From: Olsenella sp. An285 | GTDB taxonomy: Bacteria > Actinomycetota > Coriobacteriia > Coriobacteriales > Atopobiaceae | Direction of reading: 5' to 3' | Assembly: GCF_002159625.1 (NCBI RefSeq) | Contig: NZ_NFIZ01000008.1 | Span: forward strand, 1 to 64,000 | DNA: 64,000 nucleotides | Shown: in pieces, positions 1 through 64,000 of the stretch | Layout of the letters: each line of letters begins with the position of its first letter | Numbering within the stretch: position 1 is the first letter of the stretch | Translations under genes and position numbers: made by a program | Notes under the pieces: generated by a model | The model's input: the letters and a program-made list of their open reading frames with translations, nothing else | Database searches by the model: none | Told to the model about the DNA's origin: nothing

Positions 1-1107
1 GGCGCGGGGCGTGCGGGGGATGAGGGCTCCGCGGGGTCCGGCGGCCAGCGCGGCCCGGCCCGGCGCCGGGTGCCGGTGGCGGCGAAGGTGCTCCTTGTCC
101 TTCTCGCGCTCATTGCCGTGATCGCCGCGGCATGCTGGGCGTGGGTCAGCAGCCTCTCCGCCTCCATGAGCCTGGACGAGGAGGACCGTGACGCCCTAAA
201 CGAGGTGCTGGTGGGCACGGAGGAGGGTGACGGGAGCGAGGCCTTCTACACGCTCATTCTTGGTTCTGACGCAAGGCAGGACGACACGTTCGCCCGCTCC
301 GACGTGCTCATGCTCGCCCGCGTGGACGTGTCCTCCGGCTTGGTCACGTTTGTCTCCATCCCGCGCGACACCATGGTCTACGACGAGTCGGGCGCCGTCC
401 AGAAGATCAACGCCGCCTACAACGAGGGCCCCGCCGCAGCGGTGAAGGCCGTCTCCGAGTTCGCGGGGGTGGACATCTCGCACTATGTCGAGGTGGACTT
501 CGAGGGCCTGGAGTCGGTGGTGGATGCGCTCGGGGGCGTCTTGGTGGACGTTCCGGAGGACATAGAGGCCGGCAACGGCGGCATGTCCTTCTCGGCAGGG
601 GAGCAGGTCATGGACGGCGAGCAGGCGCTTGCGTATGCCCGGGAGCGCTACACCGTGAGCGGTGGCGACTTCGGCCGCGCGCAGGCCCAGCGACAGATCG
701 CCACCGCCATAGTTAAGCAGGTGCTTGCGAGCAACCCGCTCCAGATTCCGGGACTCGTGTCCTCGCTGGCGAGCTCCATCACAACGGACCTCTCCATAGC
801 CGACATCGTCTCGTACGCGATGGAGCTCCAGGGCGCGGCCGCGGACCTCACGCTCTACTCTGCCGTGACGCCGAGCTACGCGCTCGAGCAGGACGGCGTC
901 TCCTACGTGGCCACCATGTATGTGGAGTGGGGAGAGATGATGCGCCGCACGGACGCCGGACTTGACCCCTCCACCACCGTGGACGAGGTCCCCGCAGAGC
1001 AGCGGCAGAACGAGCGCCTGGGAGCGGCGACAAACGCCGCAGGGCCCCGCGACTATGCGGAGCTGGCAGCGTCCTCGCCCCTCACCTCGCGCGACACGGC
1101 GGGCTGA
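1..1107 (+). CDS. LytR-CpsA-Psr (LCP) family glycopolymer transferase, 5' partial
   Basis: LCP enzymes transfer undecaprenyl-diphosphate-linked glycopolymers to the cell wall on the outer face of the membrane. The frame is open to base 1, so the true start probably lies before the window; GTG 70 is the first in-window candidate but has no ribosome site. A basic RRR stretch (bases 61-69) precedes one hydrophobic segment (about 79-141). The LCP core follows: ILGSDAR, SDVLMLARVD, SIPRDTMV, KINAAYNEG, VDALGGV and LAYARER, which hold the family's conserved Asp/Arg residues. The last 70 residues are low complexity. It sits just ahead of the NusG-like gene and the glycan cluster, so its likely job is attaching the finished polysaccharide. 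Family call firm; substrate inferred from context. Confidence 0.9.
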   Translation, partial: GAGRAGDEGSAGSGGQRGPARRRVPVAAKVLLVLLALIAVIAAACWAWVSSLSASMSLDEEDRDALNEVLVGTEEGDGSEAFYTLILGSDARQDDTFARSDVLMLARVDVSSGLVTFVSIPRDTMVYDESGAVQKINAAYNEGPAAAVKAVSEFAGVDISHYVEVDFEGLESVVDALGGVLVDVPEDIEAGNGGMSFSAGEQVMDGEQALAYARERYTVSGGDFGRAQAQRQIATAIVKQVLASNPLQIPGLVSSLASSITTDLSIADIVSYAMELQGAAADLTLYSAVTPSYALEQDGVSYVATMYVEWGEMMRRTDAGLDPSTTVDEVPAEQRQNERLGAATNAAGPRDYAELAASSPLTSRDTAG

Positions 1108-1456
1108 GATACATCACCCGTTATGTCCCGGTAAGCCCCTGAGCAGCAGCTTGTTATGCTCCGGCTCTGGGCTTGTGCAGACATGGAGCATCGCCAGAAC
1201 GAGCGGCGCGCATTCAGGAACGTAGCGCCTGAGCGATAGTACCCCCCGACCCTTCAACTAGAAATAGATGAGGGGCAAAAGCCCCGGCGCGCGCCGTCTG
1301 GCGCTCGCCCGCATATCTTGCTCTAAAGGGGACCGTGCCTGGCGCAGGGCCCGGAGGTGCAGGAGAACGAATACGTCTTTCACGCTGGGCAACCCGGGCA
1401 GCGAAGCCTCTGAGCTTCACGCCCGGTTGTCGTTTCAGGCGAGATGGGGGTCAGCC
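1108..1456 (+). other. Leader/intergenic region before the NusG-like gene
   Basis: This 349-base stretch has no convincing gene. The frame of the NusG-like gene is open back to ATG 1268, but those residues are arginine-rich with no family similarity, and ATG 1457 has a better ribosome site. It holds a short GGGGC-AAAA-GCCCC hairpin (1272-1285), a GGCGCGCGCC palindrome just after it, and a large hairpin at 1388-1431 listed separately. A weak TATGCT (1155-1160) could be a -10 element, without a clear -35. The structured 3' half looks like the leader RNA of a capsule operon. Confidence 0.6.
1388..1431 (+). promoter_or_regulatory. Strong leader hairpin upstream of the NusG paralogue
   Basis: The RNA can pair 1388-1407 with 1414-1431 around a six-base CTCTGA loop. 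About 17 pairs form (one G-U), with a bulged C at 1395, an unpaired A at 1400 and one C/A mismatch. The 3' foot lies 25 bases before ATG 1457. No U-run follows, so it is not a standard intrinsic terminator. LoaP-type NusG paralogues are known to recognise a hairpin in the leader of the operon they antiterminate, so this is a candidate recognition element; that role is inferred from position and structure. Confidence 0.55.
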
Positions 1457-2002
1457 ATGGCACCGAGCTCCGGGGGCGCTCATTCGTCCCGCTGGTACGT
1501 CATACAGGTCGTCACCGGCAAGGAGGAGGCAATGTGCCGCCTCATCGAGCGCCTGGCGCCCGAGGGGAGCCTCGAGGAGTGCTTCACGCCGCGCTACGCC
1601 ACGGAGATGAAGGTGCGCGGCCAGTGGGTCCCCGCTAAGAAGCCGCTCTTCCCCGGCTACATCATCGCCGCGAGCAGCCACGTTGACCTTCTGGCAGAGA
1701 CGCTGAGAAGAACCCCGGAGTTCACGCGCCTGCTGAGCGTTGGAGAGACGTTCGTTCCCCTGCACGAGGAGGACCAGGCATGGATAGGAGCCTTCACCAA
1801 GCGGGGAGACCGCACCGTGCCCATGTCCACCGGAGTGATGGAGGGCGACCGCGTGGTCGTGCTCGACGGCCCCCTGGTGGGCTGCGAGGCCATGATCAAG
1901 AGCGTCAACCGTCACAAGAGCCTCGCCATCCTGGAGTTCGAGATATGCGGCCGTAGGGTTGCGACCAAGGTTGGACTGGGGATTGTACGAAGGCGCAAGT
2001 GA
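1457..2002 (+). CDS. Specialised NusG paralogue (LoaP/RfaH-like antiterminator)
   Basis: This is a 181-residue NusG-family protein. The NGN domain starts at RWYVIQVVTGKEE (residues 12-24), with KKPLFPGYI (61-69) as the conserved strand, and a KOW domain covers about 128-160 (EGDRVVVLDGPLVG). Such paralogues bind RNA polymerase and promote read-through of long polysaccharide or antibiotic operons. Start ATG 1457 is chosen because a GGGGGT ribosome site precedes it and the NGN fold begins 11 residues later. As first gene after a structured leader and directly before the priming transferase, it probably controls the whole 2-27 kb locus. It is not the housekeeping nusG, which normally lies beside secE/rplK. 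Length and order resemble LoaP of Firmicutes and Actinobacteria; the exact subfamily is unverified. Confidence 0.85.
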   Translation: MAPSSGGAHSSRWYVIQVVTGKEEAMCRLIERLAPEGSLEECFTPRYATEMKVRGQWVPAKKPLFPGYIIAASSHVDLLAETLRRTPEFTRLLSVGETFVPLHEEDQAWIGAFTKRGDRTVPMSTGVMEGDRVVVLDGPLVGCEAMIKSVNRHKSLAILEFEICGRRVATKVGLGIVRRRK

Positions 2003-2012
2003 GATCGAGGTA

Positions 2013-2705
2013 ATGCCCGCGGGTGCTCTGCCCCGTCAGGCGGACGGGCTGTCCGTGCGGGATGACCTCGAGCGCATTGCCGCGGGAATCGATGACAGGC
2101 CGCTCTATCGCGTCCTCAAGCGACTCTTTGACATCGCGTTCAGCCTTGCCGTGCTGGTCTTGCTCTCGCCCGTCCTGCTGGTGACGGCGCTCGTCATCTG
2201 GCTGGACGACCCCAAGGGCTCGCCCCTGTTCTTCCAGGAGCGCGTGGGCAAGCGGGGGACCACGTTCCGCATGGTCAAGTTCCGCACCATGTGCATCGAT
2301 GCGGAGGACAGGCTCGGCGACCTCATGCACGCGAACGAGAAGGACGGTCCGGTCTTCAAGATCGCCGAGGACCCGCGCGTGACGCGCGTGGGGCGTCTGC
2401 TGCGCAAGACCTCGCTGGACGAGATGCCCCAGTTCTGGAACGTGCTCGTGGGGGACATGTCCGTGGTGGGGCCGCGCCCCGCCCTTCCGCGCGAGGTCAG
2501 CGAGTACACCTATCGCGACCGCCTGCGTCTTGCGGTGCGCCCCGGAATCACGTGCTACTGGCAGGTGCAGCGCCGTCGCGACGTCATTCCGTTCCAGGAG
2601 TGGGTCGACCTCGACCTGTCCTACATCCAAAACGCGAGCATGGGGGTCGACCTCATGCTCATCGCAAAGACCGTGGGCTGCGTGCTCACGGCACAGGGGG
2701 AATAG
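2013..2705 (+). CDS. Priming sugar-phosphate transferase (bacterial sugar transferase family)
   Basis: This enzyme starts repeat-unit synthesis by moving a hexose-1-phosphate from a UDP-sugar onto undecaprenyl phosphate at the inner membrane face. The 230-residue protein has one N-terminal hydrophobic hairpin (residues about 40-64) and then the catalytic domain: FFQERVGKRG (73-82), FRMVKFRTM (85-93), TSLDEMPQFWNVL (133-145), GDMSVVGPRP (147-156) and RPGITCYWQV (176-185). It is the short form without the WbaP/WcaJ N-terminal membrane block. ATG 2013 follows a GAGGT site; the earlier in-frame ATG 1959 would overlap the NusG gene by 44 bases. The sugar cannot be read from sequence. Confidence 0.93.
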   Translation: MPAGALPRQADGLSVRDDLERIAAGIDDRPLYRVLKRLFDIAFSLAVLVLLSPVLLVTALVIWLDDPKGSPLFFQERVGKRGTTFRMVKFRTMCIDAEDRLGDLMHANEKDGPVFKIAEDPRVTRVGRLLRKTSLDEMPQFWNVLVGDMSVVGPRPALPREVSEYTYRDRLRLAVRPGITCYWQVQRRRDVIPFQEWVDLDLSYIQNASMGVDLMLIAKTVGCVLTAQGE

Positions 2706-3883
2706 GCGACATCGTAGGGCCGCGAGCACAATCGAATACAGGAAAGCGCCTGCTGTTCGTGGTCGAGGCCATGGGCGGCGGCGTTTTCACGTATGTCGTC
2801 AGCCTGGCAAACCGCCTGGTTGAGAGCTACGACGTCTATCTCGCGTACGCAGTGCGCCCGCAGACGCCGGAGGACTACCGCGACTTCTTTGATTCGCGCG
2901 TCCGCCTCATCGAGGTCAGGGACCTCGTCCGTCAGATAAGCCCGCGGCACGACCTCAGGGCGCTTCTGGAGCTCGTGAGGATTGGCGGAGAGGTGCGCCC
3001 CGACGTCATTCACCTGCACTCCTCCAAGGCGGGGGTCCTGGGCAGGCTCGCGTACTGGCGTGCGGGCGTGCCGCTGTTCTACACGCCCCACGGCTACAGC
3101 TTCCTCATGAAGCAGGCGGGTGCCCCCAAGCGCGCGCTCTATCGCCTCATGGAGCTCGTCATGGCGCGGGTGCGCTGCACCACCATCGCCTGCAGCAAGG
3201 GTGAGCTGGACGAGGCCCTGTCTCTCTCCAAGCGAGCCCTTCTCGTCAACAACGGGATCGACCCGGAGGAGATCGACGCCTGTCTGGAGCGGGCGCTGGG
3301 CGAGAAGAACCTTGAGCCCCGGGAGCGGGATGCGTACACGGTGTTCACGATCGGGCGCATCTGCGACCAGAAGAACCCCGAGCTCTTCAACCGGATTGCC
3401 CTTTCCTTGCCGGACCTGAGGTTCCTTTGGATTGGTGACGGGGAGCTGCGCGACGCCCTCACGGCATCCAACATCGAGGTCACCGGCTGGCTGGGCCGCC
3501 AAGAGGTGCTGGCGCTTGCCAGCCAGGCGGACTGCTTCCTCCTCCCGTCTCTGTGGGAGGGCCTGCCCATATCGCTCCTGGAGGCCATGTACCTGGGCAA
3601 GCCCTGTGTGGTGAGCGATGTGATAGGCAACCGCGACGTCATCAGGGACGGCGAGAACGGCTTTGTGTGCGGCACGCTCGAGCAGTTCGTGCGCGCGATT
3701 CGCGAGGCTGCAAGGGCGGAGGTCGCCGCACCCCTGCGCGAGGCGGCGCTCCGGGACATCAGGGACACGTATAACGTTGAGGCGATGGCGCGGAGCTACG
3801 AGAGTATCTACGAGCAGGCGCTGCGAGGTGCCTCCGAGTGCGGCGGCGCCTCTGCCAAGCGGGCCGCGGGAGGGCTGCTGTGA
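2702..3883 (+). CDS. GT4-type glycosyltransferase, start codon non-canonical or uncertain
   Basis: A GT-B fold glycosyltransferase that adds a sugar to the lipid-linked repeat unit. The first beta strand (KRLLFVVEAMGGGVFTYV) and HSSKAGVLGR, YTPHGYSF, NNGID, IGRICDQKNPE and the EGLPISLLEAM (E-x7-E) motif are all present. No ATG, GTG or TTG lies between the preceding stop and that first strand. The only nearby canonical codon is GTG 2759, which would remove half the strand. ATA 2702 (overlapping the upstream TAG) and ATC 2711 are alternatives, and the coordinates use 2702. A -1 slip on the G5 run at 2696-2700 would instead fuse it in frame to the priming transferase. It ends four bases into the next gene. 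Confidence 0.8.
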   Translation: MGDIVGPRAQSNTGKRLLFVVEAMGGGVFTYVVSLANRLVESYDVYLAYAVRPQTPEDYRDFFDSRVRLIEVRDLVRQISPRHDLRALLELVRIGGEVRPDVIHLHSSKAGVLGRLAYWRAGVPLFYTPHGYSFLMKQAGAPKRALYRLMELVMARVRCTTIACSKGELDEALSLSKRALLVNNGIDPEEIDACLERALGEKNLEPRERDAYTVFTIGRICDQKNPELFNRIALSLPDLRFLWIGDGELRDALTASNIEVTGWLGRQEVLALASQADCFLLPSLWEGLPISLLEAMYLGKPCVVSDVIGNRDVIRDGENGFVCGTLEQFVRAIREAARAEVAAPLREAALRDIRDTYNVEAMARSYESIYEQALRGASECGGASAKRAAGGLL

Positions 3884-5049
3884 GCAAAGTCGCCCTCGTG
3901 ACCTGCTACTTTCATCCCAACTACGGGAGCGCGCTGCAGGCCTATGCCACGCAGCGCATCTTTGATGTCTGGGGCGTTCCGTGTGAGACCGTCTGCATCG
4001 ACGGTGTGCGCCGGGAGCTCGATGCCGCCAAGACGCGCTTTTACCTGCGCAGGATTTGGGATCCGCAGATTCTGACGGGAACGGTGGCGCGCATCGGGCG
4101 CAAGAAGGCGCAGGCGTGGCTGCACCGCGACACGTTCGGCGGAAAGATCGCCGCGCGGCGTGAGAAGTTCGCGTCATTCCAGCAGAAACACTTCCGGCTC
4201 TCGCCGGCCTACGCCTCGCGCGCGGAGCTCACAGAGGCCTGCTCGCGATATTCAACGGTGCTGGTGGGAAGCGACCAGCTGTGGCTTCCCTCCAACATTG
4301 CCGCGGATTACTACACCCTAAGCTGGGTGCCCGACGATGTGAACAAGGTCTCGTACGCCACGAGCTTCGGTGCGCCGTTTTTGCCCAAGGAGCAGCAGCG
4401 CCAGGCACGGGAGTTCCTGCCGCGCTTTCAGCATCTGTCGGTGCGCGAACAGTCAGCGGTGGAGATGGTCCGCGCGTACACGGGCTTGACCGCCCAGTTG
4501 GTCTGCGATCCCACGCTGCTGTTCACGGCGCAGGAGTGGCTGGACATCCAGCCGGAGCAACCGGTGGTGGAAGGGGAGTACATCCTCTGCTATTTCCTGG
4601 GCAACAACACGAAGGACCGCGCTTTCGCTCAGCGTCTGCGCGCAGCGACGGGGTGCAAGATCGTGGCGCTTTTGCACCTGGACGAGTACATCGCCGCGGA
4701 CGAGGGCTATGCCGACGAGACCCCGTATGACATCGGTCCCGGCGAGCTGCTCAACCTGATCCGCCATGCGCGCTACATCGTGACTGATTCCTTCCATGGC
4801 AGCGTTTTCTCGTTGCTGTACCGCAAGACCTTTTTCACCTCTCGTCGGGTGGCCAAAGAGGGCCTGCTGTGCACCAATAACCGCTTGGACTCGCTGTTTG
4901 ACACGCTGGGCGTGACCGGCCGGCTCATCACAGGCGACGAGGACGTGGAGGAGTGCCTCGCGCGCCAGCTGGATTTTGACGCGGTTCACAAGCGCATTGC
5001 GGAGCTGCGACAGGCGAGCGCGGGGTATCTGAGGGCGAGTGTTGAGTGA
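3880..5049 (+). CDS. Polysaccharide pyruvyl transferase family protein
   Basis: Members use phosphoenolpyruvate to ketal-pyruvylate sugars in capsules and cell-wall polymers. The 389-residue protein opens with VALVTCYFHPNYGSALQAYA (residues 4-23), continues with VGSDQLWLP and VSYATSFG in the middle, and has the diagnostic TDSFHGSVFSLLY near residue 305. GTG 3880 is the start because it overlaps the upstream TGA (GTGA) and follows GGGAGG. A later start would lose the first beta strand. Tight coupling places it in the repeat-unit assembly operon; it would add an acidic group to the glycan. Family call confident, acceptor unknown. Confidence 0.88.
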   Translation: MSKVALVTCYFHPNYGSALQAYATQRIFDVWGVPCETVCIDGVRRELDAAKTRFYLRRIWDPQILTGTVARIGRKKAQAWLHRDTFGGKIAARREKFASFQQKHFRLSPAYASRAELTEACSRYSTVLVGSDQLWLPSNIAADYYTLSWVPDDVNKVSYATSFGAPFLPKEQQRQAREFLPRFQHLSVREQSAVEMVRAYTGLTAQLVCDPTLLFTAQEWLDIQPEQPVVEGEYILCYFLGNNTKDRAFAQRLRAATGCKIVALLHLDEYIAADEGYADETPYDIGPGELLNLIRHARYIVTDSFHGSVFSLLYRKTFFTSRRVAKEGLLCTNNRLDSLFDTLGVTGRLITGDEDVEECLARQLDFDAVHKRIAELRQASAGYLRASVE

Positions 5050-6110
5050 TGGCGAACGCCCCTGCTCTTTCAACAAGAGCGAAGATCAATCATCGAATCG
5101 ACTACTACAAAGGCCTGGCGTGCATCCTAGTTGTATTCATCCACGCCAGATTTCCGTCCCCCTTCGGCGAAGCGATTGTTTTTGTTGCCCGCGCTGCGGT
5201 TCCGTTTTTCTTTATGGTTTCGGGCTTCTTTGCGTACAAAGTCGATGAGGATCTGATGCTTCAGGGCATCCCGAGAAAAGCGAAGCACATTGCATGCATT
5301 GCATTTTGGTCGTGCCTGTATAACTTTGCATGCGAGCTGCTTGTGGCGGTTGTTTCTGGCACCAATCTGCTTGCGTGGCTTCAGGATACGTCCTCTCCTC
5401 TTGATGTATTCCTGTGGGTGGTGTTTAACAACGCCATACCGGGAATGCACCTCTGGTTTCTCTTTGCCCTGCTATATTGCTACGGAGCGCTCTATCTACT
5501 AGCCAAGATGCGGGGTGTGAAGATCGCCTATCTCGTAATTCCAGCGCTGTTCGCATGCTGTTGGGTGCAGCAGAGCTTTCAGCTTGTCACGCTGGGATTG
5601 CCGGAGAAGCTGGTACCGGTTCTAAGCAGAAACTGGCTGTTCGAGGGAATGCCATTTTTCTTAATGGGGCATTATTTGGCGAGCAAAAAAGATACCTTGA
5701 CGAGCAGATTGAGCAGAGTGGGATCTTCGTGCATTCTTCCGGTTGTGTGCGTGGGATCTGTTCTCGGAAGCATCCTCGAGGGGTGTGTTCTGGGCAATCA
5801 GTCTGAGCTCCTGCTGTTTACACCCTCTTTAACCGCAAGCTGTTTCATAGCTGCTCTCATAAAGCCTGAGACTTCGGGTTTATTCGAAATAACAGCGGAG
5901 AAGATAGGGCGGCGCTACTCGCTTCTTATCTATGTAATCCACTGGAGCATCTTCAAAGCGGTTGATCTGCTCATTCAGTTGCGCGGCCTGCAAAGCAATG
6001 TGGCTATCAGATGGATTGAACCGATCGGGGTGGTTTGTATCAGCTTGTTGGTAGCTGTGGTCTTCACCAAGGTGCAGACCTTGATAAAGCCGAGGGGCGC
6101 CGAGGCATGA
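5049..6110 (+). CDS. Acyltransferase 3 family membrane protein
   Basis: A 353-residue integral membrane protein with about 10 hydrophobic segments. The N-terminal signature YYKGLACILVVFIHA contains the conserved His of the acyltransferase-3 family, and PFFFMVSGFF follows. Such proteins O-acetylate sugars of exported glycans using acyl donors from the cytoplasm. ATG 5049 overlaps the previous stop (TGATG); GTG 5046 is an alternative. Base composition is clearly more AT-rich than the genes before it, which suggests a separate origin from the rest of the cluster. Next gene starts by ATGA overlap. Confidence 0.87.
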   Translation: MANAPALSTRAKINHRIDYYKGLACILVVFIHARFPSPFGEAIVFVARAAVPFFFMVSGFFAYKVDEDLMLQGIPRKAKHIACIAFWSCLYNFACELLVAVVSGTNLLAWLQDTSSPLDVFLWVVFNNAIPGMHLWFLFALLYCYGALYLLAKMRGVKIAYLVIPALFACCWVQQSFQLVTLGLPEKLVPVLSRNWLFEGMPFFLMGHYLASKKDTLTSRLSRVGSSCILPVVCVGSVLGSILEGCVLGNQSELLLFTPSLTASCFIAALIKPETSGLFEITAEKIGRRYSLLIYVIHWSIFKAVDLLIQLRGLQSNVAIRWIEPIGVVCISLLVAVVFTKVQTLIKPRGAEA

Positions 6111-7231
6111 CGCAAGGCAAGGTCCTGCTCTTTGTCGACCGCATGCGCGTGGGCGGCATCCAGACGTTGTTGGTCGAGCTGATCGATCAGTTTTTGGCGG
6201 CCGGTCAGCCTTGCGAGCTGCTGCTGTTGGACGATGGCGAGCACTACGACCTGGAAGACGAGGTGCGTGCCCGCATTCCGGTGCACAAGCTGGAAGGCGT
6301 TTGGGTGCGGAAGCCGCAGGACTTTGTTCGCTATAGCCATGCGGTGCAGCGTTTCTTTGCCGAACACCACGACTATAGTGCGGTTCATCTTAACTCTGGT
6401 CCCAAAAACTATTCGATTCTGCGTTTTGCCAAGCGCTACGGCATTCCGGTGCGCATCGCCCATGCGCACAATACGGGGTTTCAGACCAGTTCCTCGGCGG
6501 AGCGGTTGCTCGGCACCTGCTTGAAGGCGCCGCTGCGCCATTACGCCAACACGTATCTGGCGTGTTCCGACCGTGCAGGCGACTGGTTGTTTGGACGCCG
6601 TCGGATGAAGAACGGTAGCGTCACCGTACTGCCGAACGGCATTCCCCTGAGGGAGTTTGCCTTTGGCCAAGAGGCTCGCTGCCAGGTGCGCACGGAGTGG
6701 CAAGTTGGCGATACCACGCTGGTGGTCGGCCACGTGGGGCGTTTTACCGCCCAGAAGAACCACGGCTTTTTGCTGGACATCTTCGCCGAGCTGCACCGTG
6801 AGCAGCCGGATTCGATTCTGGTTCTTGCAGGCATCGGCGAGCTGCAGCAGGCGGCTCGCCAAAAGGCAGAAGAGCTCGGCCTTGCGGAGGCGGTGCGCTT
6901 CCTGGACTTCCGTTCAGATGTGGCGTGCCTGCTGCAAGGGATGGACGTCTTCGTGATGCCGTCGCTGTACGAGGGTTTTCCGGTCACCGCCGTAGAGGCG
7001 CAGGCAACGGGACTGCCCTGCGTGTTTTCGGACACCATCACGCGCGAGGCAAAAATCCTCAACGCGGTGGAGTATCTTCCCCTCGATGCGCCGTTGCAGC
7101 AATGGACTGACGCCATTCTTCGTTTGGTGGGCACCACGCAGCGCGATGCCTGTTACCAGGAGCTGGCTCGCAAGGGATACGACGTCAAGACGATGGCGGA
7201 AAGGTTGCTGCACATTTACCGCGCCGCCTAA
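6107..7231 (+). CDS. GT4-type glycosyltransferase
   Basis: A 374-residue GT-B glycosyltransferase. Visible motifs are the N-terminal RMRVGGIQTLLVELI (glycine-rich acceptor loop), HLNSGPKNYSIL, RIAHAHNTG, ACSDRAGDWLF, VLPNGIPL, GHVGRFTAQKNHGFLL, and EGFPVTAVEAQ (E-x7-E nucleotide-sugar site). ATG 6107 overlaps the acyltransferase stop. It closely resembles the gene at 9712 in motif spelling (EGFPV, EAQATGLP versus EAQAAGLP), suggesting two related cytoplasmic sugar-adding steps. Donor sugar not predictable. Confidence 0.9.
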   Translation: MTQGKVLLFVDRMRVGGIQTLLVELIDQFLAAGQPCELLLLDDGEHYDLEDEVRARIPVHKLEGVWVRKPQDFVRYSHAVQRFFAEHHDYSAVHLNSGPKNYSILRFAKRYGIPVRIAHAHNTGFQTSSSAERLLGTCLKAPLRHYANTYLACSDRAGDWLFGRRRMKNGSVTVLPNGIPLREFAFGQEARCQVRTEWQVGDTTLVVGHVGRFTAQKNHGFLLDIFAELHREQPDSILVLAGIGELQQAARQKAEELGLAEAVRFLDFRSDVACLLQGMDVFVMPSLYEGFPVTAVEAQATGLPCVFSDTITREAKILNAVEYLPLDAPLQQWTDAILRLVGTTQRDACYQELARKGYDVKTMAERLLHIYRAA

Positions 7232-7258
7232 TCCGGTAGCCGCGGTAAGCCGAACGTT

Positions 7259-8509
7259 ATGAACAGGTCGTTTGCAGAGAAACATCCCATTTTGGGCATG
7301 AGAGTGGACAGCCGCGTGCTGATCGCCCTCTTTCCCATGCTGATTATCCTAGGCAAGGTGGTTCGCTGGACCGTCATGCGGGGCACCCTCATCAACTACA
7401 GCAAGGGATGGGGATTGGTTGAACCCATCATGCAGGGCGATTGGAACTGGCAGTTCTTCGGTCTCGAGGAGGTGACCGAGGGCAACATCGGCCAAGGCGA
7501 TAACGTCATTACCTTCTTCAAGGCGCTGTGGACGACCATTTGGATGAAGCTGCCGGCAACGTTTGAGGAATTCGAGATCTTCATCACCGTTACCTTCGGT
7601 ATTCTGTTTGTGCTCGTGTTGCTCGGCATGCGCAGACGGCTTCCGCTCGTCGAGGCGGTGTGCATCTGCCTTGCGTGCGGCGTTATGAGCGTCTACTGCC
7701 TCTGCCTGAGCAAAGAGCCTTTTCAGATGGTGTTTTTCCTGCTCATGTACGCTGTGCTCCACAGCGACCTTATCCCCGAGCGGCAAAAGCTGTATTGGGG
7801 CTACGGCGTAGTCCTGCTGAGTGCGTGCTGCTTCCGTACCTACTACACGCTGATTCTCGTGTTTGCGATTGCGTGCCAGTGGTATCTGGGCCGCATGCGC
7901 CGTCGAGCTCGCCCGCGGCGACAGCTCGGCTCCGCGCCGATGCGTTGGACGTCAATTGCACAGCTGTATCTGCTGGCCGTGGTCGTGTACTTTGCGATGA
8001 TGGCCGTTTTCTCCGTTGCGAATGGCCAGCTGTACGATCGCTTCCAAGACACCCTGCTTTATGCCAGTGAGGCGTCGGGCAGCAGCAACACCTACATCGA
8101 GAACGCGCTTTCGATCAATGAGGACAACCCCAATATCCTCAGCGTTACGGCTGAATATGCCCTGGTCATCCTGAGGCTTCTGTTCCCCGTCGAGCTTGTG
8201 GGCAACGGGCCGAAGTACTGGCCGTACATCATCTATCAGCTTTGCATGACCGTGTTCCTCCTAAGGGGTCTGCGAAATTGCCGCACCAACACGCGCGCAC
8301 AGAACGCTGCCCTGATCATCTTCCTGGGCTATGTATTTGCCTCCGCAGCCTTTGAGGTGGACTTCGGTTCGTGGGTACGACATTGTGCGGTGACGACGCC
8401 GGTTGTTTTGGTTCTGTCTGGCATCTGCCCGACGGCGCACTCTCGTGCGACGGAAGGTGAGCGTCTGGTCGAACAGGCTTCCCAAGCAGAAATGCTCACG
8501 GTGGGTTGA
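7259..8509 (+). CDS. Polytopic membrane protein, probable Wzy-type repeat-unit polymerase
   Basis: A 416-residue protein with roughly 9-11 hydrophobic stretches, for example LIALFPMLIILGK, FITVTFGILFVLVLLG, MVFFLLMYAVL, YGVVLLSACC, IAQLYLLAVVVYFAMMAVF and ALIIFLGYVFASA. A larger polar loop occurs around residues 265-295 (YASEASGSSNTYIENALSIN). There is no transporter signature. In a Wzx/Wzy locus the polymerase is typically such a poorly conserved polytopic protein, and no other candidate exists in the cluster, so Wzy is assigned mainly by elimination and context. ATG 7259 has only a weak ribosome site, 28 bases after the previous gene. Confidence 0.6.
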   Translation: MNRSFAEKHPILGMRVDSRVLIALFPMLIILGKVVRWTVMRGTLINYSKGWGLVEPIMQGDWNWQFFGLEEVTEGNIGQGDNVITFFKALWTTIWMKLPATFEEFEIFITVTFGILFVLVLLGMRRRLPLVEAVCICLACGVMSVYCLCLSKEPFQMVFFLLMYAVLHSDLIPERQKLYWGYGVVLLSACCFRTYYTLILVFAIACQWYLGRMRRRARPRRQLGSAPMRWTSIAQLYLLAVVVYFAMMAVFSVANGQLYDRFQDTLLYASEASGSSNTYIENALSINEDNPNILSVTAEYALVILRLLFPVELVGNGPKYWPYIIYQLCMTVFLLRGLRNCRTNTRAQNAALIIFLGYVFASAAFEVDFGSWVRHCAVTTPVVLVLSGICPTAHSRATEGERLVEQASQAEMLTVG

Positions 8510-8510
8510 T

Positions 8511-9695
8511 ATGCGTAAGCGGCTCACGGGATATCTGTTTGGAACAATTCGCCCCGCATGGTTGGCGTCGTTGCTCAAGGGGGCGGTCAACCGCTCGCTG
8601 GATCTTGTCTATTGGGGAAACGAACAGCTGCGCAAGCGGGGAGCGACGCAAACTGCTCAGCTGCCGAGCGGTGGGGAGGCGAGGGGCCTGCTTGATCGCA
8701 CCTCGCCAAAGCCGCGGGCAGCACGTCCCGTTCAGTCAGCAGCATGCGAGCCGGGCATTGCGATTTCCGTTATCGTTCCCGTCTACAACGTAGAGCCCTT
8801 TGTTGGGCGTTGCCTCGATTCGCTCAAAGGGCAAGAGGGAGATGTTCCAGCAGAGTTCATCGTTGTCGACGATGGGTCGACAGATGGAAGCGGCGAGATA
8901 GTCGACGCGTATCGCTCGGAACCTCGCTTCCGAATTGTCCATCAGCACAACCAGGGGTATTCCGGAGCTAGGAACACCGGCTTGGAGCTTGCTCGCGGTA
9001 GGTACATTTGCTTTGTTGATTCAGACGACTACGTGGAGCCAACATTCTTGCAAACGTTGCTCACCGCAGCGGAAAAGAACAGCGCCGACATTGCGGAAGT
9101 GGGCTACTACAAGCTATTTGAAGACGGTACCAAGAAACACATGCTCCATCCCGCAACGGTGCTCCGCGGCGATCGGTCGAGTGCCATATTCCAGTATCCC
9201 GGCTTCTTCTGGGGCAAGCTGTTTCGTCGCGAGCTGTTTGAGAGTGTCCGACTCCCGGAGGGCTATTGGTACGAGGACACCATCGTCCATTTCCTGCTGT
9301 TTCGGATGTGCGAAACCTTCGTGTATCTCCCGCAGCCGTTGTACGCGTACCGCATCAACGAGCGAGGCATTACCAAGAGTAGCGTCGGTAACCCGAAGGC
9401 GATCGATGCGTACTGGATTTTGGAATACTGCCTCGCCATGTCGGACCGTCTGCAGCTCAAGCGGGACGATGTGTTCTACGAGCAGCTGCTCTATCACTGC
9501 GGTTTCATCCTCTGGAGTCGAGTGAAATCCTTGTCGGAAGATGTCCAGATGGCGGCGTTTGTTCTTGCAGCCGATCTTGTCAAAAACAACCGAGTCGCTT
9601 CTCGTCGCAGGCCAACGTACCTGTATCGGGAAGTCGAGGACGCTTTGCTGCAGGGAGACTTCGCAAAGTGGTGTCTAGTATCAAGGTACATGTAG
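8511..9695 (+). CDS. GT2-family glycosyltransferase with N-terminal extension
   Basis: A GT-A fold glycosyltransferase of 394 residues. The catalytic domain begins only at residue 85 (ISVIVPVYNVE) after an 80-residue basic, Pro/Ala-rich extension. It then shows VDDGSTDGSG, HQHNQGYSGARNTGL and the metal-binding FVDSDDYVEP, followed by ALYAYRINERG-type features (YAYRINERGIT) of capsule and teichoic-acid GT2 enzymes. ATG 8511 lies one base after the previous stop. The extension could associate with the membrane but has no clear transmembrane span. Confidence 0.88.
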   Translation: MRKRLTGYLFGTIRPAWLASLLKGAVNRSLDLVYWGNEQLRKRGATQTAQLPSGGEARGLLDRTSPKPRAARPVQSAACEPGIAISVIVPVYNVEPFVGRCLDSLKGQEGDVPAEFIVVDDGSTDGSGEIVDAYRSEPRFRIVHQHNQGYSGARNTGLELARGRYICFVDSDDYVEPTFLQTLLTAAEKNSADIAEVGYYKLFEDGTKKHMLHPATVLRGDRSSAIFQYPGFFWGKLFRRELFESVRLPEGYWYEDTIVHFLLFRMCETFVYLPQPLYAYRINERGITKSSVGNPKAIDAYWILEYCLAMSDRLQLKRDDVFYEQLLYHCGFILWSRVKSLSEDVQMAAFVLAADLVKNNRVASRRRPTYLYREVEDALLQGDFAKWCLVSRYM

Positions 9696-9711
9696 TGGGT
9701 GCTGTGCAAGC

Positions 9712-10806
9712 ATGAGGATTCTGGTAACAGGCTTTACAGCAAATTACGGCGGCGTCGAGTCGCTCGTGATGGGCTACTACCGCGAGATGAAGAAGCTGGA
9801 TGACGCGCTCGTTTTCGATCTGCTGGGATATGCGGACGAGCCGGCGTACAGGGAGGAGATCGCGCGGCTTGGCGGCAAGGTCTATACCGTTCCATCTCCA
9901 AAGCATGCGGGCCACAGAAAGGCCCTCAAAGAGTTCTTCCATGTGCATGGCGGCGAATACGATGCGCTGTGGTGCAACAAATGCGATCTGCATGACATCG
10001 GCTATCTCCAAGCAGCGAGGAGCTGCATTCCAAAGCGGATTCTGCATGCCCATAGCTCCAGGCTCAACTACGATGGTGTGAGAATGTGGCTGTTTGGCTT
10101 CCTGCACCGGGTCCATAAGGCTCAAGCTTCTGCTTGCGCCACCGATCTGTGGGCGTGTTCCGATTGGGCGGCCGAATGGATGTTCCCACGGCACAAGTTT
10201 AGTGACGTTCGATTCGTTCCTAACGCGATTCGCCTCGAGACGTTCACGTTTGATGGGGAAGCGCGACAAGCGTATCGCGATCAGTTGAGCGTAAGTGGAA
10301 CCGTATATGGCTGCGTGGGACGCCTGAATGAGAACAAGAACATAGCGTTCGCCCTGCGGGCGTTTCGGCATGTATGGGAACAGCAAAGAGATTCGTATCT
10401 TTTGGTTGTGGGAACGGGTGAACTTGAGGCGGCTCATAAAGCTGAGGCTGCGGCAATGCCCTGCAAGAACAACGTCATATTTCTCGGCATGCGTCAGGAC
10501 GTTCCACAGTTGCTTCAAGCCATGGACTGTCTGCTCATGCCGTCGTTGTTCGAGGGTTTCCCGGTTGCTCCAATCGAGGCGCAAGCGGCGGGTCTCCCTG
10601 TATTTGCGGCGTCGGATGGCATAACGCCTCAGGCGCGGCTGACCGATCTCTTTCATTTCCTGCCCCTGTCCCTAGGTCCCGAGGGGTGGGCGGAGCAGAT
10701 CCTAAAGGCCGACCTTGCGCGAAAAGATTGTCTGGGTGAATTGCGCGAAAAAGGGTTTGACATAACGGCGGCTGCTCAACAGCTGCTCGACGCTTTCAGG
10801 CAGTGA
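9712..10806 (+). CDS. GT4-type glycosyltransferase
   Basis: A 364-residue GT-B enzyme. It has TGFTANYGGVESLVMGYY at the N-terminus (glycine loop), NKCDLHDIGYLQAAR, RILHAHSSRL, ACSDWAAEWMF, VPNAIRLETF, GCVGRLNENKNIAFAL, and EGFPVAPIEAQAAGLP (E-x7-E). The motif set (HAH near residue 107, ACSDWA, EGFPV) matches the EpsF/CapM-like family also represented by the gene at 6107. It is separated from neighbours by 16 bases upstream and one downstream, so it is part of the same transcript. Confidence 0.9.
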   Translation: MRILVTGFTANYGGVESLVMGYYREMKKLDDALVFDLLGYADEPAYREEIARLGGKVYTVPSPKHAGHRKALKEFFHVHGGEYDALWCNKCDLHDIGYLQAARSCIPKRILHAHSSRLNYDGVRMWLFGFLHRVHKAQASACATDLWACSDWAAEWMFPRHKFSDVRFVPNAIRLETFTFDGEARQAYRDQLSVSGTVYGCVGRLNENKNIAFALRAFRHVWEQQRDSYLLVVGTGELEAAHKAEAAAMPCKNNVIFLGMRQDVPQLLQAMDCLLMPSLFEGFPVAPIEAQAAGLPVFAASDGITPQARLTDLFHFLPLSLGPEGWAEQILKADLARKDCLGELREKGFDITAAAQQLLDAFRQ

Positions 10807-10807
10807 A

Positions 10808-11977
10808 ATGGTCATGAGGAAGACGAAGCTTCTATTCATCATGGAGTCGCTCGGTATCGGCGGGGCTGAGAAAAGCCTGTTGACACTGCTGTCGAAATTG
10901 GACTATGACCGCTTCGACGTGTCCCTGTTCCTCTTTCGCCATAATGGCGAGCTCATGCAGTTCCTTCCTGCTGAAGTAAACCTTCTGCCGGAAGATACCA
11001 GCTTTGCCGTCTTTGCGAACAATCGGAAGACCGCGCCACTTGCGTATTTGCGCAGGGGAGACTTCGTTCGAGCTTGGTATAGCTTCTGCTATCTGATTGG
11101 TTGCGTATGGCAGCGCCTGACCAACAAGCCCTTGTACATCGGCTGGCATTTTGTACGACGCCTGTTTGGCGACAACGGCCTATCAGCAGATATTGCCATC
11201 GCCTATCTCGAACGTAAATGTGTGTATTTCACCGCAGAGAAGGTGAGCGCACCCTGCAAGATCGCTTTTGTTCACAACGACTATAGCGTGTATCCCCATG
11301 ACGCTAAGCTGGATACGTGCTATTTCGCTGACTATCGGACAATCGCAACCGTCTCGAATCACTGTCGGCACGTGCTGGCTGAGCTATTTCCGCAATATGC
11401 CGAACGGTTTGCCGTGGTCAGGAACACGGTCTCCTCGTCGATGATTCGCCGTATGGCGCAAGAGCAGCTTCCGCAGGCGTTAGACAATGATGGGGCGCTG
11501 ACGCTCGTTACTGTCGGCCGTTTGGTTGAGCAGAAGGGCTATGACAGGGCGATTAAGATTTGCCGGATGCTCGTAGACAAAGGCCTTTTGGTTCGTTGGT
11601 TCGCCGTTGGAGGTGGTCCCGCGCGCTCGGCTCTTGAGGAGCAAGTCGACAGGCTGGGCTTGCGACAGAACTTCGTCTTTGTCGGGGCGACCGCTAATCC
11701 CTATCCGTGGATGAATGCGGCCGATGTTTATGTGCAACCTTCACGTTTTGAAGGCTTTGGCATCACTGTTGCCGAGGCAAAGGCGCTTGGCAAACGCATC
11801 GTGTGCAGCGACATTCCGGAGTTTCGCGAGCAGCTAGAGGATTATCCCAATGCATGGCTCGCAGCTTCCGAGGAGGAGTTTTCACGAGCTATAGAGGTTG
11901 CCGCCAAGGTCCCCTTGCAGGCTTGCGAGACCGCGGAAGATTCGATAGACGCCTTTTATCGGTGTCTGGAGCGCTGA
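10808..11977 (+). CDS. GT4-type glycosyltransferase
   Basis: A 389-residue GT-B enzyme: KLLFIMESLGIGGAEKSLL (acceptor loop), NRKTAPLAYLRRG, ADIAIAYLERK, IAFVHNDYSVYP, TVSNHCRHVL, VRNTVSSSMI, TVGRLVEQKGYDRAI and RFEGFGITVAEAKALGK, the last being the E-x7-E donor site. ATG 10808 is used; ATG 10814 is an equal alternative and neither has a strong ribosome site. Composition drifts toward lower GC from here to about 14270. Donor and linkage unknown. Confidence 0.9.
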   Translation: MVMRKTKLLFIMESLGIGGAEKSLLTLLSKLDYDRFDVSLFLFRHNGELMQFLPAEVNLLPEDTSFAVFANNRKTAPLAYLRRGDFVRAWYSFCYLIGCVWQRLTNKPLYIGWHFVRRLFGDNGLSADIAIAYLERKCVYFTAEKVSAPCKIAFVHNDYSVYPHDAKLDTCYFADYRTIATVSNHCRHVLAELFPQYAERFAVVRNTVSSSMIRRMAQEQLPQALDNDGALTLVTVGRLVEQKGYDRAIKICRMLVDKGLLVRWFAVGGGPARSALEEQVDRLGLRQNFVFVGATANPYPWMNAADVYVQPSRFEGFGITVAEAKALGKRIVCSDIPEFREQLEDYPNAWLAASEEEFSRAIEVAAKVPLQACETAEDSIDAFYRCLER

Positions 11978-11984
11978 GGTCAAA

Positions 11985-12998
11985 ATGGAAGCTCATGTCC
12001 AAGAGGCAGAATTGGATAAACAGCAAGCTTTAGTGTCGGTGATCGTGCCGATTTACAACGTGGAGAAGCATCTCGATCGATGCCTCGAGAGCATCCTGGG
12101 GCAGACCTACCGGAACCTCGAGATCCTCCTGATCGACGACGGTTCTACGGACGGCAGCCTGGAAATCATGAACCGCTATGCAGAACGGGATCCGCGCGTC
12201 CGCGTGTTCCACAAGGAGAACGGGGGCGTCTCCTCGGCACGTAACTTAGGGCTCGAGATGATGAGCGGCGAATACTGCACCTTCGTGGACCCGGACGATT
12301 ACGTGGCCGAGGTGTATGTGGAATGGCTTTATGCTGCGTTAAACAAATATGAGGCGGACTTAGCTACTTGCGGGTTTTGCTCTGTAGGCCCGGATGATAC
12401 GCCTACTTTGCCAGCGGAGGGAGCGCCGAATTGCTCACAAATTGACATGAGAGATTTTTCTTTGTTTGGCGAAGATGGCGGACATTCCTTTTTAGGTTGC
12501 TGGGCCGCGCTATACAAGAGCTCTTTGATGGACGGTTTGAGATTCGATGTTGATTTGTATTATGGAGAGGACACGCTGCTCTTTGTAAGTTATCTCACGA
12601 GGAGTAAGGTGCTGGTCGATATTAGGGACGACCTTTATGTCTATGTGCAACATGCAGGGTCTGCATGTCACCTCGAGTATAGCCCACGCCATTTAACCAT
12701 TATTGAGGCGAGAAAGCGAAGCATCCTTGAGCTGCAGAACGCACCTAAAAAACTGTACCAGTCGTTGGTTGCGTGTCATTTGATGAATTGCAGCTTCGCT
12801 CTAACAGACATGTTCAACAGCCCGTATAAAGACTCCGATACGGTTCGATACCTCGTCAAAGAGCTTAGAAAATACCGCAAGGCGGTTGCCTACATTCCTA
12901 AAGAGAAAAAGGCGGTTCGTTTACGCGTGCGCGCTTCTATCGTATTTCCGCGATTGAGTTCATACCTACTACAGCGTTATTTTCATTGGAAAGAATAA
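11985..12998 (+). CDS. GT2-family glycosyltransferase (intact member of a duplicated pair)
   Basis: A 337-residue GT-A enzyme. Residues 16-26 are VSVIVPIYNVE, followed by IDDGSTDGS, HKENGGVSSARN and FVDPDDYV (metal site). The C-terminal half (after about residue 105) is AT-rich and differs in composition from the first 85 codons. The donor-binding 5' segment 12060-12241 is about 95% identical in DNA to 13193-13374 in the next gene, while the acceptor halves diverge. This pattern implies segmental exchange between the two genes. ATG 11985 follows a GAGGT site. Confidence 0.88.
   Translation: MEAHVQEAELDKQQALVSVIVPIYNVEKHLDRCLESILGQTYRNLEILLIDDGSTDGSLEIMNRYAERDPRVRVFHKENGGVSSARNLGLEMMSGEYCTFVDPDDYVAEVYVEWLYAALNKYEADLATCGFCSVGPDDTPTLPAEGAPNCSQIDMRDFSLFGEDGGHSFLGCWAALYKSSLMDGLRFDVDLYYGEDTLLFVSYLTRSKVLVDIRDDLYVYVQHAGSACHLEYSPRHLTIIEARKRSILELQNAPKKLYQSLVACHLMNCSFALTDMFNSPYKDSDTVRYLVKELRKYRKAVAYIPKEKKAVRLRVRASIVFPRLSSYLLQRYFHWKE
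12060..12241 (+). repeat. Duplicated GT2 5' segment, copy 1
   Basis: This 182-base segment encodes the nucleotide-binding part of the GT2 enzyme. It aligns without gaps to 13193-13374; I count 8 differences by eye. Flanking sequence on both sides is much less alike. Confidence 0.85.
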
Positions 12999-13192
12999 AC
13001 GCCTCGTAAAGTCTTGAGGCAGTCACTTATCGAATAAGCTCGAAATGGAATTCAACGGCCTCTAGCTGCTGCTTCTAGAATATCTCGATTAGCAGCCGTG
13101 TGTGGCAGAAGAGCGAAATGGGTCCGTATTTAGAGGGGATGAAAATGGGTCGCAACCGAGATTTGGTTTCCGTTATCGTCCCCGTTTATAAC

Positions 13193-13374
13193 GTGGAGAA
13201 GCATCTGGATCAATGCCTCGAGAGCATCCTGGGGCAGACCTACCGGAACCTCGAGATCCTCCTGATCGACGACGGTTCGACGGACAGCAGCCTGGAAATC
13301 ATGAACCGCTATGCAGAGCAGGACCCGCGCATCCGCGTGTTCCACAAGGAGAACGGGGGCGTCTCCTCGGCACG
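13193..13374 (+). repeat. Duplicated GT2 5' segment, copy 2
   Basis: Counterpart of 12060-12241, with 8 differences in 182 bases by hand count. Downstream of it the two genes diverge at both DNA and protein level. Confidence 0.85.
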
Positions 13375-13395
13375 CAATATGGGCCTTGAAACGAT

Positions 13396-13404
13396 GGGGG
13401 GGGG
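13396..13404 (+). repeat. G9 homopolymer tract inside a glycosyltransferase gene
   Basis: Nine consecutive G on the coding strand encode Gly-Gly-Gly in the frameshifted GT2 paralogue. The intact paralogue has no run at the same codons. Long G tracts in surface-glycan genes are classic slipped-strand phase-variation sites in other bacteria. Confidence 0.7.
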
Positions 13405-13741
13405 ATACTGCACATTCGTAGATGCGGACGGCCATGTGTCAGAAAGGTACATCGAGCGACTCTATTGTGGGCTAAGGAAATACGATGCGGATTTGTCGAT
13501 TTGCGGATACTGCTCTGTAGCGCCTAATGAAGAAGCTCGCTTTTCTTCAGATCACGATAAACAAATGAGCTGGGTAATACCTTCGACGGAGTTTTCCTTC
13601 TTTGAGAATGATTGTGGCTCGGCCCATTTCGTAAGCTGGGGAGCTCTTTACAAGAAATCGCTTATATCAGATTTGAGATTCGACGAGAGTATTTTCTATA
13701 GCGAGGATGCGTTGTTCTTTACAAATTATAAAGTACGAAGT

Positions 13742-13747
13742 AAAAAA
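13742..13747 (+). repeat. A6 run at the frameshift point
   Basis: Adding one A here restores a continuous, gap-free match to the paralogous GT2. It is therefore the most likely site of the one-base loss that ends the first frame at 13759. Confidence 0.6.
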
Positions 13748-14268
13748 GCGTTCGTATAAATGAGGAGCTATATGCCTACGTAAGGCACGAACAGTCTGCC
13801 ACGCACGATGGTTACAATCCGAAAATGTGGACTGAAGTGAATGCTTGGAATGAAATCGTCAATCAAACGAAAAGCGGCCCTGCTAACCTACACAAGTCGG
13901 CAGAATCGTTTTATGTACTCAATTGCTCCGCGATTTTATCTCGCATGCTGTTCAGCCCGTACTATAAACCAGAGAAGGCGCGATATCTAATTCGAGAGAT
14001 CCGAAGGCACTATAAGGCAATTTCTTACATACCCAGATCAAGATGTTTGCTTCGCAGCCGTTTGACTGCGACGCTGCTGTTTCCTCGACTAACTTCAGTT
14101 TTATTGAGATGCAAGGCGGAGGGTTTCCGGAATGCAAGCACTGCTTTGTTCCGAGCCGTTTTTCTCGATAGGGGAAAGACGGAGGAATGAATTTCGAGCA
14201 TTGCATCTGAGCAAGGTTGTTCAGGCGGTTACCTTCTTTAACGCAGAGTTTTGTAGGAAAACAATCGT

Positions 14269-15582
14269 ATGTTGAGTCTGCAATCGAACAACTTTATATC
14301 AGTGCTGCGCACAGCCTGCGGCAACAGTAAACAGCCGCTGTATCAGCCGGATTGGTCAGCCATGGCGCAGGTGGCTCGCGCCCAGTCGCTCACGGCGCTG
14401 TTTCACGAAGGCGCGCGCCAATACGACGAGTTCGTCTCATGGGATGCTCCCGAGCGCCAGCAGTTGCAGGCTGAAACCATGGCTTGCGTTGTCGGCCAGA
14501 TGCAGCGTACTCAGCGGTTTTTGGGGCTATACCAAAAGCTATTGACTGCCGGCCTGCGCCCCATCGTGCTCAAGGGCATTCTTTGTCGCGTGCTGTATGG
14601 TCCCCTGGCTGACTACCGCCCTTCCTGCGACGAGGATCTTTACGTCCCGCCCGAGCAAATCGCTGCAGCGCACGAGGTCCTGCAGCAAAACGACTGGCAG
14701 ATGACCTCTCATCCCGAGAGCCTCGCGGTTCCCGAAACCCTGCAGGTAATCGGCTACGAAGACGGGCAAGGCATCCTTCCGCTGGAGGTCCATCCCACGT
14801 GGGCCGGCACGGGCAGTCCGCGTCAGGATGCGGAGAACGCCTGCTTTGCCGCCGCGGACGAGCGCGCGGTTGTCGTCGAGGTGGAGGGCATTCCGCTCCT
14901 GTCGCTCGAGCCGACCGACCATTATCTGTACTTGTTCTTACACTTGGCGAAGCACTTTGAGCTTGCGGGTGTGGGGCTGCGGCAGATCATCGATCTCGCG
15001 CAGTTCCAGCGCGCGTATGACGATCAGATCGATTGGCGCCGCGTTCGCAGGGAGATTCGTGAGCTTTCATCCCCCAGCCTGCATGCAGATGCCATGCAGA
15101 TCGCACGCCTTCTGGGTTTTGAGGTGCAGGAGCTGTTCCGCCCGGTCGATTCTGATCGGCTTCTGGACGACTGTCTGACCGGTGGCGTTTTCGGGTTCGC
15201 ACGAGAAGGGCATGGGCGCGGAGCGATTCTTTCCATTGCTGCTCGCTATCCGACCAAGGCATCCCGTCTGCGGCGCCTGGTCGCCCCAAGTGTTTCGCAG
15301 CTCCAGGACGGCCGTCCGTGGTTGGTTGGGCGCCCATGGCTCCTTCCGGTCGCGTGGGCTCAGCGCGCCGGGAGGCTGATGTTCGACGGCAAATGGAGCC
15401 GCATCACGGCAGGAGCTCTGAAGGAGGCCCACCAACGACTGGAGCTTCTGCGCAGGTACGGCCTGGCAGCGGGAGAACAGGCGGCGCATCGGTCCGCTCA
15501 AGGCGGGGGTACCATAACAAATGACCCCTCAGAGCAGGGCCATGACCAGCACGACCAGACACCCGGAGGGGCGACGTCATGA
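14269..15582 (+). CDS. Nucleotidyltransferase-like protein (PF14907-type)
   Basis: A 437-residue protein of the uncharacterised nucleotidyltransferase family that accompanies peptide-modification clusters (a member tailors some lasso peptides). The core is GLRPIVLKGILCRVLY followed by PLADYRPSCDEDLYV, where D-E-D occupies the metal-binding position. LPLEVHPTW and a conserved YLYLFLHLAKHFE segment follow. The C-terminus is polar (ITNDPSEQGHDQHDQ). It is the first gene after the broken GT2 and is coupled to the PqqD-like gene by an ATGA overlap. By analogy it may transfer a nucleotidyl or phosphoryl group to a peptide or glycan; this is inference. Confidence 0.8.
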   Translation: MLSLQSNNFISVLRTACGNSKQPLYQPDWSAMAQVARAQSLTALFHEGARQYDEFVSWDAPERQQLQAETMACVVGQMQRTQRFLGLYQKLLTAGLRPIVLKGILCRVLYGPLADYRPSCDEDLYVPPEQIAAAHEVLQQNDWQMTSHPESLAVPETLQVIGYEDGQGILPLEVHPTWAGTGSPRQDAENACFAAADERAVVVEVEGIPLLSLEPTDHYLYLFLHLAKHFELAGVGLRQIIDLAQFQRAYDDQIDWRRVRREIRELSSPSLHADAMQIARLLGFEVQELFRPVDSDRLLDDCLTGGVFGFAREGHGRGAILSIAARYPTKASRLRRLVAPSVSQLQDGRPWLVGRPWLLPVAWAQRAGRLMFDGKWSRITAGALKEAHQRLELLRRYGLAAGEQAAHRSAQGGGTITNDPSEQGHDQHDQTPGGATS

Positions 15583-15959
15583 AACTGAAGGATCAGCTCA
15601 TCCTGCGCGAGGTCGCAGGGCAGTACGTTATCGTGCCTACGGGCAAGCGGGTGCAGGAAGTGACGTCGATCGTCTACATCTCGTCTTCCGCCGCGTACCT
15701 GTGGGAGTACATGAAGGACCACGAGTTCACGAGGGAAGACCTCGTCAATCGCATCATGGGACACTACGTAGGCGTGACGGAGGAAAAGGCCAGCGCCGAC
15801 GTGGATCGGTTCCTCAAGATCCTTGAGGACAACAATATCCTCGATGACGGCGTGAAAAGGGGCAGGTCCGTCGCGCGCATGTCCAAGGAGTTTTTCGACA
15901 AGCTCTGGCCAGCCGGCGGTCCGTCAAAGCAGCGGGACGGCGGTGACGGCCAAGCATGA
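15579..15959 (+). CDS. PqqD-family peptide-binding (RRE) protein
   Basis: A 126-residue protein with the PqqD fold, a RiPP recognition element that presents a leader peptide to modifying enzymes. Typical features are LILREVAGQYVIVPTG (strands 1-2), the SIVYISSSAAYLWEYM helix region, and FTREDLVNRIMGHYVGVTEEKASADVDRFLKILEDNNIL, given here in pieces: FTREDLVNRIMGHY (residues 50-63), then a Val/Asp/Leu-rich helix to residue 90. A 35-residue basic tail follows. It overlaps both neighbours by ATGA, and the next gene is a radical SAM enzyme, the usual PqqD partner. Fold call firm; client peptide not identified. Confidence 0.85.
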   Translation: MKLKDQLILREVAGQYVIVPTGKRVQEVTSIVYISSSAAYLWEYMKDHEFTREDLVNRIMGHYVGVTEEKASADVDRFLKILEDNNILDDGVKRGRSVARMSKEFFDKLWPAGGPSKQRDGGDGQA

Positions 15960-17023
15960 CGCGCAACTTTGAGCCGGCATGCCGCCAGATGGACTGGCTT
16001 GACCCGTTCCACAAGCAGGTGTGGGAGAGAGCTTTTGCCGACGGCATCCCCATCTCGGGTACCTTTGAGCTGACGCCGCGCTGCAACTTCAACTGCAAGA
16101 TGTGCTATGTTCATCTCAAAGCGGAGGACATTCCCCGCCATGGGCGCGAGCTGTCCGCCAAGGAGTGGCTGCGCATAGCAGAGGAAGCGCGTGACGCCGG
16201 GACCACGTGGGTCTGCGTGACCGGCGGCGAGCCGCTCATGCATCCGGAGTTCGAGGAGATCTGGACGGGTCTGGCCCAGATGGGCTTTTTTCTTACGCTG
16301 CAGACCAACGCCTCGCTGGTCAGCGGCAAGATGGCAAAGCTGCTGGAGCGGTATCCGCCCCGGCAGGCAAAGGTTACGCTCTACGGCACCACCGACGAGG
16401 TGTACGAGGCGGTCTGCGAGGTCAACGACGGCTTCACCCGCGTCAACGACGGCATTCACACGCTGATGAGCTTGGGTATTCCGGTTGAGCTGGTGAGCAC
16501 CATCATCCAGCCCAACGATGGCGACGTGGAGAACATGGCGCTGTACGCCGTGCGCCACGGGCTCAAGTGGCTGCCGACGGGCAGCGTGAAGCCATCCCTT
16601 CGCGGCGCGCAGACAGATGCGGAGGCGGTCCGTCTGGAGCGCAAGAACATTCCAGCCTCGCTGCGGAAGATGGATTACTTCCTGGAGCATCCTGTCGATC
16701 CGGATAGGAAGCCGTGTACGTACTGCAAGGACTACCGCGTGGGCTACTGGATCACGTGGGAAGGCCAGATGCGGTTCTGCAGCTTCTTGAACGAACCATT
16801 CATTCCCGTGAGAGACCATTCATTCCGCTGGGCGTGGAATGCGCTCCTTGCATTTGAGGGCGAGTTAGACTGGCCGGATGAATGTCATGCCTGCTCAGCG
16901 CGGAAGGTTTGTTTCAAATGTGCCGCTTCGCTGGCATCAATGAGCGGCAGCCTGCATGAGGTTCCGAAATGGTATTGCGATAAGATTCGACAAATGTATG
17001 CGAATTTGAAAGGGCGCCCGTGA
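15956..17023 (+). CDS. Radical SAM/SPASM-like enzyme
   Basis: A 355-residue radical SAM protein. The 4Fe-4S cluster motif is C43-x3-C47-x2-C50 (PRCNFNCKMC), and VTGGEPLMHPEF (about 86-97) binds S-adenosylmethionine. The C-terminal part has clustered cysteines (CTYC near 253, RFCSF near 275, CHAC and CFKC near 312-323), as in SPASM domains that hold extra clusters for peptide modification. With the overlapping PqqD-like protein it forms the standard pair for post-translational peptide crosslinking or epimerisation. The gene's last 150 bases are less GC-rich. The substrate is unknown; the small protein encoded next is one candidate. Confidence 0.87.
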   Translation: MTRNFEPACRQMDWLDPFHKQVWERAFADGIPISGTFELTPRCNFNCKMCYVHLKAEDIPRHGRELSAKEWLRIAEEARDAGTTWVCVTGGEPLMHPEFEEIWTGLAQMGFFLTLQTNASLVSGKMAKLLERYPPRQAKVTLYGTTDEVYEAVCEVNDGFTRVNDGIHTLMSLGIPVELVSTIIQPNDGDVENMALYAVRHGLKWLPTGSVKPSLRGAQTDAEAVRLERKNIPASLRKMDYFLEHPVDPDRKPCTYCKDYRVGYWITWEGQMRFCSFLNEPFIPVRDHSFRWAWNALLAFEGELDWPDECHACSARKVCFKCAASLASMSGSLHEVPKWYCDKIRQMYANLKGRP

Positions 17024-17403
17024 TGGAAGGCGAGATCTACACCGAAGTGGACGCGAGCGTCCTGAATCCTGGAATCAGTACCATGGCGATGGTCTCGGGA
17101 GATTCTGAGCCTCCTGAGGGAGTAACCCCTGTCTTTATTTGGATTAGATGGCGCTATGACGACGCGACGGGCGAGGGCGGGTTCACCGGAAGTGGATGGT
17201 ACGTCGGTGACTCCAACAACGTCCTTTCGGAGCACTATTCCACCGAGGAGGCTTTCATCAAAGATCTGCTAGCGAATGGAAAGCCATGGCTGGACAGCCT
17301 GCTCCAGGGTTGGGACGAAAGCAAGAAGATCATGTTCTTTGTGAATAATCAGGCTACCTTAGGAGCTGGTAATTGCTTTGATGCGGCGGTTTCAGGGGCA
17401 TAG
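17023..17403 (+). CDS. Unrecognised 126-aa protein between radical SAM enzyme and P-loop kinase-like gene
   Basis: I recognise no family. The protein is acidic, with a Gly-rich middle (TGEGGFTGSGWYVGDSNN), a Trp-rich segment (VFIWIRWRY, GKPWLDSLLQGW) and a C-terminus FFVNNQATLGAGNCF with a single Cys. There is no signal peptide or transmembrane span. ATG 17023 overlaps the radical SAM stop (TGATG); GTG 17020 is an alternative. Its 3' end overlaps the next gene by 23 bases. Position makes it either a substrate/precursor of the modification enzymes or an accessory subunit. It is longer than typical RiPP precursors. Confidence 0.75.
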   Translation: MEGEIYTEVDASVLNPGISTMAMVSGDSEPPEGVTPVFIWIRWRYDDATGEGGFTGSGWYVGDSNNVLSEHYSTEEAFIKDLLANGKPWLDSLLQGWDESKKIMFFVNNQATLGAGNCFDAAVSGA

Positions 17404-18229
17404 GTTGAAGGATAGGGCGTTCCGAGGGCCATTATTCTCGTTTGCCGACATCGTCCTGTACGTTGGAGACGCCACTCCTCAAGGAATGCTGGACAAGGCC
17501 TGGATGCGCTTTTCGTTTAATCGAGATTCCTCCGAGGACGTTGACATCACCCTCACCTGCGCAAGTCCCCTGTCCACCGACTACCTCGTAGAACGCTACC
17601 CTCTGCCTGAGGGCGTCGCGCAGGCATACCGCTACGGCTCCGATGTCCTCTTGGCAAACCAAGACCTCAGCGTCTGCACCATGCTGCCGCCGCTTGACCC
17701 CATGAGCTTCTCTGTATTGAGCAATCAGGTGTTCTACACCCACGCCGCCCGTCGCCAGATGCTGCAGCTCCACTGCGCCACCGTGGACGACGAGGGGCGG
17801 GGCATCCTGTTCCTCGGTCCCTCCGGCATCGGCAAGACCACGCAGGCGGAGCGCTGGGCCCAGTATCGGGGGTCCTCCATCATCAACGGCGACATCGGGC
17901 TCGTGCAGCGCACGGACGAGGGATACGTCGCCTGGGGTACCCCGTGGCACGGTTCCTCCCCTTATTGCCTGAATGCCAGCGTACCCGTCAAGGCGCTGGT
18001 GGTGCTCAAGCAGGCGCCCGAGAACCGGCTGCGCGAGCTTGCGGGCTTTGAAAAGGTAGGCGAGGTCTCCGGCAGCGTGTTCTATCCCACGTGGCTCGAG
18101 GACGGCATGGGGCTCTGCACGGACACGCTCAACCATCTCCTGACCGACCTGCCGGTCTATCGCTTGGACAACCGTGCCGACGAGGAGGCTGTCAACCTGC
18201 TGGCAGCCGAGCTCGACCGCATCTCATAG
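17381..18229 (+). CDS. HPr kinase-like P-loop protein
   Basis: A 282-residue protein related to the HPr kinase/phosphorylase C-terminal domain found in RiPP clusters, where homologues phosphorylate a peptide. Walker A is GPSGIGKTT (about residues 145-153), SIINGDIGLV holds an Asp in the expected metal/Walker B region, and PWHGSSPYCLN with PVKALVVLKQ follow. It lacks the N-terminal HprK sensor domain, so it is not the carbon-catabolite kinase. ATG 17381 is used; TTG 17405 after CAGGGG is an alternative. Four bases separate it from the ABC exporter. Function assigned by family and context only. Confidence 0.78.
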   Translation: MRRFQGHRLKDRAFRGPLFSFADIVLYVGDATPQGMLDKAWMRFSFNRDSSEDVDITLTCASPLSTDYLVERYPLPEGVAQAYRYGSDVLLANQDLSVCTMLPPLDPMSFSVLSNQVFYTHAARRQMLQLHCATVDDEGRGILFLGPSGIGKTTQAERWAQYRGSSIINGDIGLVQRTDEGYVAWGTPWHGSSPYCLNASVPVKALVVLKQAPENRLRELAGFEKVGEVSGSVFYPTWLEDGMGLCTDTLNHLLTDLPVYRLDNRADEEAVNLLAAELDRIS

Positions 18230-18233
18230 CCAC

Positions 18234-20066
18234 ATGAAGTATCTGATCGCCTACATACGCCGTGTTGCCCGCCGCATACGCGAGGGCAAGCTGCAGGAGC
18301 TGTTTTCCCAGCTCATGTGGATAGGGCACTACATCAAGATGTTCTGGCTGCCCATCGGCGGATACACGCTGCTCAACATGACCGGTTCCGCCCTGGGGCT
18401 GCTGACCACCATGGCATCGCGGACCCTCGTCGACAGCGTCACGGGGCACGATAGCGGCATGCTCGGCCTCGCTGCGGCGGCGTACGTGGGCGTCGGCGTG
18501 GGCCAGATCTTCGTCTCGGCCATCCGCAGTCGTATGTCCCTTCGGATCAACCTGCACATCTCGCAGGGCATTCGCCTGGACATCTTCGACCAGGTGATCC
18601 AGGCGGACTGGGAGGCCATGTCCGCGTACCGCCCCGGCGACATCCAGTATCGCCTGGGCGGGGACGTGATGATGGTCATCAACAACGTGCTCACCTTCAT
18701 CCCAAGCCTCATGTCCATGCTCGTGAGCTTTGGCGGCGCCTTCGTGGTCATGATGCAGAACGACCCTGCCATGGCGGCCATCGCCCTCTGCGGTGCGCCC
18801 GTCTCGCTGCTGGTTTCTCGCTACAACATCATCAAGATGCGCGAGTATCAGAAGAAGAACCAGGAGTTTGCCAGCCAGAACGTCTCCTTCAACCAGGAGC
18901 TCTTCCAGAACCTGCAGACCATCAAGGCGTTTGGCCTGGTCGATACCTTCACCGGGCGCTACCGCGAGCAGCAGCGGGAGTCGGTGCGCATCCAGCTGGA
19001 TCGTAACAAGTACCAGCAGCTTGGCAACATCCTCACCTCACTTGTGGGGCAGGCAATCGGCTACGCGTGCTATGGGTTTGCCATCTACCGGCTCTGGCAG
19101 GGGCAGATCAGCTACGGCACCATGACCATGCTGGTGGGCATGGCGGGATCGTTGCGCTCGTCCTTCTCGTCTGTGGTCAATCTGGTGCCCAGCGCGCTGC
19201 GTGCCTGCGTGAGCGCTGGCCGAGTCATGGAGATCACCGAGCTTCCGCGAGAGACGGCGGTGGAGACGACCAGGCTTAGGCGGATGTTCGAGCGTGCCCG
19301 CGAGACGGGCGTGCTGGTGGATATGCATGGCGTCACCGCCGCCTACGCGGAGGGCAAGGCGGTCTACGAGGGCGCGGAGTTTCGCGCGGCACCAGGGGAG
19401 ATTGTTGGCCTGGTGGGTCCCTCGGGTCTGGGCAAGACAACAACCCTCAAGCTGCTGCTGGGTCTTCTTCACCCCCGTGCAGGGCAGGTGAGCGTGAGCT
19501 GCGGGGACGAGGGGCCCGAACAGGTCTCTGCCGCAACGCGGAGGCTCTTCAGTTACATCCCGCAGGGCAACACGCTCTTCAGCGGAACCATCGCAGACAA
19601 CGTGCGCCTCATGCGTCCGGATGCCTCCGACGAGGAGGTGGAGCGGGCGCTCAGGGCCGCCTGCGCCTGGGACTTTGTGAGCGAGCTGGAGGACGGGCCC
19701 GACACCGTTGTCCGGGACAACGCGCAACGTCTCTCCGAGGGGCAGAAGCAGCGCATCTCCATCGCACGTGCCGTGTTGGCGGACGCCCCGGTGCTGCTTC
19801 TGGACGAGGTGACGAGTGCCTTGGACGTTGCCACCGAGCGCCGCGTGCTGCGGCAGATCGTGAGTCACAATCCGCGGCGCACCGTCATCGTGACTGCCCA
19901 CAGGCCAAGCGTCTTTGAGCAGTGCACGCGCGTGTATCTGATCGACGACGGCAGGTTCGAGGAGATTGACGAGGGACGGCTGCGTGAGTTTCTCGGCGAG
20001 GATACCCCGAGGTCTCTGGGCTCTGGATCGGCGAGCCAGAAAGGCGAGAGGAACGATTCATGCTGA
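18234..20066 (+). CDS. ABC exporter, fused membrane and ATPase domains
   Basis: A 610-residue half-transporter: about six membrane helices in residues 35-330 and a nucleotide-binding domain with GPSGLGKTT (Walker A, about 394-402), FSYIPQGN (Q-loop), RLSEGQKQR (signature), VLLLDEVTSALD (Walker B) and VTAHRP (H-loop). There is no C39 peptidase domain, so any leader would be removed elsewhere or not at all. It lies within the peptide-modification block and probably exports its product. ATG 18234 is chosen because the sequence before it is the overlapping end of the upstream gene. Its stop lies 7 bases inside the next gene. Confidence 0.9.
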   Translation: MKYLIAYIRRVARRIREGKLQELFSQLMWIGHYIKMFWLPIGGYTLLNMTGSALGLLTTMASRTLVDSVTGHDSGMLGLAAAAYVGVGVGQIFVSAIRSRMSLRINLHISQGIRLDIFDQVIQADWEAMSAYRPGDIQYRLGGDVMMVINNVLTFIPSLMSMLVSFGGAFVVMMQNDPAMAAIALCGAPVSLLVSRYNIIKMREYQKKNQEFASQNVSFNQELFQNLQTIKAFGLVDTFTGRYREQQRESVRIQLDRNKYQQLGNILTSLVGQAIGYACYGFAIYRLWQGQISYGTMTMLVGMAGSLRSSFSSVVNLVPSALRACVSAGRVMEITELPRETAVETTRLRRMFERARETGVLVDMHGVTAAYAEGKAVYEGAEFRAAPGEIVGLVGPSGLGKTTTLKLLLGLLHPRAGQVSVSCGDEGPEQVSAATRRLFSYIPQGNTLFSGTIADNVRLMRPDASDEEVERALRAACAWDFVSELEDGPDTVVRDNAQRLSEGQKQRISIARAVLADAPVLLLDEVTSALDVATERRVLRQIVSHNPRRTVIVTAHRPSVFEQCTRVYLIDDGRFEEIDEGRLREFLGEDTPRSLGSGSASQKGERNDSC

Positions 20067-20902
20067 AACTGCTGAGGAGGGTGGCTCTGGCGGCGCTGGC
20101 GCTGGCTGTTGCGGTGTTCGTGTTTGCCGAGGTGCGGGAGCTGGTTTCTCGTGACGACACGATGCCCAGCATCTCCGCCGATAGCGACTCCATCGACATA
20201 ACCTGTGAATACACGACGGAGCAGCTCACGGAGGGCGTCACGGCGTCGGATGCCAGAGACGGTGACCTCACCAGCCAGGTGCTGGTGGGCAGCTTCACCC
20301 GCTTCATCCAGCCCGGCGTCTGCGACTTGAGCTACGTGGTGTTTGACTCCGCGGGGAACATGGCCACGACGAGCCGCAGGGTTCGCTTCATGGACTACCA
20401 CTCCCCGCGCTTCTCGCTTTCAGCGCCATTGGTCTTCTCTGAGGGCTCCACTACCAACGCTGATGTCCAAGGGATGTTCTCTGCCGCGGACATGCTGGAT
20501 GGCGACCTTACGGATTGGGTCACCTACGGCGGGACTGATGCCTCCTACGACACCCCTGGTGATTACTCCATCACCATGGAGGTCACGAACAGCTTTGGCG
20601 ACACGGCAAGCTATGCGTTTCCCATACACGTCTACGAGCGCGGATCGCAGAACCTTTTCATCGAGCTGACCGAGCCTTTGGCATATGTGGTTCAGGGAGA
20701 CGGCTTTGACCCGCTGGCATACGTCGCAAGCGTCACCGATGCCTCGGGCGGGGGCTATGATCCGGCTCAGCTGCAGGTGAGCTCAAACGTGGACACCTCC
20801 ACCCCGGGGATCTACGAGGTCCACTATCAGATGGGCGGCGCCGAGGACGTGCCGTACGGCCAGATGTGGCTGACCGTCATCGTGGAGGGGGCGTTGTCAT
20901 GA
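20060..20902 (+). CDS. Membrane-anchored protein with tandem Ig-like (DUF5011-type) domains
   Basis: A 280-residue protein with one N-terminal hydrophobic anchor (VALAALALAVAVFVFAEV, residues 8-25) and an outside portion of about three beta-sandwich repeats. VTASDARDGDLTSQV, then MFSAADMLDGDLTDWV, with PGVCDLSYVVFDSAGN and PGDYSITMEVTNSFGD, are the DxxDGDLT/DSAGN patterns of bacterial Ig-like domains. It overlaps the ABC exporter and the Wzz/BY-kinase gene, bridging the peptide-modification block and the polysaccharide machinery. It may bind the exported product or the glycan at the surface; this is inference. Confidence 0.8.
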   Translation: MLKLLRRVALAALALAVAVFVFAEVRELVSRDDTMPSISADSDSIDITCEYTTEQLTEGVTASDARDGDLTSQVLVGSFTRFIQPGVCDLSYVVFDSAGNMATTSRRVRFMDYHSPRFSLSAPLVFSEGSTTNADVQGMFSAADMLDGDLTDWVTYGGTDASYDTPGDYSITMEVTNSFGDTASYAFPIHVYERGSQNLFIELTEPLAYVVQGDGFDPLAYVASVTDASGGGYDPAQLQVSSNVDTSTPGIYEVHYQMGGAEDVPYGQMWLTVIVEGALS

Positions 20903-22266
20903 GCAGGGGAGGAGTGGTTCTTGACGGCGTTACGGTGCGCGAGGCGGCACGCCAGGTGGCCCAGAACTGGTGGGTGGTGCTGGCTCTTGCGCTGGCGACC
21001 TTCCTGGGCATGACGGGCGTGGGGAAGCTGACCTACGTTCCCGAGTACACCTCCGCCGCGACGCTGGTGATTCGCGTGAAGGGGGCGGACGCCTACTCGT
21101 CCCTTGCCCAGGCGAGCCAGATGACGGCGGTCTACAGCGAGGTGTTCCAGAGCTCGGCGCTGAGAAACGAGATATCCGCGAGCGTGGGCGAGCCCGTGGA
21201 GGGAAGCGTGTCCTGCTCGCAGGTGTCCGGCACCAACCTGCTCACGCTAAGCGTCACCTCGCCCACGCCTCGGCAGGCATACCTGTTCATCCAGTCTGCC
21301 CTCCAGAACTACGAGCGGGTGTCTGGCTACGTGTTCTCCAACGCAACGCTGCAGCTCGTGCAGGAGCCATCCGTGCCGGAGAGCCCCTCGAACACGTCAC
21401 CGCTCATTGCGTACCGCTACCTTGGCGCCGCGATTGCGGCACTTGGCGCCGTGGCGCTCATAGCCCTGATCTACCTGCTGCGCAATACCGTCAAGACGGC
21501 GGAGCAGGCGTCCGACCTCCTGGACGGAAGGGTGCTCGGGACGGTCCCGTTTGAGCGCAAGCGCGTGGTCAGGGGCGGTGACGAGAGGTCCGTTCCGGCG
21601 CTGGTGCTGTCCTCGCCCCTGGTGAGCATGGGCTTTGCCGAGGCAAACCGCCGCACCGCGACGCGCCTCGAGGCGCACCTGCGCTCGGGAGGCTTCAAGA
21701 CCGTGCTGGTTGCGAGCGTGGAGGAGAACGAGGGAAAGTCCACGGTCGCCGCAAACCTGGCAGCCGCCCTGGCCGAGCGCGGCAGGCGGGTGCTGCTGAT
21801 CGACGGCGACTTTAGAAAACCCGCGCAGCGGCGCATCTTTGACGAGCAGAACCTCGAGCGCCCGTCCTTCTCGGACTACGTGCTCGAGGACGGCGTGGCG
21901 GGCGTGGGCCCGGTGCTGAACGGGCGAAGCGGCGTCTACGAGCTCTTCCAGTACAAGGCGCTGCGTGATCCCATGGCGGTGTTTAGCGGCGAGAGGCTTG
22001 CAGATGTGATGGCGGAGCTGAGCGAGCGGTTCGACTACATCTTCGTGGACTGCTCGCCCGTCGCCGCGGCGGCGGATGCGGAGCTCTGGATGCGCCAGGT
22101 GGACACCGTCGTCCTGGTGGTGCGCCAGGACATGACCGACGTGCGCGTCATCAACGACACGGTGGACGTTGCATGGAAGAGCGCCGGGGACTTCTCGGGG
22201 TTTGTGCTCAACGCCTTCCAGGGTGAGTGGTCCCTGACCCATGGCCGGGGCTACAGCGCGTACTGA
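20899..22266 (+). CDS. Wzz/CpsC-CpsD fusion, first BY-kinase copy
   Basis: A 455-residue polysaccharide co-polymerase fused to a bacterial tyrosine-kinase domain. Two hydrophobic spans (about 22-42 and 172-195) flank an extracytoplasmic Wzz loop (TLVIRVKGADAY). The kinase domain has ENEGKST (divergent Walker A, near 276), VLLIDGDFRKP (A', near 298) and YIFVDCSPVAAAADA (Walker B). The tail has only two Tyr (RGYSAY), unlike the second copy. ATG 20899 overlaps the previous stop. It controls chain length and probably assembly of the Wzx/Wzy complex. The divergent Walker A and short tail suggest a regulatory or specialised partner of the next gene. Confidence 0.88.
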   Translation: MSRGGVVLDGVTVREAARQVAQNWWVVLALALATFLGMTGVGKLTYVPEYTSAATLVIRVKGADAYSSLAQASQMTAVYSEVFQSSALRNEISASVGEPVEGSVSCSQVSGTNLLTLSVTSPTPRQAYLFIQSALQNYERVSGYVFSNATLQLVQEPSVPESPSNTSPLIAYRYLGAAIAALGAVALIALIYLLRNTVKTAEQASDLLDGRVLGTVPFERKRVVRGGDERSVPALVLSSPLVSMGFAEANRRTATRLEAHLRSGGFKTVLVASVEENEGKSTVAANLAAALAERGRRVLLIDGDFRKPAQRRIFDEQNLERPSFSDYVLEDGVAGVGPVLNGRSGVYELFQYKALRDPMAVFSGERLADVMAELSERFDYIFVDCSPVAAAADAELWMRQVDTVVLVVRQDMTDVRVINDTVDVAWKSAGDFSGFVLNAFQGEWSLTHGRGYSAY

Positions 22267-22292
22267 GGCAAGGGAATCTAGTGGGAGCGGAT

Positions 22293-23837
22293 ATGAACGA
22301 CAGAAGGTACGGTCTCGACCTCTCGCCCGTGCGAGATGAGGAGCAGGGGCTGGACATGGCAGAGCTTGCCAGCAACTATCTTCGCATTGCCCGGCGGATG
22401 TGGTGGCTGTTCCTTGCGTGCGTTGCAATCGGGGTCGGCTGTCTGTATGTTGCGAGCTACGTGAGCTATACGCCGCTCTATCGCAGCGAGGCGACCTTTA
22501 CCATCACGTCTGGCGACGGCAGCAGCCTGTATAGCTCCGTGAGCTCGGCGAGCCAGCTCTCCAAGACGTTCCCGTACGTTCTGGACAGCAGTTACTTCAG
22601 AGGCGTGCTCGAGGATGCACTGGGCACTGACTCGCTTGACGGCACCATCGAGGCGCAGACCATTGATAACTCCAACATGGTCACCATGTGGGTCGATAGC
22701 GCCTCCCCAGAGAACGCGCGCGCCATTCTGGAGAAGGCGCTCGAGGTGTATCCGGAGGTCTCCCGATTTGTGCTGGGCAACATTGCCTTCAACCTTATTG
22801 ACGAGATTTCAACCCCTGCAACTCCGGTGAATGAGCCGAGCCAGAGCAGAATCTGGGGATTTGGGGTGATGGGCGGCATATGCACTGCGGCGCTTGTGGT
22901 TGGCCTGATTGCCCTCTTCAACAATACGATTAAGACGGCAGAGGACCTGGAGAGCGTCTCCAGCATGGTGTGCCTGGGGGCGCTGCCCGAGGTTCGTGCC
23001 AAGGCACGTAAGAGGAGCGCTGCGAGCAGGTACGTCTCCGCGCTGGACAAGCGCGTCTCGCATGGGTTCAGGGAGAGTGCGCGGGCGATGGGTGCGCGCG
23101 TTCGTGACGCTCTGTCGGAGCGCGGAGCAAAGGTGGTGCTGGTCACGAGCAGCATTGCCGGCGAGGGCAAGTCAACGGTTGCCATCAACCTGGCCGAGCA
23201 GCTTGCGCAGGACGGGAGCAGGGTGCTGCTGGTCGACATGGACCTGCGCAGCCAAGGGGATGGCGCGCTGCTGGGGTGCGGGGCGAGCCATGGCCCGGCA
23301 GAGGTGCTCGAGGATTCCGGTCTTGGTGTGGATGACTGCATCGTCTTGCTCGAGGAGAGCGGCATTGGCTTCTGGGGCGGTGCCGGGCCTGTTCAGAACC
23401 CCGTTGAGGTGCTGAGTGACGAGAGGCTGCCGTCGCTGTTTGATGGGCTGCGGGGGCAGTGGGACTACATCGTCCTAGATGCCTCCCCATGTGGCATGTT
23501 CCAAGATGCGGCGATGCTCGCCAACTGGGTGGATGAGGTGCTGTTTGTGGTCCGGTTTGACAAGGTGGGCCGCCACAACGTTCAGGATGCCCTGTCCATG
23601 TTGGATGGCGAGAGGGCGTCCGTGCTGGGTTATGTCTTGAATGGCTGCCCGCAGACCGCAGGAAGCTATGGGTATGGGTATGGCCGCTATGGCTACGGGA
23701 AGTACGGGTATGGATCGTACGGGGACGGGTATGGCGGGCTGGCGGATGAGGTTGACGAGGGAGTTAAGCCCGTCGTTGAGCCCGAGATTGTTGAGGAAGA
23801 GGTTGTGCCGCCGCGCGGGAAGCACTTTAGAGTATAG
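22293..23837 (+). CDS. Wzz/CpsC-CpsD fusion, second BY-kinase copy with tyrosine-rich tail
   Basis: A 514-residue co-polymerase and tyrosine autokinase. Hydrophobic spans lie near residues 33-56 and 186-209. Walker A is the canonical AGEGKST (near 289), A' is VLLVDMDLRS and Walker B is YIVLDASP. The tail (about 456-482) is a Gly-Tyr repeat with nine Tyr, followed by an acidic end (VEPEIVEEEV). Phosphorylation of this cluster and its removal by the CpsB-like phosphatase at 26526 is the known cycle that sets polymer length. ATG 22293 follows GGGAG. The tail is encoded by an imperfect GGGTAT/GGCTAT-type tandem repeat. Confidence 0.92.
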   Translation: MNDRRYGLDLSPVRDEEQGLDMAELASNYLRIARRMWWLFLACVAIGVGCLYVASYVSYTPLYRSEATFTITSGDGSSLYSSVSSASQLSKTFPYVLDSSYFRGVLEDALGTDSLDGTIEAQTIDNSNMVTMWVDSASPENARAILEKALEVYPEVSRFVLGNIAFNLIDEISTPATPVNEPSQSRIWGFGVMGGICTAALVVGLIALFNNTIKTAEDLESVSSMVCLGALPEVRAKARKRSAASRYVSALDKRVSHGFRESARAMGARVRDALSERGAKVVLVTSSIAGEGKSTVAINLAEQLAQDGSRVLLVDMDLRSQGDGALLGCGASHGPAEVLEDSGLGVDDCIVLLEESGIGFWGGAGPVQNPVEVLSDERLPSLFDGLRGQWDYIVLDASPCGMFQDAAMLANWVDEVLFVVRFDKVGRHNVQDALSMLDGERASVLGYVLNGCPQTAGSYGYGYGRYGYGKYGYGSYGDGYGGLADEVDEGVKPVVEPEIVEEEVVPPRGKHFRV

Positions 23838-23915
23838 GCTCAAGGGCTCTCGCCTTAGGTGGCATAACTTCAAAAGCCGAATCTTATTGAATGCGACATG
23901 TGGTAGGAAGCAGCT

Positions 23916-24878
23916 ATGAAACACACTTCGGACTACCCTCTCATCTCAGTGATAATACCTGTATACAATAAAGAGAAATTTATAAATGATTGTATTGGGA
24001 GCGTTGTGTGTCAGACATACCGCACTATCGAGATAGTGCTCATTGACGATGGGTCAACTGATGCATCTGGAACAATTTGCGATGAATGGTCCCTGAATGA
24101 CCCTAGAGTAAAAGTAATCCACACTAAGAACAACGGCGTGTCGGCAGCGCGGAATACGGGGCTTAAGCTTTCAGAGGGTCAATTCGTCATGTTCGTAGAC
24201 GCGGATGACACGATGAAGCCCAACGCAATTGAAACCATGTATCACGGCGTTGCCGCAGGCGAGCTGGATATGTGGACATCGTATTTTGATATAGAGCTCT
24301 GGGAGTGGTGCGGCGGAAATTATAGCAAGTACCTTATGAACCAAAGGAAGACGGCTGTTTGGGGATATATTTTCAAATCAGATATTGCTAAAACAAGCAG
24401 TTTTCCAGAAGAGATCAGCAATAACGAAGATTTCGTATACCTATATCGCATTAGTAGGCTAACAAATAAAGTATCAGGAACTTATATACCTGATGACAAT
24501 GTGTACAGATACAATCAATCCGACGAACAGTCCCTGTGCAAGCAGACTTCAATCAGTCGGGTAAATTCCACCCTACGTGCGGTGCGATACGTTGAAGAGA
24601 GCACCCCAAGCAACCTAAGAGCGGATTTCGAGCTGTACGCCTTCAATATGTATCTATACGTACTATCAAACTGTCCTTATGAAAAAGCTGGTGATGAGGC
24701 TCTCATTATGAGCAAGAAGGACATGGGGAGATACATGAGAGGGCACTTTATTCAATGGCTGAATTACCCGAAACGGAGTTTAGGCATAGGTGTAGTTAAG
24801 GCGGCATTTTGCGCCCTTATCCCGTCTGCCTATTCAGCACTGGTCTCTACAATTAAAGGAGCCAGTAATGGGAAATAG
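23916..24878 (+). CDS. GT2-family glycosyltransferase, AT-rich
   Basis: A 320-residue GT-A glycosyltransferase: ISVIIPVYNKEKFI (residues 10-23), LIDDGSTDASG, HTKNNGVSAARNTGL and FVDADDTM (metal site), then a NNEDFVYLYRI segment typical of capsule GT2 enzymes. Composition is far more AT-rich than the upstream BY-kinase gene, and the change is abrupt at about 23840. Together with the flippase it overlaps, it looks like a pair acquired from a low-GC donor. Its stop overlaps the flippase start by 11 bases. Confidence 0.88.
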   Translation: MKHTSDYPLISVIIPVYNKEKFINDCIGSVVCQTYRTIEIVLIDDGSTDASGTICDEWSLNDPRVKVIHTKNNGVSAARNTGLKLSEGQFVMFVDADDTMKPNAIETMYHGVAAGELDMWTSYFDIELWEWCGGNYSKYLMNQRKTAVWGYIFKSDIAKTSSFPEEISNNEDFVYLYRISRLTNKVSGTYIPDDNVYRYNQSDEQSLCKQTSISRVNSTLRAVRYVEESTPSNLRADFELYAFNMYLYVLSNCPYEKAGDEALIMSKKDMGRYMRGHFIQWLNYPKRSLGIGVVKAAFCALIPSAYSALVSTIKGASNGK

Positions 24879-26430
24879 AGCAGTAAGAGCCTGGTACAAC
24901 ATAAGTACAGGGATGTTGTACAAAATACTGATGTTGGCTCTTTCGTTTGCGGTCCGCACTGTATTTACCTGGACCCTCGGGCTTGAATACCTTGGCCTGA
25001 ACTCTTTGTTTACGGCAGTTCTTAACGTGTTAAACCTGGCCGAGCTTGGCTTTGCGGGTGCGCTTGTTGTCAGCATGTATGAGCCATTTGCAAAACACGA
25101 GGTAGGCAAGGTCAATGCACTGCTTAGAATCTATAAAATTGCCTATAGGATAATAGGTACAATTATTATTGTAGTTGGTGTTGGGATAACGCCATTAATA
25201 CCGAGCCTCATATCGGGAAGCTATCCTCGAGAAATCGATTTAAGCTTGGTGTATTGGATTAACTTGGGTGGCGTTGCGGTAGGATACTTTGCTTTCGCAT
25301 ATAAGTCTTGTTTGCTAACCGTAGCCCAACGTAACGACATTGGAAATATCGTACATATTGCTCTAATGCTGGTCCAATATCTTGTTCAGTTCATTTTCCT
25401 ATTTGTATTCAAAAGTTATTATCTCTATATTATTGTTTTGCCAGTAATTAATCTATTGTACAATTTAATTACGGCATATATTGCAACAAAAATGTATCCA
25501 GAGTATCTCTGTGTTGGCAAGGTTTCAAAGGACGAACTAAAAGATATAAAAAAGAAAATTATTGGACTAGCGCTAAACAAAGTTTCATACTCTCTCTGCA
25601 ATGGGCTTGATAGCATCATTATTTCGATGTTCATCGGTTTGATCGCATTGGGAAAATACAATCTCTATTACTACATTTATGCTGCAATAAATGCGATTCT
25701 CTTTGCAGCGATTTCATCGGTAACATCAACGGTGGGCAATTCCATGGCCCTCGTCAGCGCAGATAGCAATAGGCTTGCATTCGAAAAGATTGACTTTGTC
25801 TGGAGATGGGTTCTCGTCGTTATTTCTGCCTGCCTCATTAGTACTTATCAGCCATTTATTGAACTATGGCAAGGCAGCAATGCATTATTTGATGATATGA
25901 CGATGACAGTATTCTGTATATATTTCTATGTACAGCATTGTATTATGCCCGTGCAGTTATATAAGGATGCTGCTGGACTATGGTGGGAGGACCGATGGAG
26001 GGTCCTTCTTGAGGGGCTATTCAATTTAGCAATTAATCTGCTTCTCGTCAGGACTTTCGGCATTATTGGCGTACTGTTATCAACAATTTTAACTATGCTC
26101 GTTGTTTCTCTCCCCTGGCAGTCTCAAGTTCTGTTTAGGCATTATTTTCATACAAGTTTGGGGAGGTATGTGCTTGCCCAGGCACGTGGATTCGCTCTTG
26201 CGATTGTGATGTGTGCCGTTACATTTTATCTATCGGAGCTGCTGTTCAGCAGCCTGCTTCTTTTCCCTGCGTTTATCTGCAAAGCGCTGTTTTCATTCGT
26301 TTTTTCGAATGTTGCTCTATATTGTGTTTATAAGAACAACCCGTCATTTCTTGAAGCAAAACATTTTGTAATTAATGTCATAAACTCTGTTGGAAATCAG
26401 CACATAAAAACAGGCTCTTCGTCTCACTGA
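24868..26430 (+). CDS. Wzx-type polysaccharide flippase
   Basis: A 520-residue polytopic protein of the MATE/MOP flippase class, with about 12-14 hydrophobic helices: FAVRTVFTWTLGLEYLGLN near residue 27, IIGTIIIVVGVGITPLIPSL, YVQHCIMPVQLYKDAAGLWW near 350, and FGIIGVLLSTILTMLVV near 395. GLEYLGLNSLFTAVLNVL is characteristic of O-unit flippases. It moves the completed lipid-linked repeat unit across the membrane for Wzy. Strongly AT-rich like its upstream neighbour. ATG 24868 overlaps the GT2 gene. A 7-bp hairpin (26419-26437) sits across its stop codon without a U-run. Confidence 0.9.
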   Translation: MGNRAVRAWYNISTGMLYKILMLALSFAVRTVFTWTLGLEYLGLNSLFTAVLNVLNLAELGFAGALVVSMYEPFAKHEVGKVNALLRIYKIAYRIIGTIIIVVGVGITPLIPSLISGSYPREIDLSLVYWINLGGVAVGYFAFAYKSCLLTVAQRNDIGNIVHIALMLVQYLVQFIFLFVFKSYYLYIIVLPVINLLYNLITAYIATKMYPEYLCVGKVSKDELKDIKKKIIGLALNKVSYSLCNGLDSIIISMFIGLIALGKYNLYYYIYAAINAILFAAISSVTSTVGNSMALVSADSNRLAFEKIDFVWRWVLVVISACLISTYQPFIELWQGSNALFDDMTMTVFCIYFYVQHCIMPVQLYKDAAGLWWEDRWRVLLEGLFNLAINLLLVRTFGIIGVLLSTILTMLVVSLPWQSQVLFRHYFHTSLGRYVLAQARGFALAIVMCAVTFYLSELLFSSLLLFPAFICKALFSFVFSNVALYCVYKNNPSFLEAKHFVINVINSVGNQHIKTGSSSH

Positions 26431-26525
26431 GAGACGATGTGGTGAGGGAATGCGCGCGGCATTTTGGTGATTGATTATGTAGCCAGCAAGAAATCGTCGC
26501 GGCTACGGGCCACGGGGAGATGCTG

Positions 26526-27251
26526 ATGAGGAACTCGATCGACATCCACTGCCATATACTGCCGGGCCTTGATGACGGGGCGGAAACGCTTGAGGATGCC
26601 ATCCGGATGGCACGAGTTGCGGCGGGCTCTGGCGTGAGCCACGTTGTGTGCACGCCGCACTGCTCGGCCAGCGATCGAAACCTTCCATCGCGCATCGAGA
26701 GGATTCGTCGCTGCGTGGACGCTCTTGGAGGCGAGCTCGGTAGGCTGGGGATTCCGCTGACGCTCCATGCGGGCATGGAGCTTCTCTGTGACGGAGGCCT
26801 GGCTCGGGCGCTGGAGCGTGGGGAGGTCCTCACGCTTGCGGGGTCGAGGTGCCTGCTCATCGAGTTTCGATTTGATGTGAGGGTAGCGGCAATCGAGCGT
26901 GCGGCTGCCGAGGTGAAGCGGGCGGGCTACGTTCCGGTGCTGGCGCACCCGGAACGTTATCCGGTGGTCTGGGAGACCCCGGAGTGCATGGAGATTTGGG
27001 CCAGCGAGGGCTATCTCCTCCAGCTAGACAAGGACAGCGTCCTCGGGCGCTTTGGTCGGCGTTGTGCATCGGTCTCGCGCTGGGCCCTGAGCAGGGGGCT
27101 TGTCTTTGCGATCGCCAGTGACGCCCATGGTACGAGGGGACGGACCCCCGAGATGCGCGCGGTGTGGAGTGCCATTGAGAGGGAGTTTGGTCCCGCGCTG
27201 CGCAGACGGCTGATGGATAACGGCATGTCTGTCCTTCGTGATTTCGGATGA
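26526..27251 (+). CDS. PHP-type tyrosine-protein phosphatase (CpsB/CapC/YwqE family)
   Basis: A 241-residue metal-dependent phosphatase. DIHCHILPGLDDGA (residues 6-19), VVCTPHCSA, HAGMELLCD, LIEFRFD, LAHPERYP and IASDAHGT are the PHP metal-binding motifs in order. It dephosphorylates the tyrosine-rich tails of the BY-kinases encoded at 20899 and 22293. ATG 26526 has GGGGAG seven bases upstream; ATG 26520 would overlap that site. GC content returns to the genomic level here, so the AT-rich block ends at the flippase. It is the last gene of the polysaccharide locus. Confidence 0.93.
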   Translation: MRNSIDIHCHILPGLDDGAETLEDAIRMARVAAGSGVSHVVCTPHCSASDRNLPSRIERIRRCVDALGGELGRLGIPLTLHAGMELLCDGGLARALERGEVLTLAGSRCLLIEFRFDVRVAAIERAAAEVKRAGYVPVLAHPERYPVVWETPECMEIWASEGYLLQLDKDSVLGRFGRRCASVSRWALSRGLVFAIASDAHGTRGRTPEMRAVWSAIEREFGPALRRRLMDNGMSVLRDFG

Positions 27252-27330
27252 TGTGAGCGCGTCCCGCCTGGCGAGTCTGACGAGGGCTACCTCCATGTTC
27301 TTCTCGGCACTTGACCTGTTCTCTTCTTAG

Positions 27331-27361
27331 ATGTGGCTACAGTTCTATATAATGTAGCTAC
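27331..27361 (+). promoter_or_regulatory. Paired operator-like repeats over the antitoxin promoter
   Basis: ATGTGGCTAC (27331-27340) and ATGTAGCTAC (27352-27361) are spaced 21 bases, two helical turns. GTAGCTAC (27354-27361) is an exact palindrome. They flank and overlap a TATAAT box (27348-27353) just upstream of the Phd-like antitoxin. Autorepression by the antitoxin or the complex is the usual arrangement. Confidence 0.6.
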
Positions 27362-27376
27362 GTTGAAGGAGGGAAT

Positions 27377-27667
27377 ATGTCAGAGGCGCTCGAGGCGGTA
27401 GGAGTCCGTGAGGCAAAGAACCGGTTCAGCGAGTTGACGGCGCTGGTCAACCAGACGGGTGCCGAGCTCGTCGTGCTCAAGAACAGCAGGCCCTGGGTCG
27501 TCATTCAACCCGCAGACGCCGCTGCAGAGGACCGTCGTACCCGCCTGGATAGGTTGCGCGCGCTGACCAGACGCATCGAGAAGGATGTTGCCAACGAGCC
27601 GGAGTGGGAGTCGGCCGTTTCCGATCGCGACCTGCTCGACGACGAGAGGGTGAGGCGCTTTGGCTAG
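27377..27667 (+). CDS. Phd/YefM-type antitoxin
   Basis: A 96-residue antitoxin. VGVREAKNRFSELTALVNQTGAELVVLKN (read here as VGVREAKNRFSELTAL then VNQTGAELVVLKN) and RPWVVIQP form the Phd/YefM DNA-binding fold, and the charged C-terminus (RRIEKDVANEPEWESAVSD) would bind the toxin. AAGGAGGG lies 4 bases before ATG 27377. It overlaps the PIN-domain gene by 8 bases and is preceded by two operator-like repeats, so it is probably autoregulated with its toxin. Confidence 0.85.
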   Translation: MSEALEAVGVREAKNRFSELTALVNQTGAELVVLKNSRPWVVIQPADAAAEDRRTRLDRLRALTRRIEKDVANEPEWESAVSDRDLLDDERVRRFG

Positions 27668-28079
27668 GGTTGTGCTGGACACCAACATCATCCTCGACTA
27701 TCTGAGTGCCAAGCGCGAACACCATGGTGATGCTGTTCGGCTTCTTGAAGCGCTGCTCTCGTCTGATGACAAGACCCCGGTTATTCTGGCGGCGGGCATC
27801 AAGGATGTGTACTACATTCTCTGCCGTCATTATCACGACGAGCCGCTTGTGCGCTCTCGGCTTGATGACTTCCGGGCCCTCATGGACGTTGCCGATCTTA
27901 CTGGCACCGTGCTCGACGGCGCGTTCTCGTCCGAAGAGCCGGACCTGGAGGACGGAATCGTCCGAGCTACCGCAGAGCTCCTTGGTGCCGAGGCCATCGT
28001 CACGCGCGACTCGTCAGCGTACCGGGGGTCGAGCGTTCCTGCGATGGACGCGCGGGCGTACTGCGAGGGTCTGGGGTAG
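27660..28079 (+). CDS. PIN-domain toxin (VapC-like ribonuclease)
   Basis: A 139-residue PIN-domain protein. VVLDTNIILDYL at the N-terminus carries the first catalytic Asp, EPDLEDGIVRATAELLGAEA the middle acidic residues, and IVTRDSSAYRGS the last Asp. It is expected to cleave RNA unless bound by the preceding antitoxin. The start is TTG 27660, overlapping the antitoxin stop; GTG 27672 would begin at the second strand. A Phd-type antitoxin with a PIN toxin is a common mixed pair. Confidence 0.83.
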   Translation: MARVVLDTNIILDYLSAKREHHGDAVRLLEALLSSDDKTPVILAAGIKDVYYILCRHYHDEPLVRSRLDDFRALMDVADLTGTVLDGAFSSEEPDLEDGIVRATAELLGAEAIVTRDSSAYRGSSVPAMDARAYCEGLG

Positions 28080-28138
28080 GGCCGTCTGGAGGTCGCGGGC
28101 TCTTCTCGTTTTGTGATGAGCATCTGGCCGCAACTCAC

Positions 28139-28447
28139 TTATTTCTGAGGTCCCTGGAACAGCTCCGAGTGGCTTCCCATACGCACGAAGCGTATCTCTG
28201 GATTTGTCTTATGGGGAAGATAGAGCACATTCACGTCTACGATTCCATCGGAGAGGTGGAAGTCGATGTGGACGTTGTAGTTCTCGTCTGGATTGCTGAG
28301 CTTGTGAGCCCCGTATGACTCGGGAAGAGTGCCGCTTGCCGCGAGCTCTCGCATGGCAGTGAGGAATTCGTCTTTTATGAATGGGTGGCGGCGAATTACC
28401 CGGAGATAGTCAGGCTTGAAGGCAGAGTCGAATTTGATGGTGTACAT
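28139..28447 (-). CDS. YafQ-family RelE-type toxin
   Basis: A 102-residue RelE/ParE-superfamily mRNA interferase. SAFKPDYLRVIRRHPFIKD, LPESYGAHKLS, NVHIDFHLSDGIVDVNVLY and IRFVRMGSHSELF match the YafQ pattern, in which the late His (GSHSELF) is a catalytic residue. It is expressed after its antitoxin (28447-28746) with a one-base overlap. The pair is transcribed opposite to the Phd/PIN pair, with a 59-base gap between the two 3' ends. Confidence 0.88.
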   Translation of the reverse strand: MYTIKFDSAFKPDYLRVIRRHPFIKDEFLTAMRELAASGTLPESYGAHKLSNPDENYNVHIDFHLSDGIVDVNVLYLPHKTNPEIRFVRMGSHSELFQGPQK

Positions 28448-28746
28448 CAGCGGCCCTCGAGATACGCCATGGCGTCCTCGATGCTGCTGAACGACGAATC
28501 GTCATCGGGGATGATGCCGGCGGACTTTGCTTCTGCGCGCAGCATCGCCAGGCGCGTCTCCTCGTTGGGCACGTCACGTTTTGCAACGAGCTCAAAGGGA
28601 ACTCGGCGCTGGTTTACCAGCTGGCGAAGGGCAAGTGTGAGGTAGGCGTTCAGTCCAAGGCCAATCGAATCGAGGATGGCGACTGCCTCGGACTTGAGGC
28701 TCTCGTCAAAACGTACGGTCGTTGGCTTCATTGTGGTTGCGGACAT
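28447..28746 (-). CDS. RelB/DinJ-family antitoxin
   Basis: A 99-residue ribbon-helix-helix antitoxin. KPTTVRFDESLKSEAVAILDSIGLGL (here in parts: KPTTVRFDESLKSEA, ILDSIGLGLNAYLTLALRQL) is the DinJ DNA-binding domain, and the C-terminal SSFSSIEDAMAYLEGR binds toxin. The ATG at 28746 has GAAGGGAG seven bases upstream; earlier in-frame ATGs lie in the promoter. A TATAAT (28780-28775, minus strand) and an inverted repeat (28804-28828) lie upstream, so autorepression is likely. Confidence 0.87.
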   Translation of the reverse strand: MSATTMKPTTVRFDESLKSEAVAILDSIGLGLNAYLTLALRQLVNQRRVPFELVAKRDVPNEETRLAMLRAEAKSAGIIPDDDSSFSSIEDAMAYLEGR

Positions 28747-28803
28747 GGTCGCTCCCTTCTCCAAGATTAGCGTGATTATACCTACTGACATCGATGTGAT
28801 GCG

Positions 28804-28828
28804 TATTAACGTCATAATAGCGTTAATA
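28804..28828 (-). promoter_or_regulatory. Inverted repeat operator upstream of the RelB/DinJ antitoxin
   Basis: TATTAACG and CGTTAATA are perfect inverted halves separated by nine bases. The element lies 58-82 bases upstream of the antitoxin ATG, just beyond a TATAAT box. Ribbon-helix-helix antitoxins bind such palindromes to repress their own operons. Confidence 0.6.
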
Positions 28829-29035
28829 AACAGCTATATGCATGAGGTGCACGGCGAGCGAGCTGCTCTGTGGGTTCTTACGCCCGCGGGAGGGGAAGAA
28901 CTGGGCTCAAGTCTCTGAATCTGGCTTTTTGGCCCCGGTTGTTACGGTCTCGGGAGTGTAGGAACGGGGCGGAGACGAGGCAGGGGCGGGGGCGAAGGGC
29001 CAAATGGCGCCGGCAGAACTCGGCGGTATGGGACA

Positions 29036-29071
29036 GTGGGGACGGAGCGGTGACAAACCCTCCGTCCCCAC
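29036..29071. repeat. REP-like palindrome at the mupG 3' end
   Basis: GTGGGGACGGAG (29036-29047) and CTCCGTCCCCAC (29060-29071) are perfect 12-bp arms around a 12-base loop. The GGGGAC core is shared with the palindromes at 39364, 53593 and 56823. No U-run follows on either strand, so a repeat element is more likely than a simple terminator. Confidence 0.65.
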
Positions 29072-29093
29072 GTCACGTTCTTATCGCTCGTTC

Positions 29094-30182
29094 TTATCGC
29101 TCGGTGAAGCGGAACTTGGACCAGGGCTTGATGAAGGGCAGCAGGACGAGCTCCTCGGGGACGATGCGGCCCACGCGGTTCTTGCGCGCGTCGCGGTGCG
29201 GCTCGAGGACCACCTGCAGCTCGTTCTTGTAGTTGCCGAAGTCGTCGTTGCCCACGACGATGTCGCCGGGCTGGAGCTCGACGTCATTGTCGTGCGGCGG
29301 GTTGGCCTCGCCGCGGTACTTGACGCGCACCTCGGTGGATCGGATCACGCGGGCGGAGATGTCGCCGCGGCGCTCGTGCTGCTCGTCCAGGACGATGGCG
29401 CGCTCGAGCTCGCTCGCGCCGGGCTCGAGCTCCACGGCAAAGCGGGTCTGGTAGCGGTCGACGGAGCCCACGGCGGCGAGCTCGGTCTCGGAGGCGTAGG
29501 CGTTGCCGATGATGACGTCGTCGATGAGGCCGGTGGCAAAGAGGTGCTTGGCCGCCACGTCGGCCGGCATGTGGCGGTGCATCTCGAGCGTGGGCAGGCC
29601 GTCGTTGACGGGCCAGGGGCCGAGCGTGCCCTGGGCGCAGGAGACGAAGGCGGCGGTGCGCAGGCCCTTCTCCTTGAAGCGGCGCGAGCAGCTCACGAAG
29701 AAGTCGTAGGGGAGTCCCGTGCCCTCCTGCGGGTAGAAGTTGTGGCAGCCATAGAGGAAGGGCTGGTTGGCCTGGTAGGAGAGGATGTTGTCGACGTAGG
29801 CGACGTCGCTGCTCATGTTGAGCTCGATGGCAAGGCCGTAGGGGTTGTAGGTGAGCAGCGCCTCGCGGCGGCCGTCGAAGCCGGTGTCCAGGCGGATGCC
29901 GTCCGCGCCGAGCTCGTGGAAGAAGCCGAGGTCGTCGTAGGAGACGCCCAGCTCGTCGAAGATGTTGGGGGCGACGTCGAGCACGACCTCGTAGCCCAGG
30001 CCGTGCGCGAAGGCGATGATGTCCCGGAACTTTGCCACCGCGGCGTCGCGGCCGCCCGCGACCTCGAGCATGCTCATGAAGATGCGCTCGAAGCCGTGGC
30101 GCGCGGCGAGCTCGAGGTAGGCGCGGTCCTGCGCGGGGTCGCTGTGGTCGGGGTAGATAGAGATGCCGAGCTTTCTCCTCAT
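29094..30182 (-). CDS. mupG: MupG-family 6-phospho-N-acetylmuramidase (DUF871)
   Basis: A 362-residue protein of the DUF871 family, whose characterised member MupG splits 6-phospho-MurNAc-containing disaccharides during peptidoglycan recycling. KLGISIYPDHSD starts a TIM barrel, RIFMSMLEVAGGR, VLDVAPNIFDELGVSYDDL, ADGIRLDTGFDG, LYGCHNFYPQEGTGLPYDFF and the C-terminal cyclophilin-like part (NDDFGNYKNELQVVL) are all typical. Length is normal for the family. No phosphotransferase transporter genes adjoin it, so substrate import must be encoded elsewhere. ATG 30182 begins the barrel's first strand directly. Confidence 0.9.
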   Translation of the reverse strand: MRRKLGISIYPDHSDPAQDRAYLELAARHGFERIFMSMLEVAGGRDAAVAKFRDIIAFAHGLGYEVVLDVAPNIFDELGVSYDDLGFFHELGADGIRLDTGFDGRREALLTYNPYGLAIELNMSSDVAYVDNILSYQANQPFLYGCHNFYPQEGTGLPYDFFVSCSRRFKEKGLRTAAFVSCAQGTLGPWPVNDGLPTLEMHRHMPADVAAKHLFATGLIDDVIIGNAYASETELAAVGSVDRYQTRFAVELEPGASELERAIVLDEQHERRGDISARVIRSTEVRVKYRGEANPPHDNDVELQPGDIVVGNDDFGNYKNELQVVLEPHRDARKNRVGRIVPEELVLLPFIKPWSKFRFTER

Positions 30183-30253
30183 GATGCCTCCTCGGGCGCT
30201 CCGGCGCGCTGACGCCTGGTTGCGTGACGTGTTACGCCACCATCATAGCGGGC

Positions 30254-31876
30254 TCACGCGAGGGCGGAGCGCACGTCCTCGGCGTAGTCCTCGATGAGCT
30301 GCGGGACGCCGGCGTCGGAGAACTCCAGCACGGTGTCGCCCACGAGGTCGAAGAGCTTCTCGTTGATCGAGTCCACGAGGAGGTCGGGCGAGGCGGCTTC
30401 TGGGGCGCGGCCGGAGAGCAGGTCCTCGAGGAGGGCGAGCTCGTCTGGCGCGAGGCCGAGCGGCGCGTTCTTCTTGGCCTCTATTGGTGCGGGGGCCCTC
30501 TCCTCCGCGGCTTGGGTGGGTGGCTCGACCGGCGTGACGGGCTCTGCGACGGGAGCGGCGGGCTCGATTTCCGGAGCCGGCGACGGCGCTGGCTGGTCCT
30601 CGCGCTCCTCGTCCACGAGCAGGGCCTCGCGCGTGGTTGCCGCGGCGGAGCGAATGCCCGCGAGCTTGGAGAGGTCTATCTCCACCCGGACCGGCGCGTG
30701 CGCCTCTCTCCATGCCAGATAGTCCTTGACCTCGCGTTCTATGAGCTGCACGAGGTACTTGGGATCCGCCCGGTCCTTGAGGGGGTGCGGGTAGTCGAGC
30801 GCGACGCGCAGCTGGCGGTCCACGGCGCGGAGGATCTGGCCGAGCTTTGAGCTGCGGCCGCCCCCGTCGTGGAGCGAGGTGCAGGTCCAGATGCCGGACT
30901 GGCAGACGAAGCGGCACGTCTCGTCCAGCTCGTAGGTGCAGTCGGGGTGGCGAGCGCCGGGGTAGAACACCGCGGACGCGAACATGAGGTAGGGGAGCGC
31001 GCTCGCCCTCCCGAAAAGGCTCTCCACGAGGCCCTGCCTCCGGCTTCCCTGGTAGTAGTGGGCGAGCCTGGCAAAGACGGCGCAGGTCACGCTGCGAAGG
31101 GCGTCCGGGTCGTCGCGGTAGAGGCGAGACTCGAGCGGGCGGTACGTCGAGAGCGCGTCGAGCGCGGCGAGGAGCTCCTCCTCGGCGTCCGGGTTCGCGC
31201 CGAAGGCGTAGGGCTCGCGGCGGCGCCCCCTCTGGGCGGGGCGGCTCAGCGCGAGGCTCTCCGCCCTCTCGAGCCTGGCCACGGCTCTGTTGTGGTCGGT
31301 GCTCGCGTAGGGTTGGGCGAGCGCGGGGTCGAGCCCGTGGTAGACGGCGTAGTCGACGAGCCACGTACGAGCGTAGCGGTCCATGGCGGGCTCGAACTCG
31401 CGGTAGCTCTGCCAGAAGGACTCGATGGCGCGAAAGGCGGGTACCCCCGGATCCGTGCCTATGCCGTTGAGGAGCTCGTAGAGGTAGACGTAGGCAAAGG
31501 ACGTGGACGTCCTCTCCACGGAGCCGCGCCGGACGTTGGCGCGCCAGGTGAAGTAGCCCCTGAGCTGGTGGTTGTCCATGGCGTTGTAGGTGGGGAAGTA
31601 GCTCTGGAACGTCCCGCCGTAGGGGCAGTCGTCTTCGTAGCCCTCCATGAGGCGGGCCTGCTCCACAAAGAGCCGCGCGTCCGTCCAGCCGCGGGCCTCC
31701 GGCCCGCGGGCGAGCGCGCGCATCCGGCGGATGGGCTCGGGGAGGTAGCTCGCGAGCTGCGAGCCGCGCATGAGGATGGGCTCGCTGCCGTAGACCTTGG
31801 AGGTGGAGAAGGCGCGGCCGGCCTTAGCGCGGGTCGCCGCGATGATCTGCTCGATGAGCCGGTCGACGTCTGCCAC
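30254..31876 (-). CDS. TerB N- and C-terminal domain protein
   Basis: A protein of about 540 residues. MDNHQLRGYFTWRANVRRG is the TerB-N hallmark, followed by SFAYVYLYELLNGIG. The C-terminal third ends with a TerB-C-like segment (LAPDELALLEDLLSG through DTVLEFSDAG), after a Pro/Glu/Ala-rich linker (PAPSPAPEIEPAAPV). These domains occur around tellurite-resistance-type TerB and stress-signalling modules, but their activity is unknown. GTG 31876 is chosen because AGAGGAGGG lies just upstream; ATG 31915 has no ribosome site. No ter genes are nearby, which makes it an orphan. Confidence 0.75.
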   Translation of the reverse strand: MADVDRLIEQIIAATRAKAGRAFSTSKVYGSEPILMRGSQLASYLPEPIRRMRALARGPEARGWTDARLFVEQARLMEGYEDDCPYGGTFQSYFPTYNAMDNHQLRGYFTWRANVRRGSVERTSTSFAYVYLYELLNGIGTDPGVPAFRAIESFWQSYREFEPAMDRYARTWLVDYAVYHGLDPALAQPYASTDHNRAVARLERAESLALSRPAQRGRRREPYAFGANPDAEEELLAALDALSTYRPLESRLYRDDPDALRSVTCAVFARLAHYYQGSRRQGLVESLFGRASALPYLMFASAVFYPGARHPDCTYELDETCRFVCQSGIWTCTSLHDGGGRSSKLGQILRAVDRQLRVALDYPHPLKDRADPKYLVQLIEREVKDYLAWREAHAPVRVEIDLSKLAGIRSAAATTREALLVDEEREDQPAPSPAPEIEPAAPVAEPVTPVEPPTQAAEERAPAPIEAKKNAPLGLAPDELALLEDLLSGRAPEAASPDLLVDSINEKLFDLVGDTVLEFSDAGVPQLIEDYAEDVRSALA

Positions 31877-32008
31877 GCTGCCCTCCTCTCGCCTCTCCAT
31901 CTCTCCTAGCATCATACCCGTGCGCCCTGCCGCGGCCCGTCCGGGTGCGTCCTCGCGAGATGATTGACTGTGGCCGCTGCAGATAACGCCTTCGGGTCAG
32001 TAAGACCG

Positions 32009-32209
32009 GCCCTCCGCCTGCAAAACCGCCCTTCGGGCCGGTGGAAATCGGGGGCTTTGGAGGGCTTCCCTCAATGGCATAGTGGCGTTATGCCTGTTGT
32101 AGATATCAAAGTATCAAGCAAATTGGCATCAGTGGCAAAAAACCACCGGCCCGAAGGGCGGTTTTGCAGGCGGAGGGCAAAGCCACCGGCCCGAAGGGCG
32201 GTTTTGCAG
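32009..32209. repeat. 36-bp inverted repeat plus a third direct copy, terminator-like unit
   Basis: 32009-32044 and 32143-32178 are perfect 36-bp inverted repeats separated by 98 bases. A 27-bp direct copy follows at 32183-32209. Each copy carries CCGGCCCGAAGGGCGG followed by TTTT, which by itself looks like a small intrinsic terminator: two copies point right and the left copy points left. Transcripts leaving yaaA leftward would meet the leftward copy. The overall arrangement resembles a non-autonomous mobile element or an expanded REP cluster. Confidence 0.75.
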
Positions 32210-32220
32210 CTGCGTGGGCT

Positions 32221-32407
32221 GCGAGGTTTGCCCGCTCGTGCGATGCACTTTTGCCTTCCGAGTTGAGGCCGCTCTCCTTCCCGCCAAAGAAACCCCAGAT
32301 GAATTCCTTTCGGAAGGGCTTGGCAGCGGAGTCGAGACGCAAAATCACATCGCACGAAAGGCAAAACCTCGCAGCGGGCCCCGCCGACCTCGCACGAGCG
32401 GGCAAAC
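32221..32407. repeat. 18-bp inverted repeat with competing inner arm
   Basis: GTTTGCCCGCTCGTGCGA (32226-32243) is perfectly complementary to 32390-32407. The same left arm also pairs with 32350-32372, with about four mismatches in 23. Inner pairs such as CCTTCCGA with TCGGAAGG add more structure. The right arm ends 15 bases before the yaaA stop. The region could form two mutually exclusive folds as RNA, or be a decayed palindromic element. Confidence 0.65.
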
Positions 32408-32422
32408 TGCGCGTCTGGTCAG

Positions 32423-33175
32423 CTACTCCCGCACGAAGACGAGCGTCGCGGCGTCGGAGCGCCCCTCGTCGAGCGTGTAGCCGCGCTCGCGGAAGCCGCG
32501 CAGCTCGTCCGGCCCCTTGACGCCGTGCTCCGCGCACCAGCGTATGAAGGTGCCGCGTGCGGCCTTGGCCTCGGTCGCGGGCTGGCGCAGGCGTCCGTCT
32601 CGCAGAACGCCGAAGAGACAGGTCAGGATCTGCGGCCCTCCCTCGCGCACGAATGGTGTGACGGCGCGCGCGTACTCGACGGAGGCAACGTTGACTATGA
32701 GGTCGCACTCTGCGGCAAGCGCCTCGTAGAGGGAGTCGCCCCAGAACCCATAGAGGTCGCGCGCGCCGCCCGCGGCAAGGCGAGCCTGCATCTCAAGGCG
32801 GTAGGGCACCACGGCGTCCAGGGGCCGCAGCACGCCGTAGAGCCCGGAGAGGATGCGCAGGTGCTCGTCCAACCAGGCGAGCTCCCCCTCGCTCATGACC
32901 TCGGGCGCCATGTGCGTGTACTGGATGCCCTCGTAGGCTATGACGGCCGCGGTGTCGCCACGGGTGAGGTCCATGGTGCGGACGCGCTCGTAGTTGAGGT
33001 CCGCGAGCCGGTCGCTGCACCTCCAGAGCGTCTGGGCCTCGTCTCGAGTGAGCGCCTTCAGCTCCTCCACGAGCCTCTGGGCGCGCGGGAGGAACGCGGG
33101 CTCGCGCACCGGCCAGGGCGGGGCGTCCACGACGCGCATCTTCTTTGCGGGCGAGGTTATGATCCGAAGTCGCAT
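32423..33175 (-). CDS. yaaA: YaaA/DUF328 family peroxide-stress protein
   Basis: A 250-residue protein of the YaaA family, which in Escherichia coli limits free iron and oxidative DNA damage. MRLRIITSPAKKM at the start, YERVRTMDL, AVIAYEGIQYTHM, LRILSGLYGVLRPLD (catalogue motif) and FIRWCAEHGV are conserved. ATG 33175 has GAGGAGG a few bases upstream; the frame is open further back but that part is antisense to the next gene. It is transcribed away from the spermidine-synthase-like gene at 33245, with a 69-base shared upstream region. Confidence 0.88.
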   Translation of the reverse strand: MRLRIITSPAKKMRVVDAPPWPVREPAFLPRAQRLVEELKALTRDEAQTLWRCSDRLADLNYERVRTMDLTRGDTAAVIAYEGIQYTHMAPEVMSEGELAWLDEHLRILSGLYGVLRPLDAVVPYRLEMQARLAAGGARDLYGFWGDSLYEALAAECDLIVNVASVEYARAVTPFVREGGPQILTCLFGVLRDGRLRQPATEAKAARGTFIRWCAEHGVKGPDELRGFRERGYTLDEGRSDAATLVFVRE

Positions 33176-33244
33176 GTGTCCTCCTCTGACTCCACATCGT
33201 AGCAGCTGGGTATCATTGACGGCGAGCCAGGGAGGTGAGGCGCG

Positions 33245-34111
33245 TTGAGCAAGATGAGGTTGCCCCAGGGGAGGGGCTGGGCCGTCGCGGCGGGGATCGT
33301 CGGCGCCGCGGCCGCGGCCGTCGCCGGATGGGCGTGGGCCGTGCGCCCGCACGTCGTGCGCTGCTCGTCCGGCCTCGCGCTCGTCTACACCACGCGCGAC
33401 TCCTCGGGGGCCCGCGTGCGCGTGCTGCGCACCGGCGGCGTCTACCAGTCCGCCACGTACCTCGGGGATCGACGGATGGAACCCGTCTTCGAGTACTACC
33501 GCGCGTTCGCCCGCCTCTTCGAGGCGCGCCCCGCGGCCGCTCGCGTGCTGGCCATCGGGGGCGGTGGCTTCGCGTTTCCCAAGCTGGTGGCGGCCGAGCA
33601 CCCGGGCGTCAGAACGGACGTCGTGGAGATAGACCCCGCCGTCATCCGCATCGCGCGCCGCTGGTTCTTCCTGGACGAGGCGGTGGCGCTCGCCCGAGCG
33701 GGCGGCGGCGACCTGCGCGTCATCTGCGAGGACGGCCGCGCCTTCTTGGGCCGCTGCGAGGGCACCTATGACGCCGTGGTCATCGACGCCTTCGTTGGCG
33801 CGGAGCCCGTGAGGGAGCTCGCCACGAGGGAGGCCATGCGCGCCGCGCGCGGCGCCCTCGCCCCGGGCGGCGTGCTCCTGGCCAACGTGGTCTCGCGCGA
33901 GGGAGGCTCGGACGTGAGCTTCCTCCGCTCCGTCGTTGCCACGGCGCTCACGACCTTCGGTTGCGTCGAGGTCGTCCCCGCAACGGACGACGAGCACGCG
34001 GAGGAGGACAACTACCTCGTCATCGCCTCCGACGGACCCATAGGCCTCTCGGGGGCCATCTCCTACGACGCGGACTTCTTGGGCGAGGTTCTCCTGGACG
34101 ACGCCGGCTGA
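33245..34111 (+). CDS. Membrane-anchored spermidine-synthase-like protein
   Basis: A 288-residue protein with a hydrophobic N-terminal segment (GWAVAAGIVGAAAAAVAGWAWAV cut here to VAAGIVGAAAAAVAGWAW) and a Rossmann-type aminopropyl/methyl-transferase fold: VLAIGGGGFAFPKLVA (nucleoside site), VVEIDPAVI, VICEDGRAFL, YDAVVIDAFVG and GGVLLANVVS. The family includes many fused or anchored proteins with no proven polyamine role. TTG 33245 follows GGAGGTGAGG; ATG 33254 is possible. No polyamine genes adjoin it. Confidence 0.78.
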   Translation: MSKMRLPQGRGWAVAAGIVGAAAAAVAGWAWAVRPHVVRCSSGLALVYTTRDSSGARVRVLRTGGVYQSATYLGDRRMEPVFEYYRAFARLFEARPAAARVLAIGGGGFAFPKLVAAEHPGVRTDVVEIDPAVIRIARRWFFLDEAVALARAGGGDLRVICEDGRAFLGRCEGTYDAVVIDAFVGAEPVRELATREAMRAARGALAPGGVLLANVVSREGGSDVSFLRSVVATALTTFGCVEVVPATDDEHAEEDNYLVIASDGPIGLSGAISYDADFLGEVLLDDAG

Positions 34112-34121
34112 CGGGCAGGGG

Positions 34122-34148
34122 TGACAGTTGGACCTGAGGAAACTGTCA
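34122..34148. repeat. 8-bp inverted repeat between the synthase-like gene and htpG
   Basis: TGACAGTT and AACTGTCA are perfect arms around an 11-base loop, beginning 11 bases after the upstream stop. No U-run follows. It could be an operator or a weak terminator; it does not match CIRCE or HAIR heat-shock operators. Confidence 0.4.
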
Positions 34149-34190
34149 TATCTAAGCGCGTGCGACTGAGATTATCTAAAAAGGGGTAGA

Positions 34191-34224
34191 CTCCCTTTCG
34201 TTCAACAACCCGCACGAAAGGGAG
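34191..34224 (+). promoter_or_regulatory. Hairpin burying the htpG ribosome site (possible RNA thermometer)
   Basis: CTCCCTTTCGT (34191-34201) pairs perfectly with ACGAAAGGGAG (34214-34224) around a 12-base loop. The only ribosome site of htpG, AAAGGGAG, is the 3' arm, six bases before ATG 34231. An 11-bp stem masking this site in a heat-shock gene is the layout of a simple RNA thermometer. Function is inferred. Confidence 0.55.
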
Positions 34225-34230
34225 CGTCGC

Positions 34231-36255
34231 ATGCGCAAGTTCAAGACAGAGAGCAAGAAGCTGCTCGACCTCATGATCAACTCCATCTACACCAACCGCG
34301 AGATCTTCCTGCGCGAGCTGGTGTCCAACGCCTCGGACGCCATCGACAAGCTCTACCTCAAGAGCCTCACGGACAGCTCCGTGCAGGTGGACCAGGCCAA
34401 CCTCGCCATCAACGTGGCCTTTGACAAGGACGCTCGCACCATCACCGTCCAGGACAACGGCATCGGCATGACCGAGGCCGAGCTCGAGGAGAACCTCGGC
34501 ACCATCGCCCACTCCGGCTCCGAGGCCTTCAAGGAGGAGAACGCCGAGGCCCAGGGTGACGCGGTGGACATCATCGGCCGCTTTGGCGTGGGCTTCTACT
34601 CTGCCTTCATGGTCGCGCGCGAGGTCTCCGTCATCAGCCGCGCCTGGGGCTCCGACGACTGCTTCCGCTGGACCTCCGACGGCGTCGAGGGCTACACGAT
34701 CGAGCCCGTCCCCGCCGACGACCCCGCCTACCGCGACGCCTGCGGCACCACCATCGTCCTCACGCTCAAGGAGAACACCGAGGACGCCTCCTACGACGAG
34801 TTCCTGAGCGAGTGGAAGCTCCGCGAGCTCATCCGCCGCTACAGCAACTACGTGCGCTATCCCGTGCAGATGCTCGTGACCAAGAGCCGCGAGAAGGAGA
34901 AGCCCGCGGACGCCGGCGACGACTACAAGCCGGAGTGGGAGGAGTACACCGAGCTCGAGACCATCAACTCGATGACCCCCATCTGGAAGAAGCGCGCCTC
35001 CGAGGTCACCGACGAGGAGTACGCCGAGTTCTACAAGTCCACCTTCCACGACTGGGCGGACCCCGCGCGCACCTTCTCCCTGCACGCCGAGGGCACGCTC
35101 GAGTACGACGCCCTGCTCTTCGTCCCCGGCCAGGCGCCCTTCGACCTCTACAGCCGCGACTACGAGAAGGGCCTCGAGCTCTACAGCTCCAACGTCCTCA
35201 TCATGGAGAAGTGCGCCGACCTGCTGCCCGACTACTACAACTTCGTCCGCGGCGTCGTTGACTCCTCCGACGTCTCCCTCAACATCTCGCGCGAGACGCT
35301 CCAGCAGACTCGCCAGCTCCAGGCCATGGCGCGCCGCATAGAGAAGAAGATCACCTCCGAGCTCGAGGCCATGCGCGACAACGACCGCGAGACCTACGAG
35401 AAGTTCTTCGAGAACTTCGGTCGCGGCCTCAAGTACGGCATCTACTCCAGCTACGGCATGAAGAAGGACGAGCTCGCCGGGCTGCTCCTCTTCTGGAGCG
35501 CGCGCGAGCAGAAGATGGTCACGCTGCAGGAGTACGTGGCCGCCATGCCCGCGGGCCAGAAGGCCATCTACTACGCCGCCGGCGACGACCGCGAGCGCCT
35601 GTCCAAGATGCCCGTCGTGGAGGCCGTGCTCGCCAAGGGCTACGACGTCCTTCTCTGCACGCAGGACGTGGACGAGTTCTGCTTCCAGGCCATGCGCGAC
35701 TTCACGGCCAAGGGCCTGCCCAAGACCTACGAGGACGACGCCGCGCGCGAGGCGGCGGAGAAGGCCGTTGCCGACGGCGCCGAGCCCGAGGTCGAGGATC
35801 GCACCGTCGAGCTCAAGAACGTGACCTCCGGCGACCTTGACCTGGCCACCGACGAGGAGAAGAAGGAGGCCGAGGAGGCCACCAAGGCCAACGAGGGCCT
35901 GTTCGGCGCCATGAAGGACGCGCTGGGTGAGAAGGTCGAGAAGGTCGCGGTGTCCACGCGCCTGGCGGCCGACGGCGCCCCGGCCGTGATCACCTCCGAG
36001 GGTCCGCTCTCGCTTGAGATGGAGAAGGTCCTGGCCGCCGGCCCCGAGGCCGGTGAGGCCCCCAAGGCCGTGCGCGTGCTCGAGGTCAACGCCAAGCACC
36101 CCGTCTTCGAGAAGCTCCGCGCCGCGCAGGACGCCGGCGACGCCGAGAAGGTCAAGCTCTACGCCGGCCTGCTCTACAACCAGGCCCTGCTCGTCGAGGG
36201 CATCCTGCCCGAGGACCCCGTGGCCTTTGCCAGCCAGGTCTGCGAGCTGATGTAG
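34231..36255 (+). CDS. htpG: HtpG, Hsp90-family molecular chaperone
   Basis: A 674-residue ATP-dependent chaperone. The N-terminal GHKL ATPase shows NREIFLRELVSNASDAIDKL (residues 22-41), DNGIGM (ATP lid contact), GRFGVGFYSAFMV, and a middle domain with DLYSRDYEKGLELYSSNVLI and SLNISRETLQQTR carrying the catalytic Arg. A Lys/Glu-rich stretch near residues 540-560 makes it some 50 residues longer than the E. coli protein. It is a single-gene unit preceded by a ribosome-site-masking hairpin, consistent with heat control. Confidence 0.97.
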   Translation: MRKFKTESKKLLDLMINSIYTNREIFLRELVSNASDAIDKLYLKSLTDSSVQVDQANLAINVAFDKDARTITVQDNGIGMTEAELEENLGTIAHSGSEAFKEENAEAQGDAVDIIGRFGVGFYSAFMVAREVSVISRAWGSDDCFRWTSDGVEGYTIEPVPADDPAYRDACGTTIVLTLKENTEDASYDEFLSEWKLRELIRRYSNYVRYPVQMLVTKSREKEKPADAGDDYKPEWEEYTELETINSMTPIWKKRASEVTDEEYAEFYKSTFHDWADPARTFSLHAEGTLEYDALLFVPGQAPFDLYSRDYEKGLELYSSNVLIMEKCADLLPDYYNFVRGVVDSSDVSLNISRETLQQTRQLQAMARRIEKKITSELEAMRDNDRETYEKFFENFGRGLKYGIYSSYGMKKDELAGLLLFWSAREQKMVTLQEYVAAMPAGQKAIYYAAGDDRERLSKMPVVEAVLAKGYDVLLCTQDVDEFCFQAMRDFTAKGLPKTYEDDAAREAAEKAVADGAEPEVEDRTVELKNVTSGDLDLATDEEKKEAEEATKANEGLFGAMKDALGEKVEKVAVSTRLAADGAPAVITSEGPLSLEMEKVLAAGPEAGEAPKAVRVLEVNAKHPVFEKLRAAQDAGDAEKVKLYAGLLYNQALLVEGILPEDPVAFASQVCELM

Positions 36256-36579
36256 GCTTCTGCCGGCGAGTACGCCGGGACGCGCAACCGCGAGCCGCGA
36301 GCCGCGAGGGTATGCGCACCCCTTTTGAGGGTGTGTACACCTCGCGGCTCGCTCGTTCTTCTCGGCAGCTCGTCTACCAGCGAAAACGCGGAGTGCTTCT
36401 GGTGGTGAGTGTACATACCCTCAGCGCGGGGTGCGCATACCCTCGGTCGGGCAGCGCAAGGCCTCGCCCGTGGGGCGTTTTCAGCTTGGGCTACCGCTCC
36501 CCGCAGCCGAGCTTTCGGCGAGCGGTAAATTGCTATGCTCAAGAATCGGTGGGTGGCCAGAACGACGATCGGGGGACTC
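36256..36579. other. Intergenic region between htpG and the SixA-CHAD gene
   Basis: This 324-base gap is dominated by a nested palindrome (36305-36445). Its 5' side also forms a hairpin from GCCGCGAGG to CCTCGCGGC (36301-36349), which may end the htpG transcript. I see no gene. Confidence 0.6.
36305..36445. repeat. Nested palindrome built from four GAGGGTRTGYRCAC units
   Basis: The outer arms 36305-36322 and 36428-36445 are perfect 18-bp inverted repeats. Inside them, 36327-36340 and 36409-36422 are 14-bp inverted repeats with one mismatch, and all four arms share the GAGGGT(A/G)TG(C/T)(A/G)CAC core. The 68-base centre is unique. The shape is that of a miniature palindromic element. Confidence 0.7.
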
Positions 36580-37944
36580 ATGGTCAAGACGCTGGTGCTC
36601 GTTCGACATGGCGCTCCGGAGGCTACGTCGGCCTCCGGCTCGGACATGGACCGCAGGCTCACTACCGCAGGCGCCCGCGCGCTCAGGGTTTCGTACCCGC
36701 GCACGTTTGCCCTGCTGGGAGATGACGCCCGGCTGGCCATCTGGAGCAGCCCCGCCGTGCGCGCGCTCGAGACGGCTGACGTCGTCGCGGCCGCGACGGG
36801 CGTCGAGGACATCGAGGTCCACCAGTCCCTCTACACGCAGGACATCTCCGCGTTCATGACCGAGCTCGACGCCTGCGAGCTCCCGTGCGTCGTGGCCGTG
36901 GGGCACGCGCCCTTCGTCGACCACCTCGCCACGCGCCTGCTGGGCACGTGCCCTCCCTTTGGCAAGGGCACGGCCGTGGCCATCGACCTTCCCAGCGGCT
37001 TCTCCGGCCGCGGCGTCCTGCGCTGGTACGTCACGGGCCCAGAGATCACCTCCTGGGAGGAGCTCGCCGTGGTGGAGCACGCGGTCGCCGGCGCCACGAG
37101 CGTCCTTGCCGAGAAGTCCGACGCGTTTCTCGCCAGCCCGGAGAGCGCCGAGGCGCTGCGCCAGTTCCGCATCTCGCTCAGGCGCGTGCGCTCGCTCCTG
37201 CAGTTCCTGGCTCCGTGGCAGACCAAGAAGCAGAACCGTCGCTGCGAGCACGTCATCAAGGAGCTGCAGGTCGCGTCCGGCCGCCTGCGCGCGCTCGACA
37301 TCCTTTCTGACACCGTGGCAGGCCTCGTGGAGAGCGGCGAGCTGGGGGAGAACAGCCTCCTGCCCATGTCCTGCGCCAAGGAGCGCTCGCTCGAGTGCGC
37401 CTCGCTGATCACGCTCATGCGCAAGCGCCACTCCGCCAAGGAGCTCAAGAGGGTCTCCAAGGAGCTCGCGCACCACTTCTCCTGGAAGTCCAAGGTCACC
37501 GAGCGCGGGCTCACCGCGGACGACTTCCGCTCCCACTTCGATGACGAGTTCAACGCGGTGGACGAGGACCTCTTTGGTCTTGACCTGCGCGACGGCGACG
37601 CCGTCTACGTGGCGCGCCGCGACACCAAGGAGATGCACTACGTGGCCGAGCGCCTGGGCGAGGTCCTGGGCCCCGAGCGCGCCCAGATGAGCGAGTACCT
37701 CGACGAGATCCAGCGCGAGCTCGGCGCCCTCTCGGACGCGCGCAGCAACAAGCAGCTGGCGGACGAGTGCGCCAAGAGCCCGCGCTTCCGCGGCGTGCGC
37801 GCCGATCTTGGCGTGGTCGCGCGCGACCAGGCCGAGGTCGTCTCGGCCATCACCTCGGGCCTCAGGCGCCGCGAGGTCGAGGACCGCGAGACTGGGGACC
37901 GCGAGGCAGAGGACCGCGAGGCCGCCGATCCTAAGGAGGAGTAG
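36580..37944 (+). CDS. SixA-type histidine phosphatase fused to a CHAD domain
   Basis: A 454-residue two-domain protein. Residues 1-150 are a histidine phosphatase: LVLVRHGAPE (catalytic RHG), SSPAVRALETADVV and AVGHAPFV (second His). Residues about 165-430 are a CHAD domain, a helical fold of conserved His/Lys/Arg residues that binds polyphosphate (LRQFRISLRRVRSLLQFL, RCEHVIKELQ, ELGALSDARSNKQL). The tail is a DRE repeat encoded by three GGACCGCGAG units. ATG 36580 follows GGGGGA. The fusion suggests phosphohydrolase activity steered to polyphosphate; this is inference. Confidence 0.88.
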   Translation: MVKTLVLVRHGAPEATSASGSDMDRRLTTAGARALRVSYPRTFALLGDDARLAIWSSPAVRALETADVVAAATGVEDIEVHQSLYTQDISAFMTELDACELPCVVAVGHAPFVDHLATRLLGTCPPFGKGTAVAIDLPSGFSGRGVLRWYVTGPEITSWEELAVVEHAVAGATSVLAEKSDAFLASPESAEALRQFRISLRRVRSLLQFLAPWQTKKQNRRCEHVIKELQVASGRLRALDILSDTVAGLVESGELGENSLLPMSCAKERSLECASLITLMRKRHSAKELKRVSKELAHHFSWKSKVTERGLTADDFRSHFDDEFNAVDEDLFGLDLRDGDAVYVARRDTKEMHYVAERLGEVLGPERAQMSEYLDEIQRELGALSDARSNKQLADECAKSPRFRGVRADLGVVARDQAEVVSAITSGLRRREVEDRETGDREAEDREAADPKEE

Positions 37945-37947
37945 CGC

Positions 37948-39369
37948 GTGGGCGAGAAGAACCTGGGGGCCGAGGCCGCAACGATGGGCGCCTGGCGCGT
38001 GGAGCGCGACTCGATGGGCGAGATGCGCGTGCCCGCGGAAGCCCTCTGGGGCGCGCAGACCGAGCGCAGCCACGAGAACTTCCCCATTGGCGGCGAGCGC
38101 ATGCCCGAGGAGGTCGTGCGCGCCTTTGCCATAGTGAAGAAGGCCGCCGCCCGCGCCAACTGGCGCCTGGGGCGCCTGACGCCCGAGGCCTGCGACCTCA
38201 TCTGTGCCGCCGCGGACGAGGTCCTGGCCGGCCAGCACAAGGACGACTTCCCGCTCGTGGTTTGGCAGACGGGCTCCGGTACGCAGTCCAACATGAACAT
38301 GAACGAGGTCCTGGCCAACCGCGGAAACCAGATCGCGGCGGAGCGCGGGATCTCGCTCGAGAAGCCGCTCCACCCCAACGACTCGGTGAACATGAGTCAG
38401 TCGTCCAACGACACCTTCCCCACGGCCATGCACGTGGCGGCGGCGGTTGCTGTGACCGAGCGTCTGCTGCCCGCGATCGACCAGCTCGTGGCCACCCTGA
38501 GGCGCCTGGAGAAGGAGAACGCGGGCGTGGTCAAGAGCGGCCGCACGCACCTTCAGGACGCGGTGCCCATCTCGTTCTCTCAGGAGATCTCCGGCTGGCG
38601 CGGGCTTCTCGAGGGGTCGCGCGAGGAGCTCGCGGCCGCGATGCCGGGGCTCTATCGCCTGGCGCTGGGCGGAACCGCGGTGGGCACCGGCCTCAACGCC
38701 CCCGAGGGCTTTGACGAGGCCGTGGCCGCCGAGGTGGCCGAGCTCACGGGCCTGCCCTTCGTGACCGACCCCAACAAGTTCCGCGCGCTCACGGGCAAGG
38801 ACGCGCTCGTGTTCTCCCACGGCGCCGTGAAGGGCCTCGCCGCCAACATGATGAAGATCGCCAATGACGTCCGCTGGCTCGCGAGCGGCCCGCGCCTGGG
38901 CCTGGGCGAGATCACCATCCCGGCCAACGAGCCCGGCAGCTCCATCATGCCCGGCAAGGTCAACCCCACGCAGTGCGAGGCCGTGACCATGGTTGCCGTG
39001 CAGGTCATGGGAAACGACGCGACCATTGGCATGGCGGCCTCTCAGGGCAACTTCGAGCTCAACGTCTTCATGCCGGTCATCGCCTACAACTACCTGCAGT
39101 CCGTTCGCCTGCTCGCGGATGCGATCGTCTCGTTTGACGAGCGCTGCGCGAGTGGCATTACCGCCAACCGCGAGAAGATGGACGAGAACCTCCACCGCTC
39201 GCTCATGCTGGTCACGTGCCTCAACCCCCACATCGGCTACGACAACGCCGCGCGCGTTGCCAAGAAGGCCTTCGCCGAGGGGACGTCGCTCAAGGAGGCC
39301 TGCGTGGCGCTGGGGCTTCTCACCCCGGAGCGCTTCGACGAGGTCTTCCGTCCCGAGCAGATGTGTTAA
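37948..39369 (+). CDS. fumC: Class II fumarate hydratase
   Basis: A 473-residue fumarase interconverting fumarate and malate. [39 protein letters not shown], and the signature [16 protein letters not shown] (about 330-345) are complete. GTG 37948 lies 8 bases after AAGGAGG and 3 bases after the SixA-CHAD stop; ATG 37984 would drop a non-conserved extension. The last codons (EQMC, stop) run into a REP-like palindrome, whose TAA ends the protein. Confidence 0.95.
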
Positions 39370-39393
39370 TTGGGGACAGTCCCTAATTTACAG
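39364..39393. repeat. REP-like palindrome supplying the fumC stop codon
   Basis: TGTTAATTGGGGAC and GTCCCTAATTTACA face each other around a central A, with two mismatches relative to the perfect copy at 53593. The TGT-TAA of the left arm is the last codon and stop of fumC. Confidence 0.75.
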
Positions 39394-39497
39394 AAACTGG
39401 GATCTGCCAGAAGGGAACAGACCCTCAGATGGGCGCGCCCGGCACGCCTGCTCCCGCCCGCGCGCTATCATGGTTGCACCCTATAGAAAGGACCCTC

Positions 39498-40781
39498 ATG
39501 GCAGACCAGACCATCGCGACCCGCTGCGTCCAGGCCGGCTACACGCCCGGTGACGGCGAGCCGCGCCAGATCCCCATCGTCCAGTCCACCACGTTCAAGT
39601 ACGCCACCTCGGAGCACATGGGCCAGCTCTTTGACCTCGAGGCCTCCGGCTACTTCTACACGCGCCTCCAGAACCCCACCAACGATGCCGTGGCGGCCAA
39701 GATCGCCGCGCTCGAGGGCGGCGCCGCGGCCATGCTCACGAGCTCCGGCCAGGCGGCCAACTTCTTCGCGCTCTTCAACATCTGCGAGGCGGGCAGCCAC
39801 ATCGTGGCGAGCTCGGCCATCTACGGCGGCACGTACAACCTCATCGCCCACACCATGGCCAAGATGGGCATCGAGTCCACGTTCGTCTCGCCCGAGTGCA
39901 CCCCCGAGGAGCTCGAGGCCGCCTTCCGCCCCAACACGCGCGCCGTCTTTGGCGAGACCATCGCCAACCCCGCGCTCGACGTGCTGGACATCGAGCGCTT
40001 TGCCACGGCGGCCCACGCCCACGGCGTGCCGCTGATCGTGGACAACACCTTCCCCACGCCTGTCTTCTGCCGCCCGATCGAGTGGGGCGCGGACATCGTG
40101 ACCCACTCCACCACCAAGTACATGGACGGCCACGGCGTGGGCGTGGGCGGCGCCATCGTGGACTCCGGCAACTTCGACTGGATGGCCCACGCGGACAAGT
40201 TCCCCGGCCTCACCACGCCCGACGAGTCCTACCACGGCATCGTCTACGCCGAGAAGTTCGGCCAGGCCGGCGCCTTCATCACCAAGGCCACCTCGCAGCT
40301 CATGCGCGACCTCGGCTCCATCCAGAGCCCTCAGAACGCGTTCTACCTCAACATGGGCCTCGAGAGCCTGCACGTGCGCATGCCGCAGCACTTCAAGAAC
40401 GGCCTCGCCGTGGCGGAGTACCTCGAGAAGAGCGACAAGGTCACGAGCGTGCGCTTCCCGCACCTCCCGTCCGACCCGTACTACGCGCTCGCCCAGAAGT
40501 ACCTGCCCGAGGGCGGCTCCGGCGTCGTGTCCTTCGAGCTTGCCGGCGGCCGTGCGGCTGCCGAGAAGTTCATGGCGGCCCTGCGCCTCGCCGCGATCGA
40601 GACGCACGTGGCGGACGCCCGCACCTGCTGCCTGCACCCGGCCTCCGCGACGCACCGCCAGATGAACGACGAGGAGCTGGCCGCCGCCGGCATCTCGCCC
40701 GCGATGGTGCGCTTCTCGTGCGGCCTCGAGGGCACCGAGGACCTCATCGCCGACATCGAGCAGGCGCTCGCCGCGATCTAG
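39498..40781 (+). CDS. O-acetylhomoserine sulfhydrylase-type PLP enzyme (MetY-like)
   Basis: A 427-residue Cys/Met-metabolism PLP enzyme. TRCVQAGYTPGDGEPRQIPI at the N-terminus, SSGQAANFFALF, ASSAIYGGTYNL, VDNTFPTPVFCRPIEWGADI and THSTTKYMDGHG (PLP Lys near 206) are typical of the MetY branch, which uses sulfide to make homocysteine from O-acetylhomoserine. ATG 39498 follows AGAAAGGA. It stands alone between two palindromic elements. Cystathionine synthase or lyase activity is less likely given the N-terminal pattern. Confidence 0.92.
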   Translation: MADQTIATRCVQAGYTPGDGEPRQIPIVQSTTFKYATSEHMGQLFDLEASGYFYTRLQNPTNDAVAAKIAALEGGAAAMLTSSGQAANFFALFNICEAGSHIVASSAIYGGTYNLIAHTMAKMGIESTFVSPECTPEELEAAFRPNTRAVFGETIANPALDVLDIERFATAAHAHGVPLIVDNTFPTPVFCRPIEWGADIVTHSTTKYMDGHGVGVGGAIVDSGNFDWMAHADKFPGLTTPDESYHGIVYAEKFGQAGAFITKATSQLMRDLGSIQSPQNAFYLNMGLESLHVRMPQHFKNGLAVAEYLEKSDKVTSVRFPHLPSDPYYALAQKYLPEGGSGVVSFELAGGRAAAEKFMAALRLAAIETHVADARTCCLHPASATHRQMNDEELAAAGISPAMVRFSCGLEGTEDLIADIEQALAAI

Positions 40782-40787
40782 GGGGTT

Positions 40788-40878
40788 GGCCCGGCGGCCC
40801 GCCCGACCTATCCCCGTGCTCAGACAGCTTGCTGCGCAAGAACTGCGCGCGGGAATACGTCGGGCGGGCCGCCGGGCC
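40788..40878. repeat. Long inverted repeat between metY-like and beta-galactosidase genes
   Basis: 40788-40807 and 40859-40878 are perfect 20-bp GC-rich inverted repeats. The inner flanks TATCCCCG and CGGGAATA extend the pairing with one wobble, and CTTG-CTGCG-CAAG forms an apical hairpin. No U-run follows, so this is more than an ordinary terminator, though it may stop transcripts. Confidence 0.7.
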
Positions 40879-40917
40879 GCCTAGTTCGGGTGGTGCCTTT
40901 ACCGGGAGGTTTGTGAC

Positions 40918-43890
40918 GTGAGGTACGTGCTGGATCGGGCGGCGTACTGTGACGCGGGGGTCATCGCGGAGAATCGGCTGCCGGCGCGGAGCTACTTCAT
41001 CCCGTACCCGGATCGGGCGGAGGCGGTGCCGGCGGCGCGGAGGCGCTACGAGTCGCCGCTCGTCCGGTGCCTGAGCGGGGAGTGGGACTTCCGGTTCTAC
41101 CCGCGGCCCGCCGAGCTGCCGGACGTCCTGGACACCGAGACCGTTGCCTGGGACCGCGTGGCCGTTCCCGGGTGCTGGCAGTTCCAGGGCTACGACCGCC
41201 CCTTCTACGTGGACGAGCGCTACCAGTTCCCGTTCGACCCGCCGCGCATACCCGAGGAGGGCCCCGTGGGGCCGGTCTTCTCGCTCATCGGCGGCGAGGG
41301 CGGGCGCCCGCACGTGGCGCACCCGGTTGGCGAGTACAACTTCGCGGGCGTCTACCGCCGCACCTTTGACCTGGACGAGCGCGAGGCGTCCGTGGGCCAC
41401 GTCATCTCCTTCCTGGGCGTCGCCAGCTGCCTCGACCTCTACCTCAACGGCCGGCACGTGGGCTATGCGGAGGGATCGCACAACACGGCGGAGTTCGACA
41501 TCGCGCCGTGCCAGCGCGCGGGGACAAACGAGCTCGTGGCCGTGGTACGCCGCTGGTGCACGGGCTCCTACCTCGAGTGCCAGGACATGTTCCGCAACAA
41601 CGGCATCTTCCGGGACGTGCTGCTGCGCGAGGTCACCCCCTCCGGAATCTGGGACGTGGGCGTGCGCACGCGCCGAGAAGAACGGGCGAGCCGCGTGCGC
41701 TACCACATGGCCGTTGACCTGCGCCTCGTTGCCGAGAGCACGGTGCGCGTGACGCTGCTCGGGCACGGGCTCGAGCGGGTGGCGGAGGCGCACGCGGACG
41801 GGTGCCGCGCTACCGTCGACCTCGGCGAGCTCGACGTGCTCGAGTGGACGGCTGAGACCCCGCACCTCTACGACCTCATCCTGGAGACGCCCACGGAGTG
41901 CGTGCGCGAGCGCGTGGGCTTTCGCGAGGCGCGCGTGGACGGCAGGCGCTTCCTCGTGAACGGCCGGCCGGTCAAGCTGCACGGCGTCAACCACCACGAC
42001 ACGAGCCCCACGGCGGGCTACGCCATGACGCCGGCGGAGATCGAGCGCGACGTTCTTCTCTGCAAGAGCCACAACATAGACACCATCCGGACCTCGCACT
42101 ACCCGCCCGACCCGTACCTCCTGGAGCTCTGCGACGAGCTGGGCGTCTACGTGATAGACGAGGCCGACCTCGAGACCCACGGCGCCCTGGTGGGCAAGTT
42201 CCCCGCGAGGCAGAACCGCCTCACCAACGACGCCCGCTGGGAGGCGCGCTACCTCGACCGCGCCGAGCGCCTCGTGGAGCGCGACAAGCTCCGCACGTGC
42301 GTGATCATGTGGAGCCTGGGCAACGAGGCGGGCGGCGGCTGCAACGCCGACGCCATGTACGGGCTCGTTCGGTCGCGCTCGAGCCTGCCCGTGCACTACG
42401 AGGGCGCCATCCACTCGCTGCGCCGCGCCTACGACGTGGGAAGCGAGATGTACTCCACCGTCGAGCGCGTGCGGAGCGTGGGCGAGGGCCGCTCGACCAC
42501 GCGGCGCCTCAACGACCGGCCGTACCTCCTCTGCGAGTACGCGCACGCCATGGGCGTGGGCCCGGGCGGCATCGAGGACTACTGGAGGCAGATCTACGCC
42601 TTCGACTCCCTGATGGGCGGCTGCGTGTGGGAGATGGCCGACCACGCCGTGCTCCACCCGGACGGCCGCTACACCTACGGCGGCGACCACGGGGAGTGGG
42701 AGCACGACGGCAACTTCTGCGTGGACGGCATCCTCTACCCGGACCGCACGCCCTCCACGGGCGCGCGCGTGGTGCGCCACTGCTACCGGCCCCTGCGCGT
42801 CCGGCACCTGGGCGGGGACTTCTTCATGGTCCACAACGCGACGTCGTTCACCTCGGGGGAGGCGTTCTCGCTCCGCTTTGAGTGGAACGACGGCGGCGTG
42901 GCCGAGCTCTCGTGCGACGTGGCGCCGCTGCGGCAGCAGTCCTACCTGGTGAGGCCCACGTCGTCCGTGGCGCGCGAGCTCGGCGAGGGCCTGCGGCGCG
43001 ACCGCTCCCGCAGGGTGACCGTCACGGTTCGCCGCCGTGACACAGGGGAGGAGGTCTCCCGCGAGCAGATCCGGCTCTCGGAGATGGCGCCGCTGGGCGA
43101 CGTCCTTCTCGCACGCGACGCGGCGTTTCCGGAGGGCTGCGAGGTCACGGGGGAGGGGCTCGCCGTCGCCGGCGTCATGGCCCCGGCCGCGACTCCCGTT
43201 CTTCTCTGCCGTGCAGAGACGGACAACGACAGGTACCTCTCCGGCGGGCGGCCCATGGAGCGCTTCTACGACTGCCGACGCGAGGTCCTCTCCGTGGTCG
43301 AGGGGGAGGGCACGGCCGTGGTGACGTCGAGGCTCGTCTTCCCCCATCACCGCTTTGTCTGCGAGGACACCTACGAGGCCGTTGCCGCGGGCGTGCTCGT
43401 GACGTCGCGCCTCCACTGCGAGCGCGGGCGCGGCGACCTGCCGCGGTTTGGCGTCTGCTACCGGCTCGACGCCTCCTGGGACAAGGTCGAGTACCTCGGG
43501 CGCAACGGGGAGTCCTACCAAGACATGTGCGAGCAGACGCAGGTGGAGCGCGTCTCCTGCCGCGTGGCGGACATGACCGAGCCCAACATCCGCCCCCAGG
43601 AGAGCGGCAACCGCATGGACTGCCAGTACGTCATCGTTTCGAATGGCGAGAAGAACGTGCAGCTCACAGCCGTTGACCGGCCGTTCGAGCTCGCGGTCAA
43701 GCCCTATTCCGACGAGGAGCTGCGCGGCATGCGCCACCGCGAGGACGAGGCCCGCTCGGGCACCTACGTGACCGTCCAGGCGTTCCAGATGGGAATCGGC
43801 TCGGGGAGCTGCGGCCCCGCCACGCGCCCGGAGTACCGCTTCGACTGCAGGCGAGACTACGAGCTGCGCTATCTCGTGAGCTGGGAGTAG
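40918..43890 (+). CDS. Glycoside hydrolase family 2 beta-galactosidase
   Basis: A 990-residue LacZ-type enzyme. It has an N-terminal sugar-binding domain (VPGCWQFQGYDRPFYVDE), an immunoglobulin-like domain, and a TIM barrel with HGVNHHDTSPTAGYAM, IRTSHYPPDP, SLGNEAGGGCN (acid/base Glu near 469) and LLCEYAHAMG (nucleophile Glu near 540). A beta-galactosidase small-chain-like domain follows to the C-terminus. There is no signal peptide, so it acts in the cytoplasm on imported beta-galactosides. GTG 40918 starts the conserved part. No lactose transporter or regulator adjoins it. Confidence 0.92.
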   Translation: MRYVLDRAAYCDAGVIAENRLPARSYFIPYPDRAEAVPAARRRYESPLVRCLSGEWDFRFYPRPAELPDVLDTETVAWDRVAVPGCWQFQGYDRPFYVDERYQFPFDPPRIPEEGPVGPVFSLIGGEGGRPHVAHPVGEYNFAGVYRRTFDLDEREASVGHVISFLGVASCLDLYLNGRHVGYAEGSHNTAEFDIAPCQRAGTNELVAVVRRWCTGSYLECQDMFRNNGIFRDVLLREVTPSGIWDVGVRTRREERASRVRYHMAVDLRLVAESTVRVTLLGHGLERVAEAHADGCRATVDLGELDVLEWTAETPHLYDLILETPTECVRERVGFREARVDGRRFLVNGRPVKLHGVNHHDTSPTAGYAMTPAEIERDVLLCKSHNIDTIRTSHYPPDPYLLELCDELGVYVIDEADLETHGALVGKFPARQNRLTNDARWEARYLDRAERLVERDKLRTCVIMWSLGNEAGGGCNADAMYGLVRSRSSLPVHYEGAIHSLRRAYDVGSEMYSTVERVRSVGEGRSTTRRLNDRPYLLCEYAHAMGVGPGGIEDYWRQIYAFDSLMGGCVWEMADHAVLHPDGRYTYGGDHGEWEHDGNFCVDGILYPDRTPSTGARVVRHCYRPLRVRHLGGDFFMVHNATSFTSGEAFSLRFEWNDGGVAELSCDVAPLRQQSYLVRPTSSVARELGEGLRRDRSRRVTVTVRRRDTGEEVSREQIRLSEMAPLGDVLLARDAAFPEGCEVTGEGLAVAGVMAPAATPVLLCRAETDNDRYLSGGRPMERFYDCRREVLSVVEGEGTAVVTSRLVFPHHRFVCEDTYEAVAAGVLVTSRLHCERGRGDLPRFGVCYRLDASWDKVEYLGRNGESYQDMCEQTQVERVSCRVADMTEPNIRPQESGNRMDCQYVIVSNGEKNVQLTAVDRPFELAVKPYSDEELRGMRHREDEARSGTYVTVQAFQMGIGSGSCGPATRPEYRFDCRRDYELRYLVSWE

Positions 43891-43900
43891 GGGGCGCCTC

Positions 43901-43928
43901 GGGCCCCATGGGACGGTTCCATGGACCC
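43901..43928. terminator. Hairpin between convergent genes
   Basis: GGG-CC-CCATGG and CCATGG-A-CCC pair around a 7-base loop, between the 3' ends of the beta-galactosidase gene and the HigA-like gene. There is no clear U-run, so termination is only suggested by position. Confidence 0.3.
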
Positions 43929-43931
43929 GCG

Positions 43932-44234
43932 CTAGACGAGCCTGATGGTCTTGTCGCCGATCTGGATGATTGCCTCGAAGGTGCCTCCCAGGGCCTCGGC
44001 ATAGCGCGCGAGCGTGCTTACCTTGAGCGAGCTCACGTCGCCGCTCTCCACCTCGGAGACGCGCGCCTGGCTGATGCCCATGCGCTCCGCCACGTCGGAC
44101 TGCGTGAGGTGCTCCGCCTTGCGCGCCTCCCTCAGCTCGTAGGCCCGGCACTCGGCGATGAGCTTGAGCGCCTCCTGGTGGATCTCCTCGCGGTCAAAGC
44201 CCCTGCGAGCGATGAAATCATCAAGTGTGTCCAT
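43932..44234 (-). CDS. higA: HigA-type XRE antitoxin
   Basis: A 100-residue helix-turn-helix protein: LTQSDVAERMGISQARVSEVESGD is the XRE domain (quoted here as LTQSDVAERMGISQ then ARVSEVESGD), preceded by a helix (REARKAEH) and followed by LKVSTLARYAEALGG. ATG 44234 overlaps the toxin gene's end by 14 bases, and GAAAGGGAAG precedes it. Toxin-first order is typical for higBA. It would neutralise the toxin and repress the operon. Confidence 0.87.
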   Translation of the reverse strand: MDTLDDFIARRGFDREEIHQEALKLIAECRAYELREARKAEHLTQSDVAERMGISQARVSEVESGDVSSLKVSTLARYAEALGGTFEAIIQIGDKTIRLV

Positions 44235-44601
44235 TGGCTTCCCTTTCTGACAGGTATTGTCTGTAGCGCCTCTTGGCTTCTGGAATTGCCTTCCTATACC
44301 ACCTGTTCCACTTTGGTCCTCTCGAAAGAATCCCGGCTTTATCTCCTGCCAGTAAGGTGACTGCGCATCGCTCGTCATCGAAGACAAACAGAATTCGAAT
44401 CTCGCTCCTTCCTGTAGACCTCGGTCTGAGCTCCTTCAGGTTATGGATCGAGGACCCCTTTACAGTGTCAACGAGGGGGCGTCCAAGCGAGGGGCCTTCG
44501 GCGGCCAGTGCGTCAAGTGCTGAGGCAACTTGCCTTGCGATTGGCTCCTTTAGCGAGTCGAGCCAGCTTTTGATGAATTCTGTCTGAATCGTCCATCTCA
44601 T
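44221..44601 (-). CDS. higB: HigB/Gp49-like toxin (RelE superfamily)
   Basis: A 126-residue ribosome-dependent interferase-type protein. WLDSLKEPIARQVASALDAL, GRPLVDTVKGSSIHNLKELR and EIRILFVFDDERCAVTLLAGDKAG match the phage Gp49-like HigB pattern. The C-terminus (IPEAKRRYRQYLSE) is standard for this branch. ATG 44601 lies about 7 bases after GGGGAAAGG. It forms an operon with the XRE antitoxin downstream. Composition is lower in GC than its neighbours, suggesting acquisition. Confidence 0.87.
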   Translation of the reverse strand: MRWTIQTEFIKSWLDSLKEPIARQVASALDALAAEGPSLGRPLVDTVKGSSIHNLKELRPRSTGRSEIRILFVFDDERCAVTLLAGDKAGILSRGPKWNRWYRKAIPEAKRRYRQYLSEREANGHT

Positions 44602-44808
44602 AATACAACCTTTCCCCTATATTGCTCAAGAGGCATGATGCCCCGCTCGTGTAGGAGGGCATGGCTTAGTTGTCTGTATGGGATGGATCGCTACCTGACG
44701 TTCGGATTCGGCGACCTGTCCAATGCGCTGGGTTCTTTGACCGCGACTCTCGCTGGTCGCAGCAGTTCTTCGCTGCGCCCACATCTTAGTACAAACAAAT
44801 GTTCGAGT

Positions 44809-44861
44809 CAAGAAGAAAAAGAGGGGCCCGCGACGCACTGTGAGCTGGCGCCGCGGGCCCC
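44809..44861 (-). terminator. Intrinsic terminator of the FKBP gene
   Basis: On the minus strand GGGGCCCGCG pairs perfectly with CGCGGGCCCC (44861-44852 with 44832-44823), and a T-rich run (TCTTTTTCTTCTT) follows. It begins 23 bases after the FKBP stop codon. Confidence 0.85.
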
Positions 44862-44883
44862 GATAAGGTGGCTTCCCCTCCGG

Positions 44884-45312
44884 CTACTCCTCGACCTCGA
44901 GGAGCTCGATGTTGAAGTTGAGCGCCTTGCCGGCCATCTCGTGGTTCATGTCAAAGGTGATGTTGCCGTCCTCGAGGGCGGACACGATGGCGGGGAAGGG
45001 CTGGCCGGTGGGGGCGGTGAGCATCACGCGGTCGCCGACGGAGAGGGTCTCCGCACCGGGCATGGCGCTCACGGGCACGGTCTGGATGAGGCGCTCGTCG
45101 CGCTCGCCGTAGGCGTCGGCGGGCTCGAGGCGGATGTCGACGACCTGGCCGACCTCCATCTCGCGCACGGCGGCGTCGAAGCCGGGAATCATCTGGCCGG
45201 CCATGCAGGTGAAGGCCAGCGGCTCGTTGCGGTCGCGGGAGGAGTCGAACTTGGTGCCGTCGTCGAGCGTGCCGACGTAGTGAACCTTGACCTTCTTGCC
45301 CTCGTTGCTCAT
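44884..45312 (-). CDS. SlyD-like FKBP-type peptidyl-prolyl isomerase
   Basis: A 142-residue cytoplasmic prolyl isomerase and chaperone. VKVHYVGTLDDGTKFDSS, FTCMAGQMIPGFDAAVREMEVG (quoted as MAGQMIPGFDAAVREM), RLEPADAYGERDE and an insert-in-flap domain (residues about 70-118) followed by FDMNHEMAGKAL match SlyD without its metal-binding His tail. ATG 45312 has AGGAG seven bases upstream. It is a single-gene unit with its own terminator. Confidence 0.93.
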   Translation of the reverse strand: MSNEGKKVKVHYVGTLDDGTKFDSSRDRNEPLAFTCMAGQMIPGFDAAVREMEVGQVVDIRLEPADAYGERDERLIQTVPVSAMPGAETLSVGDRVMLTAPTGQPFPAIVSALEDGNITFDMNHEMAGKALNFNIELLEVEE

Positions 45313-45381
45313 GGAATCTCCTGTCTTTCGGGGCTGTTCCGGTCCCTGATTGTGACAGATTAGGTGGGCTCTCGCTCGGAG

Positions 45382-45444
45382 GACCATACGTACCCGTCAT
45401 TCTGAACCCCATGTGAAGCGAGAATCTGACGAGTACGTATGGTC
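45382..45444. repeat. Imperfect 21-bp palindrome between FKBP and HAAS-domain genes
   Basis: GACCATACGTAC (45382-45393) pairs perfectly with 45433-45444. Inside this, CGTCA pairs with TGACG and TTCT with AGAA after a mismatch and a two-base bulge. The loop is 17 bases. It ends 7 bases from the HAAS gene's stop codon. Confidence 0.6.
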
Positions 45445-45451
45445 GGCAGAT

Positions 45452-46594
45452 CTAGTCGCGGTCGGCGCGGTCCCAGATGCGGTCCCAGACGCGCTTCTCC
45501 ATGAGCTGGTCGCGCAGGGCTGTCCAGTTCTCGCTGGTGAGCTGGCTCGCATCGAGCGTGACGCCCAGCACCTCCTCCATCGAGGCTCGGTCGAAGACGT
45601 GCACGTCGGTCTCGGTGTGCGGGCTGTCGTCATCCGGCTCCGTCTCGTAGACGGTCAGCGTGTCCAGGTCGCCGATCGCGCACATGAGGGCGGCTACGTT
45701 GAAGACCAGGGCGCGGTCGACGTAGTCGTCGTCGCGGGCGATGTAGTCGCGCTCGTCATGCGTGGGGTAGCTGTAGGTGACCTCGAGAGATCCCGTCCTC
45801 GTGCCCGCATTGGCCCCTGCGAAGTAGGTGCTCAGCGGGAGCCCCTGAACGAGCTTCGTGAGGGAGTCCTGGTCCGGGTTGGCGGTGCTGAGCGAGGCGT
45901 AGCCCGAGAGCGTCTCCGGTGCGACGGCGTTGATCTGGTTGCTCAGATCGTCGGCCGGGACCTGCGTGGTGCCGGTGGGCTGGCCGCCGGTCGTCTGCGA
46001 CGTGGTTCCGCCGTTGCCGGTCGTCAGCGACGTGGTGGTGTCGGTTCCGCCGGTGGGCTCGGCGGTCGTCCCGGGCTCGTCGACCTGCTGGACCGTCTGC
46101 GAGGTCTGCCCCCGGTAGTCCTCGTTCGCCCGCTGCGTGTCCAGCAGGTTGAACACGGTGCAGCCCGCTATGCCCGCGACCACGAGAACGACCGCCACCA
46201 CCGCCACGATCACGCCCGTGCTCCAGCGCCTGGGTGCGGGCGCCGCGGCGGGGCCGGGCGCGGCTGGCGCCGGCGGCGTCACGGTGGTGGGCGGCTCGGA
46301 CGAGGCCGGGGGAGGCGGCACGGGGCCTGCCGCGTGCTCGCGCCCGGGCATCACGCGCGTGGGCTCGGCGGGCTCGTCCTTCTCGCCCGCGCCAATGACG
46401 TCATCCACGCTGGTCACGGCCTCGCAGGTGCGCGCATACGCCTCCTCGGCGCTCATGCCCTGTGCGAGGTAGTCCTCGTAGCGGGCCACGAGGTTGCCGT
46501 AGATCTCCTCCTTGAGCTCGATGGTCTCGGCGTCGAGCACGCGACCTTCGAAGAGGTGCTCGACGTACATCCTGATGTCGCTAGCGGTGCTCAT
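45452..46594 (-). CDS. HAAS-domain membrane protein of a PadR operon
   Basis: A 380-residue protein. The N-terminal 70 residues (MYVEHLFEGRVLDAETIELKEEI and YLAQGMSAEEAY) are a HAAS-type helical domain usually found beside PadR regulators. A Pro-rich linker, one transmembrane segment (STGVIVAVVAVVLVVAGIAG, near residue 125) and a Thr/Gly-rich stalk follow. The outer domain to the C-terminus is unrecognised. ATG 46594 overlaps the PadR gene's end by 14 bases. It may sense an envelope signal and feed back on the regulator; this is inference. Confidence 0.75.
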   Translation of the reverse strand: MSTASDIRMYVEHLFEGRVLDAETIELKEEIYGNLVARYEDYLAQGMSAEEAYARTCEAVTSVDDVIGAGEKDEPAEPTRVMPGREHAAGPVPPPPASSEPPTTVTPPAPAAPGPAAAPAPRRWSTGVIVAVVAVVLVVAGIAGCTVFNLLDTQRANEDYRGQTSQTVQQVDEPGTTAEPTGGTDTTTSLTTGNGGTTSQTTGGQPTGTTQVPADDLSNQINAVAPETLSGYASLSTANPDQDSLTKLVQGLPLSTYFAGANAGTRTGSLEVTYSYPTHDERDYIARDDDYVDRALVFNVAALMCAIGDLDTLTVYETEPDDDSPHTETDVHVFDRASMEEVLGVTLDASQLTSENWTALRDQLMEKRVWDRIWDRADRD

Positions 46595-46940
46595 TGGTTC
46601 CCCCGTTCTGCCTGAGGAGTCGGTCGATGATGGTGCGCACGCGAACCCAGCGCGCCGTTGCCTCGGTAAGCTCTCCAAGGCCCGAGTCGGTGATGTGGTA
46701 GTACTTGCGGCGCGCCCCCTGGGACTCGTTGCCCCAGTAGCTCTCCACGAACCCCTGGCCCTCCAGGCGCTTGAGGCTCGTGTAGAGCGAGGGCTCCTTC
46801 ATCTCGTACGCGCCGTCGCTGGCGCTGGCGACGTCCTTCAGGATCTCGTACCCGTACGAGTCCCCGTCCGTGAGCGTGTTGAGAACGATGGCGTCGATGT
46901 TGCCCCGGATGAGGTCGCTCTCCGCGTCTCGGCCTGCCAT
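46581..46940 (-). CDS. PadR-family transcriptional regulator
   Basis: A 119-residue winged-helix repressor. LIRGNIDAIVLNTLTDGDSYGYEIL, EPSLYTSLKRLEGQGFVESYW and GARRKYYHITDSG are the PadR DNA-binding motifs (quoted in parts), followed by a short dimer helix. ATG 46940 follows GGGAGGTG; the earlier GTG 46946 would sit on that site. Its upstream region (46947-47106, shared with murI) contains TGTGTGACA, which could be an operator. It is the first gene of the pair with the HAAS protein. Confidence 0.9.
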   Translation of the reverse strand: MAGRDAESDLIRGNIDAIVLNTLTDGDSYGYEILKDVASASDGAYEMKEPSLYTSLKRLEGQGFVESYWGNESQGARRKYYHITDSGLGELTEATARWVRVRTIIDRLLRQNGGTNEHR

Positions 46941-47106
46941 GGTCACCTCCCTGCTCGTCCTGACTTTTGCTCAGTCTACCAAATTACTATGTCACACAAT
47001 ATACCATTGGAGAGATTGAACTGTGAGTGGCAGTAATCACCGGGCGAGAGGCGCCCTCCCTCGATGCGGTATGCTGAAAGGCGACAAGGCAAAGGGGGCG
47101 GGTGAC

Positions 47107-47886
47107 ATGGGTGAGGCGCGCGACGGCTTCGTGGGGGTCTTCGACTCCGGGCTGGGCGGCATCAGCGTGCTTCGTGCGCTGGTGGAGGAGCTGCCGCACG
47201 AGGACTTCCGCTACTTCGGCGACTCCGCCAACGCCCCCTACGGGGAGAAGACCGAGGCCCAGGTGCTCGACCTCTCCCGCAGGATAGCCGACCGCTTCCT
47301 CGCGGACGGAGCTAAGGCCATCGTCATCGCCTGCAACACGGCCACCTCCGCCTCGGCGGCGACGCTTCGCGCGGCGCATCCCGACGTCCCCATCGTGGGC
47401 ATCGAGCCCGCGCTCAAGCCGGCTGCGCGCGCCTTCCCGCACGGGCGCATCCTCGTGATGGCCACCGAGATGACGCTTCATCTTGACAAGTACCACGAGC
47501 TCGCGCGCGCCTGGGGAGGGGAGTGCGAGGTGATCCCCGTGCCCTGCCCGGGGCTCGCCGCACGCATCGAGCGCGGCGACCTCGACGCCCCGGATCTGGG
47601 CGAGATGGTCGAGGGCCTCGTCGGCGGCTATGCGGGCAGCGTCGACGCCGTGGTGCTGGGCTGCACGCACTACCCCTTCGTGCGCCGGCAGATCGAGCGC
47701 GTCCTCGGCCCCGGTGTCGCCTTCTTCGACGGCGGTGCGGGTACGGCGCGGCAGCTCCGCAAGCGGCTCGCGGAGGAGGGGCTCGCCGCGGTGCGCGACA
47801 GGGCCGGGCGCGTGGAGTTTGCCTCGAGCCTGGACACGCCCGATGAGCTGGGGCTTTATCGGTCGTTCTTCCACATGGAGCGCTAG
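47107..47886 (+). CDS. murI: Glutamate racemase
   Basis: A 259-residue cofactor-free racemase that supplies D-glutamate for peptidoglycan. VFDSGLGGISVLRAL, YFGDSANAPYG, ACNTATSAS (first catalytic Cys, near 75), GIEPALKPA and LGCTHYPF (second catalytic Cys, near 185) are intact. ATG 47107 follows GGGGGCGGG; the upstream frame lacks similarity. It is divergent from the PadR gene and appears to be a single-gene unit. Confidence 0.95.
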   Translation: MGEARDGFVGVFDSGLGGISVLRALVEELPHEDFRYFGDSANAPYGEKTEAQVLDLSRRIADRFLADGAKAIVIACNTATSASAATLRAAHPDVPIVGIEPALKPAARAFPHGRILVMATEMTLHLDKYHELARAWGGECEVIPVPCPGLAARIERGDLDAPDLGEMVEGLVGGYAGSVDAVVLGCTHYPFVRRQIERVLGPGVAFFDGGAGTARQLRKRLAEEGLAAVRDRAGRVEFASSLDTPDELGLYRSFFHMER

Positions 47887-48152
47887 GCGCCCGCACGGCT
47901 TCGGAGCGCCCCTCGTTTGTAGGGTATTTCAAACGGGGTTGCTCAAGTACTACCTGGGAAGTGCCATTTCTCTACCTGCGGGTCTTGTGCCCTCCATTTG
48001 TTGGGTATCTCGAAAGCCGCTGAGGAAATACCCCGAAAACGACCTTTTGCCGATTCACGGCGTCCCGTCGAGCGGGACCGGGGCGCATCGGCCACATCCG
48101 GGGGAACAATCCTCCCAGATGCCGGCGTCGCCGGCAGTGAGAGGAGGACCCG

Positions 48153-50075
48153 ATGTTCGACCATCTGTTCAGCCCGTTCAAGGTTCGCGGCATGGAGCTC
48201 AAGAACCGCATCGTCATGCCCGCCATGGGCACCCGCTTCTGCGAGGACCGCTACATCACGCAGCGGCTCATCGACTACCACGTGGCGCGCGCAAAGGCCG
48301 GGTGCGCCCTCAACATCGTGGAGGTGTCGAGCGTCCACACGCCCAGCGCGCCGAGCATGTTCGTCTCCATCTCGGAGGACTGCTACGTCGAGGGTCACCG
48401 CCGTCTCGTGGACGCCATTCACGCCGCGGGCGGGAAGGCCGGCGTCCAGCTCTGGCAGGGCTCGATCGCGGTTGGCATGGACCGCTCCGCGCAGATGCTC
48501 GTGGCGTCCGACCTGCCGCTCGCCCCGGGCTTTACGCTGCCGGGTATCACGCACGAGCAGATAGACGAGATCGTGACCTGCTTCGGCGAGGCCGCGCGCC
48601 GCGCCCGCGAGGCCGGCTACGACTGCGTGGAGTTCCACTGCGCGCACAACTACCTGCCGCACTCGTTCCTCTCCGCCGGCATCAACCACCGCACGGACGA
48701 GTATGGCGGCAGCCTGGAGAACCGCGCCCGCTTCCCGCTTGCCTGCATTCGCGCCATCCGCGCGGCCATCGGCGACGACATGGCGCTTCTCATGCGCATC
48801 GACGCCCATGACGACTTCCTCGAGAACGGCATGACCATCGAGGACACCATCGAGTTCTGCCGCTGGGCCGCCGAGGCCGGCGTGGACGTGCTCGACGTCT
48901 CCCGCGGCAACATCATCTCCGCGGCCAACGCCTACGAGGTTCCGCCCATCGACCTGCCGCCCGCCTTCAACATCGACAACGCCGCGCGCATCCGCCGCGA
49001 GACCGGCGTGCCCACCATCGGCGTCGGGCGCATCAACACGCCGCAGCTCGCCGAGGACATCCTCGCCGAGGACAAGGTCGACCTCGTGGTCATGGGCCGC
49101 GCCCAGCTCGCCGACCCCGACTTCGTGGCCAAGGCGCGTGAGGGCCGCGTGGACGACATCGTCTACTGCGTGGGCTGTGACCAGGGCTGCCTCGACGGCT
49201 TCGCGGACATGGAGCGCTTCGAGGCCATCACGTGCCTGCGCAACCCCGCGCTCGGGCACGAGACAGACTGGGCGCTCGCGCCCGCCGCGACGCCCAAGCG
49301 CGTGGCCGTGGTCGGCGCCGGCATGGCGGGCCTCGTTGCGGCTCAGACGCTCAAGCTCCGCGGGCACGAGCCCGTGGTCTTCGAGGCGACCGAGCGGCTG
49401 GGCGGACAGTTCGTGACCGCAGGCATGGCGCCGGGCAAGGCCGAGATGGCCGCCGCCGCTCGCTCCCAGGGCGAGCAGGTCGAGCGCCTGGGGGTGGAGA
49501 TCCGCCGGGGCACCCCGTTCACGCCGGAGACCCTGAGCGCCGAGAAGTTCGACGAGCTCATCATTGCCAACGGCGCCGAGCCGCTGACGCTGGGCCTCGA
49601 CGGCTCCCGTGCCTTTGTCGCGGTTGACGTGCTCGAGGGCCGCGCGCAGGTTCCGGACGGGGCGATCGTGGTCATCGGCGGCGGCCTCGTGGGCCTCGAG
49701 GTGGCCGACTACCTGGCCACGGCGGGACACCCCGTCACGGTGGTGGAGATGCTGGAGCAGGCTGGGGCCGACCTCGGCGCCGCGCGCAAGTCCATGGTGC
49801 TGATGAAGATGGCACAGCTCGGCGTGGACATCCGCACCGGCACGCGCTTCGTCGAGCTCGCGGACGGCGGCGCGGTGGTCGAGAAGGACGGCGCGGCGGA
49901 GACGCTTCCGGGCTCCGTGGTGGTCGCCGTGGGCTCGCGCTCCGTCGACAACGCCGCACTCCTTGCCGCGGCGGAGGCGGCGGGCGTCCCCGCGCACGTG
50001 ATCGGTGACGCCAAGAGCCCGCGCCGCGCGCTCGACGCCACGCGCGAGGGCTTCCTCGTGGCCAAGGACCTGTAG
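48153..50075 (+). CDS. Old-yellow-enzyme-type NADH:flavin oxidoreductase / enoate reductase
   Basis: A 640-residue flavoprotein of the 2,4-dienoyl-CoA/2-enoate reductase type. Residues 1-330 are an FMN TIM barrel (LKNRIVMPAMGTRF, EFHCAHNYLPHSFLS, NHRTDEYGGSLENR). CVGCDQGC (near 338) and a later TCLRN Cys ligate a 4Fe-4S cluster. The rest is an FAD/NAD(P) module (VVGAGMAGLVAA near 388; VVIGGGLVGLEVADY near 507). It passes NADH electrons to an unsaturated substrate, typically in anaerobes. ATG 48153 has GAGAGGAGG upstream. No neighbouring gene indicates the substrate. Confidence 0.9.
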   Translation: MFDHLFSPFKVRGMELKNRIVMPAMGTRFCEDRYITQRLIDYHVARAKAGCALNIVEVSSVHTPSAPSMFVSISEDCYVEGHRRLVDAIHAAGGKAGVQLWQGSIAVGMDRSAQMLVASDLPLAPGFTLPGITHEQIDEIVTCFGEAARRAREAGYDCVEFHCAHNYLPHSFLSAGINHRTDEYGGSLENRARFPLACIRAIRAAIGDDMALLMRIDAHDDFLENGMTIEDTIEFCRWAAEAGVDVLDVSRGNIISAANAYEVPPIDLPPAFNIDNAARIRRETGVPTIGVGRINTPQLAEDILAEDKVDLVVMGRAQLADPDFVAKAREGRVDDIVYCVGCDQGCLDGFADMERFEAITCLRNPALGHETDWALAPAATPKRVAVVGAGMAGLVAAQTLKLRGHEPVVFEATERLGGQFVTAGMAPGKAEMAAAARSQGEQVERLGVEIRRGTPFTPETLSAEKFDELIIANGAEPLTLGLDGSRAFVAVDVLEGRAQVPDGAIVVIGGGLVGLEVADYLATAGHPVTVVEMLEQAGADLGAARKSMVLMKMAQLGVDIRTGTRFVELADGGAVVEKDGAAETLPGSVVVAVGSRSVDNAALLAAAEAAGVPAHVIGDAKSPRRALDATREGFLVAKDL

Positions 50076-50093
50076 GCGCGGCCCCGCACGAAA

Positions 50094-50262
50094 ACGCCCG
50101 CACTCGTGAGTGCGGGCCAGAAGTGCGGGCAGTTTTGGATGGGTGGCGGCTCGAGTGCGGGCCGCCACCCATCGTTTGCGCTCAGGTGCGGGCATCGAGT
50201 GACCGCCGGCCCGCACTCGGTGCGCGGGCCGAGAAGTGCGGGCGGACGGCTCGTCGTTCTTC
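50094..50262. repeat. GTGCGGGC repeat cluster with hairpins
   Basis: GCCCGCACTC-GT-GAGTGCGGGC is a perfect palindrome near 50092-50113. Then GATGGGTGGCGGC pairs with GCCGCCACCCATC around a loop that itself holds AGTGCGG. Several more GTGCGGGC copies and one inverted copy follow up to about 50250. It lies between the convergent oxidoreductase and DegV genes. The first palindrome may end the oxidoreductase transcript, but a terminator does not explain the many copies. Confidence 0.65.
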
Positions 50263-50284
50263 TCGCCAGTCGCCGTCCTTCTCG

Positions 50285-51169
50285 CTAGACGCGACGCTGT
50301 CCCCAGAAGAAGAGGGCCACGGTGCCGGGACCGGTGTGCACGCCGATGGTGGCGCCGATGGGGAAGATCTCCACCTTGCCGTTGAGCTTGGGGAAGCGCT
50401 CCTCGATGCGCGCGGCAACCTCCTGCGCGTCCGCAAGGCACTCGGACTGGCTGATGTAGCACGTGCCGGAGTAGTCGAGGCCGTCCTCGGCGAGCTCCTC
50501 CATCTTCTCCACCACGCGGTTGATCGCCTTGGCCTTGGTGCGGATCTTCTCCTTCACGGCGAGCGAGCCGTCGGGCTCCACGTCCATCACGGGGCAGATC
50601 TTGAGCATGCCGCCCACGAGGCCCGCGGCCTTGGAGATGCGGCCGCCGCGCACGAAGAACGTGAGGTCGGACGAGAAGAACCAGTGCTGGACCTCGTGCT
50701 TGTGGTCCTCGGCCCAGGCGGCGAGCTCGTCGATGCCCATCCCGCCGTCGCGCAGCTCGGCGAGCCTGTCCATGAGCAGGCCAAAGCCCGAGGACGCGGC
50801 GAGCGAGTCTATGACGTAGATCTTGCGGTCGGGGTACTTCTCGGCCAGCTGGTCGCGCGCGGCGCAGGCGGAGTTGAACGTGCCGGAGATGCCGGTCGAG
50901 AGCGTCACGTGAAGGACGTCCTTGCCCTGCGCGAGGTACTTCTCGAAGTGCTCCATGTAGTCGCCGGCGCTGATCTGCGAGGTCTTGGCGTCCGCGCCCG
51001 CGAGCATCTTGGCGTAGAGCTGGGCGGGCGGGTTGGTGGCGCCAAAGTCGTCCTTGCACATCTCGCCGTTGAGGAAGTAGTTGAAGTAGAGATAGGCGAT
51101 GTCGCGATTTTCGAGCCACTCGCGCGTGACGTCGGCGGTGGAGCAGCAGCTGAGAACGTAGCCGGGCAT
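50285..51169 (-). CDS. DegV-family fatty-acid-binding protein
   Basis: A 294-residue DegV protein; the family binds fatty acids and includes FakB, which presents them to fatty acid kinase. LSCCSTADVTREWLE, TSQISAGDYMEHFEKYL, VLHVTLSTGISGTFNSA, VIDSLAASSGFG and FFVRGGRISKAAGLVGGML are the family motifs in order. ATG 51169 has AGAGGAG upstream. The kinase FakA is not in the window. It diverges from the M3 peptidase gene with a 102-base gap. Confidence 0.92.
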   Translation of the reverse strand: MPGYVLSCCSTADVTREWLENRDIAYLYFNYFLNGEMCKDDFGATNPPAQLYAKMLAGADAKTSQISAGDYMEHFEKYLAQGKDVLHVTLSTGISGTFNSACAARDQLAEKYPDRKIYVIDSLAASSGFGLLMDRLAELRDGGMGIDELAAWAEDHKHEVQHWFFSSDLTFFVRGGRISKAAGLVGGMLKICPVMDVEPDGSLAVKEKIRTKAKAINRVVEKMEELAEDGLDYSGTCYISQSECLADAQEVAARIEERFPKLNGKVEIFPIGATIGVHTGPGTVALFFWGQRRV

Positions 51170-51271
51170 GAATTCTCCTCTGACGGGTACAATACCTTCT
51201 CGAATCATAGCCGAACTCACACGCATGGCGCGCATAACGGTGTCGCCGTGCACACGCGGAGGAGGACCCAC

Positions 51272-52987
51272 ATGACGGATGCCGTCAAGTTCAAGGACAT
51301 GCCCTACGAGCGCCCGGACCTCGAGGCCGTGAAGGCCGAGTACGCGCGCCTGGCCGCCGCGCTCGCCGGCGCCGAGACCCTCGAGGCCGCGGACGCCGCG
51401 TTCCTGGAGAAGGACCAGCTCGACCGCCACGTGCAGACGGCCGCCGAGCTCGCCATGATCCGCCACGTCATCGACACGCGCGACGAGTTCTACGACGCGG
51501 AGTCCGCGTTCTGGGACGAGGCCCAGCCGGAGCTCCAGCAGGCCTCCGACGCCTTCACCGCCGCCCTTCTTTCCACGCCCTTCCGCGCGCAGCTGGAGGA
51601 GAAGTACGGCGAGCTGCTCTTTGCCCAGGCCGAGCAGGAGCGCCGCACCATCGACCCCGCGATCGTGGAGGACATGAAGCGCGAGAACGCCCTTTCGCAG
51701 GAGTACGTGAAGCTCATCGCCTCCGCGCAGATTCCCTTCGAGGGCGGCACCTACACGCTCTCCCAGCTCATGCCGTTCAAGAAGTCCGCGGACGACGCCC
51801 GGCGCCTGGCCGCGTGGAAGGCTGAAGGCGCCTGGTACAAGGAGCACCAGGCCGACCTCGACCGCATCTACGACGAGCTCACCCACGTGCGCGACGCCAT
51901 GGGCAGGAAGCTCGGCTACGAGAACTACCTGCCGCTCGGCTACGACCGCATGGGTCGGCTCTCCTACGGCCGCGAGGACGTGGAGCGCTTCCGCGAGGCC
52001 GTGCGCACCTACGTGGTGCCGCTGGCGGACAAGGTCTACCGCGCGCAGGCGGAGCGCCTGGGCGTGGAGTACCCGCTCTCCTTTGCCGACGAGGCGCTCT
52101 CCTTCCGCTCCGGCAACCCCGCGCCGTGCGGCACCGCCGACGACGTGCTCGAGGCCGGACGCACCTTCTACCGCGCGCTCAGCCCCGAGACCGGTGCCTT
52201 CTTTGACATGATGCTCGACCGCGACCTCATGGACGTCCTCTCCACCGAGGGCAAGGCCGGCGGCGGCTTCATGACGCAGATCCCGGACTACGACGTCCCC
52301 TTCATCTTTGCCAACTTCAACGGCACGCAGGGCGACGTCGAGGTGGTCACGCACGAGGCGGGCCACGCGTTCTCCTACTACATGAACACCCACGTGGTGC
52401 CCATCACCCTCTCCATGCCCTCGATGGAGGCCTGCGAGGTCCACTCGATGTCCATGGAGTTCATGGCCTGGCCGTGGGCCGAGGAGTTCTTCGGTGACGA
52501 CGCGCGCAAGTACCGCTACGCGCACCTGGCCGGCGCCATCACCTTCATCCCGTACGGCACGATGGTCGACCACTTCCAGCACGAGGTCTACGAGCACCCC
52601 GAGATGACGCCCGCCGAGCGCCACGCCACCTGGAAGCGCCTGCTCGGCGTCTACATGCCGTGGATGCGCCTCGACGGCGACATCCCCTTCTACGCCGAGG
52701 GCGAGGGCTGGCAGCGCCAGCACCACATCTACGAGAACCCGCTCTACTACATCGACTACTGCCTCGCGCAGACGGTGGCGCTCGAGTTCTGGGCGATGTC
52801 GCAGGACGACTTCAAGGGCGCATGGGAGCACTACATGGCCTACACGCGCCAGGGCGGCACGCGCGCCTTCACGGACCTTCTGGCCCACGCGGGCATGACC
52901 TCGCCCTTCGACGAGGGCTGCCTCAAGGCCATCTGCGAGCGCGCCACCGCCTGGCTCGAGTCCTACGACCTCACCGGCATCGCGTAA
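51272..52987 (+). CDS. M3-family oligoendopeptidase
   Basis: A 571-residue cytoplasmic zinc peptidase of the oligoendopeptidase F group. VVTHEAGHAFSYY holds the HExGH zinc site (near 360), SMPSMEACEVHSMSMEF the third ligand and its neighbourhood, and YAEGEGWQRQHHIYENPLYYIDY the C-terminal substrate site (given in two parts: YAEGEGWQRQHH, YENPLYYIDY). It degrades short peptides, which fits the oligopeptide importer at 57772. ATG 51272 follows GGAGGAGG. A REP palindrome begins three bases after the stop. Confidence 0.93.
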   Translation: MTDAVKFKDMPYERPDLEAVKAEYARLAAALAGAETLEAADAAFLEKDQLDRHVQTAAELAMIRHVIDTRDEFYDAESAFWDEAQPELQQASDAFTAALLSTPFRAQLEEKYGELLFAQAEQERRTIDPAIVEDMKRENALSQEYVKLIASAQIPFEGGTYTLSQLMPFKKSADDARRLAAWKAEGAWYKEHQADLDRIYDELTHVRDAMGRKLGYENYLPLGYDRMGRLSYGREDVERFREAVRTYVVPLADKVYRAQAERLGVEYPLSFADEALSFRSGNPAPCGTADDVLEAGRTFYRALSPETGAFFDMMLDRDLMDVLSTEGKAGGGFMTQIPDYDVPFIFANFNGTQGDVEVVTHEAGHAFSYYMNTHVVPITLSMPSMEACEVHSMSMEFMAWPWAEEFFGDDARKYRYAHLAGAITFIPYGTMVDHFQHEVYEHPEMTPAERHATWKRLLGVYMPWMRLDGDIPFYAEGEGWQRQHHIYENPLYYIDYCLAQTVALEFWAMSQDDFKGAWEHYMAYTRQGGTRAFTDLLAHAGMTSPFDEGCLKAICERATAWLESYDLTGIA

Positions 52988-52989
52988 CG

Positions 52990-53014
52990 TGACAAAGGGA
53001 CAGTCCCTTTGTCA
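52990..53014. repeat. REP-like palindrome after the M3 peptidase gene
   Basis: TGACAAAGGGAC (52990-53001) and GTCCCTTTGTCA (53003-53014) are perfect 12-bp arms around a single A. The GGGACAGTCCC core is shared with the 53593 and 56823 elements, with different outer bases. Confidence 0.8.
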
Positions 53015-53039
53015 TGTTATGTGAGGAAGCGAGAAGAAC

Positions 53040-53558
53040 GTGAGAAAGAAGGAGCGCGAGCGCCTCAAGGACTTCGGTCGCGGTGACGACGGCAAGATGG
53101 CCTATCTCGGCGACCACGTTCGCCTGGCGGACGGCCAGGACCGCGGCCGGCTGCTCCGCGCGCTCTGGGCGGCGTGCGGCGCGGCGACCCTGGCGACGCT
53201 CGTCGCCTCGCTTGCCAACCCCGCCGGCCTCTCCGGCTGCCCCTACGTGGTGATGCCCTACATGCTGCAGTTCGTGGCCATGGTGTGGGTGCTCTGGGGG
53301 ATGGGCCGCCTCTCCGTTGCCGGGGAGCGCGTGCGCGTGTACGTGCGCGACGAGACCGTGGGCGCGCTGCCGCTGCGCTGCGTCGTGGCGGCCGCCCTGG
53401 CGCTTGTGGCGGCGGTGGGGGAGGTCGTGTTCCTCGTGCTCTCCGGAGCGGCGCCCGCGGCGGCGGACTTCGCGTTTCTCGCCTGCGAGGCGGTCGCGGT
53501 GGTGGCGCTCGTGGCGCTGCGCCGCCTCTGCCTCGCCACCACCTGGCAGCCCTGTTAG
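53040..53558 (+). CDS. Four-helix membrane protein, unrecognised
   Basis: I do not recognise the family. The 172-residue protein has a charged cytoplasmic start (MRKKERERLKDF) and about four hydrophobic segments: LWAACGAATLATLVASLA, VMPYMLQFVAMVWVLWGM, VVAAALALVAAVGEVVFLVL and AFLACEAVAVVALVALR. No catalytic motif is visible. GTG 53040 follows GAAGCGAGAAG. It lies 9 bases before the XRE/TPR regulator, so the two may be co-transcribed. Confidence 0.65.
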   Translation: MRKKERERLKDFGRGDDGKMAYLGDHVRLADGQDRGRLLRALWAACGAATLATLVASLANPAGLSGCPYVVMPYMLQFVAMVWVLWGMGRLSVAGERVRVYVRDETVGALPLRCVVAAALALVAAVGEVVFLVLSGAAPAAADFAFLACEAVAVVALVALRRLCLATTWQPC

Positions 53559-53567
53559 GGGGCGGAC

Positions 53568-54800
53568 GTGACGCGAGCCCACCTGGACACATCTGTAAAT
53601 TGGGGACAGTCCCCAATTTACAGAACGGGGGCGCTCATCCGGCGGGAGCGCCTCGCGCGCGACTGGAGCCTCAAGGGCCTGGCGCACGGCATCTGCGCCG
53701 TCTCGTACCTCTCCAAGATCGAGCGCGGCGAGGCCGACCCAAGCCCGGAGATCATAGGTGCGCTCCTCAGGCGCCTGGGCGTCGACTGGCACGACGACGA
53801 GGCGTTTCTCGCCCGGGCGCGCGACCTGCTGAACCGCGGCTACGACGCCGTGCTCTCCGTTGAGGAGGCCGCGCTCCCCGGGCTTCGCGAGGAGCTCGCC
53901 GCGCGATCGCGGGAGCTCGCCGCAAGTCCGCTCGCGGCGGAGGCCGCCCTGCTCGAGGGGCTTCTGGCCGCGCCGCGCCGTCCCGTGGGCCCGGAGCTCG
54001 AGGCCCTTCTGGACGGTCGGCTGCTGGGCCTGCAGCGCCTGGCCGAGGGCCGCTATGATGACGCCCTGCGCCTCTGCCCCTGTGCGCTCACCTACCTGGA
54101 GGCCGGCTTCTCCGCCTACAAGACGGGGGAGAGGAACTACGCCCCGGCAATCGAGCTCCTGCGGCGCGCCTACGACGAGGCTGCCGCGGAGGGCCGCGCG
54201 CACGTGATGGTGAGCGCCCGCGTCTACCTGGGCAACTGCTACTGCAACCAGCTGGACCTCGAGAACATGGAGCGCGAGTACGCCGCCGCCGCGCGCCTTG
54301 CCAGGGCGCTGGGCGAGAAGGACCTGCTGCGGACGATCGGCTACAATGCTGCGTCCACCCAGATCGAGTGTGGCCGCTTTGACGAGGCGTACGCGTTCTT
54401 CTCGGCGCTTGAGCGGCCGGACCCGCTTGACCTGCACAAGCTCGCGGTCTGCTGCGAGGGGCTGGGCCTGCCCGAGGAGGCGCTCGCGGCGCTCGACCGG
54501 GTGCCGGAGGATGCCGGCGGCCTCGTCCTCCAGCTCTGCGACCTCGTGCGTTATCGCCTCGAGCACGCCGACTACCTCAGGCGTCCGGAGTACGGGGAGG
54601 CGCTGCTGGTGGCGTTCGCGCGCTGCCGGGAGGAGCTGCCCATAGGGTTTGTGGCCTTCCACCTGCCCTGGGTCCTCGAGTGGTATACCGCCAACCGCCA
54701 GTACCGCGCGGCCTTCGAGCTCGAGCGCGACTTTCCCCTGAGGCTTCCGACGCGGTCTGCCGCCGCCGTGGAATACGACGGTGCGAAAGGGGTACAATAG
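53568..54800 (+). CDS. XRE-TPR transcriptional regulator with a REP-encoded N-terminus
   Basis: A 410-residue protein. Its helix-turn-helix (LIRRERLARDWSLKGLAHGI, then AVSYLSKIERGEA) is followed by TPR-like helices to the C-terminus (NYAPAIELLRRAYDEAAAEG, RVYLGNCYCNQLDLENM, FDEAYAFFSAL). This is the layout of peptide-sensing RRNPP-type regulators, though no peptide partner is proven. The only usable start is GTG 53568, and codons about 10-19 (VNWGQSPIYR) are a REP palindrome in frame. No ATG, GTG or TTG exists between that repeat and the HTH. Either the REP is now coding or it broke the original start. Confidence 0.75.
   Translation: MTRAHLDTSVNWGQSPIYRTGALIRRERLARDWSLKGLAHGICAVSYLSKIERGEADPSPEIIGALLRRLGVDWHDDEAFLARARDLLNRGYDAVLSVEEAALPGLREELAARSRELAASPLAAEAALLEGLLAAPRRPVGPELEALLDGRLLGLQRLAEGRYDDALRLCPCALTYLEAGFSAYKTGERNYAPAIELLRRAYDEAAAEGRAHVMVSARVYLGNCYCNQLDLENMEREYAAAARLARALGEKDLLRTIGYNAASTQIECGRFDEAYAFFSALERPDPLDLHKLAVCCEGLGLPEEALAALDRVPEDAGGLVLQLCDLVRYRLEHADYLRRPEYGEALLVAFARCREELPIGFVAFHLPWVLEWYTANRQYRAAFELERDFPLRLPTRSAAAVEYDGAKGVQ
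53593..53623. repeat. Perfect REP-like palindrome inside a coding sequence
   Basis: CTGTAAATTGGGGAC (53593-53607) and GTCCCCAATTTACAG (53609-53623) are perfect 15-bp arms around one A. It is the best copy of the family in this window and lies within the N-terminal codons of the XRE-TPR regulator. Confidence 0.9.
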
Positions 54801-55208
54801 GCTCGACGGCCGCCTACGTTGCCACACCTAGGCAGTGCCGTTACTTACGACGGGGCCGCAGGCGTTCAGCGCTTGCGGCCCGCGCTTTCATCGGATCTCC
54901 TACGCACCTCTCGAACGAACCTTACTATCGCCAAGGCGAGGTTGACGCACCTCTCCAGAAACGCAACGACCTCAGAAACATCCATCGGCATCACCTCCTC
55001 CCGCAGGAGCGGCGCTGCCCTCGGTACGCGGTTCGACCGCCGAGCCGTGAGTGAAATTCTACCCAAGTGGGGTCTAGTTTTCTCAAATAACTCGTGTAAG
55101 ACGTTCTTACCTTCAAACCACATGGGATAATTTCCCAAAACATTGCGGTTCTTCTCGTTAATAGCTCTGCCAGACTAAAACAAGGACAGGCGAGAAGGAC
55201 GGTGAGAC
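54801..55208. other. Gap between the XRE-TPR regulator and the MFS gene
   Basis: This 408-base region contains a candidate small minus-strand gene (54866-54985) and a GGGCCGCA...TGCGGCCC hairpin (54853-54880) over its stop codon. A TACAAT sequence (54793-54798) could start a rightward RNA across that hairpin. The part near 55050-55200 is AT-rich and includes a TAGAAT and a TTGAGA on the minus strand, a possible promoter for the small gene. Confidence 0.5.
54866..54985 (-). CDS. Candidate 39-aa hydrophobic/basic small protein
   Basis: The peptide begins MDVSEVVAFLERCVNLALAI, continues with a hydrophobic/amphipathic helix to about residue 24 (IVRFV), and ends in a strongly basic tail (REVRRRSDESAGRKR). 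AGGAGG lies 8 bases before ATG 54985, one of the strongest ribosome sites in the window; ATG 54991 is possible but close to it. A hairpin overlaps its stop codon. Size, helix and basic tail resemble small type I toxins (Fst/TxpA-like) or a signalling peptide for the XRE-TPR regulator. No homologue is recognised, and the assignment is tentative. Confidence 0.45.
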   Translation of the reverse strand: MDVSEVVAFLERCVNLALAIVRFVREVRRRSDESAGRKR

Positions 55209-56444
55209 ATGGCGGCAACTACCCTCTGGACGCGCGACTTCACGCTCGTGACCGTGGCCTCCGCGCTCGGGGCGATCGGCAGCATCGCGGGCGGCTTCGC
55301 GCTCTCGTTCATGGTCTTCGACGAGACGGGCTCCACGCTCGCCTCGGCGCTCGTCATCGCCATCCAGCTCGTTCCGTACTTCGTGGTGCCGATCGCGGTC
55401 GCGCCGTGGATGGACCGCCTGCCGCGCAAGCCCTTCCTCGTGGCGGGCGACTGCGTGAACGGCGTCCTCTACGCGCTCGCCGGGCTGTATCTGATGAGCT
55501 GCAGCTTCTCGTACGTGGGCTACCTCGTCTTCTCCCTGGTCATCTCCTCCCTTGGGGCGTTTGACGAGCTGGCGTACAACTCCATGTACCCCAAGCTGAT
55601 CCCCCCGGGCATGGAGCAGCGCGGCTACACGGTCTCGTCGATGCTCTATCCCGTCATGAACGTCGTGATGATGCCGGCGGCGGGCGTGCTCTACGAGACG
55701 GTGGGCGTGGGCTGGGTGCTCGTGGCGCAGGGCTGTCTCTCGGCGGCGGCCGCGGCCATAGAGAGCCGCATCCGCGTTCATGAGGAGCGGCGCATGGACG
55801 GCGAGCGCGCGTCGCTCGCGCTGTGGTGGGCGGACGTCCGCGAGGCGGCCCGTTACCTCCGCGGCGAGCGCGGCCTTGCCAGCATGTACGTCTACCAGGC
55901 CGTGACCAATGGCGTGGCCAGCGGCTACGCCCCTCTGCTCGTGGCGTACTTCTCCACCGCGGCCGGACTCTCTCCCGCGCTCTACGCGCTCTTCTCGGTG
56001 GCCGAGTTTCTCGGGCGCAGCCTGGGCGGCGTCGTCCAGTATCGCCTCCGCGTCCCCGACGAGCGCAAGTTTGGCATCTGCTTTGGCGTCTACAACCTCT
56101 ACGAGCTCATGGACATGGCGCTTCTGTGGCTGCCGTACCCGCTCATGCTGGCCAATCGGGCGGTGGTGGGCTTCTGCGGCATCAACAGCGCCACGCTGCG
56201 GCAGGCGGCGGTGCAGACCTACCTCCCAGACGAGCTTCGCGCCCGCATGAACGCCTTCGAGGGCGCCGCGGTCATGGCGGGGCGCAGCGTGCTCGCGCTG
56301 GTGATAGGCGCGATGGGGGAGGTGCTGGACGTTCGGGCGTGCATGACGCTCGCGGCGGGTGCGACGCTTGCGACGTGCTGGGCAACGGTCTGGCGCGCCC
56401 GCGCCGACGTACGGAAGCTCTTCAAGGCGCAGCCGTCGTCGTGA
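55209..56444 (+). CDS. MFS transporter
   Basis: A 411-residue major facilitator protein with about 12 helices and a charged central loop (residues 195-220). APWMDRLPRKPFLV after helix 2 is the typical MFS loop motif (GxxxDRxGRK-like). The sequence resembles drug or metabolite efflux proteins of the MFS_3/enterobactin-exporter-like branch, but substrate cannot be read. ATG 55209 follows GGACGGTGAG. It stands alone after an AT-rich gap. Confidence 0.85.
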   Translation: MAATTLWTRDFTLVTVASALGAIGSIAGGFALSFMVFDETGSTLASALVIAIQLVPYFVVPIAVAPWMDRLPRKPFLVAGDCVNGVLYALAGLYLMSCSFSYVGYLVFSLVISSLGAFDELAYNSMYPKLIPPGMEQRGYTVSSMLYPVMNVVMMPAAGVLYETVGVGWVLVAQGCLSAAAAAIESRIRVHEERRMDGERASLALWWADVREAARYLRGERGLASMYVYQAVTNGVASGYAPLLVAYFSTAAGLSPALYALFSVAEFLGRSLGGVVQYRLRVPDERKFGICFGVYNLYELMDMALLWLPYPLMLANRAVVGFCGINSATLRQAAVQTYLPDELRARMNAFEGAAVMAGRSVLALVIGAMGEVLDVRACMTLAAGATLATCWATVWRARADVRKLFKAQPSS

Positions 56445-56864
56445 GCGCCTCCGTGGGCCGGAGCGCCGTCGCGTCTCGCAAGCGGCGCAGGGGTCCGGGC
56501 GTTGTCGATTTGGGGGTCAGGGCACGAATCTGCGCCGAGGCGTTGCGGAAAGCGGACCTGGGGCACTCCGAGGGCGGGGAGAGGGTGCGCGGTTAGGGCC
56601 GCGAGACGGCCCAAAGGCGGCCTTGGGTCGGTGCTGAGGGCCAAAACGCTGCGCTTTTGGGGGACGGGGCACGCCCGCGGCCTGCGCGTTCTTCTCGCCT
56701 GGTCGGACGAGCGGTCGGCGTGGTGCCACAGCTCCGTTTTTCGCATCCCCTCATCGAAATAACGTGCCACGGGTCAAAAAGTGACGACGCGCTGCCGGGG
56801 GCGCGCCCACGCCGGCTGTTTGTGTAAATTGGGGACTGTCCCCAATTTACAGACGGAGGGTCGC
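56445..56864. other. Intergenic region between the MFS and GNAT genes
   Basis: This 420-base gap has no gene I can support. It holds GC hairpins (GGGCCG-CGAGA-CGGCCC near 56597-56613; CCAAAA...TTTTGG near 56641-56660) and, at its 3' end, the REP palindrome 56823-56851 that abuts the GNAT ribosome site. Frames open through it are repeat translation. Confidence 0.6.
56823..56851. repeat. REP-like palindrome upstream of the GNAT gene
   Basis: TGTAAATTGGGGAC (56823-56836) and GTCCCCAATTTACA (56838-56851) are perfect arms around one T. It differs from the 53593 copy only in the central base and the outer base. GGAGGG, the GNAT ribosome site, begins four bases later. Confidence 0.9.
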
Positions 56865-57428
56865 ATGGAGAAGGAGGACGTGCGCTGGGAGCGCGAGGAC
56901 GGCCACGCGCTCAGGCTCGCGCGCGCGGAGGACGTGGAGGCGTACTGGGAGGGCTTCGACCAGTTTGACCCGGAGGGCGCGCTCCTCACGGGCAGCAGGG
57001 ACCATTACGAGAAGGACGAGGTCACGAGCTTCTTCCTGCGCTGCGTGGACGATCCGGACCGTCGCGACCTGCTGATCTTCTCGCCGGAGGGTGCGGTTCT
57101 GGGGGAGAGCGTCATCAACGAGATCGACTGGGCTGCCAGGAGCGCCAACTTCCGTATAGCGCTCTTTGGCGCGCCCGCCCGCGACCGCGGCCTGGGCAGC
57201 TGGGCCTGCGCCCTCACGCGCGACCACGCCTTCGAGGGGCTGGGCCTCCATCGTCTTGAGCTGGACGTCTTCTCAATCAACCCGCGCGCGGAGCGCGTCT
57301 ACGCCAAGGCGGGCTTCATCCGCGAGGGGGTGCTGCGCGATGCCATCCTCCTGCCCGACGGCACCTACTGCGACGACGTCCTCATGGCCATCCTCGAGGA
57401 CGATTGGCGCCGGTGCCGCGGGGCCTGA
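56865..57428 (+). CDS. GNAT-family N-acetyltransferase (RimJ/RimL-like)
   Basis: A 187-residue acetyl-CoA-dependent acetyltransferase. ALRLARAEDVEAYWEGF starts the fold, SANFRIALFGAPARDRGLGSWA contains the acetyl-CoA loop (RDRGLGS), and LGLHRLELDVFSINPRAERVYAKAGF (given as LGLHRLELDVFSIN and AERVYAKAGF) with REGVLRDAIL completes the RimJ/RimL type. ATG 56865 follows GGAGGG, immediately after a REP palindrome. The substrate is unknown. A strong terminator follows at 57484. Confidence 0.9.
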   Translation: MEKEDVRWEREDGHALRLARAEDVEAYWEGFDQFDPEGALLTGSRDHYEKDEVTSFFLRCVDDPDRRDLLIFSPEGAVLGESVINEIDWAARSANFRIALFGAPARDRGLGSWACALTRDHAFEGLGLHRLELDVFSINPRAERVYAKAGFIREGVLRDAILLPDGTYCDDVLMAILEDDWRRCRGA

Positions 57429-57483
57429 TCGCGGCGCGGCAGAGGCGCGACAGAGGCGCGGCAGCGCAGCGCCAGAAACCAAG

Positions 57484-57522
57484 CGGAGGTGACCTCTCTC
57501 GTGTCACCTCCGTTATGTTTTT
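57484..57522 (+). terminator. Intrinsic terminator of the GNAT gene
   Basis: CGGAGGTGAC (57484-57493) pairs perfectly with GTCACCTCCG (57503-57512), with a 9-base loop and a following TTATGTTTTTG run. Confidence 0.85.
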
Positions 57523-57771
57523 GTCAACGAGTTGTTTAGGAATGTGCCGTTTATCCGGTAAAGTACTACCGTTCACCGGTTGAGGGGAAACTGGTTTGTA
57601 ACCACTGCGTGAAAGCGCAGGGCATGTGGCTCGTTTTCAGATTTCGAGAACGTAAACTGCCCTACGCATGTACTGTGCCCATCCATCGGGCGCTGTGCTT
57701 ACAGCCGCGGGGCGCCGACCGGCGTCGCGCGGTCTCCAACATCCCCACTTACGGGAGGAAAGGTAGGGAAC
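57523..57771 (+). other. Upstream region of the peptide-binding protein gene
   Basis: These 249 bases carry the promoter of the importer operon. CTGCG-TGAAAG-CGCAG (near 57606-57621) is a small hairpin, and TTGAGG (near 57580) might be a -35, but no clear -10 follows. GGGAGGAAAGGTAGGG precedes ATG 57772, a very strong ribosome site. I do not recognise a known riboswitch. Confidence 0.45.
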
Positions 57772-60024
57772 ATGCTCGTTACTAGAAGGAAGATGCTCGG
57801 CCTGTCCGCGGCCACCATGGGCGCCCTCGCGCTCGCCGCGTGCAACGGCAACACCGAGCAGGGCGGCAACGGCGGCTCTGGCGACTCCGATCACGCCGGC
57901 ACGCTCGTCGTCGCGGGCAACGGCCTCGAGGGCAAGTTCTGCCCCCTGTTCACCGCTTCCGCGGCTGACCAGGACGTCGTGAGCTTCAACAACATCACGC
58001 TGCTCATGACCGACCGCATGGCCGAGCCGGTCCTCAGCGCCATCGAGGGCGAGACCAGGGAGTACAACGGCACCGAGTACACCTACACCGGTCCCGCTGA
58101 CATCACCATGGAGGAGAACGCCGACGGCACCGTCACCTACACGGTGAAGATGCGCGACGACCTCAAGTTCCACGACGGCAACCCCGTCACCATCGATGAC
58201 GCGATCTTCACCTTCTACGCGTACTTCGACCCCACCTATGACGGCTCCGCCACCATCTACTCCAACGACATCGTCGGCCTTCAGGAGTACCGCTCCGGCA
58301 TGGCTACGCTTGCCTCCCTCATCGGCAACGCCGGCCGTGACAACACCGACTTCACCAACTTCACGCAGGAGCAGCAGGACGCCTTCTGGGCGGCCGTCGA
58401 CGACGGCGGCACCAAGTTCGCCCAGGAGATCGTCGACTACATGATGGAGAACGGCGCCACCGACGTCGCCTCCGCCGCCGCCGGCTGGAACTACCCCGAC
58501 CTGCCCGCTGACGCCACCGCCACCGACTTCTTCGAGGCCATCGGCGCTGCCTACGACTGGAACTTCTCTGCCTGCGAGGCCGAGACCGCCGGCACCGCCC
58601 TCTCCGAGCTCATCCCCGAGGACGTCTACGCCATGGGCACCCAGGGCGTCGAGACCGGCGAGGCCGCTGCCAACGTCTCCGGCATCGTCCGCGTTGACGA
58701 CTACACCATGACCGTCACCACCAACGGTGTTGACGCCACCATGATCTACCAGCTCTCCATCGCCCCGTGCTCCTACAAGTACTACGGCGACGAGTCGCTC
58801 TACGACTACGAGAACAACTCCTTCGGCTTCACCAAGGGTGACCTCTCCAAGGCCCGCAGCCTCAACGGCCAGCCCATGGGCTCCGGCGCCTTCAAGTTCG
58901 ACAGCTACGAGGGCGGCCAGGTCCTCATGTCCGCCAACCCGGACTACTACAAGGGCGCCCCGAAGGTCTCCAACCTCAACATCGTGGAGACCCAGGAGGC
59001 CGATATGGTGACCGGCGTCCAGGCCGGCACGCTCGACGTCTCCCAGCCGTCCTACTCCATGGAGGTCGAGACCCAGATCAAGGAGATCAACGGCAACGAT
59101 GACGTCAACGGCGACGTCTTCTCCACCTTCCTGCACGACTTCCGCGGCTACGGCTACATCGGCATCGCCGCCGGCAACGTGTGCGTGAACGGCGAGGCCG
59201 GCTCCGACGCCTCCAAGGCGCTCCGCAAGGCCCTCTGCACCGTGATCGCCGCCTACCGTGACTCCGGCGTCGCCTCCTACTACGGCGACACCGCCACCGT
59301 CCTCAACTACCCGATCTCCACCTCCTCCTGGGCCTCGCCCAACGAGACGGACCCGGGCTACGAGGTCTGCTACTCCACCGACGCCTCCGGCAACCAGCTC
59401 TACACCGCTGACATGAGCGACGACGACCGTCACGCCGCCGCCCTCGCCGGTGCCCTCACCTGGTTCGAGGCCGCGGGCTACACCGTCGCCGACGGCAAGG
59501 TCACCGCTGCCCCCGCGGGCGCCAAGCTCGAGTACCGCTGCAACATCGGCGGCGGCGGCCAGGGCGACCACCCCACCTTCATGATCCTGCAGGAGGCCGC
59601 GGACGCCTTCGCGAGCATCGGCATCACCTTCACGGTGAACGACATCGCCAACTCCGCCGACCTCTTCGCGTCCTACCAGTCCGGCGCCGCCGAGATGTGG
59701 TGCGCCGCCTGGCAGTCCACGGCTGACCCCGACATGTACCAGCTCTATCACAGCCAGGGCTCCACGAACTACTACCAGATCAACGACGCCGACCTCGACG
59801 AGCTCATCGAGGCTGGCCGCCAGAGCCTCGACACCGAGAGCCGCAAGCCCATCTACAAGGAGGCCATGGACATCGTCCTCGACTGGGGCGTCGAGCTCCC
59901 GGTCTACCAGCGCTCCGAGTGCACGCTCGTCTCCAGCGAGCGCGTGAACGTCGAGTCCGTCGTTCAGGACCAGACCCCGTACTGGACCTGGAAGGACGAG
60001 ATCGAGAAGCTCGAGCTCAAGTAG
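57772..60024 (+). CDS. Oligopeptide ABC transporter substrate-binding lipoprotein
   Basis: A 750-residue family-5 solute-binding protein. The N-terminus has a twin-arginine-like [10 protein letters not shown] and a lipobox LALAAC (Cys at about 24), so it is probably a Tat-exported lipoprotein. [35 protein letters not shown] (peptide-binding core), [17 protein letters not shown] and [10 protein letters not shown] follow. It is about 200 residues longer than OppA, mainly through an insert at residues 180-310 rich in Ala/Thr/Asp. It collects peptides for the permeases at 60228 and 61232; the M3 peptidase could process the products. Peptide versus nickel or other ligand is not decided by sequence. 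Confidence 0.92.
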
Positions 60025-60052
60025 TGTCCTCCAACCTGAGCTAAATCGCGTC

Positions 60053-60081
60053 GGGCGCGGCGGCGATGAGCCGTCGCGCCC
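60053..60081 (+). promoter_or_regulatory. Hairpin between binding-protein and permease genes
   Basis: GGGCGCGGCGGC pairs with GCCGTCGCGCCC (one G-U) around GATGA, 29 bases after the stop. There is no U-run, so it probably stabilises the abundant binding-protein mRNA or partly terminates. A second hairpin, TCTGCGCT-TCC-AGCGCAGA, lies at 60152-60170. Confidence 0.6.
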
Positions 60082-60227
60082 CGCCGCGTTGCTTGGGGAG
60101 GCTTTCCCTGTTGGATTGAGAGACCTCCTTCCCGTGCTGGGAGTTCGATCGTCTGCGCTTCCAGCGCAGAAAAGGGGTCTCTTCTTCCCGCGACCGCGCG
60201 GGCATGAGTGAGAGGAGCGTTTGCGAC

Positions 60228-61214
60228 GTGAGAACCTATATCGCCAAGCGCATCGGAATCTCGGTCATCATCTTGTTCTGCGTGACCTTCATCATCTACG
60301 GCCTGATGCGCTCGCTGCCGGCATCCTACGTGGAGACCATGGCAATGCAGCTCTCCCAGGCGCCCGGCGCCAAGCCCTACGAGGAGTGGCTGGCGCAGCT
60401 CAACGCCCAGTACGGCCTGGACCTGCCGGTGCCCATCGGCTACATCACCTGGCTCGGCGACTTCCTCACCGGCAACTTCGGTGACTCCTGGAAGTTCAAC
60501 GTGCCGGTGCTCACCGAGTTCACCAACACCATCGGCATCTCCTTCGTGATGGGCGGCCTGGCGTTCGTGTTCTCCACGATCATCGCCGTGCCCCTGGGCA
60601 TCCTGGCCGCCACGCACCAGTACTCCAAGTCCGACTACATCATCTCCGCCGTGGCGCTCGCGGGCATCTCCCTGCCCACGTTCTTCTTCGCCACGCTGCT
60701 CAAGCTGGTCTTCTCCGTTGGCCTTGGCTGGTTTGACCTTTACGGCCTCATGGGCCGCGACTATGCGCAGCTCGATGCCCTTGGCCAGGCGCTCGACATC
60801 GTGAACCACATGGTCATGCCCGTCGTGACGCTCACGGTGATCCAGATCGGCTCCCTTATGCGCTATACCCGCACCAACATGCTCGAGGTGCTCAATGCGG
60901 ACTACATCCGCACCGCGCGCACCAAGGGCCTGCCGGAGCACAAGGTCATCTACAAGCACGCCTTCCGCAACACGCTCATCCCGCTCGTGACCGTCATCGG
61001 CGGGTCTCTCCCCGGCCTCTTCTCGGGCGCCCTCATCACCGAGACGCTCTTCATGATCCCGGGCACGGGCTACACGTCCTACCAGGCCATGACGGCCGGA
61101 GACATCCCCTACACGATGTTCTTCCTCACCTTCATCGCCATCATCACGCTTCTCTCCAACCTCCTGACCGACATCCTCTACGCGGTGGTCGACCCCCGCG
61201 TTCGCATCTCCTAG
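60228..61214 (+). CDS. Peptide ABC transporter permease, OppB/DppB type
   Basis: A 328-residue inner-membrane permease with about six helices. RTYIAKRIGISVIILFCVTF starts the fold, YGLDLPVPIGYITWLGDFLTGNFG is the OppB signature (cut: LPVPIGYITWLGDFLTGNFG), and the EAA loop is DYIRTARTKGLPEHKVIYKH. GTG 60228 is used because GAGAGGAG lies 10 bases upstream; ATG 60204 has no ribosome site. It pairs with the OppC-type protein encoded 17 bases later. Confidence 0.93.
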   Translation: MRTYIAKRIGISVIILFCVTFIIYGLMRSLPASYVETMAMQLSQAPGAKPYEEWLAQLNAQYGLDLPVPIGYITWLGDFLTGNFGDSWKFNVPVLTEFTNTIGISFVMGGLAFVFSTIIAVPLGILAATHQYSKSDYIISAVALAGISLPTFFFATLLKLVFSVGLGWFDLYGLMGRDYAQLDALGQALDIVNHMVMPVVTLTVIQIGSLMRYTRTNMLEVLNADYIRTARTKGLPEHKVIYKHAFRNTLIPLVTVIGGSLPGLFSGALITETLFMIPGTGYTSYQAMTAGDIPYTMFFLTFIAIITLLSNLLTDILYAVVDPRVRIS

Positions 61215-61231
61215 GAAGGCGGGTGTAACTC

Positions 61232-62908
61232 ATGAGCGATTCCAAGAACGGCACGCCCGCCGAGAAGAACGACGATCAGCAGCAGTACTCCCTCAACGAC
61301 GACCGTCGCGTGAAGGTGCTCTCTCCGGGCGCCCTTATCGCCAAGCGCTTCTTCCGCAACCGCCTGGCCGTCGTGGGCCTGGTCATCCTCGTGGCCATGT
61401 TCCTGTTCTCCTTCGTGGGCGGCCTCGTGAGCCCCTACGGGCAGGACCAGACCTTCTCCACCCTCACCAAGCTCAACACGCAGTACGCCGGCATCACCGA
61501 GACCACCACACGCCGCTACACCGCGGCGCCCGATGCCGAGTTCGGCGCGCTCGTCCAGGCCAACGCCAACTCCGCCATCAACGAGGGCGCCACGTCCTTC
61601 GAGCGCGACGGCGTGGTCTACACGATCGAGCAGCCGGCTCCCGACCTCTACACCTTCACCTCGGGCGGCTCCGTCGCGGCCTACGCCTCCAGCTACGTGG
61701 TGAGCGTGCCCGCCGGCATGACGGCACCCTCCTTCGACTTCCAGATCGCCGCCATCATGGCCATCTCCAACGCCGCCGCGGCCGGGGATACCGACGCTGA
61801 CGCGCCGGAGGTCGACGAGTCCGGCGCCGTGGTCGTGGACAGCACCGAGGAGGCCGAGGATGCCGCCGAGGAGGCCGCCGAGGCCGAGGCCGCCGGCAAC
61901 ACCTTCGAGGCCGACGGCGTCTCCTACACCTTCGACGAGTCCGGCAACGTCATGGACGCCTCCGGCGCCACCGTCGCCATGGTGAGCCCGTTTGTCATCT
62001 CCGCCTCCGACGGCAACACCGTCATCCCCGACGATCTGCGCGAGGCCCTGCTTACCGCCGTTGACGCCGACGCCTCCGAGGTCGTCTACACGGACGCCGA
62101 CGGCGCCGAGCACACCTTCTCGATCTCCTACGACGCCTACTCCAAGGTCTACAACGTCACCGAGACCACGGAGAACCTGGTCTACGACCGCTACGCCAGC
62201 CCCTCGCTCGAGCACTGGCTCGGCACGGACGGCAACGGCATGGACATGCTCACGCGCCTCATGTACGGCGGTCGCGTGTCGCTCATCATCGGCTTCATCG
62301 TCGTCTTCATCGCCGCGGGCCTGGGCGTCATCATGGGCGGCATCTCCGGCTACTTCGGCGGCTGGGTCGACAACCTGATCATGCGCATCGTCGACATCTT
62401 CTACTGCCTGCCCTCGATGCCGATCATCATCATCCTCGGCTCGGCGATGGACGCCATGCGCCTGGACCCCTGGATCCGCATGATCTACCTCATGCTCATC
62501 CTTGGCTTCCTGTCCTGGCCCTCCATCGCGCGCCTGGTGCGCGGCCAGATCCTCTCCCTGCGCGAGCAGGAGTTCATGCTCGCCACCGAGGCCACGGGCA
62601 TCTCCGTCCCGCACCGCATCATCCGTCACCTCATCCCCAACGTCATGCCGCAGCTCATCGTCTCCTGCACCATGAGCCTGGGCTCCACGATCATCACCGA
62701 GGCGACGCTCTCGTTCCTCGGCCTGGGCGTCAAGTTCCCGTTTGCCTCCTGGGGCAACATCATCTCCGACGTCAACAACGCCTTCGTCATGACCAACTAC
62801 TGGTTCATCTGGATTCCCGCCGGCATCTGCCTGCTGCTCGCGGTTCTTGGCTTCAACTTCGTGGGCGACGGCCTGCGTGACGCCTTCGACCCGAAGATGA
62901 ACCGCTAG
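61232..62908 (+). CDS. Peptide ABC transporter permease, OppC type, with a large extracytoplasmic insert
   Basis: A 558-residue permease; typical OppC proteins have about 300. TM1 (LAVVGLVILVAMFLFSFVGG) is followed by an insert of about 250 residues (72-320), acidic and Ala/Asp/Glu-rich in the middle. Two similar FERDGVVYTI and FEADGVSYTFDESGN segments lie within it. The normal permease then resumes at EHWLGTDGNGMDML, with GGRVSLIIGF, and EAA-loop residues EFMLATEATGISVPHRII. The insert faces outside between helix 1 and helix 2 and may contact the enlarged binding protein. It is otherwise intact. Confidence 0.9.
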   Translation: MSDSKNGTPAEKNDDQQQYSLNDDRRVKVLSPGALIAKRFFRNRLAVVGLVILVAMFLFSFVGGLVSPYGQDQTFSTLTKLNTQYAGITETTTRRYTAAPDAEFGALVQANANSAINEGATSFERDGVVYTIEQPAPDLYTFTSGGSVAAYASSYVVSVPAGMTAPSFDFQIAAIMAISNAAAAGDTDADAPEVDESGAVVVDSTEEAEDAAEEAAEAEAAGNTFEADGVSYTFDESGNVMDASGATVAMVSPFVISASDGNTVIPDDLREALLTAVDADASEVVYTDADGAEHTFSISYDAYSKVYNVTETTENLVYDRYASPSLEHWLGTDGNGMDMLTRLMYGGRVSLIIGFIVVFIAAGLGVIMGGISGYFGGWVDNLIMRIVDIFYCLPSMPIIIILGSAMDAMRLDPWIRMIYLMLILGFLSWPSIARLVRGQILSLREQEFMLATEATGISVPHRIIRHLIPNVMPQLIVSCTMSLGSTIITEATLSFLGLGVKFPFASWGNIISDVNNAFVMTNYWFIWIPAGICLLLAVLGFNFVGDGLRDAFDPKMNR

Positions 62909-62921
62909 GGAGGGGTAGCCA

Positions 62922-64000
62922 ATGTTTGGATCCGAAAAGAAGAAGGAGGCGGGCTACCTTTCCGCCAAGGAGTCCCGCCGAATCTCCAAGGAGAACCGCA
63001 AGATCACCGAGGGCTACGAGAAGCTGCGCAAGCGCAAGAACGTGGACCCCTCCGAGTACGCGTGCGAGATGAAGAACCCGGCCAATGCCGTCGAGTTCGA
63101 CGACGTGCACACCTGCTTCTTCACCGACACCGGCGTGGTCAAGTCCGTCGACGGCGTGACCTACGACGTGCCCGTGGGCAAGACCGTGGGCGTCGTGGGC
63201 GAGTCCGGCTGCGGCAAGTCCGTCACGTGCCTCTCGCTCATCCAGCTCCTGCAGCGCCCGCAGGGCCAGGTCACCGGCGGCTCCATCCGCCTCAACCTCG
63301 GCGACCACGCCATCGACGTGACCAAGGCCCCCGAGGAGGCCATGCAGAAGATCCGCGGCTCCGAGGTCTCGATGATCTACCAGGAGCCCATGACCTCGCT
63401 CAACCCCGTCTTCAAGGTGGGCGAGCAGATCGAGGAGGTCATCGCCCTCCACGACGGCAAGGACTGGAGCGCCGATCAGATCAAGGCCCGCGCGATCGAG
63501 ATGATCGAGACGGTGGGCATCGCCAACTCCGAGGGCGTCTACGGGATGTACCCGCACGAGCTCTCCGGCGGCATGCGCCAGCGCATCATGATCGCCATCG
63601 CGCTCGCCTGCAACCCGCGCATCATCATCGCCGACGAGCCCACCACGGCCCTCGACGTGACCATCCAGGCGCAGATCCTCGACCTTCTCCGCTCGCTCAA
63701 GGACAAGATCAACTCCTCGATCATCCTCGTCACCCACGACCTGGGCGTCGTGGCCGAGATGGCCGACTACGTGGTGGTCATGTACGCCGGCCGCATCGTG
63801 GAGAAGGGCACCGCGGAGGAGATCTTCGACCACCCCGCGCACCCCTACACCATCGGCCTCATGGCCTCCAAGCCGGTCGTGGGCAAGCACGTGGAGCGCC
63901 TCTACTCCATCCCGGGCAAGGTTCCCAACCCGGTCAACATGCCCGACTACTGCTACTTCAAGGATCGCTGCGAGCTCTGCGTCAAGGCGTGCTCCGGCGA
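62922..64000 (+). CDS. Peptide ABC transporter ATPase, OppD type, 3' partial
   Basis: The ATP-binding subunit begins at ATG 62922 after GGGAGGGG and runs past the window end; 359 codons are visible. A charged N-terminal extension (MFGSEKKKEAGYLSAKESRR) precedes the domain. Walker A is VGESGCGKSVT, the Q-loop MIYQEPMTSLNPVF, the signature LSGGMRQRIMIA, Walker B IIIADEPTTALDV and the H-loop VTHDLGVVAE. The C-terminal oligopeptide-type region (HPAHPYTIGLMAS, then Cys-rich CYFKDRCELCVKAC) has begun. An OppF-type partner is expected beyond the window. Confidence 0.95.
   Translation, partial: MFGSEKKKEAGYLSAKESRRISKENRKITEGYEKLRKRKNVDPSEYACEMKNPANAVEFDDVHTCFFTDTGVVKSVDGVTYDVPVGKTVGVVGESGCGKSVTCLSLIQLLQRPQGQVTGGSIRLNLGDHAIDVTKAPEEAMQKIRGSEVSMIYQEPMTSLNPVFKVGEQIEEVIALHDGKDWSADQIKARAIEMIETVGIANSEGVYGMYPHELSGGMRQRIMIAIALACNPRIIIADEPTTALDVTIQAQILDLLRSLKDKINSSIILVTHDLGVVAEMADYVVVMYAGRIVEKGTAEEIFDHPAHPYTIGLMASKPVVGKHVERLYSIPGKVPNPVNMPDYCYFKDRCELCVKACSG

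Follow-up and report, generated by a model that had tools for sequence, protein, structure and literature searches.

The block at positions 14269–20902 of the window is probably a RiPP biosynthesis and export cassette, i.e., a radical-SAM (rSAM) variant of the tailoring core of the linear polyphosphorylated peptide (LPP) family and of paeninodin, with a 126-aa protein, X, as its precursor. The window is the whole stretch of DNA that was analysed, 64,000 nt from Olsenella sp. An285 (GCF_002159625.1, NZ_NFIZ01000008.1, positions 1–64,000). The cassette is probably known in kind, and the added rSAM is what differs from the described LPP family. What the computation shows directly is the gene order, the gene families, the intact catalytic residues, an X that goes together with a single rSAM clade, and a block nested among Bacillota. 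On this reading, the LPP family of 2026 would extend to a branch that carries a radical SAM enzyme and a novel family of precursors, placed in an Actinomycetota gut bacterium, and loci bearing an LPP-type peptidase and an rSAM enzyme together are documented here. LPPs, paeninodins and the radical-SAM branch all sit in capsule operons, and a compact, coupled cassette with a precursor candidate makes the reason directly testable. The genes follow one another head to tail as listed, with a phosphatase of the same capsule locus further downstream:

14269..15582, + strand, NTP_transf_5 nucleotidyltransferase-like protein (NTase), PsmN/LppN type (PF14907, E = 1e-40)
15579..15959, + strand, PqqD-type discrete RRE (PF05402, 1.6e-11)
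15956..17023, + strand, predicted radical SAM/SPASM peptide maturase (PF04055, 1e-22)
17023..17403, + strand, X, proposed RiPP precursor, 126 aa (no family; 12-member family beside cassettes)
17378..18229, + strand, HprK-like kinase (NCBIfam ScmC TIGR04249, 6.5e-7; PF07475, 0.0043; structure model)
18174..20066, + strand, MsbA-like ABC exporter, likely start 18234 (PF00664 and PF00005)
20060..20902, + strand, membrane-anchored Ig-like protein (Ig; PF16403, 1.6e-18)
20866..22266, + strand, Wzz/BY-kinase 1 (BYK1), likely start ATG 20899 (Wzz PF02706, 9.6e-5; TIGR01007, 2.3e-30)
22227..23837, + strand, Wzz/BY-kinase 2 (BYK2; AAA_31 PF13614, 3.8e-10; clusters with BYK1)
26520..27251, + strand, CpsB/CapC phosphatase, same capsule locus (PF19567, 2.8e-54)

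An earlier note on this DNA had described seven coupled genes running into the Wzz/BY-kinase genes, and all of these ORFs and overlaps were confirmed. Junctions read directly include 4-nt overlaps between NTase and PqqD and between PqqD and rSAM, and a TGATG overlap of rSAM and X (X ATG at 17023). Possible kinase starts are 17378 and 17381, both within X, and an in-frame TTG (17405); the ABC exporter probably starts at an ATG 4 nt past the kinase stop, and the Ig and BYK1 genes overlap by ATGA. Recurrence of the seven-gene order in other genomes, a point raised by the note, was observed: the full order NTase-PqqD-rSAM-X-HprK-ABC-Ig-BYK1-BYK2-CpsB was found again in L059 and L061 (in the window, BYK2 is separated from CpsB by a GT2 and a Wzx-like gene), and most of this order in L060 and L062–L065, L063 being that of Pseudoflavonifractor sp. 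An44, a cultured Clostridia relative. Hence, the arrangement is not due to chance. Counting against the preferred explanation, L064 and L065 showed no NTase within 9 kb, and none was seen in L066 and L067, both of which are cut by contig ends.

The domains match the note's reading of a peptide-maturation cassette combining an RRE and an rSAM with a lasso-type kinase and NTase. Catalytic positions, whose disruption across relatives the note had named as an argument against its reading, are kept. The rSAM residues C43/C47/C50 (CxxxCxxC), C257 and C275 are kept in 28/28 aligned copies and the remaining SPASM-region cysteines in 25–27 of the 28; kinase residues H132, P-loop K153, N170 and D172 are kept in 25/25 copies, and NTase K102-G103 and D121-x-D123 (DxD) in 14/16. 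The closest solved structures to the rSAM, which is among the slower-evolving cassette genes, are PqqE (6c8v), SkfB (6efn), MoaA and 5v1q (SuiB). An RRE profile of 21 relatives matches the RRE structures 5v1u/5v1v, 9x90, 6jx3 and LppB 9x8z (E = 9.7e-5 for the last); the nearly invariant RRE D74 aligns with LppB D70, a contact of the leader Tyr, and an LppB aromatic residue is also kept. The kinase assignment is weak by sequence, and a structure model (pLDDT 90.9) gave PEP carboxykinase as the top match, with HPr kinase structures lower in the list. The exporter carries ABC_membrane and ABC_tran domains with an MsbA-related closest NCBIfam match (below cut-off), shares 84% identity with a Gemmiger copy and, as the note had stated, has no C39 peptidase domain match. 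In the rSAM tree (L040 and L041 removed as duplicates of L071 and L072; L067 left out, its rSAM being in pieces), the window block nests among Bacillota and the block has moved between phyla; it apparently reached its Actinomycetota gut host by transfer from Clostridia.

Judging from sequence comparisons, X is most likely the precursor that the earlier note thought absent. X has a leader-like N-terminal GxxYxxVxA (GEIYTEVDA in the window), followed by W..GG[FY]xGxGW and a conserved C-terminal Cys, and the window copy has a single Cys; the X family (n = 12, about 95–140 aa) has W/G/W/C in common. An X-family ORF directly follows the rSAM in 11/11 rows of one rSAM clade (99/93; the X clade), while other loci have short peptides, most of them with a Cys, whose leaders are of KxYxKP type. 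Three further observations argue for X as precursor. Across 1.41 Mb of loci, the 12-member profile matches those 12 ORFs alone at E values up to 10, and every X neighbours either one of the cassettes or a PqqD on its own; in L064, X is duplicated along with the PqqD-rSAM-HprK module; and X diverges faster than PqqD and rSAM (window versus L059/L061/L062: X 50/32/50%, PqqD 78/76/72%, rSAM 77/70/61% identity), and most of the differences fall on third codon positions, the pattern of a coding gene. Divergence by itself is weak proof, since other genes are similarly low: NTase (51%) and CpsB (49%) are level with X in the comparison with L059, and in that with L062 X ranks alongside HprK (51%) and ABC (55%) and exceeds NTase (31%) and CpsB (38%). 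A copy of X in L132 adjoins PqqD with no neighbouring rSAM, which is a point against the preferred explanation.

Searches with X found it in 1/140 genomes of the host family (single sequence), 2/394 of the order around Gemmiger (both known before) and, with a 10-row model, 8/12 genomes of chosen loci, the misses being L066, L067, L069 and L101. The X copy of L066 was seen by eye, so the 10-row model missed it. X has no Pfam or NCBIfam family and no convincing solved-structure relative (best E 0.67), and its structure model (pLDDT 50.7) is too poor for a structure search; assignment to a known fold was dropped. As for docking, the conserved Tyr-contacting Asp of the RRE and a Yxx[V/I] near the start of 10/12 X proteins suggest that X could be the RRE ligand; of the YxxP-type leader motif, the Tyr is kept and the Pro is not. 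RREs reading W/Y/LxxP/L/I are reported (PMC12710340).

We infer X as the substrate, along with every chemical step that follows. The N-terminus GEIYTEVDA of X would dock on the PqqD-type RRE, and the SPASM rSAM would create a cross-link by radical chemistry, in all likelihood a thioether, in which the conserved Cys at the C-terminus takes part. A hydroxyl residue may then be phosphorylated by the HprK-like kinase, the NTP_transf_5 protein may cap the phosphate with a sugar or nucleotide, and the MsbA-like exporter would secrete the product. As the block showed no leader peptidase, trimming, if any, would fall to another peptidase; the window genome carries one of LPP type, a signal peptidase on contig 15. 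The layout, suited to co-expression with capsule chain-length genes, most likely means that the product acts at the cell surface.

Neither the window nor any of the other 8 usable X-clade loci has a signal peptidase within 5 kb. Of the 12 ABC-bearing loci that lie outside that clade, 9 have one (L069, L089 and L105 being without), and rSAM, HprK, ABC and signal peptidase occur together in L068, L070–L073, L081, L101, L106 and L112. These nine loci count in favour of the preferred explanation. The five signal peptidase copies tested match TIGR02228 (archaeal-type signal peptidase I, the LPP kind), all below cut-off. The preferred explanation is also supported by the C-terminal Ser of 24/35 YxxP-type precursors of related loci versus 66/792 genes, where the 35, which are not phylogenetically independent, were hand-picked from 114 pattern matches plus one further peptide (the rest judged by eye to be chance ORFs), without the duplicate rows L106 and second L084 copy. 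Ser is the residue phosphorylated by paeninodin-type kinases, as described in PMC9266682. A C-terminal Ser fits as kinase site for the YxxP-type precursors and not for X, and was dropped as a universal site; it is present in 1/12 X proteins and missing in 11, which weighs against the preferred explanation as regards the kinase target.

The Ig gene, which the earlier note had counted into the cassette, belongs with the adjoining Wzz/BY-kinase capsule chain-length module. Ig was found in 14/59 rSAM loci, all 14 with BYK genes and five without an ABC gene within 5 kb; Ig tracks the BYK genes and was dropped as part of the peptide cassette. In the host family, Ig was found in 4/140 genomes, strongly in the window genome only (the other three with E 1.5e-7 to 9e-4). 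A capsule marker was detected by HMM in 8/9 usable X-clade loci (L066 and L067 left aside); in the ninth, genes resembling those for nucleotide sugars were noted by eye. Of all rSAM loci flanked by 5 kb or more on each side, 18/34 had such a marker. A strict association with EPS loci, which the note had wondered about, is retained for the X clade and dropped for the whole rSAM family. Likewise, the note's own counter-case, a block free of EPS genes, is partly realised by those distant rSAM+HprK+PqqD relatives that have no capsule gene in the flank examined; several adjoin very large proteins, one being a cell-wall-anchored MucBP protein (MucBP repeats, Gram-positive anchor).

It is possible, if somewhat unlikely, that the product is an autoinducing RiPP, secreted as a signal to regulate capsule or biofilm genes, and not a structural part of the glycan. 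Five loci with X or an X-clade-like rSAM have regulator genes immediately upstream of PqqD: a GHKL kinase and a LytTR regulator in L060, a histidine kinase in L062 together with a response regulator recognised by eye, LytTR response regulators in L065 and L067 and, in L063, a regulator of LuxR type. The chain-length gene neighbourhood would also fit feedback control. However, in the window, L059 and L061 it is the NTase that immediately precedes PqqD, and an unsystematic look at these loci recognised no such regulator. We consider it rather unlikely that there is no functional glycan link at all, with capsule loci as recombination hot spots and the cassette as a passenger, perhaps a bacteriocin. 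The partial capsule association across the rSAM family, the movement between phyla and the patchy history of LPPs, with the high gain and loss typical of conflict genes (PMC13381572), fit such a passenger, whereas the capsule genes of the X clade and the Ig-BYK genes beside rSAM cassettes outside it (L069, L090, L091, L099, L108, L109) speak against it.

The proposition that X is a folded accessory, with the enzymes acting on the anchored Ig or on a surface protein encoded elsewhere, appears quite unlikely. X is long for a precursor and keeps internal W/G motifs, so it could be a folded partner, and the very large neighbours of the distant enzymes, including the anchored MucBP protein, would suit such a target. 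Nonetheless, many distant loci still hold separate short precursor-like peptides, YxxP peptides occupy the X slot in related loci, X carries an RRE-type N-terminal motif, and Ig accompanies BYK genes in the five loci lacking a nearby ABC gene. It is very unlikely that X, once radically modified and phospho-capped (sugar or sugar-nucleotide) by HprK and NTase, covalently joins, primes or terminates the capsular polysaccharide, to whose chain-length genes it is coupled in translation, as a ribosomal peptide-glycan conjugate. A plain LPP cluster with a decayed or irrelevant rSAM gene is highly improbable: RRE, HprK, NTase and MsbA-like genes do form the LPP core (PMC13381572), but the rSAM has intact Cys motifs and evolves slowly, and the window has neither a signal peptidase within 5 kb nor a YxxP precursor.

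Under the preferred reading of an rSAM variant of the LPP/paeninodin core, several known systems invite comparison. Sactipeptide and ranthipeptide systems (SkfB, PapB, RumMC type) share a SPASM rSAM, an RRE and an adjacent Cys-bearing precursor candidate, whereas the window block adds kinase and NTase tailoring, X has one Cys, and the thioether is a prediction. The SynChlorMet (Scm) cassette (TIGR04249/04250/04251) contains PqqD-like, HprK-like and SPASM proteins, with two rSAMs versus one in the window block. Its models ScmC (kinase) and ScmF (rSAM, 7.6e-24) are the closest NCBIfam matches, but far under curated cut-offs (29 versus 125 bits and 84.8 versus 400 bits, respectively), and the window block differs in its capsule setting. 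Paeninodin/pseudomycoidin-type lasso systems, as covered in PMC9266682, combine a kinase (PadeK/PsmK) with a nucleotidyltransferase-like PsmN; kinase, NTase-like protein and discrete RRE are likewise present in the window block. In line with the earlier note, no lasso cyclase or B2 peptidase had a Pfam match among the 30 window ORFs. In contrast to these lasso systems, the whole window genome has no PF13471 (B2) match, and PF00733 (Asn_synthase) appears as two partial matches (45 and 36 of 354 positions, contig 30), which argues that there is no lasso route. A weak lasso_B2 reading of 13825–14190 (E = 0.03) was rejected, the ORF belonging to a GT2 glycosyltransferase gene that a frameshift has split over two frames. 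The note knew of no described system with this combination; all but the rSAM is present in the LPP core, reported inside capsular loci by Popov et al. 2026 (PMC13381572), the main text of which does not mention "radical SAM", "rSAM" or "SPASM". The window block resembles LPPs in its discrete PqqD-type RRE, HprK-like kinase, NTP transferase, MsbA-like exporter, N-terminal aromatic leader motif and capsular-locus setting. It differs from LPPs in having a radical SAM/SPASM protein and no SpI peptidase in the cluster, in a long, Cys-ending precursor candidate with YxxV in place of YxxP, and in its Actinomycetota host. The rSAM in the window block stands where paeninodin and LPP systems have a cyclase or signal peptidase.

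Open reading frame (ORF) reading and domain searches of the window bore out the seven tightly coupled ORFs of the cassette and the families claimed for them in the earlier note: a nucleotidyltransferase (NTase), a PqqD-like RRE, a radical SAM/SPASM protein (rSAM), a 126-aa protein (X), an HprK-like kinase, an ABC exporter and an Ig-like protein. The HprK-like assignment is weak by sequence and is backed by a confident structure model (pLDDT 90.9), which in a structure search matched PEP carboxykinase, with HPr kinase structures lower in the match list. The proposed capsule-operon setting also held, as LCP, NusG-like, glycosyltransferase, pyruvyl/acyl transferase, CpsB and two Wzz/BY-kinase genes share the locus; the operon's flippase-like protein gave a weak match, below the cut-off. 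One GT2 glycosyltransferase gene (window positions 13100-14190) is split by a frameshift beside an A run, which could be due to phase variation, decay or sequencing error.

Searching the window's rSAM protein against genome contigs yielded 63 loci, mostly from gut and rumen Clostridia, the closest relative being from an uncultured Gemmiger (77%). Weak matches (L117-L121; E 5e-8 to 8e-6) were excluded from counts, leaving 58 loci plus the window (59). PqqD and HprK genes lay within 2.5 kb of rSAM in 49 and 47 of these, respectively, an ABC gene within 5 kb in 20, an NTase gene within 9 kb in 15, and a signal-peptidase gene within 5 kb in 11. Two loci (L059 and L061) keep the window's order from the NTase to the second BY-kinase, followed by CpsB, before which the window has two extra genes; most of the order is kept in L060 and L062-L065. 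In rumen and gut Clostridia cassettes (L075-L113), HprK-rSAM-PqqD is often preceded by genes for a very large protein, for a Cys-rich YxKP peptide with Ser as its last residue and for a ~250-aa protein. These look like a phospho-rSAM peptide group, of which we found no description in the open-licence literature searched. One Coriobacteriia contig (G220:C8; L055, L056) carries three related rSAM genes around LytTR-like genes (identified by eye), PqqD, HprK, ABC, NTase and BY-kinase.

Inspected loci with the PqqD-rSAM-HprK order have a small ORF in the gap after rSAM. In one locus group the encoded peptide is short, has a KxYxKP-type N-terminus and usually contains several Cys, and its last residue is often Ser. 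In the window's group the ORF belongs to the X family, the proposed precursor. Ten of the 12 X members carry Yxx[V/I] close to their N-terminus, and the family shares a Trp, a Gly, another Trp and, 2-8 residues before the end, a C-terminal Cys. A tree of 71 rSAM rows places all 11 rSAMs preceding an X in one clade (support 99/93), whereas L069, the closest row beyond that clade (93/72), bears an FVEP leader; hence, substrate type tracks enzyme phylogeny. In each of the three pairs compared, X diverges faster than PqqD or rSAM. Divergence is also fast in NTase and CpsB, and for the L062 pair it is as great in HprK and ABC as in X. At L132:8173-8838 (G441:C114), an X-family ORF directly follows PqqD with no adjoining rSAM, on a contig carrying BY-kinase, Ig-like and CpsB genes; the same genome has another X beside an rSAM. 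In Ruminiclostridium cellobioparum (L101/L106:9444-11522), one rSAM lies amid three different YxxP-type candidate precursors, one of them Gly/Trp-rich.

Leader recognition was considered against linear polyphosphorylated peptides (LPPs). According to PMC13381572, in the structure of the RRE LppB with the precursor LppA, Asp70 forms a bond with the leader Tyr, Phe74 is packed against the leader Pro, and the kink at this point is held in place by Asn33. We mapped these positions ourselves onto the window's RRE by alignment through 9x8z. The Asp70 equivalent, D74, is nearly invariant in 21 sequences and the Phe74 equivalent is kept, while all ten aligned X-type RREs have Ser at the Asn33 equivalent, which is not diagnostic because some YxxP relatives have Ser too. 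This pattern fits a leader that has kept the Tyr and lost the Pro.

The window's rSAM aligns with SPASM-type cysteines present, and the solved enzymes nearest to it by sequence are PqqE, SkfB, MoaA and 5v1q, which we take to be SuiB. Since these make bonds of several kinds, a thioether is only the likeliest guess for its bond type. By analogy with PadeK/PsmK/PsmN (PMC9266682) and LppK (PMC13381572), the kinase would phosphorylate the peptide and the NTase would cap the phosphate with a sugar or nucleotide.

The suggested placement in EPS loci stood for the clade of X-preceding rSAMs, with capsule markers detected by HMM in 8/9 usable loci, but not for all rSAM relatives (23/59; 18 of the 34 loci having 5 kb on both sides). 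GDP-sugar-like genes were recognised by eye in the ninth usable X-clade locus, L074. A glycan role does not extend to rSAM relatives in general. Many loci lacking capsule markers have HprK-rSAM-PqqD next to a ~250-aa protein whose N-terminus is signal-like (27/59 loci); the one copy tested had no Pfam match. Several loci without capsule markers carry a very large protein. A domain scan of the C-terminal end of the one in L091 showed MucBP repeats together with a Gram-positive anchor; the N-terminal piece of that in L110 had no Pfam match. A surface role may be common to cassettes with and without capsule genes.

The gene upstream is the NTase in the window, L059 and L061. Directly upstream of PqqD elsewhere are a GHKL kinase and LytTR regulator (L060:124-2281), a histidine kinase and response regulator, the latter by eye (L062:3068-5719), LytTR regulators (L065:2125-2892 and L067:8478-9221) and a LuxR-type regulator (L063:8081-9400). 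These regulators favour a regulated, possibly self-sensed product, and peptide sensing by them is possible.

In the rSAM tree the window's copy branches within Bacillota, as sister to Gemmiger (100/97). Of the ten other Coriobacteriia rows, seven (L071, L072, G220) group in a clade of their own (100/100); the remaining three (L044, L047, L054) lie in other parts of the tree, two of them with long branches. A match at 1e-20 was present in only 2 of 247 genomes sampled from the host's order, and two same-genus genomes (G104 and G106) carry rSAMs of 35-37% (L072, L071). Nesting within Bacillota and rarity in the host's order indicate that the window's rSAM was probably acquired by horizontal transfer.

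Among the matches listed in searches of the open-licence literature, we found no description of the window cassette's combination of genes, although this does not prove its absence. Of the five LPP components (PMC13381572), the window's block has four. In nine related loci a signal-peptidase gene accompanies rSAM, HprK and ABC. Five signal-peptidase copies tested, including that on contig 15 of the window's genome, matched the model for archaeal-type signal peptidase I, TIGR02228, with scores under its cut-off (E 2.9e-10 to 2.6e-4). This contig holds a second peptide-type locus (L039:6029-12130), with HprK, PqqD, an SpI-like peptidase, ABC and NTase genes, no rSAM seen within it, and YDKPI in a 136-aa ORF upstream. 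It looks like an LPP-type cluster; LPPs are stated in PMC13381572 to be restricted to Bacillota, whereas this locus lies outside that phylum, in an Actinomycetota host.
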